A stretch of 55,246 nucleotides of DNA from Bacteroidota bacterium (GTDB lineage Bacteria > Bacteroidota > Ignavibacteria > Kapaibacteriales > UBA2268), in contig JAJXYC010000002.1 of assembly GCA_021780815.1 (NCBI GenBank), forward strand, positions 1 to 55,246, in the 5' to 3' direction. Of this stretch, positions 1 through 55,246 are shown in pieces; position 1 is the first letter of the stretch, and each line of letters opens with the position of its first letter. The notes beneath the pieces were generated by a model that ran no database searches, was not told the DNA's origin, and saw only the letters and a list, made by a program, of their open reading frames with translations. The position numbers were made by a program, and so were the translations under genes.

Positions 1-37
1 TGAAAAAAGTTACAGTCAGATGCAAAAAAATTTTTTC

Positions 38-432
38 GTCATTCTGAGTAAAGCGAAGAATCCATTAGATTCCCTCTTGCGAGGGAATGACAATTTTACT
101 TTTTCCTGTCATTCCCGTGTAAACGGGAATCTACCCCGTCATTCTTCGCAAATGGATTCCCTCTTGCGAGGGAATGGCAATTTTACTTTTTCCTGTCATT
201 CCCGTGTAAACGGGAATCTACCCCGTCATTCTTCGCAAATGGATTCCCTCTTGCGAGGGAATGACAATTTTACTTTTTCCTGTCATTCCCGTGTAAACGG
301 AAATCTACCCCGTCATTCTTCGCAAATGGATTCCCTCTTGCGAGGGAATGACAATTTTACTTTTTCCTGTCATTCCCGTGTAAACGGAAATCTACCTTAC
401 TCTTTCATCAATCTCACTGCGTTCAGAATGAC
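38..432. repeat. 87-bp tandem repeat array bounded by 10-bp inverted repeat
   Basis: Four copies of an 87-bp unit begin at 68, 155, 242 and 329. Each unit carries two palindromes: ATTCCCTC-TTGC-GAGGGAAT and ATTCCCGT-GTAA-ACGGGAAT. The second is perfect in copies 1 and 2 but has a G-to-A mismatch (ACGGAAAT) in copies 3 and 4, so the copies form two sequence classes. The array lies between GTCATTCTGA (38-47) and its exact reverse complement TCAGAATGAC (423-432). This resembles a non-coding, hairpin-rich interspersed repeat rather than a gene. The only open frame across it is a by-product of 87 being divisible by 3. A diverged relative of the left edge lies at 45560-45584. Confidence 0.85.
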
Positions 433-442
433 AAAAAAAAAC

Positions 443-485
443 AAAAGAGGCTGTCTCTTTTTGAATTAGAGACAACCCCTTTTAT
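443..485. terminator. Bidirectional rho-independent terminator
   Basis: AAAAGAGGcTGTCTC and GAGACAaCCcCTTTT form a long stem around a loop of about 11 nt, with two mismatched or wobble positions. The minus-strand transcript of the lipoprotein gene ending at 517 would run into it and then into a run of U residues, from the A-run at 432-442. Confidence 0.75.
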
Positions 486-516
486 AAATAAATTTGAATA
501 ATATCAGAAAAGGATA

Positions 517-1536
517 TTATTCAAATTTAAACGATGCAATGCATTTTTCAAAAACAGGCAAATAATCTTTTTCTTCGCCTTTGTACCAATTCATAGTAAT
601 TCTATATAATTTAGTCCCATTGATAACAAAATACACACGTGATAATACATCACGTCCGAAAGTATAACTCATAACATAAGCATCTTTACCGCCCATATTA
701 GTTTTTTGTGGAGTTGCATTTTTGTAATTTACTTTTAAATCATTTACAATGTTATCCAATTTCTTATTTTTAGATGCATCTATCACATCTACCATAATAT
801 TACAATCTGCACGACGAGTACCAATAAAGTTTTTAGATTCGAGAACACCTTTTGAAGGTCCACGCTCAGCACTAAAATTATCAGGAATTTTAATAGAATA
901 CCCCATACCGTTTTTTGTGATTAAAGTTGTGGAAGGCAATGGTCCTTCTTGTGTCTTATTAACTGTATCTGGTTTTGTAGATGGGTAATTCCCTGGTTTG
1001 AAAGATTGCAAAAGTTTATCAAATGCTTCTTTGTATTTATCATAAGTTCCATCGAAACACTCGAATTGGATAATATTTGCTGTTGTATTATTAACTTGAA
1101 TAGCGTAAGTTTCACCATAGAAAACACCAGAAGCAAGTTGGAAAGTATAAGTTAATTTTTTTGCAGGTAATCCGGCAACAGTAGTGTTAGATTGTTCATA
1201 AGTATCTTTGGTAAATTTTTCGCTTTTCACTAATACAGTATCCAAATTTTTAGTGGAATCCATTTCATAAATATTGATGTCAATTTTAGCACCGGGAAAT
1301 CCTTCGGTATCGTATCTTGCGAACCTTGATTTAGCAGAATTATCGTTAAAAGCAACAAACCTTATGGGGTTAGTTGTTTTAACCCAATTAGCAGGATATT
1401 CAACAGACAATCCAGTTGCAGGGTCAGTGTAAGTAGCATAACCTTGAATATCAGGTGCTTTTGGTCCTTTACTGCAACTTATAAAAACTAATACAAGAGC
1501 CAAAACCAGCATCGAACTTGTAATTAATTTTTTCAT
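517..1536 (-). CDS. Lipoprotein with two PsbP/DcrB-like domains
   Basis: This is a 339-residue exported lipoprotein. The signal peptide ends in a lipobox (FISC, acylated Cys about residue 21). The mature part appears to be a duplication of a PsbP-like fold: each half opens with a sentence of the type 'GLSVEYPANW' (about residue 43) or 'GYSIKIPDNF' (about residue 212) and ends in 'F.K...SFK' (about residues 175-180 and at the C-terminus). Such domains are common in membrane-anchored proteins of unknown function. A GAGGT ribosome-binding site precedes the ATG and the terminator at 443-485 follows. The exact role is unknown. Confidence 0.75.
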   Translation of the reverse strand: MKKLITSSMLVLALVLVFISCSKGPKAPDIQGYATYTDPATGLSVEYPANWVKTTNPIRFVAFNDNSAKSRFARYDTEGFPGAKIDINIYEMDSTKNLDTVLVKSEKFTKDTYEQSNTTVAGLPAKKLTYTFQLASGVFYGETYAIQVNNTTANIIQFECFDGTYDKYKEAFDKLLQSFKPGNYPSTKPDTVNKTQEGPLPSTTLITKNGMGYSIKIPDNFSAERGPSKGVLESKNFIGTRRADCNIMVDVIDASKNKKLDNIVNDLKVNYKNATPQKTNMGGKDAYVMSYTFGRDVLSRVYFVINGTKLYRITMNWYKGEEKDYLPVFEKCIASFKFE

Positions 1537-1584
1537 ATTAACCTCAAAACTTTTAATTTTTAATTTTTGTTAATTTTAAGACAA

Positions 1585-1592
1585 CAAATTTA
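1585..1592 (-). promoter_or_regulatory. Possible Bacteroidota-type -7 element (TAAATTTG)
   Basis: TAAATTTG on the minus strand fits the TAnnTTTG element and lies about 50 nt before the lipoprotein start at 1536. No clear TTTG -33 element is visible, so this is only a candidate. Confidence 0.3.
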
Positions 1593-1617
1593 AGAAAATC
1601 TATTTAAATAGTAATAA

Positions 1618-2040
1618 TTATTTTGAAGGAATTAATAATGCTCCTTCTAATACCCACTGTCTCATTCCTTGAACTTGGTTTTGAGTTATATTCCCCCGAT
1701 AAAAGTAAGTCGTATGTGGTAACCTATTTTCAAGGATTTGATTTAAAATACTTGCATCAGGGTTATTTGGTATAACCAAACCAGGATAACTCATAATGGA
1801 AAAATAATCTTCTAATGATAATCCAGCCGATTTACTAAAGCTACTATGACACCCTGAATATGCACAATTGTATTTCAAAAAAGGTTGCACTTGTAAAGTA
1901 AAATCAATTTTTGAATCAGGGAATACTATATTTTCATTAATATTGTTGGTAGTATTGCTACAAGCAAGAAAAGTAATGCTTAAAAATAATAAAAACAAAA
2001 ATATATATGCAGTTTTTATATATTTGTTTTGGATGTTCAT
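1618..2040 (-). CDS. Small cytochrome-c-like lipoprotein with CX4CH motif
   Basis: This 140-residue lipoprotein has a strong N-terminal hydrophobic segment and a lipobox (FLAC, Cys about 27). The mature domain contains CAYSGCH near residue 59, a CX4CH spacing instead of the usual CXXCH haem-c motif. The surrounding pattern ('QPFLKYNCAYSGCHS', then 'SILNQILE', then 'MRQWVLEGA') matches the small haem-binding domain often seen in secreted proteins of Bacteroidota, Ignavibacteria and Planctomycetes. In those proteins the late Met or Trp region packs near the haem. Haem attachment through CX4CH is inferred, not shown. It may be cotranscribed with the following lipoprotein gene, 81 bp downstream. 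Confidence 0.65.
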   Translation of the reverse strand: MNIQNKYIKTAYIFLFLLFLSITFLACSNTTNNINENIVFPDSKIDFTLQVQPFLKYNCAYSGCHSSFSKSAGLSLEDYFSIMSYPGLVIPNNPDASILNQILENRLPHTTYFYRGNITQNQVQGMRQWVLEGALLIPSK

Positions 2041-2226
2041 TATATTCCTATAAATTAAACTTTCAATAAAAAATAATTAAATTATAATTTAAAATACTAA
2101 ATTATGAATTTATTTTCAAAAAAAACAAAAAAACATTTGTTAATTTAATAATAATTTCTTAATTTTAAAAAAAATATAAATGAAAATTAAAAAATAGTTA
2201 ATCAAAATCATTTTTTGGGGGTTTAA

Positions 2227-3117
2227 ATGAAAAAATTTATACCAAAAGGCACAATAACAGCAATCGTTACTCCTTTTAAGCAAGATTTATCAATAGATTT
2301 TGATGCATTTGAAAAATTGATAAATTTTCAAATAGAAAGCAAAGTTGATGGTATTGTCGTATGTGGAACAACAGGTGAAAGTGCAACTCTTTCGCATAAA
2401 GAAAGAATAGCACTAATTATCAAGGCTATTGAAACTGCAAATGGACGAATTCCAATTATTGCAGGTACCGGCACCAATGACACAAAAGCAACAATTGATT
2501 TATCAATCATAGCAAAAGAAGAAGGAGCAGATGCTATATTACTTGTAGCTCCATATTATAATAAACCAACACAAGCAGGTCTTTTTCAACATTTTTTAAC
2601 AATAAGCGAACAAGTTGATATACCGCAAATAATTTATAATGTCCCCGGTCGTACTGGCGTTAATATTTCAGCAGAAACTCAAATTCAAATAGCAAAATCT
2701 TGCAAAAATGTTGTTGCAACAAAAGAAGCCTCAGGCAATTTTGACCAAATTATGAAAATTATAGCCAATGTCCCAAAAGAATTTTCAGTTCTTTCTGGTG
2801 ATGATGCCACAACTTTGCCTTTAATTGCCGCCGGAGCCAAAGGAATTGTATCGGTTTTTTCTAATTACGCTCCCAAAGAATTAGTTAAACTTGTTAATGC
2901 CGCAATAGATGGAGATTTCACAACTGCTCGTAAATTGCATTACAAATTTTTAAATTTAATGAATTTAAGCTTTATTGAATCAAATCCTGTCCCAGCCAAA
3001 ACTATTTTAAGTTTGATGGGACTAATTGAAGGATATATTCGTCTTCCACTTGTGCCTCTTTCCAAAGATAGTTTAGATACTATCCATAAGGAATTGAAGA
3101 AACTGAAATTTATTTAA
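2227..3117 (+). CDS. dapA: 4-hydroxy-tetrahydrodipicolinate synthase
   Basis: DapA condenses pyruvate with aspartate semialdehyde at the first committed step of the diaminopimelate/lysine pathway, in the cytoplasm. The 296 residues match the family length. Visible landmarks are the GTTGES loop (about 46-51), the catalytic Tyr in 'IYNVPGRTG' (about 136-144) and the Schiff-base Lys in 'VVATKEASG' (about 160-168). A G-rich stretch (GGGGG) lies 6 nt before the ATG. Only 3 bp separate it from the phosphatase gene downstream, so the two are probably cotranscribed. Confidence 0.95.
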   Translation: MKKFIPKGTITAIVTPFKQDLSIDFDAFEKLINFQIESKVDGIVVCGTTGESATLSHKERIALIIKAIETANGRIPIIAGTGTNDTKATIDLSIIAKEEGADAILLVAPYYNKPTQAGLFQHFLTISEQVDIPQIIYNVPGRTGVNISAETQIQIAKSCKNVVATKEASGNFDQIMKIIANVPKEFSVLSGDDATTLPLIAAGAKGIVSVFSNYAPKELVKLVNAAIDGDFTTARKLHYKFLNLMNLSFIESNPVPAKTILSLMGLIEGYIRLPLVPLSKDSLDTIHKELKKLKFI

Positions 3118-3120
3118 TTT

Positions 3121-4371
3121 ATGCAAAATACAAGTCAAAGCCAAAAGAAAATATACAATCTCGTCGGAAAGATTGCAAGTGGTATTCTTTCCGACGAAAT
3201 TACATTCTTACAAAAGTTAGTTATTGATGTTGTCGATAATGTAGAATTTGATATAAAAGGCGGTAGAGTTTGGAAGTTCTTACCAAACGAAAAGTCTTAT
3301 CAATTACTTTTTCAATATGGTGATATAAAAGAAATTCCAACAAATTACAAGCTAACTATTGAAGACCAAGAAGTATTAAAAGAACTTTACAAAAATAATA
3401 CAATGTTGCGAAAAGAAACTGACCAAATCTTAAAGGAAAGCGGCATATTAATTTATTCAGTAACAGGAGTTGGAAATATCTTAAAAACTAATTATGGTAA
3501 GTTCTACGAATACGTTTTAGGGTTCAATGCTGATGAAATATTACAATCATTTTACGATACATTATCAATTATAAGCACTGTTGCAAGTGCAAGAATGAAA
3601 GAATTACAAACCATCAATAAACAAGTAAAAATTCAAAAAGACATTGAAAAAGCGGCTGAAATACAAAGGAACTTATTCCCAGACCACGAATTAACTTTCT
3701 CGGATTTTGATATATATGGAATTTGTATCCCCGATAGTGCTATTGGAGGGGATTATTTCGATTATTTTCCAAATTTAGAAAGTGAAGAAGATAGAATTGG
3801 CATAATAGTAGCAGATGCGGCAAGTAAAGGTCTTTCTGCAGCGATTCAATCTCTTTTTGTATCAGGAGCAATGAAGATGGCACACAGATTTTCACCAAAA
3901 ATTTCATCTTTGTTCTACTCATTGAATAATTTAATTTATGAAACGTTCCCGTTGGAACGCTTTGTTACAATGTTCTATTGCGAAATTACTGAATCATCAA
4001 ATAGACTTGTATTGTATGCTAATGCAGGACATACCGAACCGCTTCATTTCAGGAAAGAAGACCAAAGTTTTCGTTTCCTTTCATCTACCGGCGGAGTGTT
4101 AGGAATTGTACCTAATCAAAAATTTTCTGTTGAAAATATTCGAATGAACCCTGGTGATATTTTGCTAATTGTTACCGATGGAATCACTGAAACTGCTAAT
4201 GAAGACGATATTCCTTTCGGGCATGAAAGATTAATTGACCTAATTTTAAAATATCAAGAATATTCTGCGAAAGAAATTGCTTTAATGATTATTCAAGAAG
4301 TTCAGCATTTTTATGCAACTTCACAATATAATGATGATAAAACTTTAATTGTCATCAAAAGAAAAAAATAA
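3121..4371 (+). CDS. PP2C-type (RsbU/SpoIIE) serine phosphatase with N-terminal sensor region
   Basis: This is a 416-residue cytoplasmic protein. Residues about 185-415 form a SpoIIE/RsbU-class PPM phosphatase: 'AAEIQRNLFP' linker helix, the metal-binding 'GGDYFDYF' and 'VADAASKGLSAA' motifs, 'NAGHTEPL' and 'LLIVTDGITE'. The first 180 residues look like a GAF-type sensory region but are too diverged to be sure. Enzymes of this kind dephosphorylate anti-sigma-factor antagonists in partner-switching pathways. No antagonist or anti-sigma kinase gene lies nearby, so the target is unknown. It follows dapA by 3 bp and precedes the MEMO gene by 33 bp. Confidence 0.85.
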   Translation: MQNTSQSQKKIYNLVGKIASGILSDEITFLQKLVIDVVDNVEFDIKGGRVWKFLPNEKSYQLLFQYGDIKEIPTNYKLTIEDQEVLKELYKNNTMLRKETDQILKESGILIYSVTGVGNILKTNYGKFYEYVLGFNADEILQSFYDTLSIISTVASARMKELQTINKQVKIQKDIEKAAEIQRNLFPDHELTFSDFDIYGICIPDSAIGGDYFDYFPNLESEEDRIGIIVADAASKGLSAAIQSLFVSGAMKMAHRFSPKISSLFYSLNNLIYETFPLERFVTMFYCEITESSNRLVLYANAGHTEPLHFRKEDQSFRFLSSTGGVLGIVPNQKFSVENIRMNPGDILLIVTDGITETANEDDIPFGHERLIDLILKYQEYSAKEIALMIIQEVQHFYATSQYNDDKTLIVIKRKK

Positions 4372-4404
4372 CAATAATTTTTTTACAAAAATCAAAAATA
4401 AATT

Positions 4405-5622
4405 ATGTACCACGGAAATATCCCAACTTTAAGACAAGACCTTGATTTATCTCTTTACCACGAAGATGGCGAAGAATTGATTTTAATGGTCGATAGAAAA
4501 AAAATTGCTGATAAGCCAGTAATAATTTCCAAAGATTTTTTGACTTTTCTACTTTTCCTCGATAATAACTTTACATTCGACGAACTTAAAGATTATTTCA
4601 AAAAAGAATTTCAAATTGAAAATATTGATAACTTACTCGGACAATTATACGAACTTGATGAATTGGGTTATTTAAACAGTGAAAAGTTTTACGAAAAATA
4701 TGTCCAAGAAGTCCATAATTATGAAAATTTACTGTACAGACCAATGATTGCAGCCAATTTGTCATATCCATCTGAACCACAAGATTTCTTGCTTTTTATA
4801 GATGAATTATTTAAAAAAGATAACGTAAACTTTAATTCAAAAATGCTCGATGGAATTATTGTCCCTCATTTGGATTTATCATTAAAAAATTACTCGCACA
4901 AAATTTATGCATCAGGTTATAATACCATTAAAGAAACTAATCCTGATTTGGTAATTGTTTTCGGAACATCACATTTTGTTTCTTCCGATAATTTTATGCT
5001 TACAAAGAAAAATTACAGTACTCCGTTAGGTGAAATTGAAACTGATATTGATTTTTTAAATGATTTAATAAATGAATTAAATAGTGAAATAACAATTGAC
5101 GAAATGGCTCATCGTTATGAGCATTCCATAGAATATCCTGCAGTGATTTTAAAATATCTTTTTGAAGGTAAATCCAAAATTCTTCCCATTTTAGTTGGTT
5201 CTTTCAATAATTCTTTAATTAACAATACATCACCTATGCTTGATAATAAAATTAAATATTTTATTGAAACATTAAAAAGAACAATTGCTAAAAGCAATAA
5301 AAAAATCATATACATTGCCAGTGTAGATTTTTCACATATTGGTGAAAAATTTGGGGACGATTTTGATGCAAAAGAAAAATTAGATGAATGCAAAATAGAA
5401 GATAAAAAGTCCATCAATCATCTTTTAAATTTAGATTATGAAGGATTTTTTAAGCAAAATTCTGAACATAAAAATAAATGGAACATTTGTGGATTAAATC
5501 CAATTTATTCAATGCTTGCAACAATGGATGCAAAGCAAGGTTATTTTTTGGATTATGCACAATGGTATGAAGAAGAAACAAAGTCAGCTGTTACAATCGC
5601 AAGTTTAGGTTTCAGTAAGTAA
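4405..5622 (+). CDS. MEMO1/AmmeMemoRadiSam protein B family, with N-terminal PqqD-like region
   Basis: The C-terminal part (about residues 145-405) is a MEMO1-family domain, a fold related to extradiol dioxygenases. The putative metal-site residues are in place: His in 'IIVPHLDLSL', His in 'FGTSHF', 'EHSIEYPAVI' and 'SVDFSHIGEKFGD'. The first 110 residues are separate and resemble a PqqD-like winged-helix segment ('ISKDFLTFLLFLDNN', then 'LGQLYELDELGYL'), which could recognise a peptide or partner. The usual partners (AMMECR1 and a radical-SAM enzyme) are not in the window. It ends 11 bp inside the convergent ABC transporter gene. The reaction is unknown. Confidence 0.75.
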   Translation: MYHGNIPTLRQDLDLSLYHEDGEELILMVDRKKIADKPVIISKDFLTFLLFLDNNFTFDELKDYFKKEFQIENIDNLLGQLYELDELGYLNSEKFYEKYVQEVHNYENLLYRPMIAANLSYPSEPQDFLLFIDELFKKDNVNFNSKMLDGIIVPHLDLSLKNYSHKIYASGYNTIKETNPDLVIVFGTSHFVSSDNFMLTKKNYSTPLGEIETDIDFLNDLINELNSEITIDEMAHRYEHSIEYPAVILKYLFEGKSKILPILVGSFNNSLINNTSPMLDNKIKYFIETLKRTIAKSNKKIIYIASVDFSHIGEKFGDDFDAKEKLDECKIEDKKSINHLLNLDYEGFFKQNSEHKNKWNICGLNPIYSMLATMDAKQGYFLDYAQWYEEETKSAVTIASLGFSK

Positions 5623-7456
5623 ATTGAATATCATATAATTTACGATACATTCCATTTCTATCAATAAGTTCGAAATGGTTACCTGTTTCAATAATTTCAC
5701 CGTCTTTTAGCACTACTATATTGTCTGCATCAAATATTGTAGATAAACGATGAGCAACAATAATCGCCGTTTTATCTTTTAACACATTATTAATTGCATT
5801 TTGAACAATTTTCTCCGATTCTGTATCCAAAGAAGATGTAGCTTCATCAAAAATTAGTATTTCGGGATTTGAAAGCAAAGCCCTCGCAATTGCAATTCGT
5901 TGACGTTCACCACCAGAAAGAGTTATTCCTCTGTCTCCAACTATTGTATTAAATTTTTCAGGTAATTTATCAATAAAATCAAAAGCATTGGATAACTTTG
6001 TGGCAGTAACTATATTTTCAAATGGTATATCCATTCTTCCAAATCTTATATTATTTTCCAACGTATCATTAAAAAGTACAGTTTCTTGCGAAACCATTCC
6101 AAATAAATTATGGTATGAAGTGATTTGGAACGATTTAATATCTTGACCGTCAAGGGTAATATATCCTTCTTGTGGGTCATAAAAGCGAATTATTAAATCC
6201 AAAATTGTAGATTTTCCAGAACCACTTGGACCTACAATTGCTGTTTTCTTGCCTTTTGGAATTGTTAGCGTAATTTTCTTTAATGTTGGCTCTTGTAAGT
6301 ATTGGAAACTCACATTGTTAAACATAAGACTTTCTTTGAAGGTATTAACTTTTTCTTCACCTGAAACTATTGTTTCATTAGTTTGCAAAATTTCAAATAT
6401 TCTTTCAGCGGCAACATAACCTCTTGGAATTGAAGCATAACTTGAAATCACAGTTGTTAAAGGAGACATAATTGAAAACAGCGAAAATAAAAACAGCATT
6501 AAATCATCGCTTGAAAGTTGATGATTAATAACTTGTTCACCCCCAAAATACAAAATAAAAGTAAGAGCCATTATTGCAAATACTTCATTAAAACCTGGTA
6601 TTAAAGTAATTATCTTCTTATGCTTAACAGCGGCACGGACATAATTGGAAGTATCTTGGAAAAATCTATTTCTTATATGAGGTTCTGCATTATATGCCTT
6701 TATTGCCCTTATTCCATAAAAGGATTCCTGCATTGAAGTTGTATAATCGGACATTGCTTTTTGCATTCTATGAGCGTAGCGTGTTAAATATTTACGAGAA
6801 AACTTCAAAATAAAAACACTTACCAACGAAGTTGCTACAGCGATTAATGTTAAATTTACCGATATTGATAATAATAATATTGCAAATAAAATAACTTGGG
6901 TACCTTCCCTTAAAATAGTTGAAAATGCAGAAATTGATGCCGAACTTAATGCTGTTGTTTCATTTGCAATAATAGAAATCAATTTCCCTTGCTTTTGTTG
7001 TGAAAAGTACCCTACCGAAAGCGATGTCAATTTAGCAAACACTTGGTCCCGTATATTTTTTATTATTCCTTCTTCAAACTTAGCTGTTGCTACACTTGCT
7101 ATATATTTTATTATATTTTTTAAAATAAAAGAAACAATAATTAAAATACTTAAATTGATTAAACTTTTCAAAATACCTGATGGCGATATAATAATAGAAG
7201 AAATAAAATGGTAAAAACTTGTTTTCCAATTTTCCAAAATTTGCGGATTACCACCTGGCACTGATAGATTTGCCGAATTTTCTGTCCCAAAAATAATTTG
7301 GAATACTGGTTTTATCATTGCAACAGTAAAAGCATTTAATGTAGAAAACACTATATTCATAACCATTGCATATCCTATTAAGGAATAAAATGGTTTTATA
7401 AATTGTAATGTTTGTTTATAGATTTGATTTCGCTTTTGCTTTTCAGTTATATCCAT
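5612..7456 (-). CDS. ABC exporter, fused permease-ATPase (MsbA-like)
   Basis: This 614-residue half-transporter works as a homodimer in the inner membrane. Residues about 1-330 carry six membrane helices. The ATPase domain has Walker A GPSGSGKST (about 407), the signature LSGGERQRIAIA (about 510), Walker B 'ILIFDEATSSLD' and the switch His in 'AIIVAHRLST'. Closest in layout are the lipid A/phospholipid flippases of the MsbA type, but multidrug exporters share the architecture. The gene lies 32 bp after rsmI and 1-2 genes after a glycosyltransferase, which fits a role in envelope glycoconjugate export. Confidence 0.88.
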   Translation of the reverse strand: MDITEKQKRNQIYKQTLQFIKPFYSLIGYAMVMNIVFSTLNAFTVAMIKPVFQIIFGTENSANLSVPGGNPQILENWKTSFYHFISSIIISPSGILKSLINLSILIIVSFILKNIIKYIASVATAKFEEGIIKNIRDQVFAKLTSLSVGYFSQQKQGKLISIIANETTALSSASISAFSTILREGTQVILFAILLLSISVNLTLIAVATSLVSVFILKFSRKYLTRYAHRMQKAMSDYTTSMQESFYGIRAIKAYNAEPHIRNRFFQDTSNYVRAAVKHKKIITLIPGFNEVFAIMALTFILYFGGEQVINHQLSSDDLMLFLFSLFSIMSPLTTVISSYASIPRGYVAAERIFEILQTNETIVSGEEKVNTFKESLMFNNVSFQYLQEPTLKKITLTIPKGKKTAIVGPSGSGKSTILDLIIRFYDPQEGYITLDGQDIKSFQITSYHNLFGMVSQETVLFNDTLENNIRFGRMDIPFENIVTATKLSNAFDFIDKLPEKFNTIVGDRGITLSGGERQRIAIARALLSNPEILIFDEATSSLDTESEKIVQNAINNVLKDKTAIIVAHRLSTIFDADNIVVLKDGEIIETGNHFELIDRNGMYRKLYDIQFTY

Positions 7457-7488
7457 AAGTTTAATTCAATGGTTAAATGTTTTTATGT

Positions 7489-8784
7489 TTATTTCCGTTC
7501 TTTCTTTTTCCTTCTGCTTGTTGGTTTATTATTTGATTTTCCCGCATCTTTGCTAAACGGCTTCCTTGGCTTAAAGCCTTCACTTCTTTCTTTGAATTCT
7601 CCACCTCGATTGTCATCTCGGGAATATGTTTTCCTTGGCTTAAAGCCTCCACTTCTTTCTTTGAATTCTCCACCTCGATTGTCATCTCGGGAATATGTTT
7701 TCCTTGGCTTAAAGCCTCCACTTCTTTCTTTGAATTCTCCACCTCGATTGTCATCTCGGGAATATGTTCCCCTTGGCTTAAAGCCTCCACTTCTTTCTTT
7801 GAATTCTCCACCTCGATTGTCATCTCGGGAATATGTTTTCCTTGGCTTAAAGCCTTCACTTCTTTCTTTGAATTCTCTTGGTTTTCTATCACTCCTTGAA
7901 CGTAGTTCCCTTCTCTCAAAATCTTCTTCTGTTTTAAAACGACCTCTTCTTTCATCACGAGTGGTATCTTCAAATTGAAGAGATTCGTTATCACTTTCAA
8001 TAGCATCGGAAGAAACACTTCCTCTATTGATTAACCTTAAAGAAATTATTTTAGAGAGTCGGGCTTTCTCAACTTTATCAGAGTTATCAAGTCCAGAAAA
8101 AACAATTACATATTCAGATTTAAATTTTTCGGATTTAAATTTTTCATACAATTCTTTAAAAGTTCCATAATGGTGAGTTTCAGAAGGCATTGTTAAATTC
8201 ATGCCTATATAAACTGCTCTATTTGGAATAATATTAGCGAATGCTTCGAGCAAAATTTTCAATCTATAAGGCGTATCCATCAAAATAACTGTTTTACGAA
8301 CTTTTGCAAGTTGTAAAATTTCATCTATTCTATCTTCACCAATACGATTCAAAAAGCCAGCATAAAGAAATTGCTTTGTCGTAAAACCGCTTCTAACAAG
8401 AGCGGTCATAATACTTGTAACACCGGGGACAACAACTACATTTAATTTTTCAGATAAACATAATTTTACAAGTTGAAATCCTGGGTCAGCGAAAACGGGT
8501 GTTCCACAATCTGAAACTAATGCTATCGTTTTACCTTGTTTAAGGAATTCAATTAGTTCAATCGCTTTTTCGTTTTCATTGTGTTCGTTTAATAGTTCAA
8601 TTGGCTTTGTTAAAGATAGATTCATCAATAATCGGGCAGTTTCTTTCATTTCTTCACCAACAACGATATCAGCATTTTGTAAGACTTCAGCAGCTCGGTA
8701 AGTAATATCTTTTTTATTTCCAATCGGGGTTGAAACTACAAATAGAGTTCCGTTTTTTGTTTGTTCTTGTTTTTCTCTTTCCAA
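7489..8784 (-). CDS. rsmI: 16S rRNA 2'-O-ribose C1402 methyltransferase with repetitive basic tail
   Basis: Residues about 14-250 are RsmI, which 2'-O-methylates C1402 in the decoding centre of 16S rRNA using SAM. Landmarks are 'VVSTPIGNKKDITYRA', 'LVSDCGTPVFADPG' and 'VVVVPGVTSIMTALVRSGF'. The usual family length is about 280. Here about 180 extra residues follow, rich in Arg, Lys, Gly, Ser and Phe, with five near-identical 23-residue repeats of the type 'GGEFKERSGGFKPRKTYS'. This tail looks disordered and RNA-binding. The start is TTG, one base after the stop of the upstream gene; there is no ATG, GTG or other TTG before the conserved core. Translational coupling to the glycosyltransferase gene is likely. 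Confidence 0.9.
   Translation of the reverse strand: MEREKQEQTKNGTLFVVSTPIGNKKDITYRAAEVLQNADIVVGEEMKETARLLMNLSLTKPIELLNEHNENEKAIELIEFLKQGKTIALVSDCGTPVFADPGFQLVKLCLSEKLNVVVVPGVTSIMTALVRSGFTTKQFLYAGFLNRIGEDRIDEILQLAKVRKTVILMDTPYRLKILLEAFANIIPNRAVYIGMNLTMPSETHHYGTFKELYEKFKSEKFKSEYVIVFSGLDNSDKVEKARLSKIISLRLINRGSVSSDAIESDNESLQFEDTTRDERRGRFKTEEDFERRELRSRSDRKPREFKERSEGFKPRKTYSRDDNRGGEFKERSGGFKPRGTYSRDDNRGGEFKERSGGFKPRKTYSRDDNRGGEFKERSGGFKPRKTYSRDDNRGGEFKERSEGFKPRKPFSKDAGKSNNKPTSRRKKKERK
7562..7880 (-). repeat. 69-bp tandem repeats in rsmI
   Basis: Copies start at 7562, 7631, 7700, 7769 and 7838, exactly 69 bp apart (23 codons), and are nearly identical at the DNA level. Because the unit is a multiple of three, other frames and the opposite strand also stay open across it and give spurious reading frames. 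Confidence 0.92.
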
Positions 8785-8785
8785 G

Positions 8786-11272
8786 TTATAATTTCCCTGT
8801 TTCTGTTTCTAAAAAGTTTTTAAAATTCTGTGCTTCAATAAAATTAGGTTCTAATTCAATTGCCCAATTTATCATAGTTTGAGCCTTAGCGGTGAATCCC
8901 AACTGATGCAGTGCTATCGCAGAACCATAACAAGCTTGTGAGTTTTCTGGATTTTCCTTTAAAGCAAGTTCATAAACGTCTAAAGCATCAATATAGTTTT
9001 CTTTTGTTGAAAGTAATAAATCAGCTGTTAAAGTCAATAAATCGTCAAGGTTAATTCCAAGAGTTGAAAGAAATTTATAATTTTTCCATTCATCCATCAA
9101 TTTGGACAATGTCTCTAACCCTTCTGTTGTTTTGCCTTCTATTGCAAATATCAAAGTTGCTAAATACTCAATATCATTGTCTGTTCCAAAAAGTTGCAAA
9201 TAATTTTCAATTGAAGATTTGGCAAGTTCTATTTTATTTAAAGATATTTTACTTTGAATTTGCCTTTTAGATATATGCTTCTTAATTTTTTTATCAAAAT
9301 CAAGTCTTAATAATCGTTCTCCTAATATTTCCACTTCTTCAAAATTATTAAGCAAGAAATTGTCTTCTAATTCTCCTAATTCAACAAGTTTATCATTAAA
9401 TTTTGGCAAGCGTTTATCTGCAATTTTTCCCATTTTCGTCCCATAAAGACCATCTAATAAGGAAATCAATTTCATAGTTGCATTTCTCCAATTCCAAAAT
9501 TTTCTCGCATAAAACGAAGCAACTAAACCTCGTGAAAATAATACTGATGGGTTTTTATAAATACTTTTTAAGATTAAAGATAAATCTTCTTCGTCAGGTT
9601 CAAGCAAAAAGGCTTCTTGGTCAAGTTGATAATGCCCCAGATGGTTTCCCATAGATTTTACATCTGCTTCAATTTTCCAAGAAAAGCTATCTAACACAAA
9701 ATCTTCGGTTGCACCTCCATTTGTAACAACAACTGGCAAACCACTTGCCATTGCTTCTAAAGTTGGTAATGAAAATCCTTCACCTCTATAAGGTGTAACA
9801 AGAACATCACAAGCACGATAAAGCGATGCAATTTCTTCTTCATTTAAATATTTATCAATATATATTATTTCGGGTGCTAACGGGTTGCTTTGTATTTGTT
9901 GAATTAAGCCTTTTGCCGTCTGATTCTGATAAAATGTATCACCACCCATATCTTTTACAACCAAACAAACATCATCATCAATTGTAAATGTTTTTACATA
10001 AGAATTCAACAATACATCAATCCCTTTTCTATATATTGTACCCCCACAATATAAAAATATTAACTTCTTTTGAGTATCAATTTTATATTTATTGCCAATT
10101 GGCTTAAAAAGATTAGGGTCAATCCCATTTGGAACAATTTGAACTTTATTGTAGTCTATACCGGAATCAATAAAGCATTGACGAGAAAAATTAGAAGGAG
10201 TCCAAATCTGGTCTGCTTGCTTGAAAATTTCCACCATCTCTTTTGGAATTTGGGTATATTCCCAAGGTTGCATAATAATCCATTTAGAACCTTTTGGTTC
10301 TTCTGCTTTGGGCGGCCATTGATGACGAATCCACACATAAGGAAGTTTGGCAATATTTTCATCTACTTCATTTTTATATCTTATATCGTTTTCAAGTAAT
10401 TCCTTATATTTTGGTCTTTCTTCATAAGAAAATTGGTCTGATTCATATGGAATAATAGTTACGTTTGCAATTTTTGCATCAATTAAATTTGAGCAATGCT
10501 CTCTATTAATTAATGCCAATGAATGGTAAACAAATTGTGAACCTTCCCAAACAATATTAAGAAACTTTTCTTCTTTATTTACAGACTGATTTTTATCCAA
10601 ATTAATTAATTCCTCAAGCATTTCAATATTATTTGATATTTCGTTTAAATTCGGTTCGTTATATGTTTTCGATTCTTCGTTTGCAATTTTTTTTGCACGA
10701 GCAATAAAATTTAAATTTATAAAACCTTTATCTTGCGGTAAATCAATTTCCTCAAAATGGTATAGTTCCAATCCAGCATTTTTAAGATAAGTTTGAATAG
10801 AATCTTTATCGAAAGCAACACAATGATAATCACCTGGATTAGTTTGACCTCCAAAAATCATATAAGAAGCAATATCAGCATTCCATTGACCTTCTAAATA
10901 TGCTTTTGTTTGCAATTTTAAAGAAGGCGACCTGATAATTAACTCGCCATTGGGTTTTAATACTCTTGACCATTCTTTTAATATACGATTAATTTCACGG
11001 TGAGAAAAGTGTTCAAGGATATCGCTTGCTAATATTATATCGGCTGAATTATCTGGAAAACTCAAATTCCGAATATCCATAAACACAACTCTTGGGTCAT
11101 CACTAAATAAATCAATATTGATAAAGCCGTCTCTAACATCTTTTCCACAGCCCAAATTTAAAAGCAATGGTTCTGGCAATCTACTCGGTAATATACCACT
11201 TGCTTTTTTTTTAGAAAAGCCAATTCCTGCTATTTCATTTTCATTACTTCTATTAGGAATATTATTTTCCAT
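8786..11272 (-). CDS. SAM methyltransferase - GT4 glycosyltransferase - TPR fusion
   Basis: This 828-residue cytoplasmic protein has three parts. Residues about 35-190 are a class I methyltransferase of the Methyltransf_11 kind ('NLGCGKDVRDG', 'ASDILEHF', 'EWSRVLKPNGEL'). Residues about 230-600 are a GT-B, family 4-like glycosyltransferase ('VPNGIDPNLFKP' about 380, 'FLYCGGTIYRKGID', and 'EGFSLPTLEAMASGLP' about 500). Residues about 660-828 are TPR-like helices ('ALKENPENSQACYGSAIAL'). The acceptor is unknown; surface polysaccharide or protein glycosylation is plausible. I chose the ATG at 11272; an in-frame TTG ten codons earlier has no support. Just downstream come rsmI and the ABC exporter. 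Confidence 0.85.
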   Translation of the reverse strand: MENNIPNRSNENEIAGIGFSKKKASGILPSRLPEPLLLNLGCGKDVRDGFINIDLFSDDPRVVFMDIRNLSFPDNSADIILASDILEHFSHREINRILKEWSRVLKPNGELIIRSPSLKLQTKAYLEGQWNADIASYMIFGGQTNPGDYHCVAFDKDSIQTYLKNAGLELYHFEEIDLPQDKGFINLNFIARAKKIANEESKTYNEPNLNEISNNIEMLEELINLDKNQSVNKEEKFLNIVWEGSQFVYHSLALINREHCSNLIDAKIANVTIIPYESDQFSYEERPKYKELLENDIRYKNEVDENIAKLPYVWIRHQWPPKAEEPKGSKWIIMQPWEYTQIPKEMVEIFKQADQIWTPSNFSRQCFIDSGIDYNKVQIVPNGIDPNLFKPIGNKYKIDTQKKLIFLYCGGTIYRKGIDVLLNSYVKTFTIDDDVCLVVKDMGGDTFYQNQTAKGLIQQIQSNPLAPEIIYIDKYLNEEEIASLYRACDVLVTPYRGEGFSLPTLEAMASGLPVVVTNGGATEDFVLDSFSWKIEADVKSMGNHLGHYQLDQEAFLLEPDEEDLSLILKSIYKNPSVLFSRGLVASFYARKFWNWRNATMKLISLLDGLYGTKMGKIADKRLPKFNDKLVELGELEDNFLLNNFEEVEILGERLLRLDFDKKIKKHISKRQIQSKISLNKIELAKSSIENYLQLFGTDNDIEYLATLIFAIEGKTTEGLETLSKLMDEWKNYKFLSTLGINLDDLLTLTADLLLSTKENYIDALDVYELALKENPENSQACYGSAIALHQLGFTAKAQTMINWAIELEPNFIEAQNFKNFLETETGKL

Positions 11273-11378
11273 AAAAGACCTTTTTTTGAAAATAATTATC
11301 AATAATTATGCCATCAACATAAAGTATTGTAATTCTTGCACTTATTTTGTATAAAAAAAATAAGACAAAAAAGAAAAA

Positions 11379-12380
11379 CTATTCAAACAATTTCCCTATT
11401 AAACGTATAATTGTTTCAATAGCAGAATTAAGATCAGAGGATTGAAAAGTAGCACCAGCCGCATTAATATGCCCACCACCACCAATAAATTGTGCAATAG
11501 AAGCAACATTATAATCTTCTTTGCTTCGTAAAGAAACTTTAAATTGTCCTTTTTCTAACACTTCTGTAATCAATATTCCAACAGAAACACCTTCAATCGA
11601 TAAAGTACGCTCAACAAAAAATTCTGTATCTCTAAAACTGGTGTGAGTATTTCTAAAATCAACCGAACTTAAAGGCATTAAACATACTCGTCCATTATAA
11701 AGTAATTTTAAATTAGAAAGCGCAATTCCAAGAAGTTTAATTACATTAAAAGAACTTTGGTTATAAATTTTTTCATATAGTTCAGTAGGGTCTGCACCTG
11801 CTTCTATTAATTGAGATATAATGTTATGGGTTTTTGCTGTAGTTCGAGGATAATGGAAATTCCCTGTATCAGTAACTATAGCGGCATATAAAGCTTCCGC
11901 AATATTTCTATTTAATTTGAAATCAGGGTCAGACATAAATAATTGCCAAATTAGCTCACCAGTTGCCGCAATATTGTTATTTACAAAATAATAATCTGCA
12001 AAGTCTTTAGGATTGATATGATGGTCTATAACAATCTTATATGCTTTGGATTCTTTTATTGGGACTTCCATATCTCTAACTCTTGCAATATCATTTAAAT
12101 CAACAAGCACAATTAAATCGCTTTTAGAAAAAAGTTGTTTATGCCTTTGTTTGTTGTACACCTCAATTTTTTCAGCACCATTAAGAAATTGCAAATTTTT
12201 AGGCACATTATCAACAATTATACATTGCGAATTTATCCCTAAAAGATTGCAGTAGTGATGGACAGCAAGCATTGATCCAATTGCGTCTCCATCAGGGTTT
12301 GTATGTGAAGTGATAATGATATTTTGTGATTTTTTTATAATTTTTATTAAATCAGTTTGTAATGTATTGGAATAATTCAT
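11379..12380 (-). CDS. nrnA: DHH-family bifunctional oligoribonuclease / pAp phosphatase
   Basis: NrnA-type enzymes degrade very short RNAs (nanoRNA) and dephosphorylate pAp in the cytoplasm. The 333 residues contain the complete DHH signature: 'SHTNPDGDAIGS' (about 25-36), 'LIVLVDLND', 'VIDHHINP' (about 118) and 'VTDTGNFHYPRT'. A C-terminal DHHA1 domain with 'GGGGHINAAGA' follows. All Mn-binding Asp and His residues appear to be kept. It is transcribed away from the PASTA gene, with a 60-bp shared upstream region. Confidence 0.9.
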   Translation of the reverse strand: MNYSNTLQTDLIKIIKKSQNIIITSHTNPDGDAIGSMLAVHHYCNLLGINSQCIIVDNVPKNLQFLNGAEKIEVYNKQRHKQLFSKSDLIVLVDLNDIARVRDMEVPIKESKAYKIVIDHHINPKDFADYYFVNNNIAATGELIWQLFMSDPDFKLNRNIAEALYAAIVTDTGNFHYPRTTAKTHNIISQLIEAGADPTELYEKIYNQSSFNVIKLLGIALSNLKLLYNGRVCLMPLSSVDFRNTHTSFRDTEFFVERTLSIEGVSVGILITEVLEKGQFKVSLRSKEDYNVASIAQFIGGGGHINAAGATFQSSDLNSAIETIIRLIGKLFE

Positions 12381-12440
12381 TAATTTGTATTTTTTTTATT
12401 TAGTAATTGACGTTTTTTAATTTTTTTGATTTTTAAAACT

Positions 12441-13169
12441 ATGAACTATAAAAAATATCTCCAATATATTCAAGTTCTAGCGGGATTTTTAGGAACTTTA
12501 TTACTTTTATTCATTATTTTTGACAATTGGATTTTACCTTCACTTGTAAGAGATAGAAAAATTGTCAATGTACCCAATTTAGTAGGGATGAAAATTGATG
12601 ATGCTACTAAATTACTAATCTCTAAAGATTTAGATTATAAAGTCGTAGCAGAACAATATAATGAAAATTACCCAAAAGATATTGTAATACGGCAGAATCC
12701 AAATGCAGGGATACAAGTAAAGGAATCAAGACAAATTTTACTTACTATAAGTAAAGGCAAAGAAAGTTCAGCTGTACCATATTTAATAAATAAACAAGAA
12801 GGTTACGCAAAGAACGATATTCAAAATGCTCAGCTTTCAATTGGCAATATAACCTATCAAAATAATGACTCCATTCCAAAAGGTATTGTTATTTCTCAAA
12901 ACCCATCTCCTGGAAAAGTAGTTCCTTACTACTCCAACGTAGATTTAGTAATTAGTTTGGGTACTGAAAATATACTACTGATGCCCAATTTAGTTGGAAA
13001 GAATTACTCGGAAGCTCAATCTACATTGAATGTACTGGGTTTACAAATTGGTGAAGTGAACTATATGAAAAACGAAACATTTTTACCGAATACAATTTTA
13101 AAACAAAATCCACACAGTGGAGATACTGTACGTAAAAATACAATTATAACTTTAATTTTGTCAAAATAA
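12441..13169 (+). CDS. Membrane-anchored PASTA-domain protein (three PASTA repeats)
   Basis: This 242-residue protein starts with one membrane helix (about 8-32) and then has three PASTA domains, beginning near 'VNVPNLVGMKIDDATKLL', 'AVPYLINKQEG' and 'LLMPNLVGKNYSEAQSTL'. PASTA domains bind peptidoglycan stem peptides or beta-lactams. No kinase or transpeptidase domain is attached, as is usual for stand-alone PASTA proteins of Bacteroidota. The extracellular part should face the periplasm. The ATG at 12441 is preferred over an in-frame TTG five codons upstream. The Lon-like protease gene follows 38 bp downstream. Confidence 0.85.
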   Translation: MNYKKYLQYIQVLAGFLGTLLLLFIIFDNWILPSLVRDRKIVNVPNLVGMKIDDATKLLISKDLDYKVVAEQYNENYPKDIVIRQNPNAGIQVKESRQILLTISKGKESSAVPYLINKQEGYAKNDIQNAQLSIGNITYQNNDSIPKGIVISQNPSPGKVVPYYSNVDLVISLGTENILLMPNLVGKNYSEAQSTLNVLGLQIGEVNYMKNETFLPNTILKQNPHSGDTVRKNTIITLILSK

Positions 13170-13207
13170 AAATAAAGAATAACAGCATTAAAAATTGAGA
13201 GGAATTT

Positions 13208-15733
13208 ATGGCAAAGAAAAAAAATATTTTTCCAAATTTACAAAATAATGAATTAACTCATTTCCATGAGTTAACAACAGGAGAATTAAGATGGACTTGT
13301 CCAACAGACATCTTTAAATTCAAAGATACTTCTGAAGTTGCTGAATTATCAGGGATTGCTGGTCAACCAAGAGCTGTTGAATCAATAAAAATTGGTGCAA
13401 AAGTAAATGCTAAGGGATTCAATATATTTGTTACCGGATTAGCAGGAACTGGACGCCTTTCAACTGTTAAAACTATATTAGAAGAAGTAGATGGTTTTTC
13501 TAATGAATTCTTTGATTTTTGTTATGTTAATAATTTCCAAAATGCCGACAAACCAATACTTCTAAAAATCAAGCAAGGGGAAGGGAAAAAATTAGCAAAA
13601 GCAATGGATGAATCTATTGCATATTTGCGTCGCAGATTACCAATACTGTTTGACGAAGATGATTATCAAAATGCAAAACGTAAGTTAACAGAACAATTCC
13701 ACACAAAAGAAATGGATTTGTTAAGCAATTTCGATGAGAAAATAAAACCTTTTAATTTTATTCGTGGACAATACGAAAACGAGCAAGGTATGGTTATTCC
13801 TGATGTTTTCCCTTTAATTGATGGTAAACCTATACATATAGATGCAATAGATGGATTAGTGCAAGATGGAAAATTAAAAGCTGATGATGCTAATAAATTA
13901 AAAGACACTTATGAACAATTCCATCAAGATATTTTTAATTTATCTCGACTGGGCGTAAAACTCCTCCAAGAATATAAAAATAATGTTGCTTCATTAGACC
14001 GTGCTACTTCTGAAATTATTGTTAATTCTGCTTTTAAAGACTTAGAGGAATCTTTCGATAATGAAAAAGTACATTCTTACATTGAATCAGTAAAAGATAA
14101 CATAATTAATAATTTAAAATTATTTGTTAAGCCTCAAGACCAAATAGCAGTTACCCAAGAAAATGAAGAAAATATTGATGAAAATGACAATTTCAATATA
14201 TATAAGGTAAACGTAATTCTTGATAATTCCGAGAGAACAAAATCGCCGATTGTTATAGAAACAACACCTTCTTATACAAATTTATTTGGAACTATTGAAA
14301 AAGTATACGATAAACGTGGTTTCTGGAAAACTGACTTTACTAAAATAAAGGCTGGTTCATTGCTTAAAGCCGACCAAGGATATTTAATTGTAAATGCAGA
14401 TGATTTATTTTTAGAAGCTGGTGTTTGGCAAAATTTAAAGCGTGTTCTACTTTATAACAAATTAGAAATGCAACCTTACGAAACATATTTCCAAATTTCT
14501 CAATCGTATTTAAAGCCAGAACCAATTGAAATTAATTGTAAAGTAATTATTATTGGCGGTCAAACTCTTTATTATATGCTTACCGAGTATGAAAAAGGAT
14601 TTAAGAAAATATTTAAAATTAATGCAAAATTTGATTTTTACTCACAACAAAATCAAGAACTAATAGAAAATTATACCAAATTTGTTGCCAAATTATGTAA
14701 CACAGAAAATCTTCCACACTTAACCCCAGATGGAATGGCAGCAGTTGTAGAATGGGCAGCTGAATTTGCAGGTTCTCAAAACAAACTTACTTTAAAATTT
14801 TCAGACCTTGCTGATGTTATTAGAGAATCTTCATATTATATTGATTGCGATACAAAAAATATTTGTCGTGAATCAATAGAAAAAGCAATTGAATTTAGAA
14901 GATATCGCAACAATATGATTGACGAAAAAATTAAGCAAGAAATATTAGATGGCGATATAATGGTAGCTACTGATGGTTACCGTATCGGACAAATTAATGG
15001 ACTAACAATTTATGATGATGGAATATTTTCTTTCGGCAAACCAGCCAGAATTACATCAACAGTGTCAGTTGGCAATTCAGGTATAATTAACGTTGAAAGA
15101 GAAGCTTCTATGAGTGGTAGCATTCATAATAAAGCAGTTTTAATTATTTCGGGGTTTTTGCGTGAACGATTTGCTCAAAAATTCCCGTTGTCTTTAACTG
15201 CATCAATTGCATTTGAACAGTCTTATGGTGGAATTGACGGTGATAGCGCTTCTTGTGCTGAAATTTATGTGCTTTTATCTGCAATTAGCGGACAACCGAT
15301 AAATCAATCTTTTGCTCTTACCGGTTCAATGAATCAAAAAGGCGACGTTCAACCTATTGGTGGCGTGAACGAAAAACTGCGTGGTTTCTGGGAAATTTGT
15401 AAGGAAAAAGGTTTAACGGGAAAGCAAGGTATAATTATTCCTGAACAAAATGTTAAAGATTTGATGCTTCCAAAAGAAATGATTGAAGATGTAAAAAATG
15501 GTGTCTTCAAAATTTATTCAATTTCTCGTATTGAACAAGGTGTTCCTTTACTTTTTGGGATTGAAGCAGGTGAGTTAAACGAACAAGGTGAATATCCCGA
15601 GGAATCTTTATTTGGCAAAGTATATACCAAATTAGAAGAACTTTACAAAATTTCAAGACCAAAAAGAGATGAACACCATAAAGAATTTTTAAAAAAGAAA
15701 AAATTAGTTAGAAAAAATGGACCAAAAGATTAA
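13208..15733 (+). CDS. Lon-like ATP-dependent protease (AAA_32 / Lon_C architecture)
   Basis: This 841-residue cytoplasmic protein belongs to the LonB/LonH-like group that lacks the classical Lon N-domain. The nucleotide loop is 'GLAGTGRLST' (about 76-86), with Arg where most P-loops have Lys, as in other members of this group. The C-terminal Lon proteolytic domain has the catalytic Ser in 'GGIDGDSASCAE' (about 680) and the catalytic Lys in 'GGVNEKLRGF' (about 723). A central helical region of about 250 residues is inserted in the ATPase domain. A GAGAGG site precedes the ATG, and the stop lies 17 bp inside rpe, so the two are coupled. Confidence 0.88.
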   Translation: MAKKKNIFPNLQNNELTHFHELTTGELRWTCPTDIFKFKDTSEVAELSGIAGQPRAVESIKIGAKVNAKGFNIFVTGLAGTGRLSTVKTILEEVDGFSNEFFDFCYVNNFQNADKPILLKIKQGEGKKLAKAMDESIAYLRRRLPILFDEDDYQNAKRKLTEQFHTKEMDLLSNFDEKIKPFNFIRGQYENEQGMVIPDVFPLIDGKPIHIDAIDGLVQDGKLKADDANKLKDTYEQFHQDIFNLSRLGVKLLQEYKNNVASLDRATSEIIVNSAFKDLEESFDNEKVHSYIESVKDNIINNLKLFVKPQDQIAVTQENEENIDENDNFNIYKVNVILDNSERTKSPIVIETTPSYTNLFGTIEKVYDKRGFWKTDFTKIKAGSLLKADQGYLIVNADDLFLEAGVWQNLKRVLLYNKLEMQPYETYFQISQSYLKPEPIEINCKVIIIGGQTLYYMLTEYEKGFKKIFKINAKFDFYSQQNQELIENYTKFVAKLCNTENLPHLTPDGMAAVVEWAAEFAGSQNKLTLKFSDLADVIRESSYYIDCDTKNICRESIEKAIEFRRYRNNMIDEKIKQEILDGDIMVATDGYRIGQINGLTIYDDGIFSFGKPARITSTVSVGNSGIINVEREASMSGSIHNKAVLIISGFLRERFAQKFPLSLTASIAFEQSYGGIDGDSASCAEIYVLLSAISGQPINQSFALTGSMNQKGDVQPIGGVNEKLRGFWEICKEKGLTGKQGIIIPEQNVKDLMLPKEMIEDVKNGVFKIYSISRIEQGVPLLFGIEAGELNEQGEYPEESLFGKVYTKLEELYKISRPKRDEHHKEFLKKKKLVRKNGPKD

Positions 15734-16379
15734 AATTGCACCTTCTTTGCTTTCTGCTGATTTCACTAACTTAAAAGATGAAATTGCACAATGTGAAGAA
15801 GGTGGTGCTGATTTATTGCATTTAGATATTATGGACGGACATTTCGTCCCAAATATTACTTTCGGTCCTATGATTTTAGAGCATATCCGAAAAATTACAA
15901 CTTTGCCAATTTCAACTCATTTAATGATTGCTAAACCTGATGAATATATTCCTCAATTTGCCGAACTTGGTTCTGATTATATTTCTTTCCATTGCGAAGC
16001 AGTAGCACATATTCATCGTTCCTTACAATTAATTCGTTCCTTTGGTAAAAAAGCAGGTGTTGCTTTAAACCCTCTGACCCCGATTGAATTTGCTTTTGAA
16101 GCCGCTGAATTTGCTGATTTTATTTTATTAATGACCGTCAATCCAGGATTTGGCGGTCAAGAATTTATCTCTAACTTTTTTAATAGAATCGATAAACTCG
16201 TAAATTATTTCCAAAAAAATTCTATCTATAATATTGAAATAGAAGTTGACGGCGGTATAAAAATTGAAAATGCGAAAACAATTGCTGAATCTGGTGCAAA
16301 TATATTAGTAAGTGGCTCCGGTATTTTCAATGGAAATATTATTGAAAATTTAAAGAAAATAAAGCAATTATTTATGTGA
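15717..16379 (+). CDS. rpe: Ribulose-phosphate 3-epimerase
   Basis: Rpe interconverts ribulose 5-phosphate and xylulose 5-phosphate in the pentose phosphate pathway. The 220-residue TIM barrel has 'APSLLSADF' (about 8-16), 'HLDIMDGHFVPNITFGP' with metal-binding His and Asp, 'STHLMI', 'MTVNPGFGGQEF' and 'EVDGGI' with the catalytic Asp. The start codon overlaps the last 17 bp of the Lon-like protease gene. Confidence 0.95.
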   Translation: MDQKIKIAPSLLSADFTNLKDEIAQCEEGGADLLHLDIMDGHFVPNITFGPMILEHIRKITTLPISTHLMIAKPDEYIPQFAELGSDYISFHCEAVAHIHRSLQLIRSFGKKAGVALNPLTPIEFAFEAAEFADFILLMTVNPGFGGQEFISNFFNRIDKLVNYFQKNSIYNIEIEVDGGIKIENAKTIAESGANILVSGSGIFNGNIIENLKKIKQLFM

Positions 16380-16439
16380 AATTTCTTATATTTGAACTAA
16401 CTAACTATTTGTAGTTGTAAAAATATAGGGGACACAGCA

Positions 16440-17591
16440 ATGATTAAAGATATTAATTTCACTGAATTTGCTCCTGCTGAAAAGGATACGTTAGAAGTCA
16501 TTTTTAATACATTTTATAAATTTAAAAGTATTGAAAAAGTTGAAAAAATTGTTAATGCCATACCTGATATTCTGTTAATATTAAATTCAAAAAGACAAAT
16601 CGTTTTTTTTAACAATGAATTTTTAGAGTTCTATAATATTTACGACATTAAAGAAATTTTAGGGAAAAGACCATGTGATGCTTTCAGTTGTATTCATTCA
16701 TTTGAAAATCCAGGCGGTTGCGGAACTACAATTTTTTGCTCTCAATGTGGTGCGGTAAAAGCTATTTTAGATAGTTTAAAAGGTCAAGAAAGTGTTTATG
16801 AATGTAGAATTACATCCTTAGACAACGTCTTTTATGACTTACGTGTATGGAGTTCCCCTTATGTGATCGATAATGAAGTATTTTCCATTTTCGTTATTCA
16901 AGACATAAGCAATGAAAAAAGGAGGCAAGTTTTAGAAAGAGTTTTCTTTCACGATATTATGAATACAGTTGGCAGTCTGGTTGGAATAACTGATTTACTA
17001 AAAAAAGAACCAGAAGAAATTAAAGAATTTAATGAATTAATTTATTTAATTTCTCATTCATTAATCGATGAAATCAATGCCCAAAAACAATTGTTATCTG
17101 CCGAAAATGGTAACTTAGTTTTAAGTTTGTCTTCGTTTAGTTCTTTTGATATTATTGACAAAATTATTTCAATTTACAAGAAAAATCCAGTTGCAGAAGA
17201 CAAACAAATAATACTTGATAAAAAAAGTATCAAGGCCTTATTAGAAAGTGACTTTACAATTTTATCACGAGTTTTAGGGAATTTGCTAAAAAATGCTTTA
17301 GAGGCTTCTACTAAAGGTGAAAATATTGTAATTTCTACTTTTCCAATAGCTAATTCTGTTGTATTTAATATACAGAATCCAAAAGTTATACCCCAAGAAA
17401 TACAATTGCAAATTTTCCAACGTTCCTTTTCTACAAAAGGCAATGGACGAGGCATAGGAACTTATTCTGTAAAGTTGTTTACAGAAAATTATTTAAAAGG
17501 TAAAGTTTCTTTTGTTTCAAATAAAGAACAAGGAACAATTTTCACTTTAAAATTAAGCAGTAAATATTTATTAAACGAAATACACAAATAA
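16440..17591 (+). CDS. PAS-domain histidine kinase with cysteine cluster
   Basis: This soluble 383-residue kinase has a PAS domain (about 35-150), a dimerisation helix with the phospho-acceptor His in 'VFFHDIMNTVGSL' (about 170), and a HATPase domain with the N-box 'NLLKNALEAS' and 'GNGRGIGTYSVKLF'. Inside the PAS domain, residues about 79-104 hold five Cys: CDAFSC, then GGCGTTIFCSQCG. The same 'GGCGT..FC..CGA' pattern recurs in PAS kinases of anaerobes; a metal, Fe-S or redox-sensing site is plausible but unproven. No membrane helix or linked response regulator is present. A GGGGAC site precedes the ATG. Confidence 0.85.
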   Translation: MIKDINFTEFAPAEKDTLEVIFNTFYKFKSIEKVEKIVNAIPDILLILNSKRQIVFFNNEFLEFYNIYDIKEILGKRPCDAFSCIHSFENPGGCGTTIFCSQCGAVKAILDSLKGQESVYECRITSLDNVFYDLRVWSSPYVIDNEVFSIFVIQDISNEKRRQVLERVFFHDIMNTVGSLVGITDLLKKEPEEIKEFNELIYLISHSLIDEINAQKQLLSAENGNLVLSLSSFSSFDIIDKIISIYKKNPVAEDKQIILDKKSIKALLESDFTILSRVLGNLLKNALEASTKGENIVISTFPIANSVVFNIQNPKVIPQEIQLQIFQRSFSTKGNGRGIGTYSVKLFTENYLKGKVSFVSNKEQGTIFTLKLSSKYLLNEIHK

Positions 17592-17677
17592 CTATCTTAG
17601 AAAATGTTATGTTTTTCTTATATATTAGGATTAGTGTAGAGATTAAACTATTCTAATTATTCTCATAGTAAATATAG

Positions 17678-17713
17678 ACAAAGGCTGTCGTTTGGACAGC
17701 CTTTGTTGTTTTT
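17678..17713. terminator. Bidirectional terminator between convergent genes
   Basis: ACAAAGGCTGTC-GTTTG-GACAGCCTTTGT is a perfect 12-bp stem with a 5-nt loop, followed by a T-rich tail on the plus strand. It separates the PAS kinase (+) from yidC (-). Confidence 0.9.
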
Positions 17714-17736
17714 GATAAAAATTTATTAAAGAAAAA

Positions 17737-19608
17737 TTATTTTTTCTTTGAATTTTTAGGAGTATATTTTTGAGTATTTATCTTTTTAGAAGCACCCGGT
17801 AAAGATTTTTGCTTTGCAGTAATTTCTTGTGCTTCACGCATCTTTCTTTGCATCCATCCTTCTTTCTTAGGCGATTTCTTTAAATCAGCCAATGTAAGCT
17901 TATTTTTAGAGAATTTATTAATATAAAGTTGCATGATAATACTAATTATATTAAAAGTAAAGTAGTATAAGTTTAATCCCGAAGGCAAATAGTTGAACAA
18001 CAATGTAAGCATAATTGGCATCATATAAACCATAGCTTTTTGTCTTGGGTCGGTAATACTTTGCTTTTGTTGAATAAACAAAGTAGCTCCCATAAGCAAA
18101 GCTAATCCACTGATTTGCCCAATTCCTAATATAGCAATAGGTAATTTTAGAATTGTATCAGGAACAGACAAGTCGGTTATCCAGAAGGCAAAATGTGCTT
18201 GACGTAATTCAATCGAACTTTTTAAGACAGCCCAAAGTGCATACAAAATAGGCATTTGCAAAAGTAATGGCAAACAGCCACCGGCAGGATTAATTCCGTA
18301 TTCAGAATATACTTTCATTATTTCTTGTTGTTGCTTAGTTTGGTCATCTTTGTATTTTTCACGAACTTCATTCATTAAAGGTGCAATAATTTGCATTTTT
18401 TGTGATGAACGCATCTGAGTTATTGAAAGAGGATATAATAGCAACTTCATTAATATTGAAAAAACAATGATAGCAATTCCATAATTATGAATGAATTGAT
18501 GTATAAATTTAAAGATTGGGAGCATAAAGAATTCACCAATTTGACGAATTCCATATTTAAATCCTAAATCCACAATAGATTGTAAATTATTTTCTTTAGC
18601 AATTTTATAATCGAGAGGTCCAAGAAAAACATTAAATTTATTCTTTTGAATTCCACCTGAATAAGGCATTCTAAATTCAACAGTATAAAGCTTATTTAAT
18701 CCATTGTTAGCAAGGTGTTTTTGTTTACCACTTAAATCTACTGTCCCATCAAAAGATTTATAAGGCTGTGGAATAATTGCCATTGCAAAATATTTAATTT
18801 TAACTGCGGCAAAATCAATTAAACCAGTTGCACTTGTTTGATTTCCTTCATCATTTTTAACATTAAGCTCTTCATTATCGCCATTCAAAGAAGCAATTGC
18901 AGAAGAAGAACTTGATTCGTCCACACTATTATATTCTTGATAACGTAAACCATCATCCCATACTACTTTATAACCACTATTAGGAATATACCCTTCCATA
19001 TTTACAAATAAAATTTCTTCGGAAAAAGTGTATCGATTTCCATAAAAGGTTAAATTCTTAATTATTTTAGAATTGCTATCCAAAGCAAGAACAAATGACA
19101 ACGTTAAAGAATCATTATCTTGCAAAGTGTAATCAGTTTTGCTTGTATTTGCTTGAAAATATAAATCCCGTGTATCAATTAAATGGTTTGCATTCGTGCG
19201 GAAAATTAAATATAAATCACCTTTTTCTGAATTTATTAGCTGTACAGGTGAACCATCCCATTTTTTGAAATTCTTCAAATAAAAATCTTTTAAAACAGCA
19301 CCTTTGGTAGAAATCTTGATTTTTGTTAAACTATTTTCAATTTGAATATATTCTTCTTCACCATTTGTATAAGGTGAAAATTGCCCATATTTTGCATTTG
19401 CAATTTTTAAAGAAGTTGAATCTGAATTTCCAATCCTTTTTAATGAATCTGTTGAAGATATATGATTTTTACTTGAAGAATCTTGATTTAAAACAGATTT
19501 GAACTTTTCATTTGGTGGAATTGGCTTTTGCTCTGTTGACATAAAAATCATCCAAACGATGATGACTCCTGTTATTAGAATCAATGCTAAAATACTTTTT
19601 TTATCCAT
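17737..19608 (-). CDS. yidC: Membrane protein insertase YidC
   Basis: YidC inserts proteins into the inner membrane, alone or with SecYEG. The 623 residues have the expected plan: one N-terminal helix (about 5-25), a large periplasmic beta domain (about 60-340) and the conserved insertase core. The core includes 'YGIAIIVFSILMKLLLYPL', 'QMRSSQKMQ', 'GGCLPLLLQMPIL' and 'LNLYYFTFNIISI'. The basic C-terminal tail (about 570-623) is rich in Lys, as in ribosome-binding YidC proteins. It lies 51 bp after yidD. The other members of the common rpmH-rnpA-yidD-yidC cluster are absent upstream. Confidence 0.95.
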   Translation of the reverse strand: MDKKSILALILITGVIIVWMIFMSTEQKPIPPNEKFKSVLNQDSSSKNHISSTDSLKRIGNSDSTSLKIANAKYGQFSPYTNGEEEYIQIENSLTKIKISTKGAVLKDFYLKNFKKWDGSPVQLINSEKGDLYLIFRTNANHLIDTRDLYFQANTSKTDYTLQDNDSLTLSFVLALDSNSKIIKNLTFYGNRYTFSEEILFVNMEGYIPNSGYKVVWDDGLRYQEYNSVDESSSSSAIASLNGDNEELNVKNDEGNQTSATGLIDFAAVKIKYFAMAIIPQPYKSFDGTVDLSGKQKHLANNGLNKLYTVEFRMPYSGGIQKNKFNVFLGPLDYKIAKENNLQSIVDLGFKYGIRQIGEFFMLPIFKFIHQFIHNYGIAIIVFSILMKLLLYPLSITQMRSSQKMQIIAPLMNEVREKYKDDQTKQQQEIMKVYSEYGINPAGGCLPLLLQMPILYALWAVLKSSIELRQAHFAFWITDLSVPDTILKLPIAILGIGQISGLALLMGATLFIQQKQSITDPRQKAMVYMMPIMLTLLFNYLPSGLNLYYFTFNIISIIMQLYINKFSKNKLTLADLKKSPKKEGWMQRKMREAQEITAKQKSLPGASKKINTQKYTPKNSKKK

Positions 19609-19659
19609 AGTCCCTTTAATTTTTTGCGTTTTTAAATTGTTGAAAATTACAAAATTACC

Positions 19660-19905
19660 TTATTTTATTTGTTTAAAGTGAAATTTCTGAATTTTTTCAG
19701 GAACGGGGTCATAACCACCAGGATTTAAAGGATGACACCTAGATATTCTTTTGATTGAAAGAATTGCTCCATAAAATACTCCAAATCTTGAAAATGCTTC
19801 TACGGAGTATTCTGAACATGTAGGATAAAACCTACACGAAGGTGGAAACATCGGTGATATAAATTTCCTATAAAACTTTATTATGTATATAAATATATAT
19901 TTCAA
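19660..19905 (-). CDS. yidD: Membrane protein insertion efficiency factor YidD
   Basis: This 81-residue peripheral membrane protein helps YidC-dependent insertion. The family core is plain: 'FYRKFISP', '[13 protein letters not shown]' with three Cys, and '[14 protein letters not shown]'. The start is TTG at 19905; no ATG or GTG lies between it and the conserved core. The annotation is secure from the motif even though the start is unusual. It forms an operon with yidC. Confidence 0.92.
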
Positions 19906-20131
19906 TTGCTTTTAATTCAAATTAAATGTTTGACGAATTAATTATGAAAAAAGTAAGTTAATTTGATTATTTTTATTTGGATATATAAATTTCAAATAAA
20001 ATATAAGAAAAGTAAGCAAAGACAAAACCCAAAACTTTGGATTTACAAGGCATAAGTTATAAAAATTATATATATGCTCCCTTTAAAGCAAATTCTATAC
20101 AATAAACAGAAATCAATTAAAGTGAAATATT

Positions 20132-20320
20132 TTACTTTTCACTATATATTTGTTTCTTGTATTCAATCACCTTTTTTTTAATTTCTTCACCAGATTCTTT
20201 AACAATTATTTTACGAGAACTTCGCAATGTAATAGTTGAATCATGGGAAGTATCGACCGATTCAATCTCATCAGCATTAACAATAATTTCAGAACCATCA
20301 ATTTTAGTTAGCGAAATCAT
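20132..20320 (-). CDS. FlbD-family small protein
   Basis: This 62-residue protein matches the FlbD/SwrD family over its whole length: '[20 protein letters not shown]', then '[20 protein letters not shown]', ending in a Lys-rich helix. FlbD-family genes normally sit in flagellar operons, and SwrD raises motor torque. No flagellar gene is in this window. The ATG overlaps the end of the truncated ClpB gene by 17 bp in another frame, so translation is likely coupled. Its role here is unknown. Confidence 0.75.
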
Positions 20321-21629
20321 TACTTTTTATCTCTCTTAATAATACTTGTCTTTCAATTTCAAGTTGTTTAAGTTTTCTTTTTATAGAATCTAATTCAGCA
20401 GGCAAAGAATCAATTTCTAAACGTATTTTTGAAGCTGCTTCATCAATTAAATCAATAGCTTTATCGGGTAAAAATCTATCGGTAATATATCTGCTGGAAA
20501 GTTCAGCCGCCGCAATAATAGCCCCATCAGTAATTCTTACTCCGTGGTGAATTTCATATTTTTCTTTTAATCCTCTCAAAATAGAAATAGTATCTTCAAT
20601 ACTTGGTTCTTCTATATAAATTTTCTGGAATCGTCGCTCTAATGCAGCATCTTTTTCAATATATTTCTGATATTCATCAATAGTTGTAGCACCAATTAGG
20701 TGCAATTCACCCCGTGCAAGAGCAGGCTTAATAATATTTGAAGCATCAAGGCTACCTTCGGTAGCACCAGCACCGACTAATGTATGTATCTCATCAATAA
20801 ATAAAATTACTTTCCCTGCACTTTCTATTACTTCTTTCACAATGGCTTTTAATCGCTCTTCAAATTGACCTCTTAAACTGGTACCTGCGACTAAAGAACC
20901 AGTATCTAACACAATCAAATCTTTTGATTTTAAAGATTCAGGGACATCGCCATTAATAATTCGCAAAGCAATTCCTTCCACTATTGCTGTCTTTCCTACT
21001 CCTGGTTCACCTATTAGAACAGGATTGTTTTTGGTCCTACGAGAAATTACTTGCAATACTCTTCTAATTTCATCTTCACGACCAATCACCGGGTCTAATT
21101 TACCACGACGGGCTTCTTCAGTTAAATTCCTACCATACCTTTTCAATGCTTGATATTTATCGTCAGGATTTTTGTCTGTTACTCTTTGATTTCCACGAAT
21201 ATCTTTTAAAGCAATTAAAATTGAATTTTGATTAATTCTATAATTATCAAGCAACTCTTTGACTGATGAATTAACAATTGCCAACGAAATAAGCAAATGC
21301 TCCACACTCACATACTCATCTTTCATTAAGTCTGCTTCTTTTGTTGCTCGTTCAAAAACATCTGCCAACAAATTGGACATAAAGATATTAGATGAATTAA
21401 CCCCAGAAACCTTAGGCAACTTTTCTATTAATGAGTTTATTTGGATCTTTGCCGCATTTAAATTTACTCCAATTTTTGTAAGTATTGCAGGGACTGTTCC
21501 CTCACTTTCTTGGATTAATGCTGCAAATAAATGAATCGGTTCAAGAGACTGATTCCCATAACTTACTGCAATCTCTTGCGAAGTTTTTACTGCTTCTTGG
21601 GCTTTAATTGTAAATTTCTGAAAATTCAT
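20304..21629 (-). CDS. ClpB-like chaperone, truncated after the first AAA+ domain
   Basis: This 441-residue protein matches the first half of the disaggregase ClpB: Clp_N repeats (about 1-145), then NBD1 with Walker [10 protein letters not shown] (about 204), Walker B '[15 protein letters not shown]' (about 272) and 'ALERRFQKI' with the Arg finger (about 330). It stops about 20 residues into the coiled-coil middle domain ('[16 protein letters not shown]'). Full ClpB is about 860 residues; no NBD2 remnant is visible downstream. All NBD1 motifs are intact, so it could be a functional single-ring form or the remains of a full gene. It overlaps the FlbD-family gene. Confidence 0.85.
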
Positions 21630-21726
21630 TTTAATATATTTTAATATATTGTTTTAATATTTAATATAAATTATAAATGAAATAACTCAAAAAATAATAT
21701 AACAACTCATTATTTAATATTAATTA

Positions 21727-23151
21727 TTATAAAATAAATTTTGAAAAATCCATATTTTTTGTAACAGAGGATAATTTGCTTTTCACAAATTGAGCATCAA
21801 TATGAATTGTTTTATCTTTAATTATTTCAGGAACATCGAACATAATTTCTTCAAGTAAAGTAGTCATAATAGTATGTAATCGACGAGCTCCAATATTGGT
21901 AATTTCATTATTAATCAAAGCGGCGGTTGAAGCAATTTCACTTATTGCGCCTTCATCAAAGACAAGTTTAATATTTTCAGTATCTAATAACGCTTGATAT
22001 TGTTTAATTAAAGCATTATCAGGCAAAGTCAAAATTTTTATAAAATCTTCTTCTGTCAAGCTTTTTAATTCAACTCGAATTGGGAAACGACCTTGCAATT
22101 CAGGTATTAAATCCGATGGCTTAGATACATGAAAAGCACCACTTGCAATAAAAAGAATATGGTCTGTTTTCACGGTTCCATATTTAGAATTTATAGTAGA
22201 ACCTTCAACAATTGGGAGCAAATCCCTTTGAACACCTTCACGAGAAACATCTGGACCAGAAGATTTTTCAGCATTAGAAACAATTTTATCAATTTCATCA
22301 ATAAATATAATCCCTGAATTTTCTGCTCTTTGCAAAGCTTTATGAATAACGGCATCCATATCAATCAGTTTATCAACTTCTTCTTTTTGTAAAATTTCCT
22401 TTGCTTCTAATATTTTTACTTTACGTTTTTTTGATTTTTTCGGCATTAAAGACCCCATCAGGTCTTGAATATTCATGCCAATTTCGTCCATTCCAAGAGG
22501 TCCTAAAATTTGCATTGAAGGTCCTTGTTCAGCAAGAACTTCAATTTCAATTTCACGATTATCCATTGTTCCATTACGTAAAAGAACACGAAGTTTTTCT
22601 CTTGTCTGATAATTGTCTTCCAATTCATTTTCAATTTGGTCATAACTGACATTACCTTTATGCATAGGTGGCACTAAAATTTCTAAAATTTTATCTTCCG
22701 CAGATTGCTCGGCTTGTTGGTACTTCTTTTCACGCTCTTCCTCTTTTACAATATGCACTGAACGTTCCACCAATTCTCTAACCATTGATTCAACATCACG
22801 TCCGACATATCCAACTTCCGTAAATTTTGTTGCTTCAACTTTAACAAAAGGTGCTTGTGCCAAAGATGCTAATCGACGGGCTATCTCAGTTTTACCTACG
22901 CCTGTTGGTCCAATCATAATTATATTATTTGGCATTATCTCCTCTTTTAAATTGCTCTTTACTTGTTGACGTCGCCATCTATTGCGAAGAGCAATTGCTA
23001 CTGATTTCTTTGCTTCGTCTTGACCAATAATATATTTATTCAATTCTTCCACTATTTGGTGTGGTGTCAAATAAAATTCTGAATTTTCATTAATTAAATT
23101 GCTTGTTGTTGCTTGTTCATAAATTTTTGCAGTTGATGTATTTTCTTCCAT
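21727..23151 (-). CDS. hslU: ATP-dependent protease ATPase subunit HslU
   Basis: HslU unfolds substrates for the HslV peptidase. The 474 residues carry 'ELNKYIIGQDEAKKSVAIAL', Walker A GPTGVGKTE (about 80-88), 'GYVGRDVESMVRELVE', the family-specific I-domain, 'IIFIDEIDKI', 'ELQGRFPIRVEL' and 'NIGARRLHTIM'. The C-terminal 'FSKFIL' tail is the element that docks into HslV. hslV is not adjacent, although it usually lies directly upstream, so it must be elsewhere in the genome if the protease is active. Confidence 0.94.
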   Translation of the reverse strand: MEENTSTAKIYEQATTSNLINENSEFYLTPHQIVEELNKYIIGQDEAKKSVAIALRNRWRRQQVKSNLKEEIMPNNIIMIGPTGVGKTEIARRLASLAQAPFVKVEATKFTEVGYVGRDVESMVRELVERSVHIVKEEEREKKYQQAEQSAEDKILEILVPPMHKGNVSYDQIENELEDNYQTREKLRVLLRNGTMDNREIEIEVLAEQGPSMQILGPLGMDEIGMNIQDLMGSLMPKKSKKRKVKILEAKEILQKEEVDKLIDMDAVIHKALQRAENSGIIFIDEIDKIVSNAEKSSGPDVSREGVQRDLLPIVEGSTINSKYGTVKTDHILFIASGAFHVSKPSDLIPELQGRFPIRVELKSLTEEDFIKILTLPDNALIKQYQALLDTENIKLVFDEGAISEIASTAALINNEITNIGARRLHTIMTTLLEEIMFDVPEIIKDKTIHIDAQFVKSKLSSVTKNMDFSKFIL

Positions 23152-23402
23152 AATTAATTCTTTATATATATAATTTTTTTTATTTTTATATTAACGAAAT
23201 ACATAATTTAAAATTTGATAGACCATTCTTACATATTAATAAAAACATACTTTTCTCTGATAAATTTCATTTAATAAATACTTTGAAATTAAAACAGATA
23301 ATTAAAAGAAAACAAATTTATTAAGCAAAACAAAATCAAAAAACTTCTCGGCTATTTTAATTTTTTTTTGTAATTTATAAAAAATTTAAATTGAGGTTTT
23401 TA

Positions 23403-26400
23403 ATGAAATCTTTTTTTCTTTTTCTTCTTTTCTTGTTAACAACACTCATCTTTACCAGTAGTCCTAAATTGTGGTCGGAAGATTTTAATTCGTTAAACAA
23501 AATTCCAACTAACAATAGCAACATCAAAGAACAATCTGATATGCGCCACACTAACAACTATGGTGAACTGTTGTATTTCAAAGGAGTAGTTTATGTTAAA
23601 ATTAAAGGTAGTGGAATTGCCTTACCTTTAAAAGATAGTCAGAGTCAAAGATTATACACAACTACATTCGGAATTCCAGAATTAGACAAGTTTGCAAAAA
23701 TAAATGGAATAACAAAAATAGAACAAGTATTCCCAAAAATTCGGAAATTGCCGGAAAGAGTATTATCTCGCCCAACGGCAAAAATCAACCGAGCTCCCGA
23801 TTTATCAAATATTTATATGCTACATTTTCCCGCAGATACAGACCCAGTTGAACTTTCTCGCCAATTATCAAAATTATCTAATATTGAATATGCCGAACCA
23901 GTGCCTTTAACTTATCCTTTGGAAATACCTAACGACACATATTACAGCCAACAACAACATTTACCTCAAATGCACTGTCCGGAAGCTTGGGATTTACACA
24001 AAGGTGAAAATTCTGATAGCACGATCATTATTGGGATTTGTGATACAGGAGTTGATTGGAAACATCCGGATTTGATTAATAATGTTTATCAAAATTTAGG
24101 CGAGGATGCAGACCATGACGGACATGTCTTGGAATATATAAACGGACAATGGCAATTTGACCCAGGAGATATTAATGGTATTGATGACGATGGAAATGGA
24201 TATGTAGATGATTTCATTGGATGGAATTTTTATACAGACGACGGGACACCTAAAAACGACCCAATGGGTTCTGCACAAAATACTCACGGCACTCATTGTG
24301 CAGGTATTTCTGCTGGTGTTACTAACAACGGAAATGGCATTGCATCAGTTTCTTGGAATGTGAAGTTTATGGCAACTAAACATGCAAGTAATTCAAGTGG
24401 CAATGCAATTTATAATGGATTTGATGGAATAGTATATTTAGCTGAAAATGGTGCAGATGTAATTAATTGCAGTTGGGGTGGTGGAGGTTACTCTGAAACA
24501 GGACAATTAGCAGTAAATTATGCAACATCATTAGGAGCAATTGTCGTTGCTGCCGCTGGGAACAACAATTCAAGCAGTCCTTTTTATCCCGCCGCTTACC
24601 AAAACATTGTAAGTGTTGCATCTGTTGCTTCAAACGACACAAAGGCTTATTACTCTAATTATGGTTACACCGTTGATGTTGCGGCACCAGGTGGTGATGC
24701 TTATGTTGATGGTGGAATTCTTAGTACTTTACCTAATAATTCTTATGGTCGCTATCAAGGCACTTCTATGGCAGCTCCGCAAGTTACAGGATTAATTGGT
24801 TTCGTGAAATCTTATATCCCATCTGCTTCCAATGACAGAATAATTAGAAGAGTTATTGGCAATGTAGACAAAATTGACTCTTTAAATCCTACTTATGCCG
24901 GTATGCTGGGAACTGGCAGAATAAATGCTTATAAAGCTCTTTTGCAAGATTATACCGATAAATTACCAATGAAAATTGTCCTAAATTCAATTGATTATCA
25001 AACAGTAAATGGAAATATTAATATTGCTTTGAATTTATTTAATTATTCAATGGATGGGGCAAATTCTGTAAACTTCACTTTATCTTCAACAGACCCTAAA
25101 ATCCAAATAATTAATCCAGTTGCAAATAGTGCTATTTCTGCAAATGGTCCGACAAAAACAAATTATTTCTTGACTTTCAAAATTTTACAATATACAAATG
25201 CTTTTGCAGCATTGCATTTACATTTAGATGGCGTTGATAATCAAATTCAAGCAGGTAGCGATTTTGATTTTCAAGTTTATTGCGGACAAAATGGAATTTT
25301 AGTTTACGAAAAATATATGAATGGACCAACAACAAGTGGCAACTTTATAGCAAATTATTTAACAACAAACAATTATCCAAACGTCATTTATACTAATTCA
25401 CCTGTAACAAATTTAATTGGGTTTAATTATTTGTTTTTATCTATGGGGAATGCCGATTCTTATGATTTCTCATTATTTGACAACAATTTATCTGACAATG
25501 TTGAAAACTTTTTAAAAAATGGAGGCCGTGTTTATTTAGAAAGTGGTGATGCGTTAGGTTACGAACAAGCAGGCAATCCAGATTTGCTTAATTTGTTCGG
25601 AATTTCAGCAGGTTACGATGGACCTCCGAGCCATACTTTTGCCGGACTAACTGGTTTTGCTGGCACTGTAACCGCTAATATGCAATTTAATCAAACTACT
25701 CAATCTCCGATAGATTGGATAGATAATTTTGATATTGCTCCAGCCGGGCAAGTTGCTTTTTTTGAACCTACGGTTGGAAATGTTGCTGTACAAAATACAG
25801 GAAGTTATGGGCAAAGGACATTCGCATTTTCTTATGCTTTATCTAAATTAACAGATGCCACCGAGCCAAGCACAAAAAACACATTACTACAGAGAATTTT
25901 AGATTTCTTCCAACTTTATAATCAAACACCGTCGCAAACAACTTTAATTTCACCTTTGGATAACACCACCATCTATCCAAATTCAACAATTAATTTGCTT
26001 TGGAATTCTCTTCCTAATGCTTGGAATTATGAATTACAAATTGCAAGTGATGCCAATTTCACTAATATTATTAAGGATTTAACAATAACTGATACAACAA
26101 AATCTTATCTTTTCACAGATTTTACAATTAATTCTAATTATTTCTGGCGAGTAAGAGGACAAAACAATATTGGGTATGGAAGTTGGTCAAATGTTTGGAA
26201 GTTTAAAGTTTCACAATTTTTGCCACAAAAAGTAGTTTTATTGCAACCTATAAACAATAGTGTACAAAATACTTTAAAACCAGTTTTTTCGTGGCAACCA
26301 TCTTTATATGCAAATTACTATACAATACAAATCGCCAAAGATGAACAATTCACAATCAATGCTATTACTGTTAGTGGCTTACTTTCCACAACTTACACTC

Positions 26401-27608
26401 CTTCAATTAACTTAACACATAACACCACATATTACTGGCGTGTTAGAGGTAGTAATGCTGGTGGAAATGGTGATTGGAGCGATACATTCGTAGCAAATAT
26501 TTATATGTGTGCAGGTGCTGTTGTAAATTTACAACCTTCATATAATACACAAAATGTAGATATTAAACCGTCATTTTCTTGGACATCAAATCAATATGCT
26601 AACTCTTATAATTTACAAATTGCTACAAACCCAAACTTCTCTTCATTAGTTGCAGATTATACTGATATATCTCCTAATCAATTCTCATTGCCCACAAGTT
26701 TAAATTATAATACAAAATATTATTGGAGAGTTCGTAGTTACAATAATTGTGGTTTTAGCTCTTGGTCAAATTATTTTGTCTTTACAACAGAGAACATTCC
26801 TTTTCAAATCAATTTGACAAATAAGACTTCTTGTAAAAATCAAAATGTTGATTTAGGAACTTTTGATGAACAAGGAAACTTAATAACAGTCACTGGCGGT
26901 TCTGGAAATTTTTTGTATTCTTGGTCTCCTAATTACAATTTAGTAAATGCGACCACAGGCAACCCAACGGTTGTAAGTCCAACTTATACAACTATTTATA
27001 CTTTAAATGTAAAAGACGTATCCACAGGAATGACACAATCAGCAACTTTGACCTTAACAATTTATCCAAGTGTTAATGTGCAATTGCCAATGTTTGTTGT
27101 TATGAAAATTGGAACATTTTTAAATTTAAACAGTAAAATACAAAACATTTCAGGGGGTGTTCCTCCATACACAACAATATGGAAAGATAATTTCGGGAAT
27201 ATAATTAATCCAGCAATTATCAGTCCGCCATTGGGAGTAAATTCATTCTGGCTAACAGTACAAGATGCAAATATGTGTTCTGTTACAAAGAGATTACTTG
27301 TCCTTGTAACTTTATACAAAGATGCAAATGAAAACGATATTGTTGTTGGACAATCAGGAGAACACTTAGTTGCCGCTTATCCTAATCCTGTTTCAGACAA
27401 TGTAAACGTTCTATTATATAGTAATAAAAGGACTAATGTTACAATGGAAATTACAAATATGATAGGTCAGCAATTTTACAAAGAGAATTTGTCTGTTCAA
27501 AGTTCTTTTGAAAAACAAATCAACGTTGAATCTTTTCCACAAGGAGTATATTTATTAAATGTTTACTTCGGAGATGAAGTAATTAGCAAGAAAATAATTA
27601 AACAATAA
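23403..27608 (+). CDS. Secreted subtilisin-like serine protease with T9SS sorting domain
   Basis: This cell-surface protease has about 1401 residues. It has a signal peptide (about 1-25), a propeptide region, and a subtilase S8 domain with the full triad: Asp in 'GICDTGVDWKHPD' (about 212), His in 'NTHGTHCAGI' (about 295) and Ser in 'YQGTSMAAPQVTG' (about 453). A middle region of unknown fold follows. Then come three fibronectin-III-like repeats (about 850-1130), each ending like 'YYWRVR...G.WS'. The type IX sorting domain begins 'AAYPNPVSDNVNV' and ends 'VISKKIIKQ'. The ATG at 23403, 7 nt after GAGG, is preferred over an upstream TTG. Confidence 0.92.
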   Translation: MKSFFLFLLFLLTTLIFTSSPKLWSEDFNSLNKIPTNNSNIKEQSDMRHTNNYGELLYFKGVVYVKIKGSGIALPLKDSQSQRLYTTTFGIPELDKFAKINGITKIEQVFPKIRKLPERVLSRPTAKINRAPDLSNIYMLHFPADTDPVELSRQLSKLSNIEYAEPVPLTYPLEIPNDTYYSQQQHLPQMHCPEAWDLHKGENSDSTIIIGICDTGVDWKHPDLINNVYQNLGEDADHDGHVLEYINGQWQFDPGDINGIDDDGNGYVDDFIGWNFYTDDGTPKNDPMGSAQNTHGTHCAGISAGVTNNGNGIASVSWNVKFMATKHASNSSGNAIYNGFDGIVYLAENGADVINCSWGGGGYSETGQLAVNYATSLGAIVVAAAGNNNSSSPFYPAAYQNIVSVASVASNDTKAYYSNYGYTVDVAAPGGDAYVDGGILSTLPNNSYGRYQGTSMAAPQVTGLIGFVKSYIPSASNDRIIRRVIGNVDKIDSLNPTYAGMLGTGRINAYKALLQDYTDKLPMKIVLNSIDYQTVNGNINIALNLFNYSMDGANSVNFTLSSTDPKIQIINPVANSAISANGPTKTNYFLTFKILQYTNAFAALHLHLDGVDNQIQAGSDFDFQVYCGQNGILVYEKYMNGPTTSGNFIANYLTTNNYPNVIYTNSPVTNLIGFNYLFLSMGNADSYDFSLFDNNLSDNVENFLKNGGRVYLESGDALGYEQAGNPDLLNLFGISAGYDGPPSHTFAGLTGFAGTVTANMQFNQTTQSPIDWIDNFDIAPAGQVAFFEPTVGNVAVQNTGSYGQRTFAFSYALSKLTDATEPSTKNTLLQRILDFFQLYNQTPSQTTLISPLDNTTIYPNSTINLLWNSLPNAWNYELQIASDANFTNIIKDLTITDTTKSYLFTDFTINSNYFWRVRGQNNIGYGSWSNVWKFKVSQFLPQKVVLLQPINNSVQNTLKPVFSWQPSLYANYYTIQIAKDEQFTINAITVSGLLSTTYTPSINLTHNTTYYWRVRGSNAGGNGDWSDTFVANIYMCAGAVVNLQPSYNTQNVDIKPSFSWTSNQYANSYNLQIATNPNFSSLVADYTDISPNQFSLPTSLNYNTKYYWRVRSYNNCGFSSWSNYFVFTTENIPFQINLTNKTSCKNQNVDLGTFDEQGNLITVTGGSGNFLYSWSPNYNLVNATTGNPTVVSPTYTTIYTLNVKDVSTGMTQSATLTLTIYPSVNVQLPMFVVMKIGTFLNLNSKIQNISGGVPPYTTIWKDNFGNIINPAIISPPLGVNSFWLTVQDANMCSVTKRLLVLVTLYKDANENDIVVGQSGEHLVAAYPNPVSDNVNVLLYSNKRTNVTMEITNMIGQQFYKENLSVQSSFEKQINVESFPQGVYLLNVYFGDEVISKKIIKQ

Positions 27609-27641
27609 ACTTTTTGGGATGAAAGAAACGCACGATGAAAA

Positions 27642-27676
27642 CAAAAAGGGCTGTTCATATGAACAGCCCCATTTGT
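27642..27676. terminator. Bidirectional terminator, 22-bp perfect palindrome
   Basis: GGGCTGTTC-ATAT-GAACAGCCC (27648-27669) is a perfect palindrome flanked by A-rich sequence on one side and T/A-rich on the other. It lies between the convergent subtilase (+) and ferredoxin (-) genes. Confidence 0.88.
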
Positions 27677-27695
27677 AAAACAAAAAAAGGTTAAA

Positions 27696-27884
27696 TTACA
27701 CTTCAATAATGCAATCAACAGGGCAAACGGAAACACATTGTGGTTCGTCAAAATGTCCTTTGCAATCAACACAAACTGCTTCGTCAATTACATATATTTC
27801 TTCACCTTCACTAATTGCTGTTACTGGGCATTCTGGTAAACAAGCGCCGCAATTAATACAATCTTCATTAATTCTGTGAGCCAT
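27696..27884 (-). CDS. 2[4Fe-4S] ferredoxin, Allochromatium type
   Basis: This 62-residue cytoplasmic electron carrier has a first cluster motif CINCGACLPECP (Cys 9, 12, 15, 19). The second has an insertion between its second and third Cys: CVDC, eight residues, then CVSVCP. That insertion plus the acidic 'FDEPQ' is the mark of Alvin-type ferredoxins, which have very low and unequal cluster potentials. It is a single-gene transcript: a good promoter lies just upstream and a terminator just downstream. Its partner enzyme is not evident here. Confidence 0.93.
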   Translation of the reverse strand: MAHRINEDCINCGACLPECPVTAISEGEEIYVIDEAVCVDCKGHFDEPQCVSVCPVDCIIEV

Positions 27885-27917
27885 TTATTTTTTTCTCCAT
27901 TTAAAAAAGAACAAAAG

Positions 27918-27950
27918 CAAAATTACAACTTTTTTTTTAATTCTCAAAAA
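27918..27950 (-). promoter_or_regulatory. Bacteroidota-type promoter for ferredoxin gene
   Basis: On the minus strand TTTTTG (27950-27945) is followed after 19 nt by TAATTTTG (27925-27918). This matches the TTTG-N19-TAnnTTTG promoter of Bacteroidota in both boxes and spacing. Transcription would start about 25-30 nt before the ferredoxin ATG. Confidence 0.65.
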
Positions 27951-28061
27951 TTTTTGAATAAAATTTATTTCAAAATATCAATTTACTTATATCAAATATA
28001 ATGTATTCATCTATATTCCTTTACAAATTAAAGTAAGCAAATAAAAAAAATTTTTGACCTT

Positions 28062-28988
28062 TTAAGGCAATTTCTTGATGCGATTTACAAATATTTTTAT
28101 ACTCAGTAGATGCTTTATAGCAATCATTAACTTATGGATATTAGATACTTTAATTTTTTTCTTAAATACTTTGAATTCTTTTAATTGGATTTTCTCTAAT
28201 AATCTATAGTAGATTTCATCCATGATGCCTGCGGCAATCATACTTTTACGGTCTTCAGTTTTTAATTCAGCACGAGCTTTGAAGTAATATTCTTTGGCTC
28301 TTTGAGCTTCATAATTCATTAATTCAATAAAGTTTTCATTATATACTTCGTTTTTCAAATTTTCAACTGAATAATTGAACTTTTTTAAATCTTCCAAAGG
28401 CAAATAAATATATCCCCTATCTTTATCACTTTTTATATCTCTAATGATATTAGTAAGTTGCAAAGCATATCCAAGATTAATAGCATAATTTTTGGTCGTT
28501 TCGTATTTATAACCAAATATTTCAATTATAATTAACCCTACAACACTTGCTACTTCAAAGCAGTAATTTTTTAAATCTATAAAAGTTTCATAAGTATTTT
28601 GCGTTAAATCTCTTTTAAACCCATTCAGCAAAGTCATAAAATATTGTTGTGGTATATTGAAGCGTTTAATTACAAATCTAAGCGGCGACAAAAGATCTGA
28701 AATTGATTTGGATTCATCATAAATATTGTTTAATGTCATTTCCCAATGCTTGATTCTTTCAAATTTCTTTGTAATTAAGTCTTCTTCTATATTCTTACTT
28801 TTCTTGGAAAATACAGATTTAGAATCAACAATATTATCTAAATAACTTAAAAAGTTATAAATCGTATAAATGGCATTTCGTTTTTCTTTTGGTAACATTT
28901 TGAATGACCAATTGAAATTGCTTTGCTCTATTTTAGGAATAGGCTCGTTTTCAAATATTGCTAAATCTGATGACTTCAAAATTTCCAT
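28062..28988 (-). CDS. Squalene/phytoene synthase family, HpnD-like
   Basis: This 308-residue isoprenoid head-to-head synthase has the two Asp-rich sites 'LDNIVD' (about 52) and 'NIIRDIKSDKDRGYIYLP' (about 170-187). In the HpnCDE route HpnC makes hydroxysqualene from presqualene diphosphate, HpnD makes presqualene diphosphate and HpnE reduces hydroxysqualene to squalene. The pairing with an HpnC-like gene 17 bp upstream supports that route. A phytoene (carotenoid) product cannot be excluded. The ATG at 28988 is used rather than a TTG two codons earlier. No hpnE follows. Confidence 0.75.
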   Translation of the reverse strand: MEILKSSDLAIFENEPIPKIEQSNFNWSFKMLPKEKRNAIYTIYNFLSYLDNIVDSKSVFSKKSKNIEEDLITKKFERIKHWEMTLNNIYDESKSISDLLSPLRFVIKRFNIPQQYFMTLLNGFKRDLTQNTYETFIDLKNYCFEVASVVGLIIIEIFGYKYETTKNYAINLGYALQLTNIIRDIKSDKDRGYIYLPLEDLKKFNYSVENLKNEVYNENFIELMNYEAQRAKEYYFKARAELKTEDRKSMIAAGIMDEIYYRLLEKIQLKEFKVFKKKIKVSNIHKLMIAIKHLLSIKIFVNRIKKLP

Positions 28989-29005
28989 TAACAACTATAC
29001 ATTTA

Positions 29006-29920
29006 TTAGTAAAGACTTTTCAACAAAATAAACAAATAATCTAATTTTCTAAGCTTGGGTCTATATTCAAAGAGCTTTGCTTGCAACTTTTGTTCTTTCT
29101 CTAAAATTTTAAATCCTGCATTTATTATAACTTTTAATTCAAATTTTAATTTCCTATTTTTTATTAATTTAGGCAAATCTTTACCAAAATTAAGCAATTT
29201 TTCGGAATAAATCAACAAAAGATGTAAAGTTAAGTTAAAATCAGAACTTGATTTAGTCGAAAGTTCCTCTACCAAATCTTTGGGAATATAGTTTCGTCCT
29301 TTGTTTAAATCGATAGAGAGGTCTTGCCAAAAATTAATAAGTTGTAAAGCGGAAGTAATTGCATCAGAAAGTTCAGCAGTATGTGTATTATATTCTCCAA
29401 ATAACCTCAAAATCAATTCACCAATCGGATTTGCCGAAAATTTGCAGTACTGCGTTAAATCATCAATTGAGTTTGGTCGCACAAATAGCACATCTATTTT
29501 GAAAGCTTTAATCAATTTTTCAAATGGAGCAAATGGCATGCCCATTTCATTAATTGTATGTCTTAATGCAATAAAGATTGGATTAGTTGTAGAAAAATTA
29601 TTTTTGGCAGTGGAGATGGTGTTTTCTAAAAAGGTATTCAATAATTTTAAACGTTCATCAGCATTCAAAGAATAATCTTCATCAGCAATATCATCAGCAA
29701 TACGGGAAAAGGTATAAATTGAGTAAAAATGTTTTCTTATTTGCTTCGGAATCAAAATTGAACCAACAGGGAAATTCTCGTAATGACTTAAAGCAATTTT
29801 TTTGCAAAATTTTTCTGCGGCTGTAATAGAATTTGTAGCAAGAAGATTTGGATTAATTTCCACTAATTGTTTCAATTCTTCCAAGTCAAAAGTATTAGGT
29901 TGTTTTGCTTTCTTGCTCAT
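29006..29920 (-). CDS. hpnC: Squalene synthase HpnC-like
   Basis: This 304-residue member of the same fold as its neighbour has features typical of HpnC: 'SHYENFPVGSILIPKQIR' (about 50), then 'FSRIADDIADEDY' and 'LINFWQDLSIDLNKGRNYIP' with the second Asp-rich motif. HpnC-type enzymes convert presqualene diphosphate to hydroxysqualene. The ATG overlaps the end of the mscS-type gene by 26 bp, so all three genes (channel, hpnC-like, hpnD-like) form one transcript. Confidence 0.8.
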   Translation of the reverse strand: MSKKAKQPNTFDLEELKQLVEINPNLLATNSITAAEKFCKKIALSHYENFPVGSILIPKQIRKHFYSIYTFSRIADDIADEDYSLNADERLKLLNTFLENTISTAKNNFSTTNPIFIALRHTINEMGMPFAPFEKLIKAFKIDVLFVRPNSIDDLTQYCKFSANPIGELILRLFGEYNTHTAELSDAITSALQLINFWQDLSIDLNKGRNYIPKDLVEELSTKSSSDFNLTLHLLLIYSEKLLNFGKDLPKLIKNRKLKFELKVIINAGFKILEKEQKLQAKLFEYRPKLRKLDYLFILLKSLY

Positions 29921-30737
29921 TTCTTAAATAAACTACTCTTTGTTGGAACGGAATTTCAATTCCTTTATTGTCAAATTCTGTTTTAATTCTTTCAAGTAAA
30001 GTAAACTTAACATCGAACATATCAGCAGTTTTAGTCCAAGCACGAATAACTAAGTTCACTGAACTATCAGCTAATTCAGAAACAGCAACCATAGGCGGTT
30101 CAGGTTCATTAATGATTCTTTGGTCTTCTGAAATTAATTGTAAAATAACTTCTTTTGCTTGAATTATACTACTTGAATAGCTAATACCAACTAATAGATC
30201 TATTTTCCTAAAATTTTCTTTTGTATAATTAATAAATGGATTATTGACAATTAAATTATTAGGAATTATTACTTGGCGATTATCTATTGTATTAATAATT
30301 GTATAGAACATACGGATTTGTTTCACAGTCCCATTATATTCGCTGATTTGCACATAATCACCAATTTGAAGTTGCTTTAATATTAATATTTCAATAGCTG
30401 CCGCAATATTTGAAATATGACTCTGCATTGCTAAGCCTAAGGCAATACCTATTGACCCCAGAATTGCAATCACTGATGTCATAGGTATTCCTAAAAGCGA
30501 GGCTATTGTTATAAATAGCAATACATATAAAGTTATTTTTAGCGTTGTTATAGTAAAATAAGCAACAGATGGGTCAAATGTTTGATATTTTCGACTCTTT
30601 TTGACTTTTTTGGTAAATAAACGAATTAACCAAATACCTAAGAATAGCAAAATTAAAGAAGCAACTATTATAGGCAAATAATCAATAAATTTATCAAAAT
30701 ACTTATCAAAAAGATTAATATATTTTTCAGTTTTCAT
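29895..30737 (-). CDS. Small-conductance mechanosensitive channel (MscS family)
   Basis: This 280-residue inner-membrane channel releases solutes on osmotic downshift. Three membrane helices span about 15-40, 58-80 and 88-112. The pore-lining TM3 is Gly/Ala-rich ('GSIGIALGLAMQSHISNIAA') and is followed by the beta domain start 'LQIGDYVQI' and the cytoplasmic vestibule. It begins 8 bp after the butyrate kinase stop and overlaps the HpnC-like gene by 26 bp. The link to squalene synthesis may only reflect shared membrane-stress regulation. Confidence 0.88.
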   Translation of the reverse strand: MKTEKYINLFDKYFDKFIDYLPIIVASLILLFLGIWLIRLFTKKVKKSRKYQTFDPSVAYFTITTLKITLYVLLFITIASLLGIPMTSVIAILGSIGIALGLAMQSHISNIAAAIEILILKQLQIGDYVQISEYNGTVKQIRMFYTIINTIDNRQVIIPNNLIVNNPFINYTKENFRKIDLLVGISYSSSIIQAKEVILQLISEDQRIINEPEPPMVAVSELADSSVNLVIRAWTKTADMFDVKFTLLERIKTEFDNKGIEIPFQQRVVYLRNEQESKTT

Positions 30738-30744
30738 TAAAAAT

Positions 30745-31818
30745 TTAATTGTAATATTTAATTTCTAATTCATTAGTCATTGCTAAATATGCACTTTCAG
30801 CAAGTGCTTGCATTTCGTCTTCACCGGGGAAAACGAATACATCACTAATAAAGCTAACACGTTCACTAATTTGTGCAATCAATCTTTTAGAATAAGCAAT
30901 ACCACCAGTAATCAAAATAGCATCAACTTTACCTTTAAGAACAACAGAATAAGCACCAATTTCTTTTGCAATTTGATAAGCCATAGATTCAAAAATCAAG
31001 CGGGCTTTTTCATTTTCTTTTTCGTAAGCAAGTTCTTCTACAAGTTTAGAATCATTTGTCCCAAGATAAGCAACAAATCCGCCTGCTCCTGTTATCATTT
31101 TTCTGATTTCAGGTAAAGAATATTTTCCAGAAAAACAAAGTCGTGCTAATCCACCAACAGGCAATGTCCCTGTTCTTTCAGGTGAAAATGGACCTTCGCC
31201 ATCTAATCCATTATTCACATCAATAACTTTCCCTTGATAATGAGCACCTACGGTAATACCACCACCAAGATGAGCTACAATTAGATTTAACTCTTCATAT
31301 TTTTTCCCAGATTCTTTTGCAAAACGGCGAGCAACAGCCTTTTGATTTAAAGCATGGAAAATACTAATTCTTGGAAGCTCAGGTCGTCCTGAAAGTCTTG
31401 CTAAATCACATAATTCATCTACCACAACAGGGTCAACAATAAATGCAGGAATTTTTTTTACTGAAACTTTGGAAATTTCGTTAGCCAAAATACCACCAAG
31501 ATTTGAGGCATGCTCTCCTTGAATACCAATTTTTAAATCTTCAATCATTTGTTCATTGACAGCATAAACACCCCCAGAAATTGGTTTTAGTAGGCCCCCT
31601 CGTCCTACCACAACATCAAGGTCATTAATACAAAGATTATTATTTTTAATTGCTTCAATAATAAAGTTCTTTCTAAATTCGTATTGTTCTGAGATTGAAC
31701 CGAATTTATTTAATTCATTAGCATCATGGCGAATTGTTTCAACAAAAACTTGTGTTTCATCTTCAAAGACAGCAATTTTTGTTGAAGTTGAGCCAGGATT
31801 AATCACTAAAATTTTCAT
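30745..31818 (-). CDS. buk: Butyrate kinase (branched-chain acyl kinase)
   Basis: Buk transfers phosphate between butyryl (or isobutyryl) phosphate and ADP, yielding ATP and the free acid. The 357 residues belong to the acetate kinase superfamily: '[15 protein letters not shown]' (about 3-17), '[11 protein letters not shown]', '[13 protein letters not shown]' and '[11 protein letters not shown]'. The ATG at 31818 gives the conserved N-terminus; an in-frame start eight codons earlier does not. It follows ptb by 14 bp. Confidence 0.93.
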
Positions 31819-31832
31819 ATAAATAGCTCCAA

Positions 31833-32723
31833 TTAATAACAAGCAGCAAGGGCAACAGAAGCAAGTTTGCTCCTATCAGTATCCGAGCGTGAAGTTAAAA
31901 CTATTGGGACAGATGCCCCTAAAACAATTGCGGCAACTGTCCCTTTAGCAAATAAAGTAAAGCTTTTGTATAAGACATTACCAGCATTAATATCAGGTGT
32001 AACCAATAAATCGGCATCACCTGCTACATCGCTTTTTATACCTTTGTGTTCAGCAGCTTCTTTTGAAACAGCATTATCAAAAGCAAGTGGACCATCAATC
32101 AAGCAACCTTTTATTTGACCACGACGATTCATAATCGTTAATGCGGCGGCATCTACTGTTGCTACCATCTTAGGATTAACACTTTCTACCGCCGCAAGAA
32201 TTGCTACTTTGGGATTCAATTCACCAAGGTGATGGAACATATCCACTGCATTTTGTATAATTGCAATTTTCTCGCTTAAATCAGGAGATACATTTTGTGC
32301 CGCATCTGTCAAGGCTATTATTTTATGATATGTCGGTACTTCAAAAAAACCAATATGACTTAATAATTCACTTTTTCTTAATCCGAATTCCTTGTTCAAT
32401 ATTGCTCTTAAAAAGTCTGCTGTTTGAACATAACCTTTCATTAATATATCAGATTTCCCTTCTCTTACCACTTGAACGGCTATTTGTGCAGATTTTACAG
32501 GATTTATTTCGTTGATAATTTCATATTTAGATATGTCAAATTCAATTTCTTCTACTAATGTCTGAATTTTTTCTTTGTTCCCAACAAAAATTGGTTCAAT
32601 AATATTGTTTGTTACACCATCTTGAATTGATTTCAAGACATTGTCATCTTCGGCGGCGGCAACAACGATTCTCCTCTTTACTTTAGATTTTGCAATTTCA
32701 AAAAAAGTTTCAAAGCTTTTCAT
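31833..32723 (-). CDS. ptb: Phosphate butyryltransferase
   Basis: Ptb converts butyryl-CoA or branched acyl-CoA plus phosphate to the acyl phosphate used by Buk. The 296 residues show the phosphotransacylase fold: '[14 protein letters not shown]', '[19 protein letters not shown]' (about 94-112), '[10 protein letters not shown]' and '[16 protein letters not shown]'. Together with Buk it forms a substrate-level phosphorylation module, in either direction. The IcmF-type mutase at 45745-48996 may supply or use the isobutyryl-CoA. Confidence 0.93.
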
Positions 32724-32787
32724 TTATTTCCCGATTTTTTCATTTCATTTTTTGGATAAATTTAAATTAATAAAATTGTATGAAATA

Positions 32788-34311
32788 TTATTCCAAAGAC
32801 CCAATTTCATTTTCAACAGCACGTAAAATTTCGCCAGATTTAACAACCTCTTTAATTTTATTATGGTCTTTATAAAGTGGTCGGTCAATATCAAGAAAAT
32901 CAACATATTGACGTATAATATTCTTTGCAATTTGTGTCCCTCTACCATTGTTAAATTTACGAATATCTAATGCTTGTGCCGCAGCTAACATTTCAATACC
33001 AATAATTGCATAAGCATTATCCAAGATTTGAGTATTTTTAATCGCAGTATTCATACCCATTGAAACAAAGTCTTCTTGGTCAGCAGCAGCAGGAATTGAT
33101 TGAATTGAGGCAGGAGTGGATAAAATCTTTTGCTCAACAATCAATGTATCAGCAGTATATTGACTTAACATAAAACCTGAGTTAAAACCCGGATTTAAAG
33201 TAAGGAATGGTGGCAATCCTGCACTTAAAGCTGGATTAAGCAGTCGGTTTAATCTTCTTTCGGATAAAACACAAGACATCGTAATTGTATAACCGGCCAT
33301 ATCCATTGGAACTGCAACGGGAGTTCCTTGGAAATTTGCACCTGTTAAAGTAACTTCTTCATCAGGCAAAAATATAGGATTATCACCCACACCATTAAGT
33401 TCTATTTCAACTTGTGAACGAGCATAAGCAATTGCATCATGTGCCGCACCAAGCACTTGTGGTGTTGAACGCATTGAATAAGCATCTTGAATTCGTGTTT
33501 TTATTTTACCTGTTAATAAATCGCTACCTTTTAACATTTTACGAATTGCTCTGGCACTACGGACAGCACCTTTAAAACCTCTCATCTCGTGCAATCTTGT
33601 ATCATAAGGCTTCAAGTTCGCAAGCAAAGCTTCAAGCGTCATTGCCGCTGCAATTTCTGCCATTTTTAGTAAATTATTAAAATCATGCAAGGTTATTCCA
33701 CTTATTGCTGTTAATAAATTAGAACCATTAATAGTTGCTAACCCGTCCCGAGCTTTCAGCCCTGGGATTTTGATTCCTGCATTTTTCAAAGCAATATCCG
33801 CTGGTAAACGCTGTCCTTGATAAAAAGCTTCTCCTTCACCCATCAAGAGCAAAGCCACTTGACTCATAGGTGCTAAATCTCCGCTTGCTCCTACTGAACC
33901 TTTCTTTGATACTACTGGAATTACGTCTTTGTTTAAAAGTTCTATCAAAGTCTGTGTAATTTCTGGACGGCAACCTGAATTCCCATGCGAATGAACATTA
34001 ATTCTACCAGCAATTGCTCCTCTAACAAATTCAGGTGCAACAGGTTCTCCGATGCCTGCGGAATGATTGTAAATTAAATATTTTTGAAAATCTTCTAACT
34101 GCTTATCATCTAATGTTGTTTCCGAAAATTCTCCAATCCCAGTATTCACTCCATACATTATTTCGTGATTTTTGATTTTTCGGTCAAGCAATGCACGACA
34201 TTTTTTAATTAATTCTAACGAATCACCTGATAATTCCACTTGTTCTTTGTTACGAGCAATTTTTACTAATTTTTCAATTGATAATTCTTTCCCATTTAAT
34301 ACAATTGACAT
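32788..34311 (-). CDS. hutH: Histidine ammonia-lyase
   Basis: HutH deaminates L-His to urocanate. The 507 residues have the MIO cofactor triad Ala142-Ser143-Gly144 in 'GSVGASGDLAPMSQ', catalytic Tyr53 in 'YGVNTGIG', His83 in 'NHSAGIGEP', 'NGSNLLTAISG' and 'DAYSMRSTPQVLGA'. The 'QEDFVSMG' motif keeps the Glu that binds imidazole in histidine lyases, although Phe replaces the usual His after QED. Keeping both His83 and that Glu favours histidine over Tyr or Phe. No hutU, hutI or hutG is nearby, so other roles, such as aromatic lyase, remain possible. Confidence 0.85.
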   Translation of the reverse strand: MSIVLNGKELSIEKLVKIARNKEQVELSGDSLELIKKCRALLDRKIKNHEIMYGVNTGIGEFSETTLDDKQLEDFQKYLIYNHSAGIGEPVAPEFVRGAIAGRINVHSHGNSGCRPEITQTLIELLNKDVIPVVSKKGSVGASGDLAPMSQVALLLMGEGEAFYQGQRLPADIALKNAGIKIPGLKARDGLATINGSNLLTAISGITLHDFNNLLKMAEIAAAMTLEALLANLKPYDTRLHEMRGFKGAVRSARAIRKMLKGSDLLTGKIKTRIQDAYSMRSTPQVLGAAHDAIAYARSQVEIELNGVGDNPIFLPDEEVTLTGANFQGTPVAVPMDMAGYTITMSCVLSERRLNRLLNPALSAGLPPFLTLNPGFNSGFMLSQYTADTLIVEQKILSTPASIQSIPAAADQEDFVSMGMNTAIKNTQILDNAYAIIGIEMLAAAQALDIRKFNNGRGTQIAKNIIRQYVDFLDIDRPLYKDHNKIKEVVKSGEILRAVENEIGSLE

Positions 34312-34337
34312 TGTTTTATTACCTTAATTTAAAAATA

Positions 34338-34345
34338 CAAAATTA
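34338..34345 (-). promoter_or_regulatory. Possible -7 element for hutH (TAATTTTG)
   Basis: TAATTTTG on the minus strand fits TAnnTTTG and lies 26 nt before the hutH start, the same distance seen for the ferredoxin gene. There is no TTTG at the -33 distance. Confidence 0.35.
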
Positions 34346-34496
34346 AGAATAATAAAAATAATAAAAAGAAAAAGTTAAAGAAATAAGATTAATTATTATT
34401 AATTATTATTCACTATTATTAATTTATGCTTTTAATAATTATTTATTAAATAAATATGAAATTAAAATTTATTTCTATAAAAACGTTTTAAGTAAA

Positions 34497-34550
34497 AGTG
34501 ATGGAGTTCGCTATAATTTTCTTTATTTACAAGAATGATAACTCCTATTA
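34497..34550 (+). ncRNA. Fluoride riboswitch (crcB motif) aptamer
   Basis: AGTG-ATGGAGTT-CGCT forms P1 with the conserved AUGGnGUU loop, followed by ATAA. A small P3 (TTCTT/AAGAA) is followed by TGATAACTCCTA, which fits the conserved UGAUnACnCC end. The loop GGAGTT pairs exactly with AACTCC, forming the pseudoknot that defines this riboswitch. It sits about 50 nt upstream of crcB, the gene this class normally controls. Fluoride binding is known for the family and inferred here from sequence. Confidence 0.9.
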
Positions 34551-34597
34551 TAAGATTTTTAAAGTTAGGAAAGAAGTTTTATAATTGGAGTTTTTTT
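34540..34597 (+). promoter_or_regulatory. Riboswitch expression platform: terminator hairpin hiding the crcB RBS
   Basis: AACTCC-T-ATTATAAGA (34540-34555) can pair with TTTTATAAT-T-GGAGTT (34577-34592), leaving a 21-nt loop and then a run of seven T (34591-34597) directly before the ATG. The 5' arm starts with the same AACTCC that forms the aptamer pseudoknot, so the two structures exclude each other. The 3' arm holds GGAG, the likely ribosome-binding site. Fluoride-bound RNA should therefore free both transcription and translation. Confidence 0.8.
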
Positions 34598-34981
34598 ATG
34601 TTTAAATCAATATTCCTTGTAGGCATTGGCGGATTTATTGGGAGTGTATCAAGATTTTTATCAACTCAAATAATTCACAAAGTTTTTACCACAAATTTTC
34701 CACTTGGAACGTTAATAGTTAATTTAATTGGAAGTTTAATTATTGGAATAATATTGGGATTATTTGAAAAAGGCTCACTGCTATCATCTGAATGGAGATT
34801 ATTTTTAACAGTTGGATTTTGTGGCGGTTTCACGACTTTTTCAACATTTGCAAATGATACAGTTAATTTAATTAGTGAATCGGAAGTTTTGTATTTAATG
34901 ATTTATATGGGATTAAGTATATTTGCAGGAATTTCCTTTACTTTTATTGGTAAAAATATAGTTGATTTTCTCTGGAGATAA
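34598..34981 (+). CDS. crcB: Fluoride channel CrcB/Fluc
   Basis: CrcB is a small dual-topology channel that expels fluoride. The 127 residues have four membrane helices and the family motifs 'GGFIGSVSRFL' (about 9-19), 'GTLIVNLIGSLIIG' with the key Asn, and 'GFCGGFTTFSTFAND' with the Na-binding and Phe-box region. The ATG at 34598 fits the family N-terminus and follows GGAG. A longer frame from 34535 would run through the riboswitch and is rejected. DUF190 starts 3 bp after the stop. Confidence 0.95.
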   Translation: MFKSIFLVGIGGFIGSVSRFLSTQIIHKVFTTNFPLGTLIVNLIGSLIIGIILGLFEKGSLLSSEWRLFLTVGFCGGFTTFSTFANDTVNLISESEVLYLMIYMGLSIFAGISFTFIGKNIVDFLWR

Positions 34982-34984
34982 TTT

Positions 34985-35356
34985 ATGGTAACAGAAGGCA
35001 AAGCCCAAGTATTAAGAATTTATATAGGTTCATCAGACAAGTTAAAACACACACCAATGTATGAAGCCATTGTTATGGAAGCAAAGCGATTTGGAATTGC
35101 CAGAGCATCAGTATTTAGAGGGATTTTATCTTATGGTGCTCATAGTCAATTGCATTCAGCAAAAATATGGGCGCTTTCCACCGACCTACCTTTAATTATT
35201 GAAATTGTCGATGAAAAAGAAAAAATATTAGCATTTATAGACCATCTTTCCGAATGGTTTGAAGCAACAGACTTTGGAGGTATGATTACAACTTACGAAG
35301 TAGAAATAATCAAATACCAAGGACATAAAAATAGACAAACAGAACAGTCAAAATGA
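34985..35356 (+). CDS. DUF190 family protein
   Basis: This 123-residue soluble protein of the DUF190 family has a ferredoxin-like/PII-like fold ('LRIYIGSSDKLKHTPMYEAI', 'ARASVFRGILSYG', 'LPLIIEIVDEKEKI'). DUF190 genes are frequent neighbours of crcB and are thought to help fluoride resistance or regulate the channel, though the mechanism is not settled. Its stop codon overlaps the MFS start (ATGA), so it is in the riboswitch-controlled transcript. Confidence 0.88.
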   Translation: MVTEGKAQVLRIYIGSSDKLKHTPMYEAIVMEAKRFGIARASVFRGILSYGAHSQLHSAKIWALSTDLPLIIEIVDEKEKILAFIDHLSEWFEATDFGGMITTYEVEIIKYQGHKNRQTEQSK

Positions 35357-36537
35357 AAAAAAATACAAATAGAGCGGCAGTAATTTTTGTAGTGCTTCTG
35401 GGTTTAGTAAGTCTTTTTTCTGATATGACTTATGAAGGAGCAAGAAGTATAAATGGACAATTTTTGGAATTGCTCGGGACAAATGGATTTGTTGTAGGAA
35501 TTGTAGCAGGAATTGGCGAATTATTTGGCTATGGGTTGCGATTGCTTTCAGGTTATTTAACCGATAAAACAAAACGCTATTGGCTGATAACAATTTCAGG
35601 TTATACTTTAAATTTAATTTCTGTTCCAATTCTTGCTTGGGCTGGTTATTGGCAACTTGCAGTAACATTTATGATAATGGAGCGAGTTGGTAAAGCATTA
35701 CGTTCGCCGGCAAAAGATGCTTTGTTATCTTTTGGAGCAAAACAAATTGGTGCTGGCTGGGGCTTTGGCTTACAAGAAGCATTAGACCAAATTGGTGCAA
35801 CACTTGGACCTATATTAGTTGCGGCTGTACTTTATTTTAAAAATCAAAATTATCACCTTGCATATTTCTTGCTTTTTATCCCTGCTATAATTGCAATTGC
35901 GATTTTATTTTATGCAAAATATCTTTATCCTAACCCTGAAAACTTAGAAGTCAAAACAAAATCGCTTGAAATAAAAGGTTATAATAAATATTTTTGGTGG
36001 TATTTGAGTGCTGTTATCTTTGTTGCCGCTGGATATGCCGATTTCCCTATTATCGCATATCATATTAAACTTAAACATCTGGTTAATGATTCGACAATTC
36101 CGTTAATCTATTCATTTGCAATGATTAGTGATGCCTTTGCCGCACTAATTCTTGGCAAACTTTATGATAAAATCGGATTAAAATCATTACTTATTGCAAT
36201 TTTATTATCTACTTTTTTCTCGCCTCTTATATTTTTAGGCAATTTAAATCTAATAATAATTGGAATGGCACTTTGGGGAATTGGTATGGGTGCACAAGAA
36301 TCAATTTTACGTGCTTTTGTTGCTCAAATTATTCCACAAAATAAAAGAGGAACTTCTTATGGCACTTTCAATGCTGTCTATGGTCTTTTTTGGTTTCTCG
36401 GGAGCAGTTTCATTGGTTTATTATACGATAAATCCTTAATCGCTTTAGTCTTATTTTCAACTATTACTCAAATAATTGGTGCTGTAATTATTTTTATGCT
36501 ATCACAATCTCATTTTTCAAAGCAAATACACAATTAA
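35353..36537 (+). CDS. Major facilitator superfamily transporter in the fluoride operon
   Basis: This 394-residue inner-membrane transporter has about 12 predicted helices. The loop 2-3 signature is 'RLLSGYLTDKTKRYW' (about 63-77), a form of the MFS motif A, and 'ALRSPAKDALLSFGA' follows in the next helices. Similar MFS proteins annotated only by family are common in Bacteroidota. It overlaps DUF190 by 4 bp (ATGA), so it is probably cotranscribed with crcB and under the same fluoride switch. Its substrate is unknown. Confidence 0.85.
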   Translation: MKKNTNRAAVIFVVLLGLVSLFSDMTYEGARSINGQFLELLGTNGFVVGIVAGIGELFGYGLRLLSGYLTDKTKRYWLITISGYTLNLISVPILAWAGYWQLAVTFMIMERVGKALRSPAKDALLSFGAKQIGAGWGFGLQEALDQIGATLGPILVAAVLYFKNQNYHLAYFLLFIPAIIAIAILFYAKYLYPNPENLEVKTKSLEIKGYNKYFWWYLSAVIFVAAGYADFPIIAYHIKLKHLVNDSTIPLIYSFAMISDAFAALILGKLYDKIGLKSLLIAILLSTFFSPLIFLGNLNLIIIGMALWGIGMGAQESILRAFVAQIIPQNKRGTSYGTFNAVYGLFWFLGSSFIGLLYDKSLIALVLFSTITQIIGAVIIFMLSQSHFSKQIHN

Positions 36538-36576
36538 GTAGCAAAATATGTTTTCACAGAACTTGTAAAATTAATC

Positions 36577-37974
36577 CTATACAGGCAATAACCCGCTATT
36601 AATGGGCAACATCTGAAAAATATAAGATAGTGCATCAACTTGGTCGTCATTTTTCCCTTTTGGAAACTGCAGTAGTTCATTTTCAAACTCTTCTAAATAA
36701 ATAGCACCTTTTCGAAAATATACTTTGCCATTTTCAATCAATGAAGCAATAGGCAAAGCTCGAGAAATTTTATCTTTGTCTGGTTTTAATGATTTAATTG
36801 GTAATCCTTCTTTTATAGCACTTTGAATCAGCGATTGTTGATATTGAACATTTTCAATGCCAATTATAACAGGTCTATATTTCGCATAAATTGAATTTAA
36901 TAAGTTTATATGTTCATTAGTTTCAAAGCGTTCTCGAATAACATCTATAACCAAAATTTCGCCTGTTTGTGTTTTCCCAAAAACAAGAGCAACAGTATAA
37001 TCTGCTGTTTCTTTTGTTGAAATTGCCAAATCCATCGTAGCCATAATTGAAACTTGATTTTTTAAAATTTGTTTCTTCCCGGTTGGAGATATTGAAAGTT
37101 CAAAATAATTTTCAAAAGATTGAAAATAACAAAAGTGGGACCTTTTAAATATACTATGACCAGCAGGCACAGGCTCTTGCTGATACAAAGCGGAAAACCA
37201 ATAAGAACCAATTGCTTTTTTAATATTTGTAAGTTTATTAATATCAAAGCGATTTTTCCACAAAGGTTCCCCTACTTTTCTATTTAAAGCATCATTAGAT
37301 TTAGCAATAGCAGGCAAAGACAGATTTTTCCAAGATAACGAAGAAGTAATTTTTGATTGGTTAAGTAACCGCCCGGTAATATCATCTTCATGCCATCTTG
37401 TCATAACAATAATACAAGAACCATCTGGCTCAAGTCTTGTTAAAGCTGTTGAATTAAACCAATCCCAAACTTTATTGCGATAAGTTATTGAATTTGCTTC
37501 GGTATCGTTTTTAATAGGGTCATCAATTATCAACAAATCTGCTCCTTTGCCCGTTAAAGAACCACCAACACCTACTGCAACTAAACCACCACCATAATTT
37601 GCAATTTCAAACTCATTTGCTTTTCGTTTATTCGGGTTTAAATTTAAATTAAATCTGTCCCCAAAATTAATAAACATCTCTCTTATTTTTCGACTCCAAC
37701 TTTCTGCTAATGACGCTTGATAAGAAACAAGAATAATCTTTTTTTCGGGATAAACAGATAAATACCAAAAAGGGATATACTTTGAAATGAACTCACTTTT
37801 ACCATGTCTTGGTGGCATATTAACAATTAAATTTTTTGTTTCACCTTCTAAAATATCAAAAAAATTGTTTTCAATTAACCTTAAATGCGGCTGAAATTCC
37901 CATTTCCCTTGCGATGCGTAATAATCTAAAATCGATGGTGTGATTTTAGGCAAATATTTTATAATTTTGTCCAT
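36577..37974 (-). CDS. Phage terminase large subunit (solitary)
   Basis: This 465-residue protein has the two parts of a DNA-packaging motor. The ATPase has Walker A 'PPRHGKSEF' (about 54-62), Walker B 'LLIIDDP' (about 146) and a coupling motif 'IVMTRWHEDD'. The C-terminal RNase H-like nuclease has Asp in 'MATMDLAIST', 'VIGIENV' and 'GKNDDQVDALSYI'. All acidic residues look intact. No portal, capsid, small terminase or tail gene lies on either side, so it is a prophage remnant or a domesticated gene. Base composition is similar to its neighbours. Confidence 0.88.
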   Translation of the reverse strand: MDKIIKYLPKITPSILDYYASQGKWEFQPHLRLIENNFFDILEGETKNLIVNMPPRHGKSEFISKYIPFWYLSVYPEKKIILVSYQASLAESWSRKIREMFINFGDRFNLNLNPNKRKANEFEIANYGGGLVAVGVGGSLTGKGADLLIIDDPIKNDTEANSITYRNKVWDWFNSTALTRLEPDGSCIIVMTRWHEDDITGRLLNQSKITSSLSWKNLSLPAIAKSNDALNRKVGEPLWKNRFDINKLTNIKKAIGSYWFSALYQQEPVPAGHSIFKRSHFCYFQSFENYFELSISPTGKKQILKNQVSIMATMDLAISTKETADYTVALVFGKTQTGEILVIDVIRERFETNEHINLLNSIYAKYRPVIIGIENVQYQQSLIQSAIKEGLPIKSLKPDKDKISRALPIASLIENGKVYFRKGAIYLEEFENELLQFPKGKNDDQVDALSYIFQMLPINSGLLPV

Positions 37975-38057
37975 TTTTTAAAATTGAAATTAAACATTTT
38001 CTTCTTTATCAAAAATAACTAAAATATTATTCATTTTTAATTTATACTATAAGCAAA

Positions 38058-38648
38058 ATGAAGTATCAAGACAAAATAGAAAATTCAATACAATTGAGCA
38101 TAACAACAAAGCAATTACTTTTAACAAAAGAAATGTTTGACAACATTGAGAAAATTGGAATAGAACTTGCCAAAGTAATAAAAAATGGCGGTAAAATAAT
38201 GTTTTGCGGAAATGGCGGTAGTGCAGCCGATAGCCAACACCTCGCCGCCGAATTAGTTGTTCGCTTGCGTAGTTCATTTAACCGCCCGGCAATTCCTGCA
38301 ATTGCTTTGACTGTTGATACATCGGTTATTACTGCTTGTGGTAATGATTTTGGCTATGACGATATTTTTAGCAGACAAGTCGAAGCAATTGGCAATGCAG
38401 GTGATGCTCTTATTGCGATTTCTACAAGCGGTAATTCAAAAAATATTATACAATCTATAAATATAGCTAAACGAAAAGACATTGCCATTGTAGGCTTTCT
38501 TGGCGGAAATGGAGGACAAATGTTGGATATGTGTAATTATTATTTTTTATCACCAAGCAGTAATACAGCAAGAATTCAAGAAACACATATAATGGTTGGA
38601 CACATCTTATGCGAAATTATAGAAGAAGAATTATTTAGTTTATACTAA
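38058..38648 (+). CDS. gmhA: Sedoheptulose-7-phosphate isomerase
   Basis: GmhA makes D-glycero-D-manno-heptose 7-phosphate, the first step of the heptose pathway for LPS core or S-layer glycans. The 196-residue SIS-domain protein has 'MFCGNGGSAADSQHLAAELV' (about 51-70), 'LTVDTSVITACGNDFGYDDIF', 'AISTSGNSKN' and the C-terminal 'QETHIMVGHILCEIIE' with the active-site His. No other heptose genes are next to it. Confidence 0.93.
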   Translation: MKYQDKIENSIQLSITTKQLLLTKEMFDNIEKIGIELAKVIKNGGKIMFCGNGGSAADSQHLAAELVVRLRSSFNRPAIPAIALTVDTSVITACGNDFGYDDIFSRQVEAIGNAGDALIAISTSGNSKNIIQSINIAKRKDIAIVGFLGGNGGQMLDMCNYYFLSPSSNTARIQETHIMVGHILCEIIEEELFSLY

Positions 38649-38731
38649 ATAATATATTTTGATAATAAAAAAAATAAATATTTTTTTTTAAAAAAATATT
38701 ATAAAAAGAATATTTAATCTTATAAATATAT

Positions 38732-38739
38732 TAATTTTG
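38732..38739 (+). promoter_or_regulatory. Possible -7 element upstream of first HmuY gene (TAATTTTG)
   Basis: TAATTTTG lies 73 nt before the ATG at 38813. The 164-bp gap after gmhA suggests a new transcript starts here. No convincing -33 box is seen. Confidence 0.3.
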
Positions 38740-38812
38740 AAAAATATAAAGCTAATAATAACATAAAAATGTTTTTTCAGTTATCTTATCATATAAAGGA
38801 TTTATAAAAGAT

Positions 38813-40099
38813 ATGAAGAGATTTTTCACTATCATTTTATTGTCAGTTTTTTCAATAACAATACTGACAGCACAAACAAAAACGGTTAATCTTTCATTAG
38901 GGAAAGGTTATGCAAATTTAGCATGGTATGATTTAATTCAAGATTCAACGACAACGGCACCATTAAATGCTTGGGATTTAGCAATAATGACAATTGGTCA
39001 AAATGCCGCTATTAGAATTAACTCAGGTTTTGGTTGTCATCTTTGGGAAGTCGTAAGCAAAACATCTGATGATTTCGGCAATCCTATAGACACAACAGGT
39101 CTAACAACAGATACTACTAAATTTATTGAATGGATAGATTCCGACCAAAAATGGCAAGTCGGTGCCTTCAATATGGGTAAAGACGGTTACGAAGACAATG
39201 GTGATTTTGGGTGGGGCGATTACAATATGTCCACTCATGCAATTCACGGTAGCAAACTTTTCATCCTTCTCGATGTTGCTGGTAAATACCATCAAATCAG
39301 AATTGAAGATTTATTAGGCGGTGTATATTATTTTGCTTATTCTGATATAGATGGTAGCAATCAAAAAGAAGAAGAATTCAATAAACAACCATACAATACA
39401 AAAACTTTTGCTTATTATTCAATTGCTACAAATCCTGACCAAAAACTTGACCTTGAACCAGGCATGTGGAGTTTAGTATTTGGCAAGTATATTGCAATGA
39501 TTGATAATGGTAATGGCAATGTTGTTCCTTACACTGTTACCGGAGTTAGAACAAATTACGGCTGGACTTCTGTCAAAGTATCCGGTCAAGACCCTGCAAC
39601 AGTAAATCCTCCTAGTATTTCTCAATTTTCAGATATTATCTCTACTATTGGATATACTTGGAAAAAATTAGACCAAAACTATCAATATCAAATTCCTAAC
39701 GATATTTGCTATTTCATTCAATCCCCTGATGGACTTGCTTGGAAAATTGTCTTTAAATCATTTGAAGGCAGCTCAACAGGAAATCTTTCATTTGAACAAA
39801 CTCCTGTTCAAATTAATTCTGTGAAAGACAATTCAGATAATACATTAGGTTCTTTTGGAATAACTCCAAACATTATTGAATCTGGAAATCCAATTCAATT
39901 TAGCTATTCAGTTACAAATGCAAATGGCAATGGCAATATTGCTGTATATAATTTGAATAGTCAAAAAGTTTTTGAAATGAATTTACCATCTGCTAACTTT
40001 AATGCAATGGAAATTAATCCTGTACTTCCAGCAGGCATGTATTTTGTTGTATTTTCTATAAATGGTTATCAAGAAATGCAAAAATTAATTGTTAAATAA
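38813..40099 (+). CDS. HmuY-family secreted protein with T9SS sorting domain
   Basis: This 428-residue exported protein has a signal peptide (about 1-20, cleaved after 'ILTAQ') and a HmuY-like body: 'WYDLIQDSTTT', 'NAWDLAIMTIG' and a second 'YYFAYSDIDGSN' repeat strand. The C-terminal 80 residues form a type IX sorting domain ('SFGITPNIIESGNPIQF', 'NGNIAVYNLNSQKV', 'PAGMYFVVFSINGYQ'). HmuY proteins take haem from host or environment and pass it to a TonB receptor; that receptor is encoded two genes downstream. Haem binding is inferred from family only. Confidence 0.8.
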   Translation: MKRFFTIILLSVFSITILTAQTKTVNLSLGKGYANLAWYDLIQDSTTTAPLNAWDLAIMTIGQNAAIRINSGFGCHLWEVVSKTSDDFGNPIDTTGLTTDTTKFIEWIDSDQKWQVGAFNMGKDGYEDNGDFGWGDYNMSTHAIHGSKLFILLDVAGKYHQIRIEDLLGGVYYFAYSDIDGSNQKEEEFNKQPYNTKTFAYYSIATNPDQKLDLEPGMWSLVFGKYIAMIDNGNGNVVPYTVTGVRTNYGWTSVKVSGQDPATVNPPSISQFSDIISTIGYTWKKLDQNYQYQIPNDICYFIQSPDGLAWKIVFKSFEGSSTGNLSFEQTPVQINSVKDNSDNTLGSFGITPNIIESGNPIQFSYSVTNANGNGNIAVYNLNSQKVFEMNLPSANFNAMEINPVLPAGMYFVVFSINGYQEMQKLIVK

Positions 40100-40121
40100 A
40101 TTCTCAAATAATCTCCTGGAA

Positions 40122-40772
40122 ATGAAGAAAAAGTATCTTGAAGACATTGAATTAATCAGTGAAAAATTAAAATCTCTCCCAAGAATTTGGGATGGGAAAA
40201 CCGCAATTTTAGAAATGAAGGAAGAAAACTTCAACTGGAAACAAATGGAATGGTGGGGATTTTACTTTGAACTACTGGTTAAAAAATCTTTAAATAACAA
40301 TTTCCAATTTCCAGGAGATAAATTTGATAAAGTAAAATTTGATATGAAAAGATCGATAAATTGGGATTTGAAGTCACATGGAATTAAAACATTATCACAT
40401 TCAATAATTTTAAATGACGAAGAAGCAGTGCGTAAATCTATAGAATTAAACAAATATCATGGGCTTTTAATTGCAATATGCGATATCGAATACAATGACA
40501 AAGATAGAAGCTTCCAAAAATGGCATACCGAGCTAAAAGGAGGAAAATCTTTATATGAACAAAAAAGAGAAGAAAGAACAACGTTTTCCCGATACAGAAA
40601 AACAAAAGCTGAACTTCTTGAATTAGTGATGATAGTCCTTAACCAAAAAAATTTAAGCAAGTTAGATGTTTTTCAACAAGGACGAAATGCAAACGGTAAA
40701 CCAAGACGTCCTAAGCTAATGTTAAATTTAGAGGTCTCGGACAAATTCGAGTTTTATAATTTAAAATATTAA
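40122..40772 (+). CDS. Probable type II restriction endonuclease
   Basis: This 216-residue protein sits 1 bp before a DNA methyltransferase gene, the standard layout for a type II restriction-modification pair. A PD-(D/E)XK-like core can be traced: Glu in 'WWGFYFELLVKK' (helix), Asp in 'KFDMKRSINW' and the 'WDLKSHG' strand with the D-X-K residues (about residues 45-90). A basic C-terminal stretch ('QGRNANGKPRRPKLM') could contact DNA. The recognition sequence cannot be read from it. The ATG at 40122 is preferred over a TTG at 40089, which lies inside the HmuY gene. Confidence 0.7.
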   Translation: MKKKYLEDIELISEKLKSLPRIWDGKTAILEMKEENFNWKQMEWWGFYFELLVKKSLNNNFQFPGDKFDKVKFDMKRSINWDLKSHGIKTLSHSIILNDEEAVRKSIELNKYHGLLIAICDIEYNDKDRSFQKWHTELKGGKSLYEQKREERTTFSRYRKTKAELLELVMIVLNQKNLSKLDVFQQGRNANGKPRRPKLMLNLEVSDKFEFYNLKY

Positions 40773-40773
40773 A

Positions 40774-41781
40774 ATGTTTTATAATATTGATTGTATAACA
40801 GGCGCACAAAAATACTTAGAAGATGGGTCGGTGGATTTAATAATTACAGACCCACCTTACGGCATTGATGGCGACAAGTTACACCGGCATTATAATAGAA
40901 ATGAAAGCAATGTTCTCGATGGCTATGTTGAAGTTCCTTTGAACGAATATGAAGAATTTTCTCTTAAATGGATTAAAGAAGCAGAAAGAGTTTTAAGACC
41001 TGGTGGAAGTATTTATATTGTTTCTGGATATACAAATTTAATTCATATTTTAAATGCATTAAAAGCAACAAATTTAAAAGAAATTAATCATATAATTTGG
41101 AAATACAATTTTGGTGTATACACAAAAAATAAATATATTTCTTCTCATTATCATATACTTTATTATGTAAAACCTGGTAAAAAACCTACTTTTAATACTT
41201 TTGCACGTTATGGTGACTCTGAAAAAAATGAAAATAATGGGTCATTAAATTACCAAGATAGAGAAGACGTCTGGGTTATCAATCGTGAATATAAACCCAA
41301 TAAAACAAAGAACAAAAATGAATTACCTTGGGAATTATTGATTAAAATGATTCAGTATTCGAGCAATCCTGGTGATTTAGTATGCGATTTCTTTTTAGGG
41401 AGTCTTTCTACTGCAAAAGTTGCGATTGGGCTAAATCGTAAAGCAACTGGTTTTGAAATTAGTAAAATAGCTTTTGATTATCAAATAAAAGAAATGGAAA
41501 AAATTCAAGATGGATTTTTAATACCAAGTTTAAGAAAACCATCAAAAACTAAATTCATAAATTCCGGAAAACCATTAACTGAATCTGAAAAGGCATCTTT
41601 TCAAACTGAGTTTCTTGAATTAATTTCGAAAGGTAAAACAAAAAAACAATCTATTGAAATTCTTTCTGAAAAATATTTAAGAGGTTATTGGTCTATTTTA
41701 AAAATAATTGACGGGACGACAAATAAAAGCAGTCTCAAAAATCAAATAAATAAATACTCAAATGAAACTTTATTCATATAG
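40774..41781 (+). CDS. DNA methyltransferase, beta-class N6-adenine/N4-cytosine
   Basis: The catalytic motif IV 'ITDPPYGIDG' (about 24-33) comes first and the SAM-binding motif I 'VCDFFLGSLSTAKVA' (about 205-219) comes later. That order marks the beta class. DPPY fits adenine N6 methylation, though N4-cytosine is not excluded. At 335 residues it is of typical size; the C-terminal 80 residues after the fold are extra and may recognise the target. It pairs with the endonuclease upstream and its last 20 bp contain the start of the TonB receptor gene. Confidence 0.88.
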   Translation: MFYNIDCITGAQKYLEDGSVDLIITDPPYGIDGDKLHRHYNRNESNVLDGYVEVPLNEYEEFSLKWIKEAERVLRPGGSIYIVSGYTNLIHILNALKATNLKEINHIIWKYNFGVYTKNKYISSHYHILYYVKPGKKPTFNTFARYGDSEKNENNGSLNYQDREDVWVINREYKPNKTKNKNELPWELLIKMIQYSSNPGDLVCDFFLGSLSTAKVAIGLNRKATGFEISKIAFDYQIKEMEKIQDGFLIPSLRKPSKTKFINSGKPLTESEKASFQTEFLELISKGKTKKQSIEILSEKYLRGYWSILKIIDGTTNKSSLKNQINKYSNETLFI

Positions 41782-44032
41782 AACATCAGGGAAAATAGTA
41801 ATTAATTCATTTTTATTAATGTTCATAACTTTTAGCGCATTATTATCAAGCGATTACACACTCACTGTTCTTGATAAATCCAATAGCAAGCCTTTAATGG
41901 GTGCAACAGCCCATTTTATTTCATTATCAGGGAAAACAAGATCTAAAATTGTTGTACACAAAACAAATAAAAAAGGATTAGTTAGTATTCCTTTTGAAGG
42001 AAAAGTTGGCATTTCTGTTCGTTATGTAGGGTACAAAGGATTTGCCGATACATTAGAAATCACAAAAAATCTTGTTGTAAGTTTAGAGCCAACTTCAATT
42101 ATGCTACAAGAAATTGTAACAACTGGTCAATTCAGCCCACAGTCAGTTCAAAATTCAATTTATCCCGTAGAAGTGATTTCAGAAGATAGAATTGCCTCAC
42201 AAGCCGCTTCCAATTTGCGTGATTTATTGCAGACTCAACTTAATATGAGAATTTCACAAGATAATATTCTCGGTAGTTCAATATCTATCAATGGACTTTC
42301 TGGACAAAATGTCAAAATTATGGTTGATGGAGTGCCTATAATTGGTCGTATGAACGGTAATATAGATATTTCACAAATCAATATGAATAATATTCAAAAA
42401 GTGGAAATAATTGAAGGACCTATGTCAACTATTTATGGAACTGATGCATTAGGTGGAGTAATTAATTTGATTACAAAAGATGCTGACAAGTGCAAAAGAT
42501 TAGAATTTACTGGTGATGCTTATTACGAAAGTGTCGGAATTGCAAATTTTGATGGTTCTTTAAAATTTAATTTATTAGGAAATAACAATATTGTTCTTTC
42601 AGGCTCTCGCAATTTTTTTGGCGGCTATTCAGTTGTAGATACTTCTAGAAATAAAGAATGGAAACCTAAAATTCAATATACCGCCGATTTGAAATATGGT
42701 ACAAAATTAGGGGATTTCAATTTCAATTACTCTGCAAGATATTTTGATGAATATATTTTAAATCGTGGAGTACCCAGACCACCATATTATGAAGATGCTT
42801 TTGATGATGAATATAAAACTTATCGTTTGTCTAACTCTGCTTTTTTAAATGGATATTTATCTGAATACAACTATTTAAATTTAATGGCAGACTATTCTTT
42901 TTATCGTAGAGAAAAAAATACTTATTTTAAAGATTTAACAACATTGCATCAAGTTATAACAAGTAATCCCGATGACCAAGACACAACGAAATTTTACTCT
43001 TGGTTATTTAGAGGTAGTTATAGTTGGGATAATCCTTATAATCTTTTTAGTTTATTAACAGGAACGGAAATTAATTATGAAACAGCATTTGGCAAAAGAA
43101 TTGAAAATGATTCAAAAACTCAAGGCGATTATGCCGCTTATGCAAGTTTTAATTATCGTCCTTTTGAAGAACTCCAGATTCAACCTTCTCTGCGTTTAAT
43201 TTATAATACACAATACCAAGCGCCTATTGTCCCTGCAATTAATTTTAAATACCAGCCTTGGAATAATTTAAATTTCCGTGCTTCTTATGCAAAAGGATTT
43301 AGGGCACCTTCATTAGAAGAACTTTATTACATTTTCGTTGATGTTAACCATAATATTTATGGGAACCCTGATTTGAAAGCTGAAACATCAAATTCTTATA
43401 ACGCTTCGGTAGATTATCGTATGCAAATTGACAATTCTGTTTTGAATTTAACTTTAAACGGTTTTTATAATAATGTTACTAACCTTGTAACTTTTGCTTT
43501 AGTTTCGGGTGATAAATATTCTTATATTAATGTTGGTAAGTATAAAACTCAAGGAGTAGAACTTTCTGGTAACTTTATCTCAGAAAATTTAAATGCTCAA
43601 CTTGGCTATTCGTATATTGGTCGTTACAACGAATATAGTGAAACTTCTAATACCCCTCAATATACTTATTCACCAGAAATACAAGCAAACATATTATATA
43701 AAATGCCTTTTTTACCTGAATTACAATTAAATACGTTTTATAAATATACAGGCAAATTACCTGGTTATGGTATTGGTGAAGATAATTCAATTATTCAATA
43801 TATTGTATCTGATTATCAAATGCTTGATTTATCTTTGGGTCTGAATTTATACAACAATGCGATTAATTTCCAATTGGGAGTTAAAAATTTATTTGACGTT
43901 AAGCAAATTGAACAAAGTGTTCCAACAGTTGGCGGCGCCCATTCAAGTGGTTCTACTGAAATGCCTGTAGCTTGGGGTCGTACACTTTTCACTTCACTTC
44001 AATTTAATTTAGATAAATTATTGAATTATTAA
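41762..44032 (+). CDS. TonB-dependent outer-membrane receptor
   Basis: This 756-residue outer-membrane receptor has an N-terminal signal region (about 1-30) and a short carboxypeptidase-regulatory-like domain (about 32-110). A TonB box region and plug follow ('QEIVTTGQFSPQSVQNSIYP', 'INGLSGQNVKIMVDGVPIIG', 'MSTIYGTDALGGVINLIT'), then a 22-strand barrel ending 'QFNLDKLLNY'. It carries the 'RAPSLEELYYIF' and 'GNPDLKAETSNSYN' motifs of FecA/BtuB-like receptors. Neighbouring HmuY proteins suggest haem as substrate (HmuR role), but cobalamin or siderophore receptors look alike. Confidence 0.92.
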   Translation: MKLYSYRTSGKIVINSFLLMFITFSALLSSDYTLTVLDKSNSKPLMGATAHFISLSGKTRSKIVVHKTNKKGLVSIPFEGKVGISVRYVGYKGFADTLEITKNLVVSLEPTSIMLQEIVTTGQFSPQSVQNSIYPVEVISEDRIASQAASNLRDLLQTQLNMRISQDNILGSSISINGLSGQNVKIMVDGVPIIGRMNGNIDISQINMNNIQKVEIIEGPMSTIYGTDALGGVINLITKDADKCKRLEFTGDAYYESVGIANFDGSLKFNLLGNNNIVLSGSRNFFGGYSVVDTSRNKEWKPKIQYTADLKYGTKLGDFNFNYSARYFDEYILNRGVPRPPYYEDAFDDEYKTYRLSNSAFLNGYLSEYNYLNLMADYSFYRREKNTYFKDLTTLHQVITSNPDDQDTTKFYSWLFRGSYSWDNPYNLFSLLTGTEINYETAFGKRIENDSKTQGDYAAYASFNYRPFEELQIQPSLRLIYNTQYQAPIVPAINFKYQPWNNLNFRASYAKGFRAPSLEELYYIFVDVNHNIYGNPDLKAETSNSYNASVDYRMQIDNSVLNLTLNGFYNNVTNLVTFALVSGDKYSYINVGKYKTQGVELSGNFISENLNAQLGYSYIGRYNEYSETSNTPQYTYSPEIQANILYKMPFLPELQLNTFYKYTGKLPGYGIGEDNSIIQYIVSDYQMLDLSLGLNLYNNAINFQLGVKNLFDVKQIEQSVPTVGGAHSSGSTEMPVAWGRTLFTSLQFNLDKLLNY

Positions 44033-44055
44033 TTTTTAAAACTTACAAAGCAAAT

Positions 44056-45078
44056 ATGAAATTTAAATCTTACATATCAATATCATTGTTAGTATTTTTA
44101 GTAATTGGTTGTATCCCAAACGAAACACCAGTGAAACCTCACGAAAAAGGCAATGTAACAACAGGTTACGTAGAGATGGGAAATTTGTATGTTAATCAAA
44201 TTTACTTTAGTTTAGAAAAAGATACAGTTGTTTCAACAAATAAAATTACTTCTTGGGATTTAGCCTTTTGTTCCTATCCTGATAGTTTTGCTATACTTCT
44301 TAATGGTGGCTGTTTTGAAAGTGTATATAATACAAAAAAGGTAAATTTTAACGGTGTAACTCCGCAAGATACTGTAGGAATTGACCCAACTCAATGGCAA
44401 TACGATAATCCTTTTGGTAAACTTGATTCTACCGCTATCGGAACTTGGTGGGAAAGTAAAACATATAATCAAACTATCTCTAAATCAGAAGTTTATATTT
44501 TGAATAGAGGTGTTACGGAACGAACAAGTCCTCGTGGATTTTATAAAATTCAAATTGAAGGATTTGAAAATAATCAGTACTATATTAAAGTTGCAAAATT
44601 AGATGGCAGCAATTCTTATGAATTCCAAATTCCTAAAGACCCAACTCGTAATTTTGTTGCTTTTTCTTGCGATAAAACTGGAAGTTTACCACCAGTAGAG
44701 CCACCATCTAATCAATGGGATTTATGTTTTGTTAAATATACAGAATTGCTTTATACTGATAACGGTGTCCCTACTTGGTATAGTGTTACAGGTCCATTAA
44801 TTAATCCTATATCCGTAAGTGTTGCTATTGCTGATTCAACGAAACCTTTTGAGCAAATTACTTATGATGACTTGAAAAATTATACTTTTTCAAACAATAT
44901 TAACGCTATTGGTTACGATTGGAAAACTTTTAATTTAAGTCGTGGATTTTATGTTATTAATACTGCAAAAGTCTATTTCATTCAAACACAATATGGTTAT
45001 TACAAATTACACTTTGTAGATTTTTATAATGCAACAGGCGAAAAAGGTTATCCAAAATTTGAATATCAAAAATTATAA
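44056..45078 (+). CDS. HmuY-family lipoprotein
   Basis: This 340-residue protein has a lipobox (VIGC, Cys about 19), so it is anchored in a membrane rather than exported by T9SS like the first HmuY protein. The body repeats HmuY features: 'WDLAFCSYPDSFAILLNGG' (about 68), 'YYIKVAKLDGSNSYEF', 'WDLCFVKYTELLY' (about 222) and a final 'YYKLHFVDFYN'. It lies 23 bp after the receptor gene and is probably the haem-delivery partner of that receptor. Confidence 0.82.
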   Translation: MKFKSYISISLLVFLVIGCIPNETPVKPHEKGNVTTGYVEMGNLYVNQIYFSLEKDTVVSTNKITSWDLAFCSYPDSFAILLNGGCFESVYNTKKVNFNGVTPQDTVGIDPTQWQYDNPFGKLDSTAIGTWWESKTYNQTISKSEVYILNRGVTERTSPRGFYKIQIEGFENNQYYIKVAKLDGSNSYEFQIPKDPTRNFVAFSCDKTGSLPPVEPPSNQWDLCFVKYTELLYTDNGVPTWYSVTGPLINPISVSVAIADSTKPFEQITYDDLKNYTFSNNINAIGYDWKTFNLSRGFYVINTAKVYFIQTQYGYYKLHFVDFYNATGEKGYPKFEYQKL

Positions 45079-45167
45079 AAAAATCAAAAAAAATTTGGTG
45101 GTTTCAAAAATATTCCGTAATTTTGAATTCTGAAATTTATGCACTTTGAAAATTTAAAATAAAACAA

Positions 45168-45240
45168 GCCACTTTAGCTCAGCTGGTAGAGCAGCTGATT
45201 TGTAATCAGCCGGTCGGCGGTTCAAGTCCGTCAAGTGGCT
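45168..45240 (+). tRNA. tRNA-Thr (anticodon TGT)
   Basis: The acceptor stem GCCACTT/AAGTGGC with discriminator T, the D-arm AGCTCAGCTGGTAGAGC, the anticodon stem GCTGA/TCAGC with loop TTTGTAA (anticodon TGT, reads ACA), and the T-arm with TTCAAGT all fold. No CCA is encoded. A strong terminator follows 13 bp downstream. Confidence 0.97.
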
Positions 45241-45253
45241 CACTATAAAAATC

Positions 45254-45287
45254 AAAGGGTTAGACGATTTGTCTAACCCTTTTTTTA
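45254..45287 (+). terminator. Rho-independent terminator after tRNA-Thr
   Basis: GGGTTAGAC-GATTT-GTCTAACCC is a perfect 9-bp stem extended by A/T pairs and followed by seven T. It ends the tRNA transcript. Confidence 0.95.
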
Positions 45288-45387
45288 TTGTTTGGATACG
45301 ATTTTATGAAGAAAATTTAGAATTTTATAAGTGTTTTAAATATAGACAAGTTGTTTATTTTTAGTGTTTTACAAAATAATATGGAGT

Positions 45388-45540
45388 ATGACTTCAAGTC
45401 ATTGGGCGAATATAAGCACTTTCCCGAGAGGCATTTATTTTGCAAAAATTGGAAATAAGAAGGCAATGAAATTTTTAAAATTACAGGATATAAAAGTAAC
45501 CTTCGAAAGGTTTTTATTCACAGATGGGAGTCATCTTTGA
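45388..45540 (+). pseudogene. Remnant of a T9SS C-terminal sorting domain
   Basis: A 50-codon frame reads MTSSHWANISTFPRGIYFAK and then 'IGNKKAMKFLKLQ'. This is the last two strands of a type IX sorting domain ('lP.GiYf.kig...kf.K'). No signal peptide or N-terminal body precedes it, and 12 extra residues follow the usual end. It looks like the tail of a lost secreted protein. The rest of the 45241-45744 interval holds only two hairpins and a short dispersed repeat. Confidence 0.6.
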
Positions 45541-45558
45541 GGTGGCGCCCATTTTTTT
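45524..45558 (+). terminator. Terminator-like hairpin
   Basis: TGGGaGTCA (45525-45533) pairs with TGGCgCCCA (45543-45551) with one mismatch and one wobble, followed by seven T. It overlaps the end of the sorting-domain remnant. Confidence 0.6.
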
Positions 45559-45559
45559 A

Positions 45560-45584
45560 GATTCTTCTCCTTGTTCAGAATGTC
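45560..45584. repeat. Short dispersed repeat related to 38-62
   Basis: GATTCTTCTCCTTGTTCAGA and the next five bases match the reverse complement of 38-62 at 20 of 25 positions. It appears to be a decayed edge of the same repeat family that bounds the 87-bp array. Confidence 0.5.
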
Positions 45585-45744
45585 AAAAAGGGAAAAGGAA
45601 TAGTAAGAGAAATCAGAGATTTAAGATGATAATATTTTTTTACAAGGAAAAAATTTATTAATTTCTTTTTTTTTGTTAATTTACATATTTAATTATTTTT
45701 TAATATAAATTTTAATATAAATTTTTAATAATCACTAAAATTAG

Positions 45745-48700
45745 ATGAAAATGGAAAAAATAAAAGTAGTAGTAGCCGCCGCACTTTTTGATGGACACGA
45801 CGTGTCAATAAATTTATTTAGGCGTTTACTTTTAAAACGAGGCGCCGAAGTAATTCATTTAGGTCATAATCGCAGCGTTCAAGAAGTAATTCATACGGCA
45901 TTGCAAGAAGATGTTGATGGTATTTTGGTTAGTTCTTATCAAGGAGGTCATAACGAGTATTTCCGCTACCTTGTAGATATGCTAAAAGAAAATAAAGCCG
46001 AGCATATTAAAATTTTTGGTGGAGGCGGAGGAGTTATTTTACCTTCTGAAATAGAAGAACTTGAAAAATACGGTGTTACAAAGCTTTACCACGCTACTGA
46101 TGGTCAAAAAATAGGTATTGATGGTATTGCCGATGACATTATTGCAAGATTAAGCCAATCTAAATCCCACCGTGCAGAGATTATTATTGATGAAAATTTA
46201 ATAAGAAATAATATCAATAGTTCTTTTTTAATTCTTGCTTCTGAATTGACAAAAATAGAAAATTGCGATGGTGAATGTGAACAATTGAACCCTATTAGAG
46301 ACATTTTACCGAGATATAATCAAAATAAATCGTTCGTAATAGGAGTAACTGGAACTGGCGGTAGTGGCAAAAGTTCACTAATTGATGAATTGATTGGTAG
46401 AATTTTAAGTTATACCGATGGTACAAAAATTGCAATTTTAGCCGTTGACCCAACCAAAACCAAAACCAAAGGAGCTTTGTTAGGCGATCGTATTCGTTAT
46501 AATCAAATTTACAATGATAGAGTTTATTTCCGTAGTTTTGCTACTCGTGGCAGTCAAAATGAGCTTTCTGTTGCCCTTGAAGATTCTATAAATATTTTAA
46601 AAACTTTTGGTTTTGATTTTATTTTTGTTGAAACAAGTGGCATCGGACAAGGCGACAGCCGCATAACCAAGTTAAGCGATAGTTCTCTCTATGTTATGAC
46701 TTCTGAATTTGGCGCTCCTACTCAATTGGATAAAATAGATATGTTGGATTATGCCGATTTTATTGCGATAAATAAATCCGAAAAAGTTGGTGCCGAAGAT
46801 GCTTACCGAGAGGTAATGATACATTATATCCGTAATCACAATGTAAATGCTCCTCACGATGTGCCATTACTTGATTTAGAATTACCTGTTTATGCAGTAA
46901 GTAGTAACCATTTTAATAATCCCGGCGTAAATCGTTTATTTATAGATATTTTGCAAAATATCACTCAAAAAGGAAAACATTTACAAACCAAAGACGAATT
47001 AATTAAGTTGTTACCAACAAAGTATGCGAAAGAAAGCAGTATAATTCAACATAAACGTATTAATTATTTGGCAGAAATTTCTGATACTGTAAGGAATTAT
47101 CATAAAAAAGCAGACGAACAAGCAAATTACGCTTTCAATGCCCAAGCCATAAAAGAAACAATTAAGCAAATCGAAAATGCCGAAGCCATCAAAGTGCTTG
47201 AAACAGCTTTTAAAGAGCAATGGAACAAATTAACTCCACAAGTTGTTGAATACCTTTCCCAGTGGGAAGAAAAAAACAACTATTTCAATTTGGAATCTTG
47301 CGATTATACTATTCAAGGCAAGGAAATCCATTTAGAAATGAGCAAAAAAAGTTTGGCAGGAATAAAAATACCAAAAGTTGCTTTTCCTCACTATCGTTCT
47401 TGGGGTGATATTGTTCATTATTATTATAAAGAAAATTTCCCTGGCGAATTTCCTTTTACATCTGGCGTATTCCCTTTTAAGCGCACAACCGAAGACCCAA
47501 AGCGCCAATTTGCAGGAGAAGGTGGTCCTGAAAGAACTAATCGCCGTTTCCATTATTTAACAAAAGGCGAACCTTCCAAACGTCTTTCTGTTGCTTTTGA
47601 TGGCATTACTCTTTATGCCGAAGACCCTGATTTTCGTCCCGATATTTATGGTAAAATTGGAGAAAGCGGTGTCTCTATTTGCACAATTGACGATATGGAT
47701 AGACTCCTTGATGGGTTTGATTTAACAGACCCGCTAACAAGTGTTTCAATGACAATTAATGCACCCGCTCCGATTATGGTTGCTTTCTATTTTATGACTG
47801 CTTTTCTAAGAGAATTAAAGCAATATCAAGCAGAAAACAAAAACTTGTCAGACGATGAAATAGAAAAGTTGAAAATTGAAACTTTCCGCAAATTACGTGG
47901 TACGGTTCAAGCAGATATGTTAAAAGAAGACCAAGCACAAAATACGATTATCTTTTCTATTGATTTTGCAATGAAACTAATTGGTGATTTACAAGAGTAT
48001 TTATCAAAAAATCAAATTAAAAATTATTACTCAATTAGTATAAGTGGTTATCATATTGCCGAAGCAGGTGCTAATCCGATTACACAACTTGCCTTTACAT
48101 TAGCAAATGGATTTACTTATGTTGAATATTTTTTAAATCGTGGAATTAACATCGACGAATTTGCCCCGAACTTATCATTTTTCTTTTCTAATGGAATGGA
48201 CCCCGAATATTCAGTTATTGGTAGGGTCGCTCGTAGAATTTGGGCAATTGCTATGAAAGAACGATATAATGGTAACGAACGTAGCCAAAAATTGAAATAT
48301 CATATCCAAACTTCCGGACGGTCATTGCATGCACAAGAAATTGAATTTAATGACATTCGTACAACTTTACAAGCTTTAATTGCTATGTACGATAATTGCA
48401 ATTCATTACATACTAATTCTTATGATGAAGCAATAACAACACCAACCGAAGAATCTGTTCGTCGAGCAATGGCAATACAGCAAATCCTTTCAAAAGAATT
48501 TGGTATGCTATACAATGAAAATCCAAATCAAGGTTCATTTATAATTGAAGAACTTACAGATTTAGTAGAAGAAGCAGTTTTGAAAGAATTTGAAAATATT
48601 TCCAGACGTGGTGGAGTTTTAGGTGCTATGGAAACTCAATACCAACGTTCAAAAATTCAAGAAGAATCCCTCTACTACGAATATATGAAACAATCGGGGC

Positions 48701-48996
48701 AATACCCTATAATTGGAGTAAATACTTATTTGCCCGAAAATCCGACAAATTATTATGATTCTATGCAAATTACTCGTGCAACAGAAGATGAGAAACAATT
48801 ACGTTTACAACAACTGAATGAATTTAAAACCAGACATACTAATAAATCAAGCAAAGCAATAGAAAATCTTCGTAAAGTATGTTTAACAGACGGCAATATC
48901 TTTGAAGAACTTTTAAATACAGTGCAATATTGCTCTATGGGCGAAATTTCTAAAGTACTTTATGAAGCAGGCGGCAAGTACCGAAGAGGAATGTAA
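45745..48996 (+). CDS. icmF: Fused isobutyryl-CoA mutase (IcmF)
   Basis: This 1083-residue fusion is a B12-dependent acyl-CoA mutase with its own G-protein chaperone. Residues 1-140 bind B12 base-off (DGHDVS, His18 as the cobalt ligand, then 'SSYQGGHNEYF'). Residues about 190-430 are a MeaB-like GTPase ('GVTGTGGSGKSSL', about 199). Residues about 540-1083 are the mutase barrel. 'GVFPFKR' has Phe where methylmalonyl-CoA mutase has Tyr, and 'DQAQNT' has Gln where that enzyme has Arg ('MVRNT'). Both changes mark isobutyryl-CoA/n-butyryl-CoA specificity. The gene is monocistronic here, with the two-component genes convergent downstream. Confidence 0.93.
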   Translation: MKMEKIKVVVAAALFDGHDVSINLFRRLLLKRGAEVIHLGHNRSVQEVIHTALQEDVDGILVSSYQGGHNEYFRYLVDMLKENKAEHIKIFGGGGGVILPSEIEELEKYGVTKLYHATDGQKIGIDGIADDIIARLSQSKSHRAEIIIDENLIRNNINSSFLILASELTKIENCDGECEQLNPIRDILPRYNQNKSFVIGVTGTGGSGKSSLIDELIGRILSYTDGTKIAILAVDPTKTKTKGALLGDRIRYNQIYNDRVYFRSFATRGSQNELSVALEDSINILKTFGFDFIFVETSGIGQGDSRITKLSDSSLYVMTSEFGAPTQLDKIDMLDYADFIAINKSEKVGAEDAYREVMIHYIRNHNVNAPHDVPLLDLELPVYAVSSNHFNNPGVNRLFIDILQNITQKGKHLQTKDELIKLLPTKYAKESSIIQHKRINYLAEISDTVRNYHKKADEQANYAFNAQAIKETIKQIENAEAIKVLETAFKEQWNKLTPQVVEYLSQWEEKNNYFNLESCDYTIQGKEIHLEMSKKSLAGIKIPKVAFPHYRSWGDIVHYYYKENFPGEFPFTSGVFPFKRTTEDPKRQFAGEGGPERTNRRFHYLTKGEPSKRLSVAFDGITLYAEDPDFRPDIYGKIGESGVSICTIDDMDRLLDGFDLTDPLTSVSMTINAPAPIMVAFYFMTAFLRELKQYQAENKNLSDDEIEKLKIETFRKLRGTVQADMLKEDQAQNTIIFSIDFAMKLIGDLQEYLSKNQIKNYYSISISGYHIAEAGANPITQLAFTLANGFTYVEYFLNRGINIDEFAPNLSFFFSNGMDPEYSVIGRVARRIWAIAMKERYNGNERSQKLKYHIQTSGRSLHAQEIEFNDIRTTLQALIAMYDNCNSLHTNSYDEAITTPTEESVRRAMAIQQILSKEFGMLYNENPNQGSFIIEELTDLVEEAVLKEFENISRRGGVLGAMETQYQRSKIQEESLYYEYMKQSGQYPIIGVNTYLPENPTNYYDSMQITRATEDEKQLRLQQLNEFKTRHTNKSSKAIENLRKVCLTDGNIFEELLNTVQYCSMGEISKVLYEAGGKYRRGM

Positions 48997-49003
48997 ATAA
49001 AAG

Positions 49004-49645
49004 TTAAACTAAAGAATTTTTAACAGCATAATGTGTTATTTCCGCATTAGATTTCATTTTCATTTTTTCCAAAATTCTAATGCGGTAAGTACTAACAGTA
49101 TTTACACTTAAATTTAATTCCCGAGCTATATCCGAAATAGTTTTACCAGCGGCAATAAAACACATTACTTGAAATTCACGGTCTGAAAGAATATCATGTA
49201 GCGGTGCTTTATTTTCTTGCGAAACACTTGTAGCTAATAAATCAGCAAGTGTCGGCGAAATATATCTTTTACCTTCAGATACTCTGCGAATAGCTGTAAT
49301 TATTTCTTCTGGTTCAGATTGCTTGTTAATATAACCAGCAGCACCTGCTTTTAAAACACGAATGGCATATTGCTCTTCTGGAAAAACTGTGAATATTATA
49401 ACAGGTAAATCCGGGCTAATTTGTTTAATTTCTTTTAAAGTCATTAAGCCATCTTTCCCAGGCATTGAAATATCTAATAATATTACATCATATTTATATG
49501 ATTGTAATTTTGCAATTAATTCTGCCCCTGACGAAGCTTCATCTGTTACTAATATATCTTCTGTTTCTTCCAATATCTGCGATAACCCTTTTCTTACAAC
49601 TGCGTGGTCATCAACAATTATTACTCTGATTATCCTTTGTGCCAT
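49004..49645 (-). CDS. NarL/FixJ-family response regulator
   Basis: The 213-residue DNA-binding regulator has a receiver domain ('RVIIVDDHAVVRKGL', phospho-Asp in 'VILLDISMPGKDG' about 56, 'TVFPEEQYA', Lys in 'GYINKQSEP') and a LuxR-type HTH ('LSDREFQVMCFIAAGKTISD', 'LNLSVNTVSTYRIRILEKM'). I chose the ATG at 49645, which has a strong AGGGGG site and the family N-terminus; an ATG 14 codons upstream overlaps the kinase gene. Its partner kinase is directly upstream. Confidence 0.92.
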   Translation of the reverse strand: MAQRIIRVIIVDDHAVVRKGLSQILEETEDILVTDEASSGAELIAKLQSYKYDVILLDISMPGKDGLMTLKEIKQISPDLPVIIFTVFPEEQYAIRVLKAGAAGYINKQSEPEEIITAIRRVSEGKRYISPTLADLLATSVSQENKAPLHDILSDREFQVMCFIAAGKTISDIARELNLSVNTVSTYRIRILEKMKMKSNAEITHYAVKNSLV

Positions 49646-49673
49646 TTTTTGCCCCCTTGATTTTCTAAATGAA

Positions 49674-51062
49674 TTAAATTGAAACATTTAAAGTAACTGT
49701 TGTCCCTACATTTAAAACGGTATTAATATACAACTTTCCTTTCATTAAATTTGCTCTTTCCCGCATTCCTATTAATCCTAACGAATAAGGACTCTGTAAA
49801 TTTTCTTTTTTTATACCAATTCCATTATCAGAAACTTTAAGCTCTAAAATATTGTTTTCAATCGTTAAAAAAACATCGACTCTGGTAGCTTGCGAATGTC
49901 TTGCTATATTTGTCAATATTTCTTGAAAAATACGAAAAACAGCAATAGATTTGCTTTCCTCCAATTCTATTTCTTCTTCTTGAAATAAATATTTACACCG
50001 AATCGAAGTTTGTCGTTGGAATTCCTTGGCTTGCCATTCAAGAGCCGCAATTAATCCGAAATGGTCTAAAATCGAAGGTCGTAATTGTGAAGATATTCTT
50101 TGCAAAGTTTTGATTGTCTCTTCTATTTGCTTCATCATATCGTTTAATCGTGTTAGCAACGCATCTTCCCGTAAATACTTCTTCTTGATTAATAAATTAA
50201 TATCCAATTTCAATGAAGTAAGTGCATGACCAATTTCATCGTGAATTTCTCGTGCCATCTCTTTCCTTTCTTGTTCCCGGACTTGCTCTAAATGATTAGC
50301 TAATTGAATCAATTGCTCATTGGTCGTTGCTAAATCATTTTCATCATCTTGATTGCTTTGAACTTCACTTATTATTCCTTTAATATAATCTTGGTTATTA
50401 ATTTTAAATGAACGGAATTCTATGTTCACCCATCGCTTGTTTTTATCTTTGCCTATAATTCTTATTTTATATTTTTGTACCGTTGTACCTATATCTTGAA
50501 TACTTTGGATTACTTTAAATTGCTCCATATCTTCCGAAAAAACCAAAGTATCAAGTTTCTTAACATTTTCCAATAACTCCTTCTCAGAATAACCCGTAAG
50601 ACCAAAGGTGTTGCCATATATTTGTTCTAATTCCAATTTCTTATTTACACTAAAATAAATCCCATTAAAAAGTATTCGGAAATCATTAGTAAATTGTTTA
50701 TACTTGCTTAATTCTGATAGGTTTGCTATATATTGGTGATGCTGATGACCTATAAGCAAAATATACTGTGCTTTCTCCCCCTCAAATTCATAACCCGCTA
50801 TTTGTGAGACTTCATATTTGTTTTCAAGATTCATTATTTCAAATACTTGTTCATCATTACCTGTTTTTGCCAAATTGCTTAAAAAAGTATTAAATTTGCC
50901 TGCTTCTTCTATCCAAAGCAAATCTTTAAAATTATTGCTATCTTTAATATTTTTCTTTATTTGGGCTATATTCTCTGAATACGAAATTATTTCACCGCTT
51001 CCATTAATTATAACATAACTTTCTATCGTGTTCCTTTTCAAAAAATCTAAAATATATTTCAT
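49674..51062 (-). CDS. Cytoplasmic PAS histidine kinase, NarX/HisKA_3 type
   Basis: The 462-residue soluble kinase has an N-terminal PAS-like region (about 1-125) and a clear PAS/PAC pair (about 130-250, 'TFGLTGYSEKELLENV'). The dimerisation helix has the phospho-His in 'EQERKEMAREIHDEIGHAL' (about 270) and the HATPase domain has 'FQEILTNIARHSQATRV', 'VSDNGIGI' and 'SLGLIGMRERANLM'. There are no membrane helices, so it senses an internal signal. It is paired with the response regulator gene 28 bp downstream. Confidence 0.92.
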   Translation of the reverse strand: MKYILDFLKRNTIESYVIINGSGEIISYSENIAQIKKNIKDSNNFKDLLWIEEAGKFNTFLSNLAKTGNDEQVFEIMNLENKYEVSQIAGYEFEGEKAQYILLIGHQHHQYIANLSELSKYKQFTNDFRILFNGIYFSVNKKLELEQIYGNTFGLTGYSEKELLENVKKLDTLVFSEDMEQFKVIQSIQDIGTTVQKYKIRIIGKDKNKRWVNIEFRSFKINNQDYIKGIISEVQSNQDDENDLATTNEQLIQLANHLEQVREQERKEMAREIHDEIGHALTSLKLDINLLIKKKYLREDALLTRLNDMMKQIEETIKTLQRISSQLRPSILDHFGLIAALEWQAKEFQRQTSIRCKYLFQEEEIELEESKSIAVFRIFQEILTNIARHSQATRVDVFLTIENNILELKVSDNGIGIKKENLQSPYSLGLIGMRERANLMKGKLYINTVLNVGTTVTLNVSI

Positions 51063-51107
51063 AGATTGTAAACTATAATTTATCTAAAATTTAATTTATA
51101 AAAAATA

Positions 51108-51115
51108 CAAATTTA
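51108..51115 (-). promoter_or_regulatory. Possible -7 element for the kinase-regulator operon (TAAATTTG)
   Basis: TAAATTTG on the minus strand fits TAnnTTTG and lies 45 nt before the kinase ATG. A TTG lies 16 nt farther upstream, slightly short of the usual spacing. Confidence 0.35.
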
Positions 51116-51207
51116 GCAATTTTTTATGGCTCAATTGAATAATAATTTGAAATAAACTCAAAAAATTATAAAATAAGAAATAAAATTTAAATAAAAAGTA
51201 AAAAATA

Positions 51208-51235
51208 AAAAATCCCGCTCGAAAGCGGGATTTTT
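51208..51235. terminator. Bidirectional rho-independent terminator
   Basis: AAAAATCCCGCT-CGAA-AGCGGGATTTTT is a perfect stem with a 4-nt loop and A/T-rich flanks. It ends the minus-strand secreted protein gene that stops at 51257. Confidence 0.93.
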
Positions 51236-51256
51236 AAGAATTATAAGAATGATAAA

Positions 51257-53362
51257 TTATTCAACTACTGAAACTAATTTCCAGCTACCACCTGCATAAA
51301 CAAATGTCATCTGTGCAGATAAGGTAGTGGTATAACCATTTATAACAGCATTATCTGTTGTACTTGAATAAATAACATATAAGAATTGTCCATTAACTCC
51401 AGTTGGCATTGTAATAGCGTCATTTGTTCCATTATTATCTGAAGTAATCATATAAACACTAACACCATCAGGAATTGTCAAAGCATCACTAGATACAGAT
51501 ACCGCATCATAAGACAATTTCACAGCACCGCCAGTAACATCTGCAATATCAATTGCAAGACCACCAAGACCTCCGTTGTCAATATATAAAGCAGAACCAC
51601 CGCCGATATTACTTACTTGAAGAGCATTACCAGTGCCATCTTGTTCTACGTTAACCGCATAAGTCGCATTATTAGCAGTAAAATTAGCGGCACGGGCACT
51701 ACCAGTAGCTGCGGAAACAATTAAAGGATTTGCAAATGCTGCATTTGAATTTTCAACTTTGAACATATAAGTACCAACGGCGTTATTATGGTTGATATAC
51801 ATACCATTGGCATTGTTTAAAATAACTTGTTCAGTACCAGCGATGGTAATATTATTTCCACCAGCTGTAGTTATTGTATTACCTCCATCATAAGCCCCTT
51901 GAAGTGTAATGTTACTTGTCAAGGCAATCGTCCCATCTGCATTTGGCAAACTATAAGTTCTTGTTGTATTGGTTGCAATTCCGCTTAATTCAAATTGTGC
52001 TAGTTTAGTACCATCTAAATTGTCTTGTAAGGTAAATTTAGCATCAGTAGTGCTAATTGTTAAGTCATCTGCTACATTTGCGTCTGGTAATATTCCTGCT
52101 ACTTCTGCTGTTGCTAAATCTACTGCATTTGTTGTTGAACCACTTCCTACAAAATAGTCTGCTGTTACATGTCCTGTTCCTGGTGTTACTGTTGAATTTG
52201 TTACACTTCCACCATCGATAGTCAAGTCATTTGCTACATATGTATCTGCAATCGCTGTACCTTGCCAAGTTCCCGTTGTTATTGCTCCTAATGTTGTGAT
52301 GTTTGTTGTTCCAGCCCATGTAGATAATGCTGTATTTTCAACATTTCCTAATCCAACATCAGCTTTTGTTGGGGTTGAATACGCAAATGCACCTGCTCCA
52401 TCATTATGAAGCCAACCAGCTGCGTTTGCTAAACCTGCTATCGATGTTAAATTTGTATTCAATGGTTGGAAATTTGCATCAATATATGTCTTTGTATATG
52501 CGTCTGTAATTCCATAACCTAATAATGTTGTTGGTGTTCCTGCAAGTTTGCTCCATGCTAATGAAGTTATCCACGCTGGATCTGCATATGATCCTGTCGT
52601 ATAAACTCCATTTGTTACTGTTGCTGCGTTACCACTAATACTACCAGTTATTAAATTACTGAAAGTCCAGTTGCCTGATATTGTTTGATTTCCACTTATT
52701 GCTGCTGTCCATACTGGATCTGTCTCTGCCGGGAATGTTATTGCTACATTTGAAGCACCTTGTAATCGTCCTTTTCCGTCAACAGTTACTTGAGCCACGT
52801 GTGTGCCATCTCCATATGTTCCTGCTGTTACGTCTGTGATAGCTAAAGTTAATGCACCAGTATTATCGATTGTAGCATCGCCGCTTATATTTACAGGAGC
52901 GGCATGATTTGTAACATCTCCAACAAGAATTTCGCCACTATTTAAATTTATTTCTGCTGGATTACCAGAAAAACCATAAGTAGATTGATAAATCAATTGC
53001 ATAGTTGGACGTGCTCCGAGAGATACCCAACCAGAACCATAATCAATTTCTGCTTGTGTTCTCATATTTGCAGTTGCAGGACCAGCTGGCCAACTGCCAG
53101 AAGCAAGAGTTCCTGTTCCTACATTCACTATAAAAGCACCAAATGCATCTACTGCAACAGGATTGAATGTTTCAGAATATAAAGATGTTGTACCATCATA
53201 AATTGTAATTCTTACTTGAATATTGGTATTTGTTACTAATGTACCATCAGTTTTAATAGCAATATTGCCGTAAAAATAATTTGGTAAACCCGGAAAAGCA
53301 AATAAAGAAGTTGCAGATATCAACAGCACCGCTGCTAATACTAATGTTTTAAAATATTTCAT
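51257..53362 (-). CDS. Secreted repetitive tail-fibre-like protein
   Basis: This 701-residue exported protein has a signal peptide (about 1-22) and a short N-terminal domain ('GNIAIKTDGTLVTNTNIQVR', 'YSETFNPVAVDAFGAFIVNV') that is common in Bacteroidota surface proteins related to tail fibres. The middle is Asn/Thr/Gly/Ala-rich with phrases like those of phage tail fibres ('GTYGDGTHVAQVTVDGKGRL', 'AETDPVWTAAISGNQTISGN', 'LGNVENTALSTW'). The last 60 residues contain 'PTGVNGQFLYVI' and 'FVYAGGSWKLV', shared with the next gene. There is no S74 self-cleaving domain or T9SS signal. A perfect GGAGG precedes the ATG by 8 nt. Adhesion or sheath roles are guesses. Confidence 0.8.
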   Translation of the reverse strand: MKYFKTLVLAAVLLISATSLFAFPGLPNYFYGNIAIKTDGTLVTNTNIQVRITIYDGTTSLYSETFNPVAVDAFGAFIVNVGTGTLASGSWPAGPATANMRTQAEIDYGSGWVSLGARPTMQLIYQSTYGFSGNPAEINLNSGEILVGDVTNHAAPVNISGDATIDNTGALTLAITDVTAGTYGDGTHVAQVTVDGKGRLQGASNVAITFPAETDPVWTAAISGNQTISGNWTFSNLITGSISGNAATVTNGVYTTGSYADPAWITSLAWSKLAGTPTTLLGYGITDAYTKTYIDANFQPLNTNLTSIAGLANAAGWLHNDGAGAFAYSTPTKADVGLGNVENTALSTWAGTTNITTLGAITTGTWQGTAIADTYVANDLTIDGGSVTNSTVTPGTGHVTADYFVGSGSTTNAVDLATAEVAGILPDANVADDLTISTTDAKFTLQDNLDGTKLAQFELSGIATNTTRTYSLPNADGTIALTSNITLQGAYDGGNTITTAGGNNITIAGTEQVILNNANGMYINHNNAVGTYMFKVENSNAAFANPLIVSAATGSARAANFTANNATYAVNVEQDGTGNALQVSNIGGGSALYIDNGGLGGLAIDIADVTGGAVKLSYDAVSVSSDALTIPDGVSVYMITSDNNGTNDAITMPTGVNGQFLYVIYSSTTDNAVINGYTTTLSAQMTFVYAGGSWKLVSVVE

Positions 53363-53399
53363 ATAATACCTCCAAGTATTTAAATTAAATAATTATAGT

Positions 53400-53407
53400 C
53401 AAATTTA
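53400..53407 (-). promoter_or_regulatory. Possible -7 element for the tail-fibre-like gene (TAAATTTG)
   Basis: TAAATTTG on the minus strand fits TAnnTTTG and lies 37 nt before the start at 53362. The -33 region is only T-rich. Confidence 0.4.
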
Positions 53408-53487
53408 ATGCCAATTTAATTAATTAAGAAAAAGCAACAATTTTATTACCTTTTTTGAATTAATTAATTTTTAAAGAACAAAAATAA

Positions 53488-53524
53488 CTCGATGCCTGCA
53501 GGGAAATCCCCGCAGGCATTCGAG
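53488..53524. terminator. Strong terminator between the two tail-fibre-like genes
   Basis: CTCGA-TGCCTGC-aGGG and its partner CCC-cGCAGGCA-TTCGAG form a stem of about 15 bp with a 4-nt loop. It lies 13 bp after the stop of the upstream minus-strand gene and is followed on that strand by a T-rich run. Confidence 0.9.
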
Positions 53525-53536
53525 AAAAAATAAGAA

Positions 53537-55246
53537 TTATGGCATTCTGTGCCAAGCTGCTCCAGCATAAACGAAACCAATCATTTCGTTGTTTGCAACA
53601 TTAACTCCATCAACAACTAAAAGACCACCAGTTAAGTTTACTAACCAAAGGATTTGACCATTTACACCAGTTGGTAAGTCAGTTAAAGCAATTGGACCAG
53701 CTCCTGTGTAACCAACAACAGCAGCATTAGCTAAGCCATTCAAAGCAGCTGTTGATGCAGCAGTTTGGTAACCAAGAATAGTTGAACCATAAACTGTTAA
53801 ACTCTTTGGTGTACCAGCAGTACCAATTTCTGTATTTGATGTTAAGTTTAATGTACCGTCACCAGCATAGATATTACCAGTAGCCATATTCAAGTCACCT
53901 GTTGCAATTGTTGCACCAGCATTTACATTAATACCACCAGCTGTTACTGTAACACCATTATTAGCTGTAACAGCACCTTGTAAGTTAGATGTTCCAGTTA
54001 CTACTAAATTATCATTAACTGTTACATTACCAGTTGAATTGATGATATTGCCTTGGAAATCAGCGTTAGTTGTAGCAACTAAGCCAGTACCAGCTGCTGA
54101 GAATGTTTGTGTACCAGTCCAAGTATTTGGATTAGCAGTATTAATGCGAATCTTATTAGCAACAGTACCATCACCTAACATTGTAGTTCCATCAGTTGCA
54201 ACATTACCATTGATAGTTAATGTATTTGTGATATTGTTGATTGAAGTAGAAATAATACCACCACCAACGATTGATAATGCATGATTTCCATCAGTTAAAT
54301 TAACTGTACCAGCATCACCAGTTAATGTAGCAAATACTGTTGCATCAGCGATTTCATTTGTTGTAATTCCACCAGCTACAACATATAATTTATTGCCACC
54401 ATTTACACCAATTGTTGAACCATCAGTATTTACATTAAATGTAGCATTTCCTGAATTATTGAAAGTTCCACCACTTAAAGCTGTACCAGCAGTAACACCA
54501 TTTTGTAAGTTGCCATTGAATGTACCAGCAGTTGTAACGTTACCAGTAAAGTTAGCAGTTGAACCACTTAAGTTACCAGTTACTCCTAATGTACCTGCTA
54601 CAGTTGCGTTTGCACCCATTGTAACATCGTTATCTAATGCACTTGTTCCTGCAACATGCAAATTACCAGTTAAATCGCCATTTGCACCATATAAATCACC
54701 AGTAGCAACAACGTCACCAGTAACTACTACATTTGCACCAGCATTAATATCACCAGTTACTCCTAATGTTCCACCAACAGTTGCAGCACCAGTTACAGTT
54801 GCAGTATTTGCTGTTAACCCATTATTGAATGTAGCTGTACCAGCCCAAGTTTGATTTCCTGTCCAATTGAATGCATAAGCTTGGTCAACGGTGAAAGTTG
54901 CATTTGCAGAGTTATTAAATGTGCCACCTGTTAAACCATTACCAGCAGTAACACCATTTTGTAAGTTGCCATTGAATTGAGCAGCTGAGACATTACCTGA
55001 AAATGTTCCTGTTGTGCCTGTGAATGAACCACCTGTGAATGTTGCAGCAGTTACATCGCCTAATGTTGAGAAGTTAGCTGCATCAACGTTTCCACTAAAA
55101 GTACCAGTTGTTGCAGAAACTGTGCCACCAACTAAATTACCATTGAAGTTAGTTGCTGTTACATCACCTGTGAATGTTCCTGTTGTGCCACTTACTGTGC
55201 CACCAACTAAATTACCATTGAAGTTAGTTGCTGTTACATCACCTGT
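53537..55246 (-). CDS. Large repetitive beta-helix/tail-fibre-like protein, N-terminus outside the window
   Basis: The frame is open from the stop at 53537 to the window edge without a break, giving at least 569 residues; the true start is beyond 55246. The sequence is built of short phrases such as 'TGDVTATNFNGNLVGG', 'GGTFNNSGNATFNV' and 'AGTATFNNGLTANTATVTGA', typical of collar/tail-fibre repeats and pectin-lyase-like stacks. Gly, Asn, Thr, Ala and Val dominate; Cys is absent and charged residues are rare. The C-terminus ('LPTGVNGQILWLV', 'FVYAGAAWHRMP') matches the end of the neighbouring secreted protein. It is probably exported, but no signal peptide is in view. Confidence 0.8.
   Translation of the reverse strand, partial: TGDVTATNFNGNLVGGTVSGTTGTFTGDVTATNFNGNLVGGTVSATTGTFSGNVDAANFSTLGDVTAATFTGGSFTGTTGTFSGNVSAAQFNGNLQNGVTAGNGLTGGTFNNSANATFTVDQAYAFNWTGNQTWAGTATFNNGLTANTATVTGAATVGGTLGVTGDINAGANVVVTGDVVATGDLYGANGDLTGNLHVAGTSALDNDVTMGANATVAGTLGVTGNLSGSTANFTGNVTTAGTFNGNLQNGVTAGTALSGGTFNNSGNATFNVNTDGSTIGVNGGNKLYVVAGGITTNEIADATVFATLTGDAGTVNLTDGNHALSIVGGGIISTSINNITNTLTINGNVATDGTTMLGDGTVANKIRINTANPNTWTGTQTFSAAGTGLVATTNADFQGNIINSTGNVTVNDNLVVTGTSNLQGAVTANNGVTVTAGGINVNAGATIATGDLNMATGNIYAGDGTLNLTSNTEIGTAGTPKSLTVYGSTILGYQTAASTAALNGLANAAVVGYTGAGPIALTDLPTGVNGQILWLVNLTGGLLVVDGVNVANNEMIGFVYAGAAWHRMP
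55124..55246 (-). repeat. 75-bp tandem repeat in the partial tail-fibre-like gene
   Basis: The segment starting at 55124 recurs at 55199, 75 bp (25 codons) later, almost identically and runs off the edge. More copies may continue beyond the window. Confidence 0.75.

Follow-up and report, generated by a model that had tools for sequence, protein, structure and literature searches.

A predicted fluoride riboswitch before crcB in an AT-rich bacterium, in which one hairpin may both terminate transcription and mask the Shine-Dalgarno sequence

Can a single hairpin, controlled by a single ligand, act on both the transcription and the translation of a gene? The question is raised by the leader of crcB in the window, by which we mean the whole stretch of 55,246 nucleotides analyzed here (contig JAJXYC010000002.1, from a Bacteroidota bacterium of the order Kapaibacteriales). 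The initial annotation had read this leader as a fluoride riboswitch whose pseudoknot strand doubles as a terminator arm, and whose terminator hides the ribosome-binding site (RBS). The published mechanism of fluoride riboswitches that act on transcription, as given in PMC11077080, has the pseudoknot strand double as the terminator base. The exchange of this strand is described as backed by covariation across many sequences (PMC13273304), and terminators overlapping the motif were already noted in its discovery paper (PMC2864571). In addition, Barrick and Breaker in 2007 listed dual attenuation as one of five platform categories, with the RBS in the 3' side of the terminator and a 10-nt distance rule (PMC2258182).

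The crcB leader of this AT-rich bacterium carries a predicted fluoride-sensing RNA. Its assignment to the fluoride aptamer class, originally made by eye, found support in a covariance-model check, in which the Rfam fluoride aptamer RF01734 matched with 33.6 bits and an E-value of 5e-8 (cmscan, 201 nt searched). This is 0.4 bits short of the gathering score of 34, and a window-wide Rfam run at the gathering threshold did not list the aptamer. When the whole genome was searched with RF01734, the aptamer (33.6 bits, E 1.5e-7) stood at the top of 15 matches at E<=10, with the runner-up at 13.3 bits. The low score is attributable to AU-rich P1 and P2 helices in a genome of 30% GC. P1 (34497-34500/34509-34512 in the Rfam alignment) includes one A-U and one U-G pair, and P2, AU-only save for one G-C, is without the consensus CCGCC/GGC. 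Both helices are present in the alignment to the model, the pseudoknot GGAGTT/AACTCC forms 6/6 pairs, all 13 invariant columns of a 28-aptamer alignment that includes the window's own sequence are intact, and a fluoride-response gene, crcB (PF02537), follows directly.

Table 1. Features of the crcB leader and the probable operon, in window coordinates
Feature	Position	Strand	Basis or remark
Fluoride riboswitch aptamer (RF01734)	34488..34554	+	Covariance-model match
GGAGTT, pseudoknot 5' strand in P1 loop	34503..34508	+	Sequence; position as in class (PMC11077080)
AACTCC, shared strand: pseudoknot 3' strand or hairpin base	34540..34545	+	Sequence, folding
20-bp hairpin, one 1x1 mismatch, 11-nt loop	34540..34592	+	Folding, -16.4 kcal/mol whole
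GGAG, Shine-Dalgarno core at -11 from crcB start, within hairpin 3' arm	34587..34590	+	Sequence
U7 tract	34591..34597	+	First two U paired in hairpin, last U adjoins ATG
crcB, Fluc-type fluoride channel, 127 aa	34598..34981	+	PF02537, 101.9 bits; start set by alignment with relatives
DUF190 (COG1993) gene, second in probable operon	34985..35356	+	PF02641, 108.6 bits; 3 nt after crcB
MFS transporter gene, third in probable operon	35353..36537	+	PF07690, 121.3 bits; 4-nt overlap with DUF190

As the initial annotation had it, AACTCC complements two copies of GGAGTT, one in the aptamer loop and one at 34587-34592, and the match proved exact to the base. The second pairing, AACUCC:GGAGUU in the RNA, forms the lower 6 bp of the hairpin, whose upper 14 bp consist almost entirely of A-U pairs. 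Folded within 34538-34600, the hairpin reaches -16.9 kcal/mol (z -4.03), and none of 200 dinucleotide shuffles was as good. The upper 14 bp alone reach -7.2 kcal/mol as opposed to -16.4 for the whole, so that the six contested pairs, worth about 9 kcal/mol, supply over half of the stability. With the hairpin ending 5 nt before the ATG, the gap lies inside the 10-nt rule for dual platforms as given in PMC2258182. Coordinates re-checked by script also confirmed the claim that the U-run stands directly before the crcB ATG (T7 followed by ATG at 34598-34600).

Both properties are rare in this genome: the longest T-run directly before an ATG is otherwise 6 (1 gene), with none of 282 gene starts reaching the 7 of crcB, and an upstream fold (-62..-1) with a minimum free energy <= -16 kcal/mol is found at only 2/282 starts. 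Terminator-like hairpins (<= -12 kcal/mol plus a U-run) are found in the 90 nt following the stop codon of 19/281 genes, compared with 0/281 for shuffled sequence and 1/281 inside genes, which supports termination at the crcB leader without proving it. A simple terminator scan of the window returned 0 sites; it missed the crcB hairpin because it allows only loops of 3-8 nt. The terminator d-score of +7 was given no weight, as the loop is outside the usual range of the formula. Given the AU-rich stem and the 11-nt loop, the strength of the terminator is uncertain. A promoter scan gave 10 sites, with 8.7 expected.

The claim that the 3' arm holds the RBS of crcB called for evidence from the host. 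Bacteroidia ribosomes are reported to fail at Shine-Dalgarno (SD) recognition (PMC9976891) and the nearest CrcB relatives are mostly from Bacteroidota (best identity 53%); for these reasons, SD use was tested genome-wide. An SD core at -17..-5 was found at 60/282 starts (400 kb of the window's own genome plus the window), against a background of 0.045 at 6753 internal ATGs and 0.043 in shuffled sequence. The cores peak at -12..-8, where the crcB GGAG also falls. A genome of the same family (G025) had the core at 35/142 starts and the E. coli K-12 control at 16/38; a genome of another class (G316) gave no signal, with 5/152 starts versus 0.106 at internal ATGs. These counts rule out the objection that GGAG is no SD since the host belongs to Bacteroidota. 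The signal at the genome's own starts indicates that this organism uses the SD, which leaves the claim of masking standing. Between the crcB GGAG and the ATG there is no second SD. A core at -18..-7 is present at 61 starts; at 18 of these it is fully paired, with -10.3 kcal/mol for the strongest case. A search of the window's genome for 16S rRNA found none.

How accessible the GGAG would be was estimated by folding. In folds ending at 34604, its unpaired probability is 0.00 with AACUCC available and 0.80-0.87 without it. The latter value varies with the end of the fold, being 0.64-0.67 at 34612, 0.00-0.02 at 34620 and 0.11-0.59 at 34640; in the two longest folds GGAG instead pairs within crcB codons. 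With both pseudoknot strands blocked, GGAG is free at 0.16-0.30. The nearly complete pairing to crcB codons in the fold to 34620 suggests that the fluoride-bound leader may be incompletely open in the absence of ribosomes.

The controlled genes form a probable operon of three (Table 1). An in-frame ATG at 34535, within the aptamer, was considered as the crcB start and excluded, because relatives begin at the equivalent of MFK. DUF190 genes lie within 400 nt after crcB on the same strand in 75/143 CrcB loci, some of which end early. Homologues of the MFS gene are present at eight aptamer-bearing loci, including the window's own (L001, L013, L018, L019, L191, L197, L202 and L204), and the gene is a candidate fluoride-regulon transporter. 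Adjoining the operon downstream, on the minus strand at 36577-37974, is a gene for a phage-type terminase large subunit (PF17289, PF03237).

The explanation we favor, with a probability of roughly 60%, is a fluoride ON-switch with a dual platform, whereby one hairpin both terminates transcription and masks the SD. For this scheme we infer fluoride binding, termination, translation control and the order of folding. Without fluoride, the upper A-U stem (34547-34585 region) would close first and zip downward, pulling AACUCC out of the pseudoknot onto GGAGUU. With three G-C pairs in the stem base and U7 right behind it, transcription would then terminate just before the ATG, and transcripts that escape would have their SD buried in the hairpin. 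With fluoride, the pseudoknot would keep AACUCC, so the lower six pairs could not form; the leftover A-U hairpin would no longer adjoin the U tract, and GGAG would be freed for translation of crcB-DUF190-MFS.

The relatives of this leader show how the two parts of the layout are distributed. At E<=1e-3 the aptamer is found in 16/54 genomes of the GTDB family, the window's own included, and 14 of the 16 score above the Rfam cut-off, the window's being one of the two below. The four other genomes of the genus have no match at this limit. Across the order, it occurs in 15/123 genomes at E<=1e-4, every one of them in the window's family; the class gave 68/391 genomes and a phylum sample 48/395. 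Among 80 CrcB loci there were 8 clear aptamer matches.

For the comparison of leaders, 142 aptamer hits were reduced to 139 distinct ones and to 136 with an ORF (three leaders were duplicates, and three loci lacked an ORF >=80 aa). G488:C16, G696:C300 and the second copy of one G629 place were left out, L230 was not in the search, and a few weak matches in L200, L209, L211 and L212 fell short of the E-value limit. For genes other than crcB, the longest ORF was taken to begin at its first ATG or its first start codon, and some of these starts are uncertain. The pseudoknot has 5/5 pairs in 126/136 loci and 4/5 in 7/136, the other 3 having been misread by the script. Hairpins were classed with 60 mononucleotide shuffles per locus, which is strict: 16 loci filed as having none do have a hairpin <= -6 kcal/mol. 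So classed, 14 of the 136 loci have a hairpin <=12 nt from the start with a U-run >=5, 19 a near hairpin with a shorter U-run, 23 a distant hairpin with a U-run, 7 a start inside the arm and 4 a distant hairpin without a U-run, with none passing in 69. Within the family, 10/16 loci have near-start hairpins that pass, five with a U-run >=5 and five with a shorter one; two are distant with a U-run, four have none, and the in-arm and distant-without-U classes are empty.

Seven of the family's loci precede crcB. In all seven the 3' arm contains GGAG, whose first base is 8 to 14 nt upstream of the ATG, and the longest U-runs are 7, 8, 7, 4, 4, 4 and 4. The dual layout therefore recurs in the family, with the masked SD as its constant part around crcB. 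Since the GGAG beside the start is constant and the U-run variable, SD masking has better support than termination; by the same comparison, masking appears to be the conserved part of the layout and termination the variable one. In a CrcB tree made by a quick method, the seven rows form one clade (SH-aLRT 96), and the tree, with 126 columns, few for 66 rows, is too weak for ordering the control modes.

Other arrangements were also seen. In L067, L105 and L144 the crcB start and first codons (ATG AAC AGG or ATG TAC AGG) complement the aptamer 3' strand, so that masking would fall on the start codon instead of an SD; of the three, L067 alone passes the hairpin test. Four genomes (G531, G637, G553 and G550, with loci L200, L202, L209, L211 and L212) contain 4 to 9 fluoride aptamers each, several in arrays. 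The four aptamers of L212 lie among genes for a dynamin-like GTPase (PF00350), an NADHdh-type membrane protein (PF00146) and a DUF6062 protein.

Three other explanations were weighed against the dual switch. The hairpin could act on translation only, hiding the SD and the initiation region, with the U-run as a non-terminating AT-rich spacer. The constancy of GGAG and the four crcB relatives with no U-run above 4 agree with this, as does the AU-rich stem. So do two groups of family loci: L017, L020, L021 and L023 lack a U-run but carry SD cores at -12..-8 (their hairpins fail the shuffle test), and L018 and L019, which precede Na+/H+ exchangers (assigned by a PF00999 match in L018, the one tested), have distant U-run hairpins and lack an SD core within the 25 nt preceding the start. 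A mere spacer, however, would have no need of the 7-8 U carried by three of the seven crcB relatives, and the U7 before this ATG is outside the genome's range. We regard this explanation as unlikely, though a serious competitor.

That the leader is a normal transcriptional terminator which happens to abut its gene appears improbable to us. Under this explanation GGAG is no SD but a forced complement: ACUCC is fixed by the aptamer, and any full complement therefore reads GGAGU. Indeed, 59/87 hairpin arms read GGAGT and 58/87 match the 5' strand of the pseudoknot exactly, and distant terminators of such kind exist in the class. Disagreeing with it, the genome does use SD sequences, the GGAG sits at the position they favor, and crcB has no other. 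A decayed, non-functional riboswitch in an AT-drifting genome is hardly credible. The score just below the cut-off, the weak P1 and P2, and the lack of the aptamer from the other genomes of the genus would fit decay, but the invariant columns and the pseudoknot are complete, and the hairpin and the crcB operon are intact. For the dual ON-switch, the proposal that one hairpin serves two modes thus holds in part: the parts are present and both modes are made plausible by the genome's SD signal and its terminators after stop codons, while U-runs of 4 in 4/7 crcB relatives speak against it.

How does this leader compare with characterized systems? Transcriptional crcB riboswitches of Bacillus cereus and Thermotoga petrophila share with it the aptamer class, the six-bp pseudoknot with its 3' strand as terminator base, and the ON logic, as described in PMC11077080 and PMC2864571; the predicted terminator in the window differs in abutting the start codon and carrying the SD. 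The 1901-sequence study, by contrast, places start codons mostly some 28 nt beyond the site of termination (PMC13273304). Translational fluoride riboswitches of Pseudomonas syringae and Burkholderia pseudomallei have the same aptamer class and control initiation. The account of them in PMC13273304 names them translational, without termination, whereas the window's hairpin is followed by U7. The dual attenuation platforms resemble the window's in that the terminator is so near the ORF that the RBS sits in the 3' side of the hairpin; the classes named in 2007 (TPP, AdoCbl, FMN, lysine and others) predate the fluoride class (PMC2258182), and their usual logic is OFF, as opposed to the ON predicted here.

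The compact dual-mode layout is present as the initial annotation read it, but in the light of PMC11077080 and PMC2258182 it is not new. The parts and the layout are of known kinds, and the window's switch is a new clean example. No description of a dual-platform fluoride riboswitch was found in the passages searched, those of PMC9495176 among them, and no general claim of absence is made. What is added here is a good example, together with SD and terminator checks in the host genome and a graded series of relatives.

No concept is changed by this switch. It does suggest a tentative view of the family, one that we hold as a possibility only: the conserved ACUCC of the aptamer would be a built-in anti-SD, and a single hairpin could serve as terminator, as SD mask or as both, with only its distance to the start and the U-run deciding which. 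The graded series in the family, from SD masking with U4, through the dual form with U7-U8, to a distant terminator without an SD, might then contain the dual form as a step that interconverts the modes. SD-based control can be assumed in this organism despite the reported SD blindness of Bacteroidia. The leader is thus a natural, compact test case for whether one ligand-controlled hairpin acts at both levels, and relatives that share the layout but have a shorter U-run provide built-in controls.
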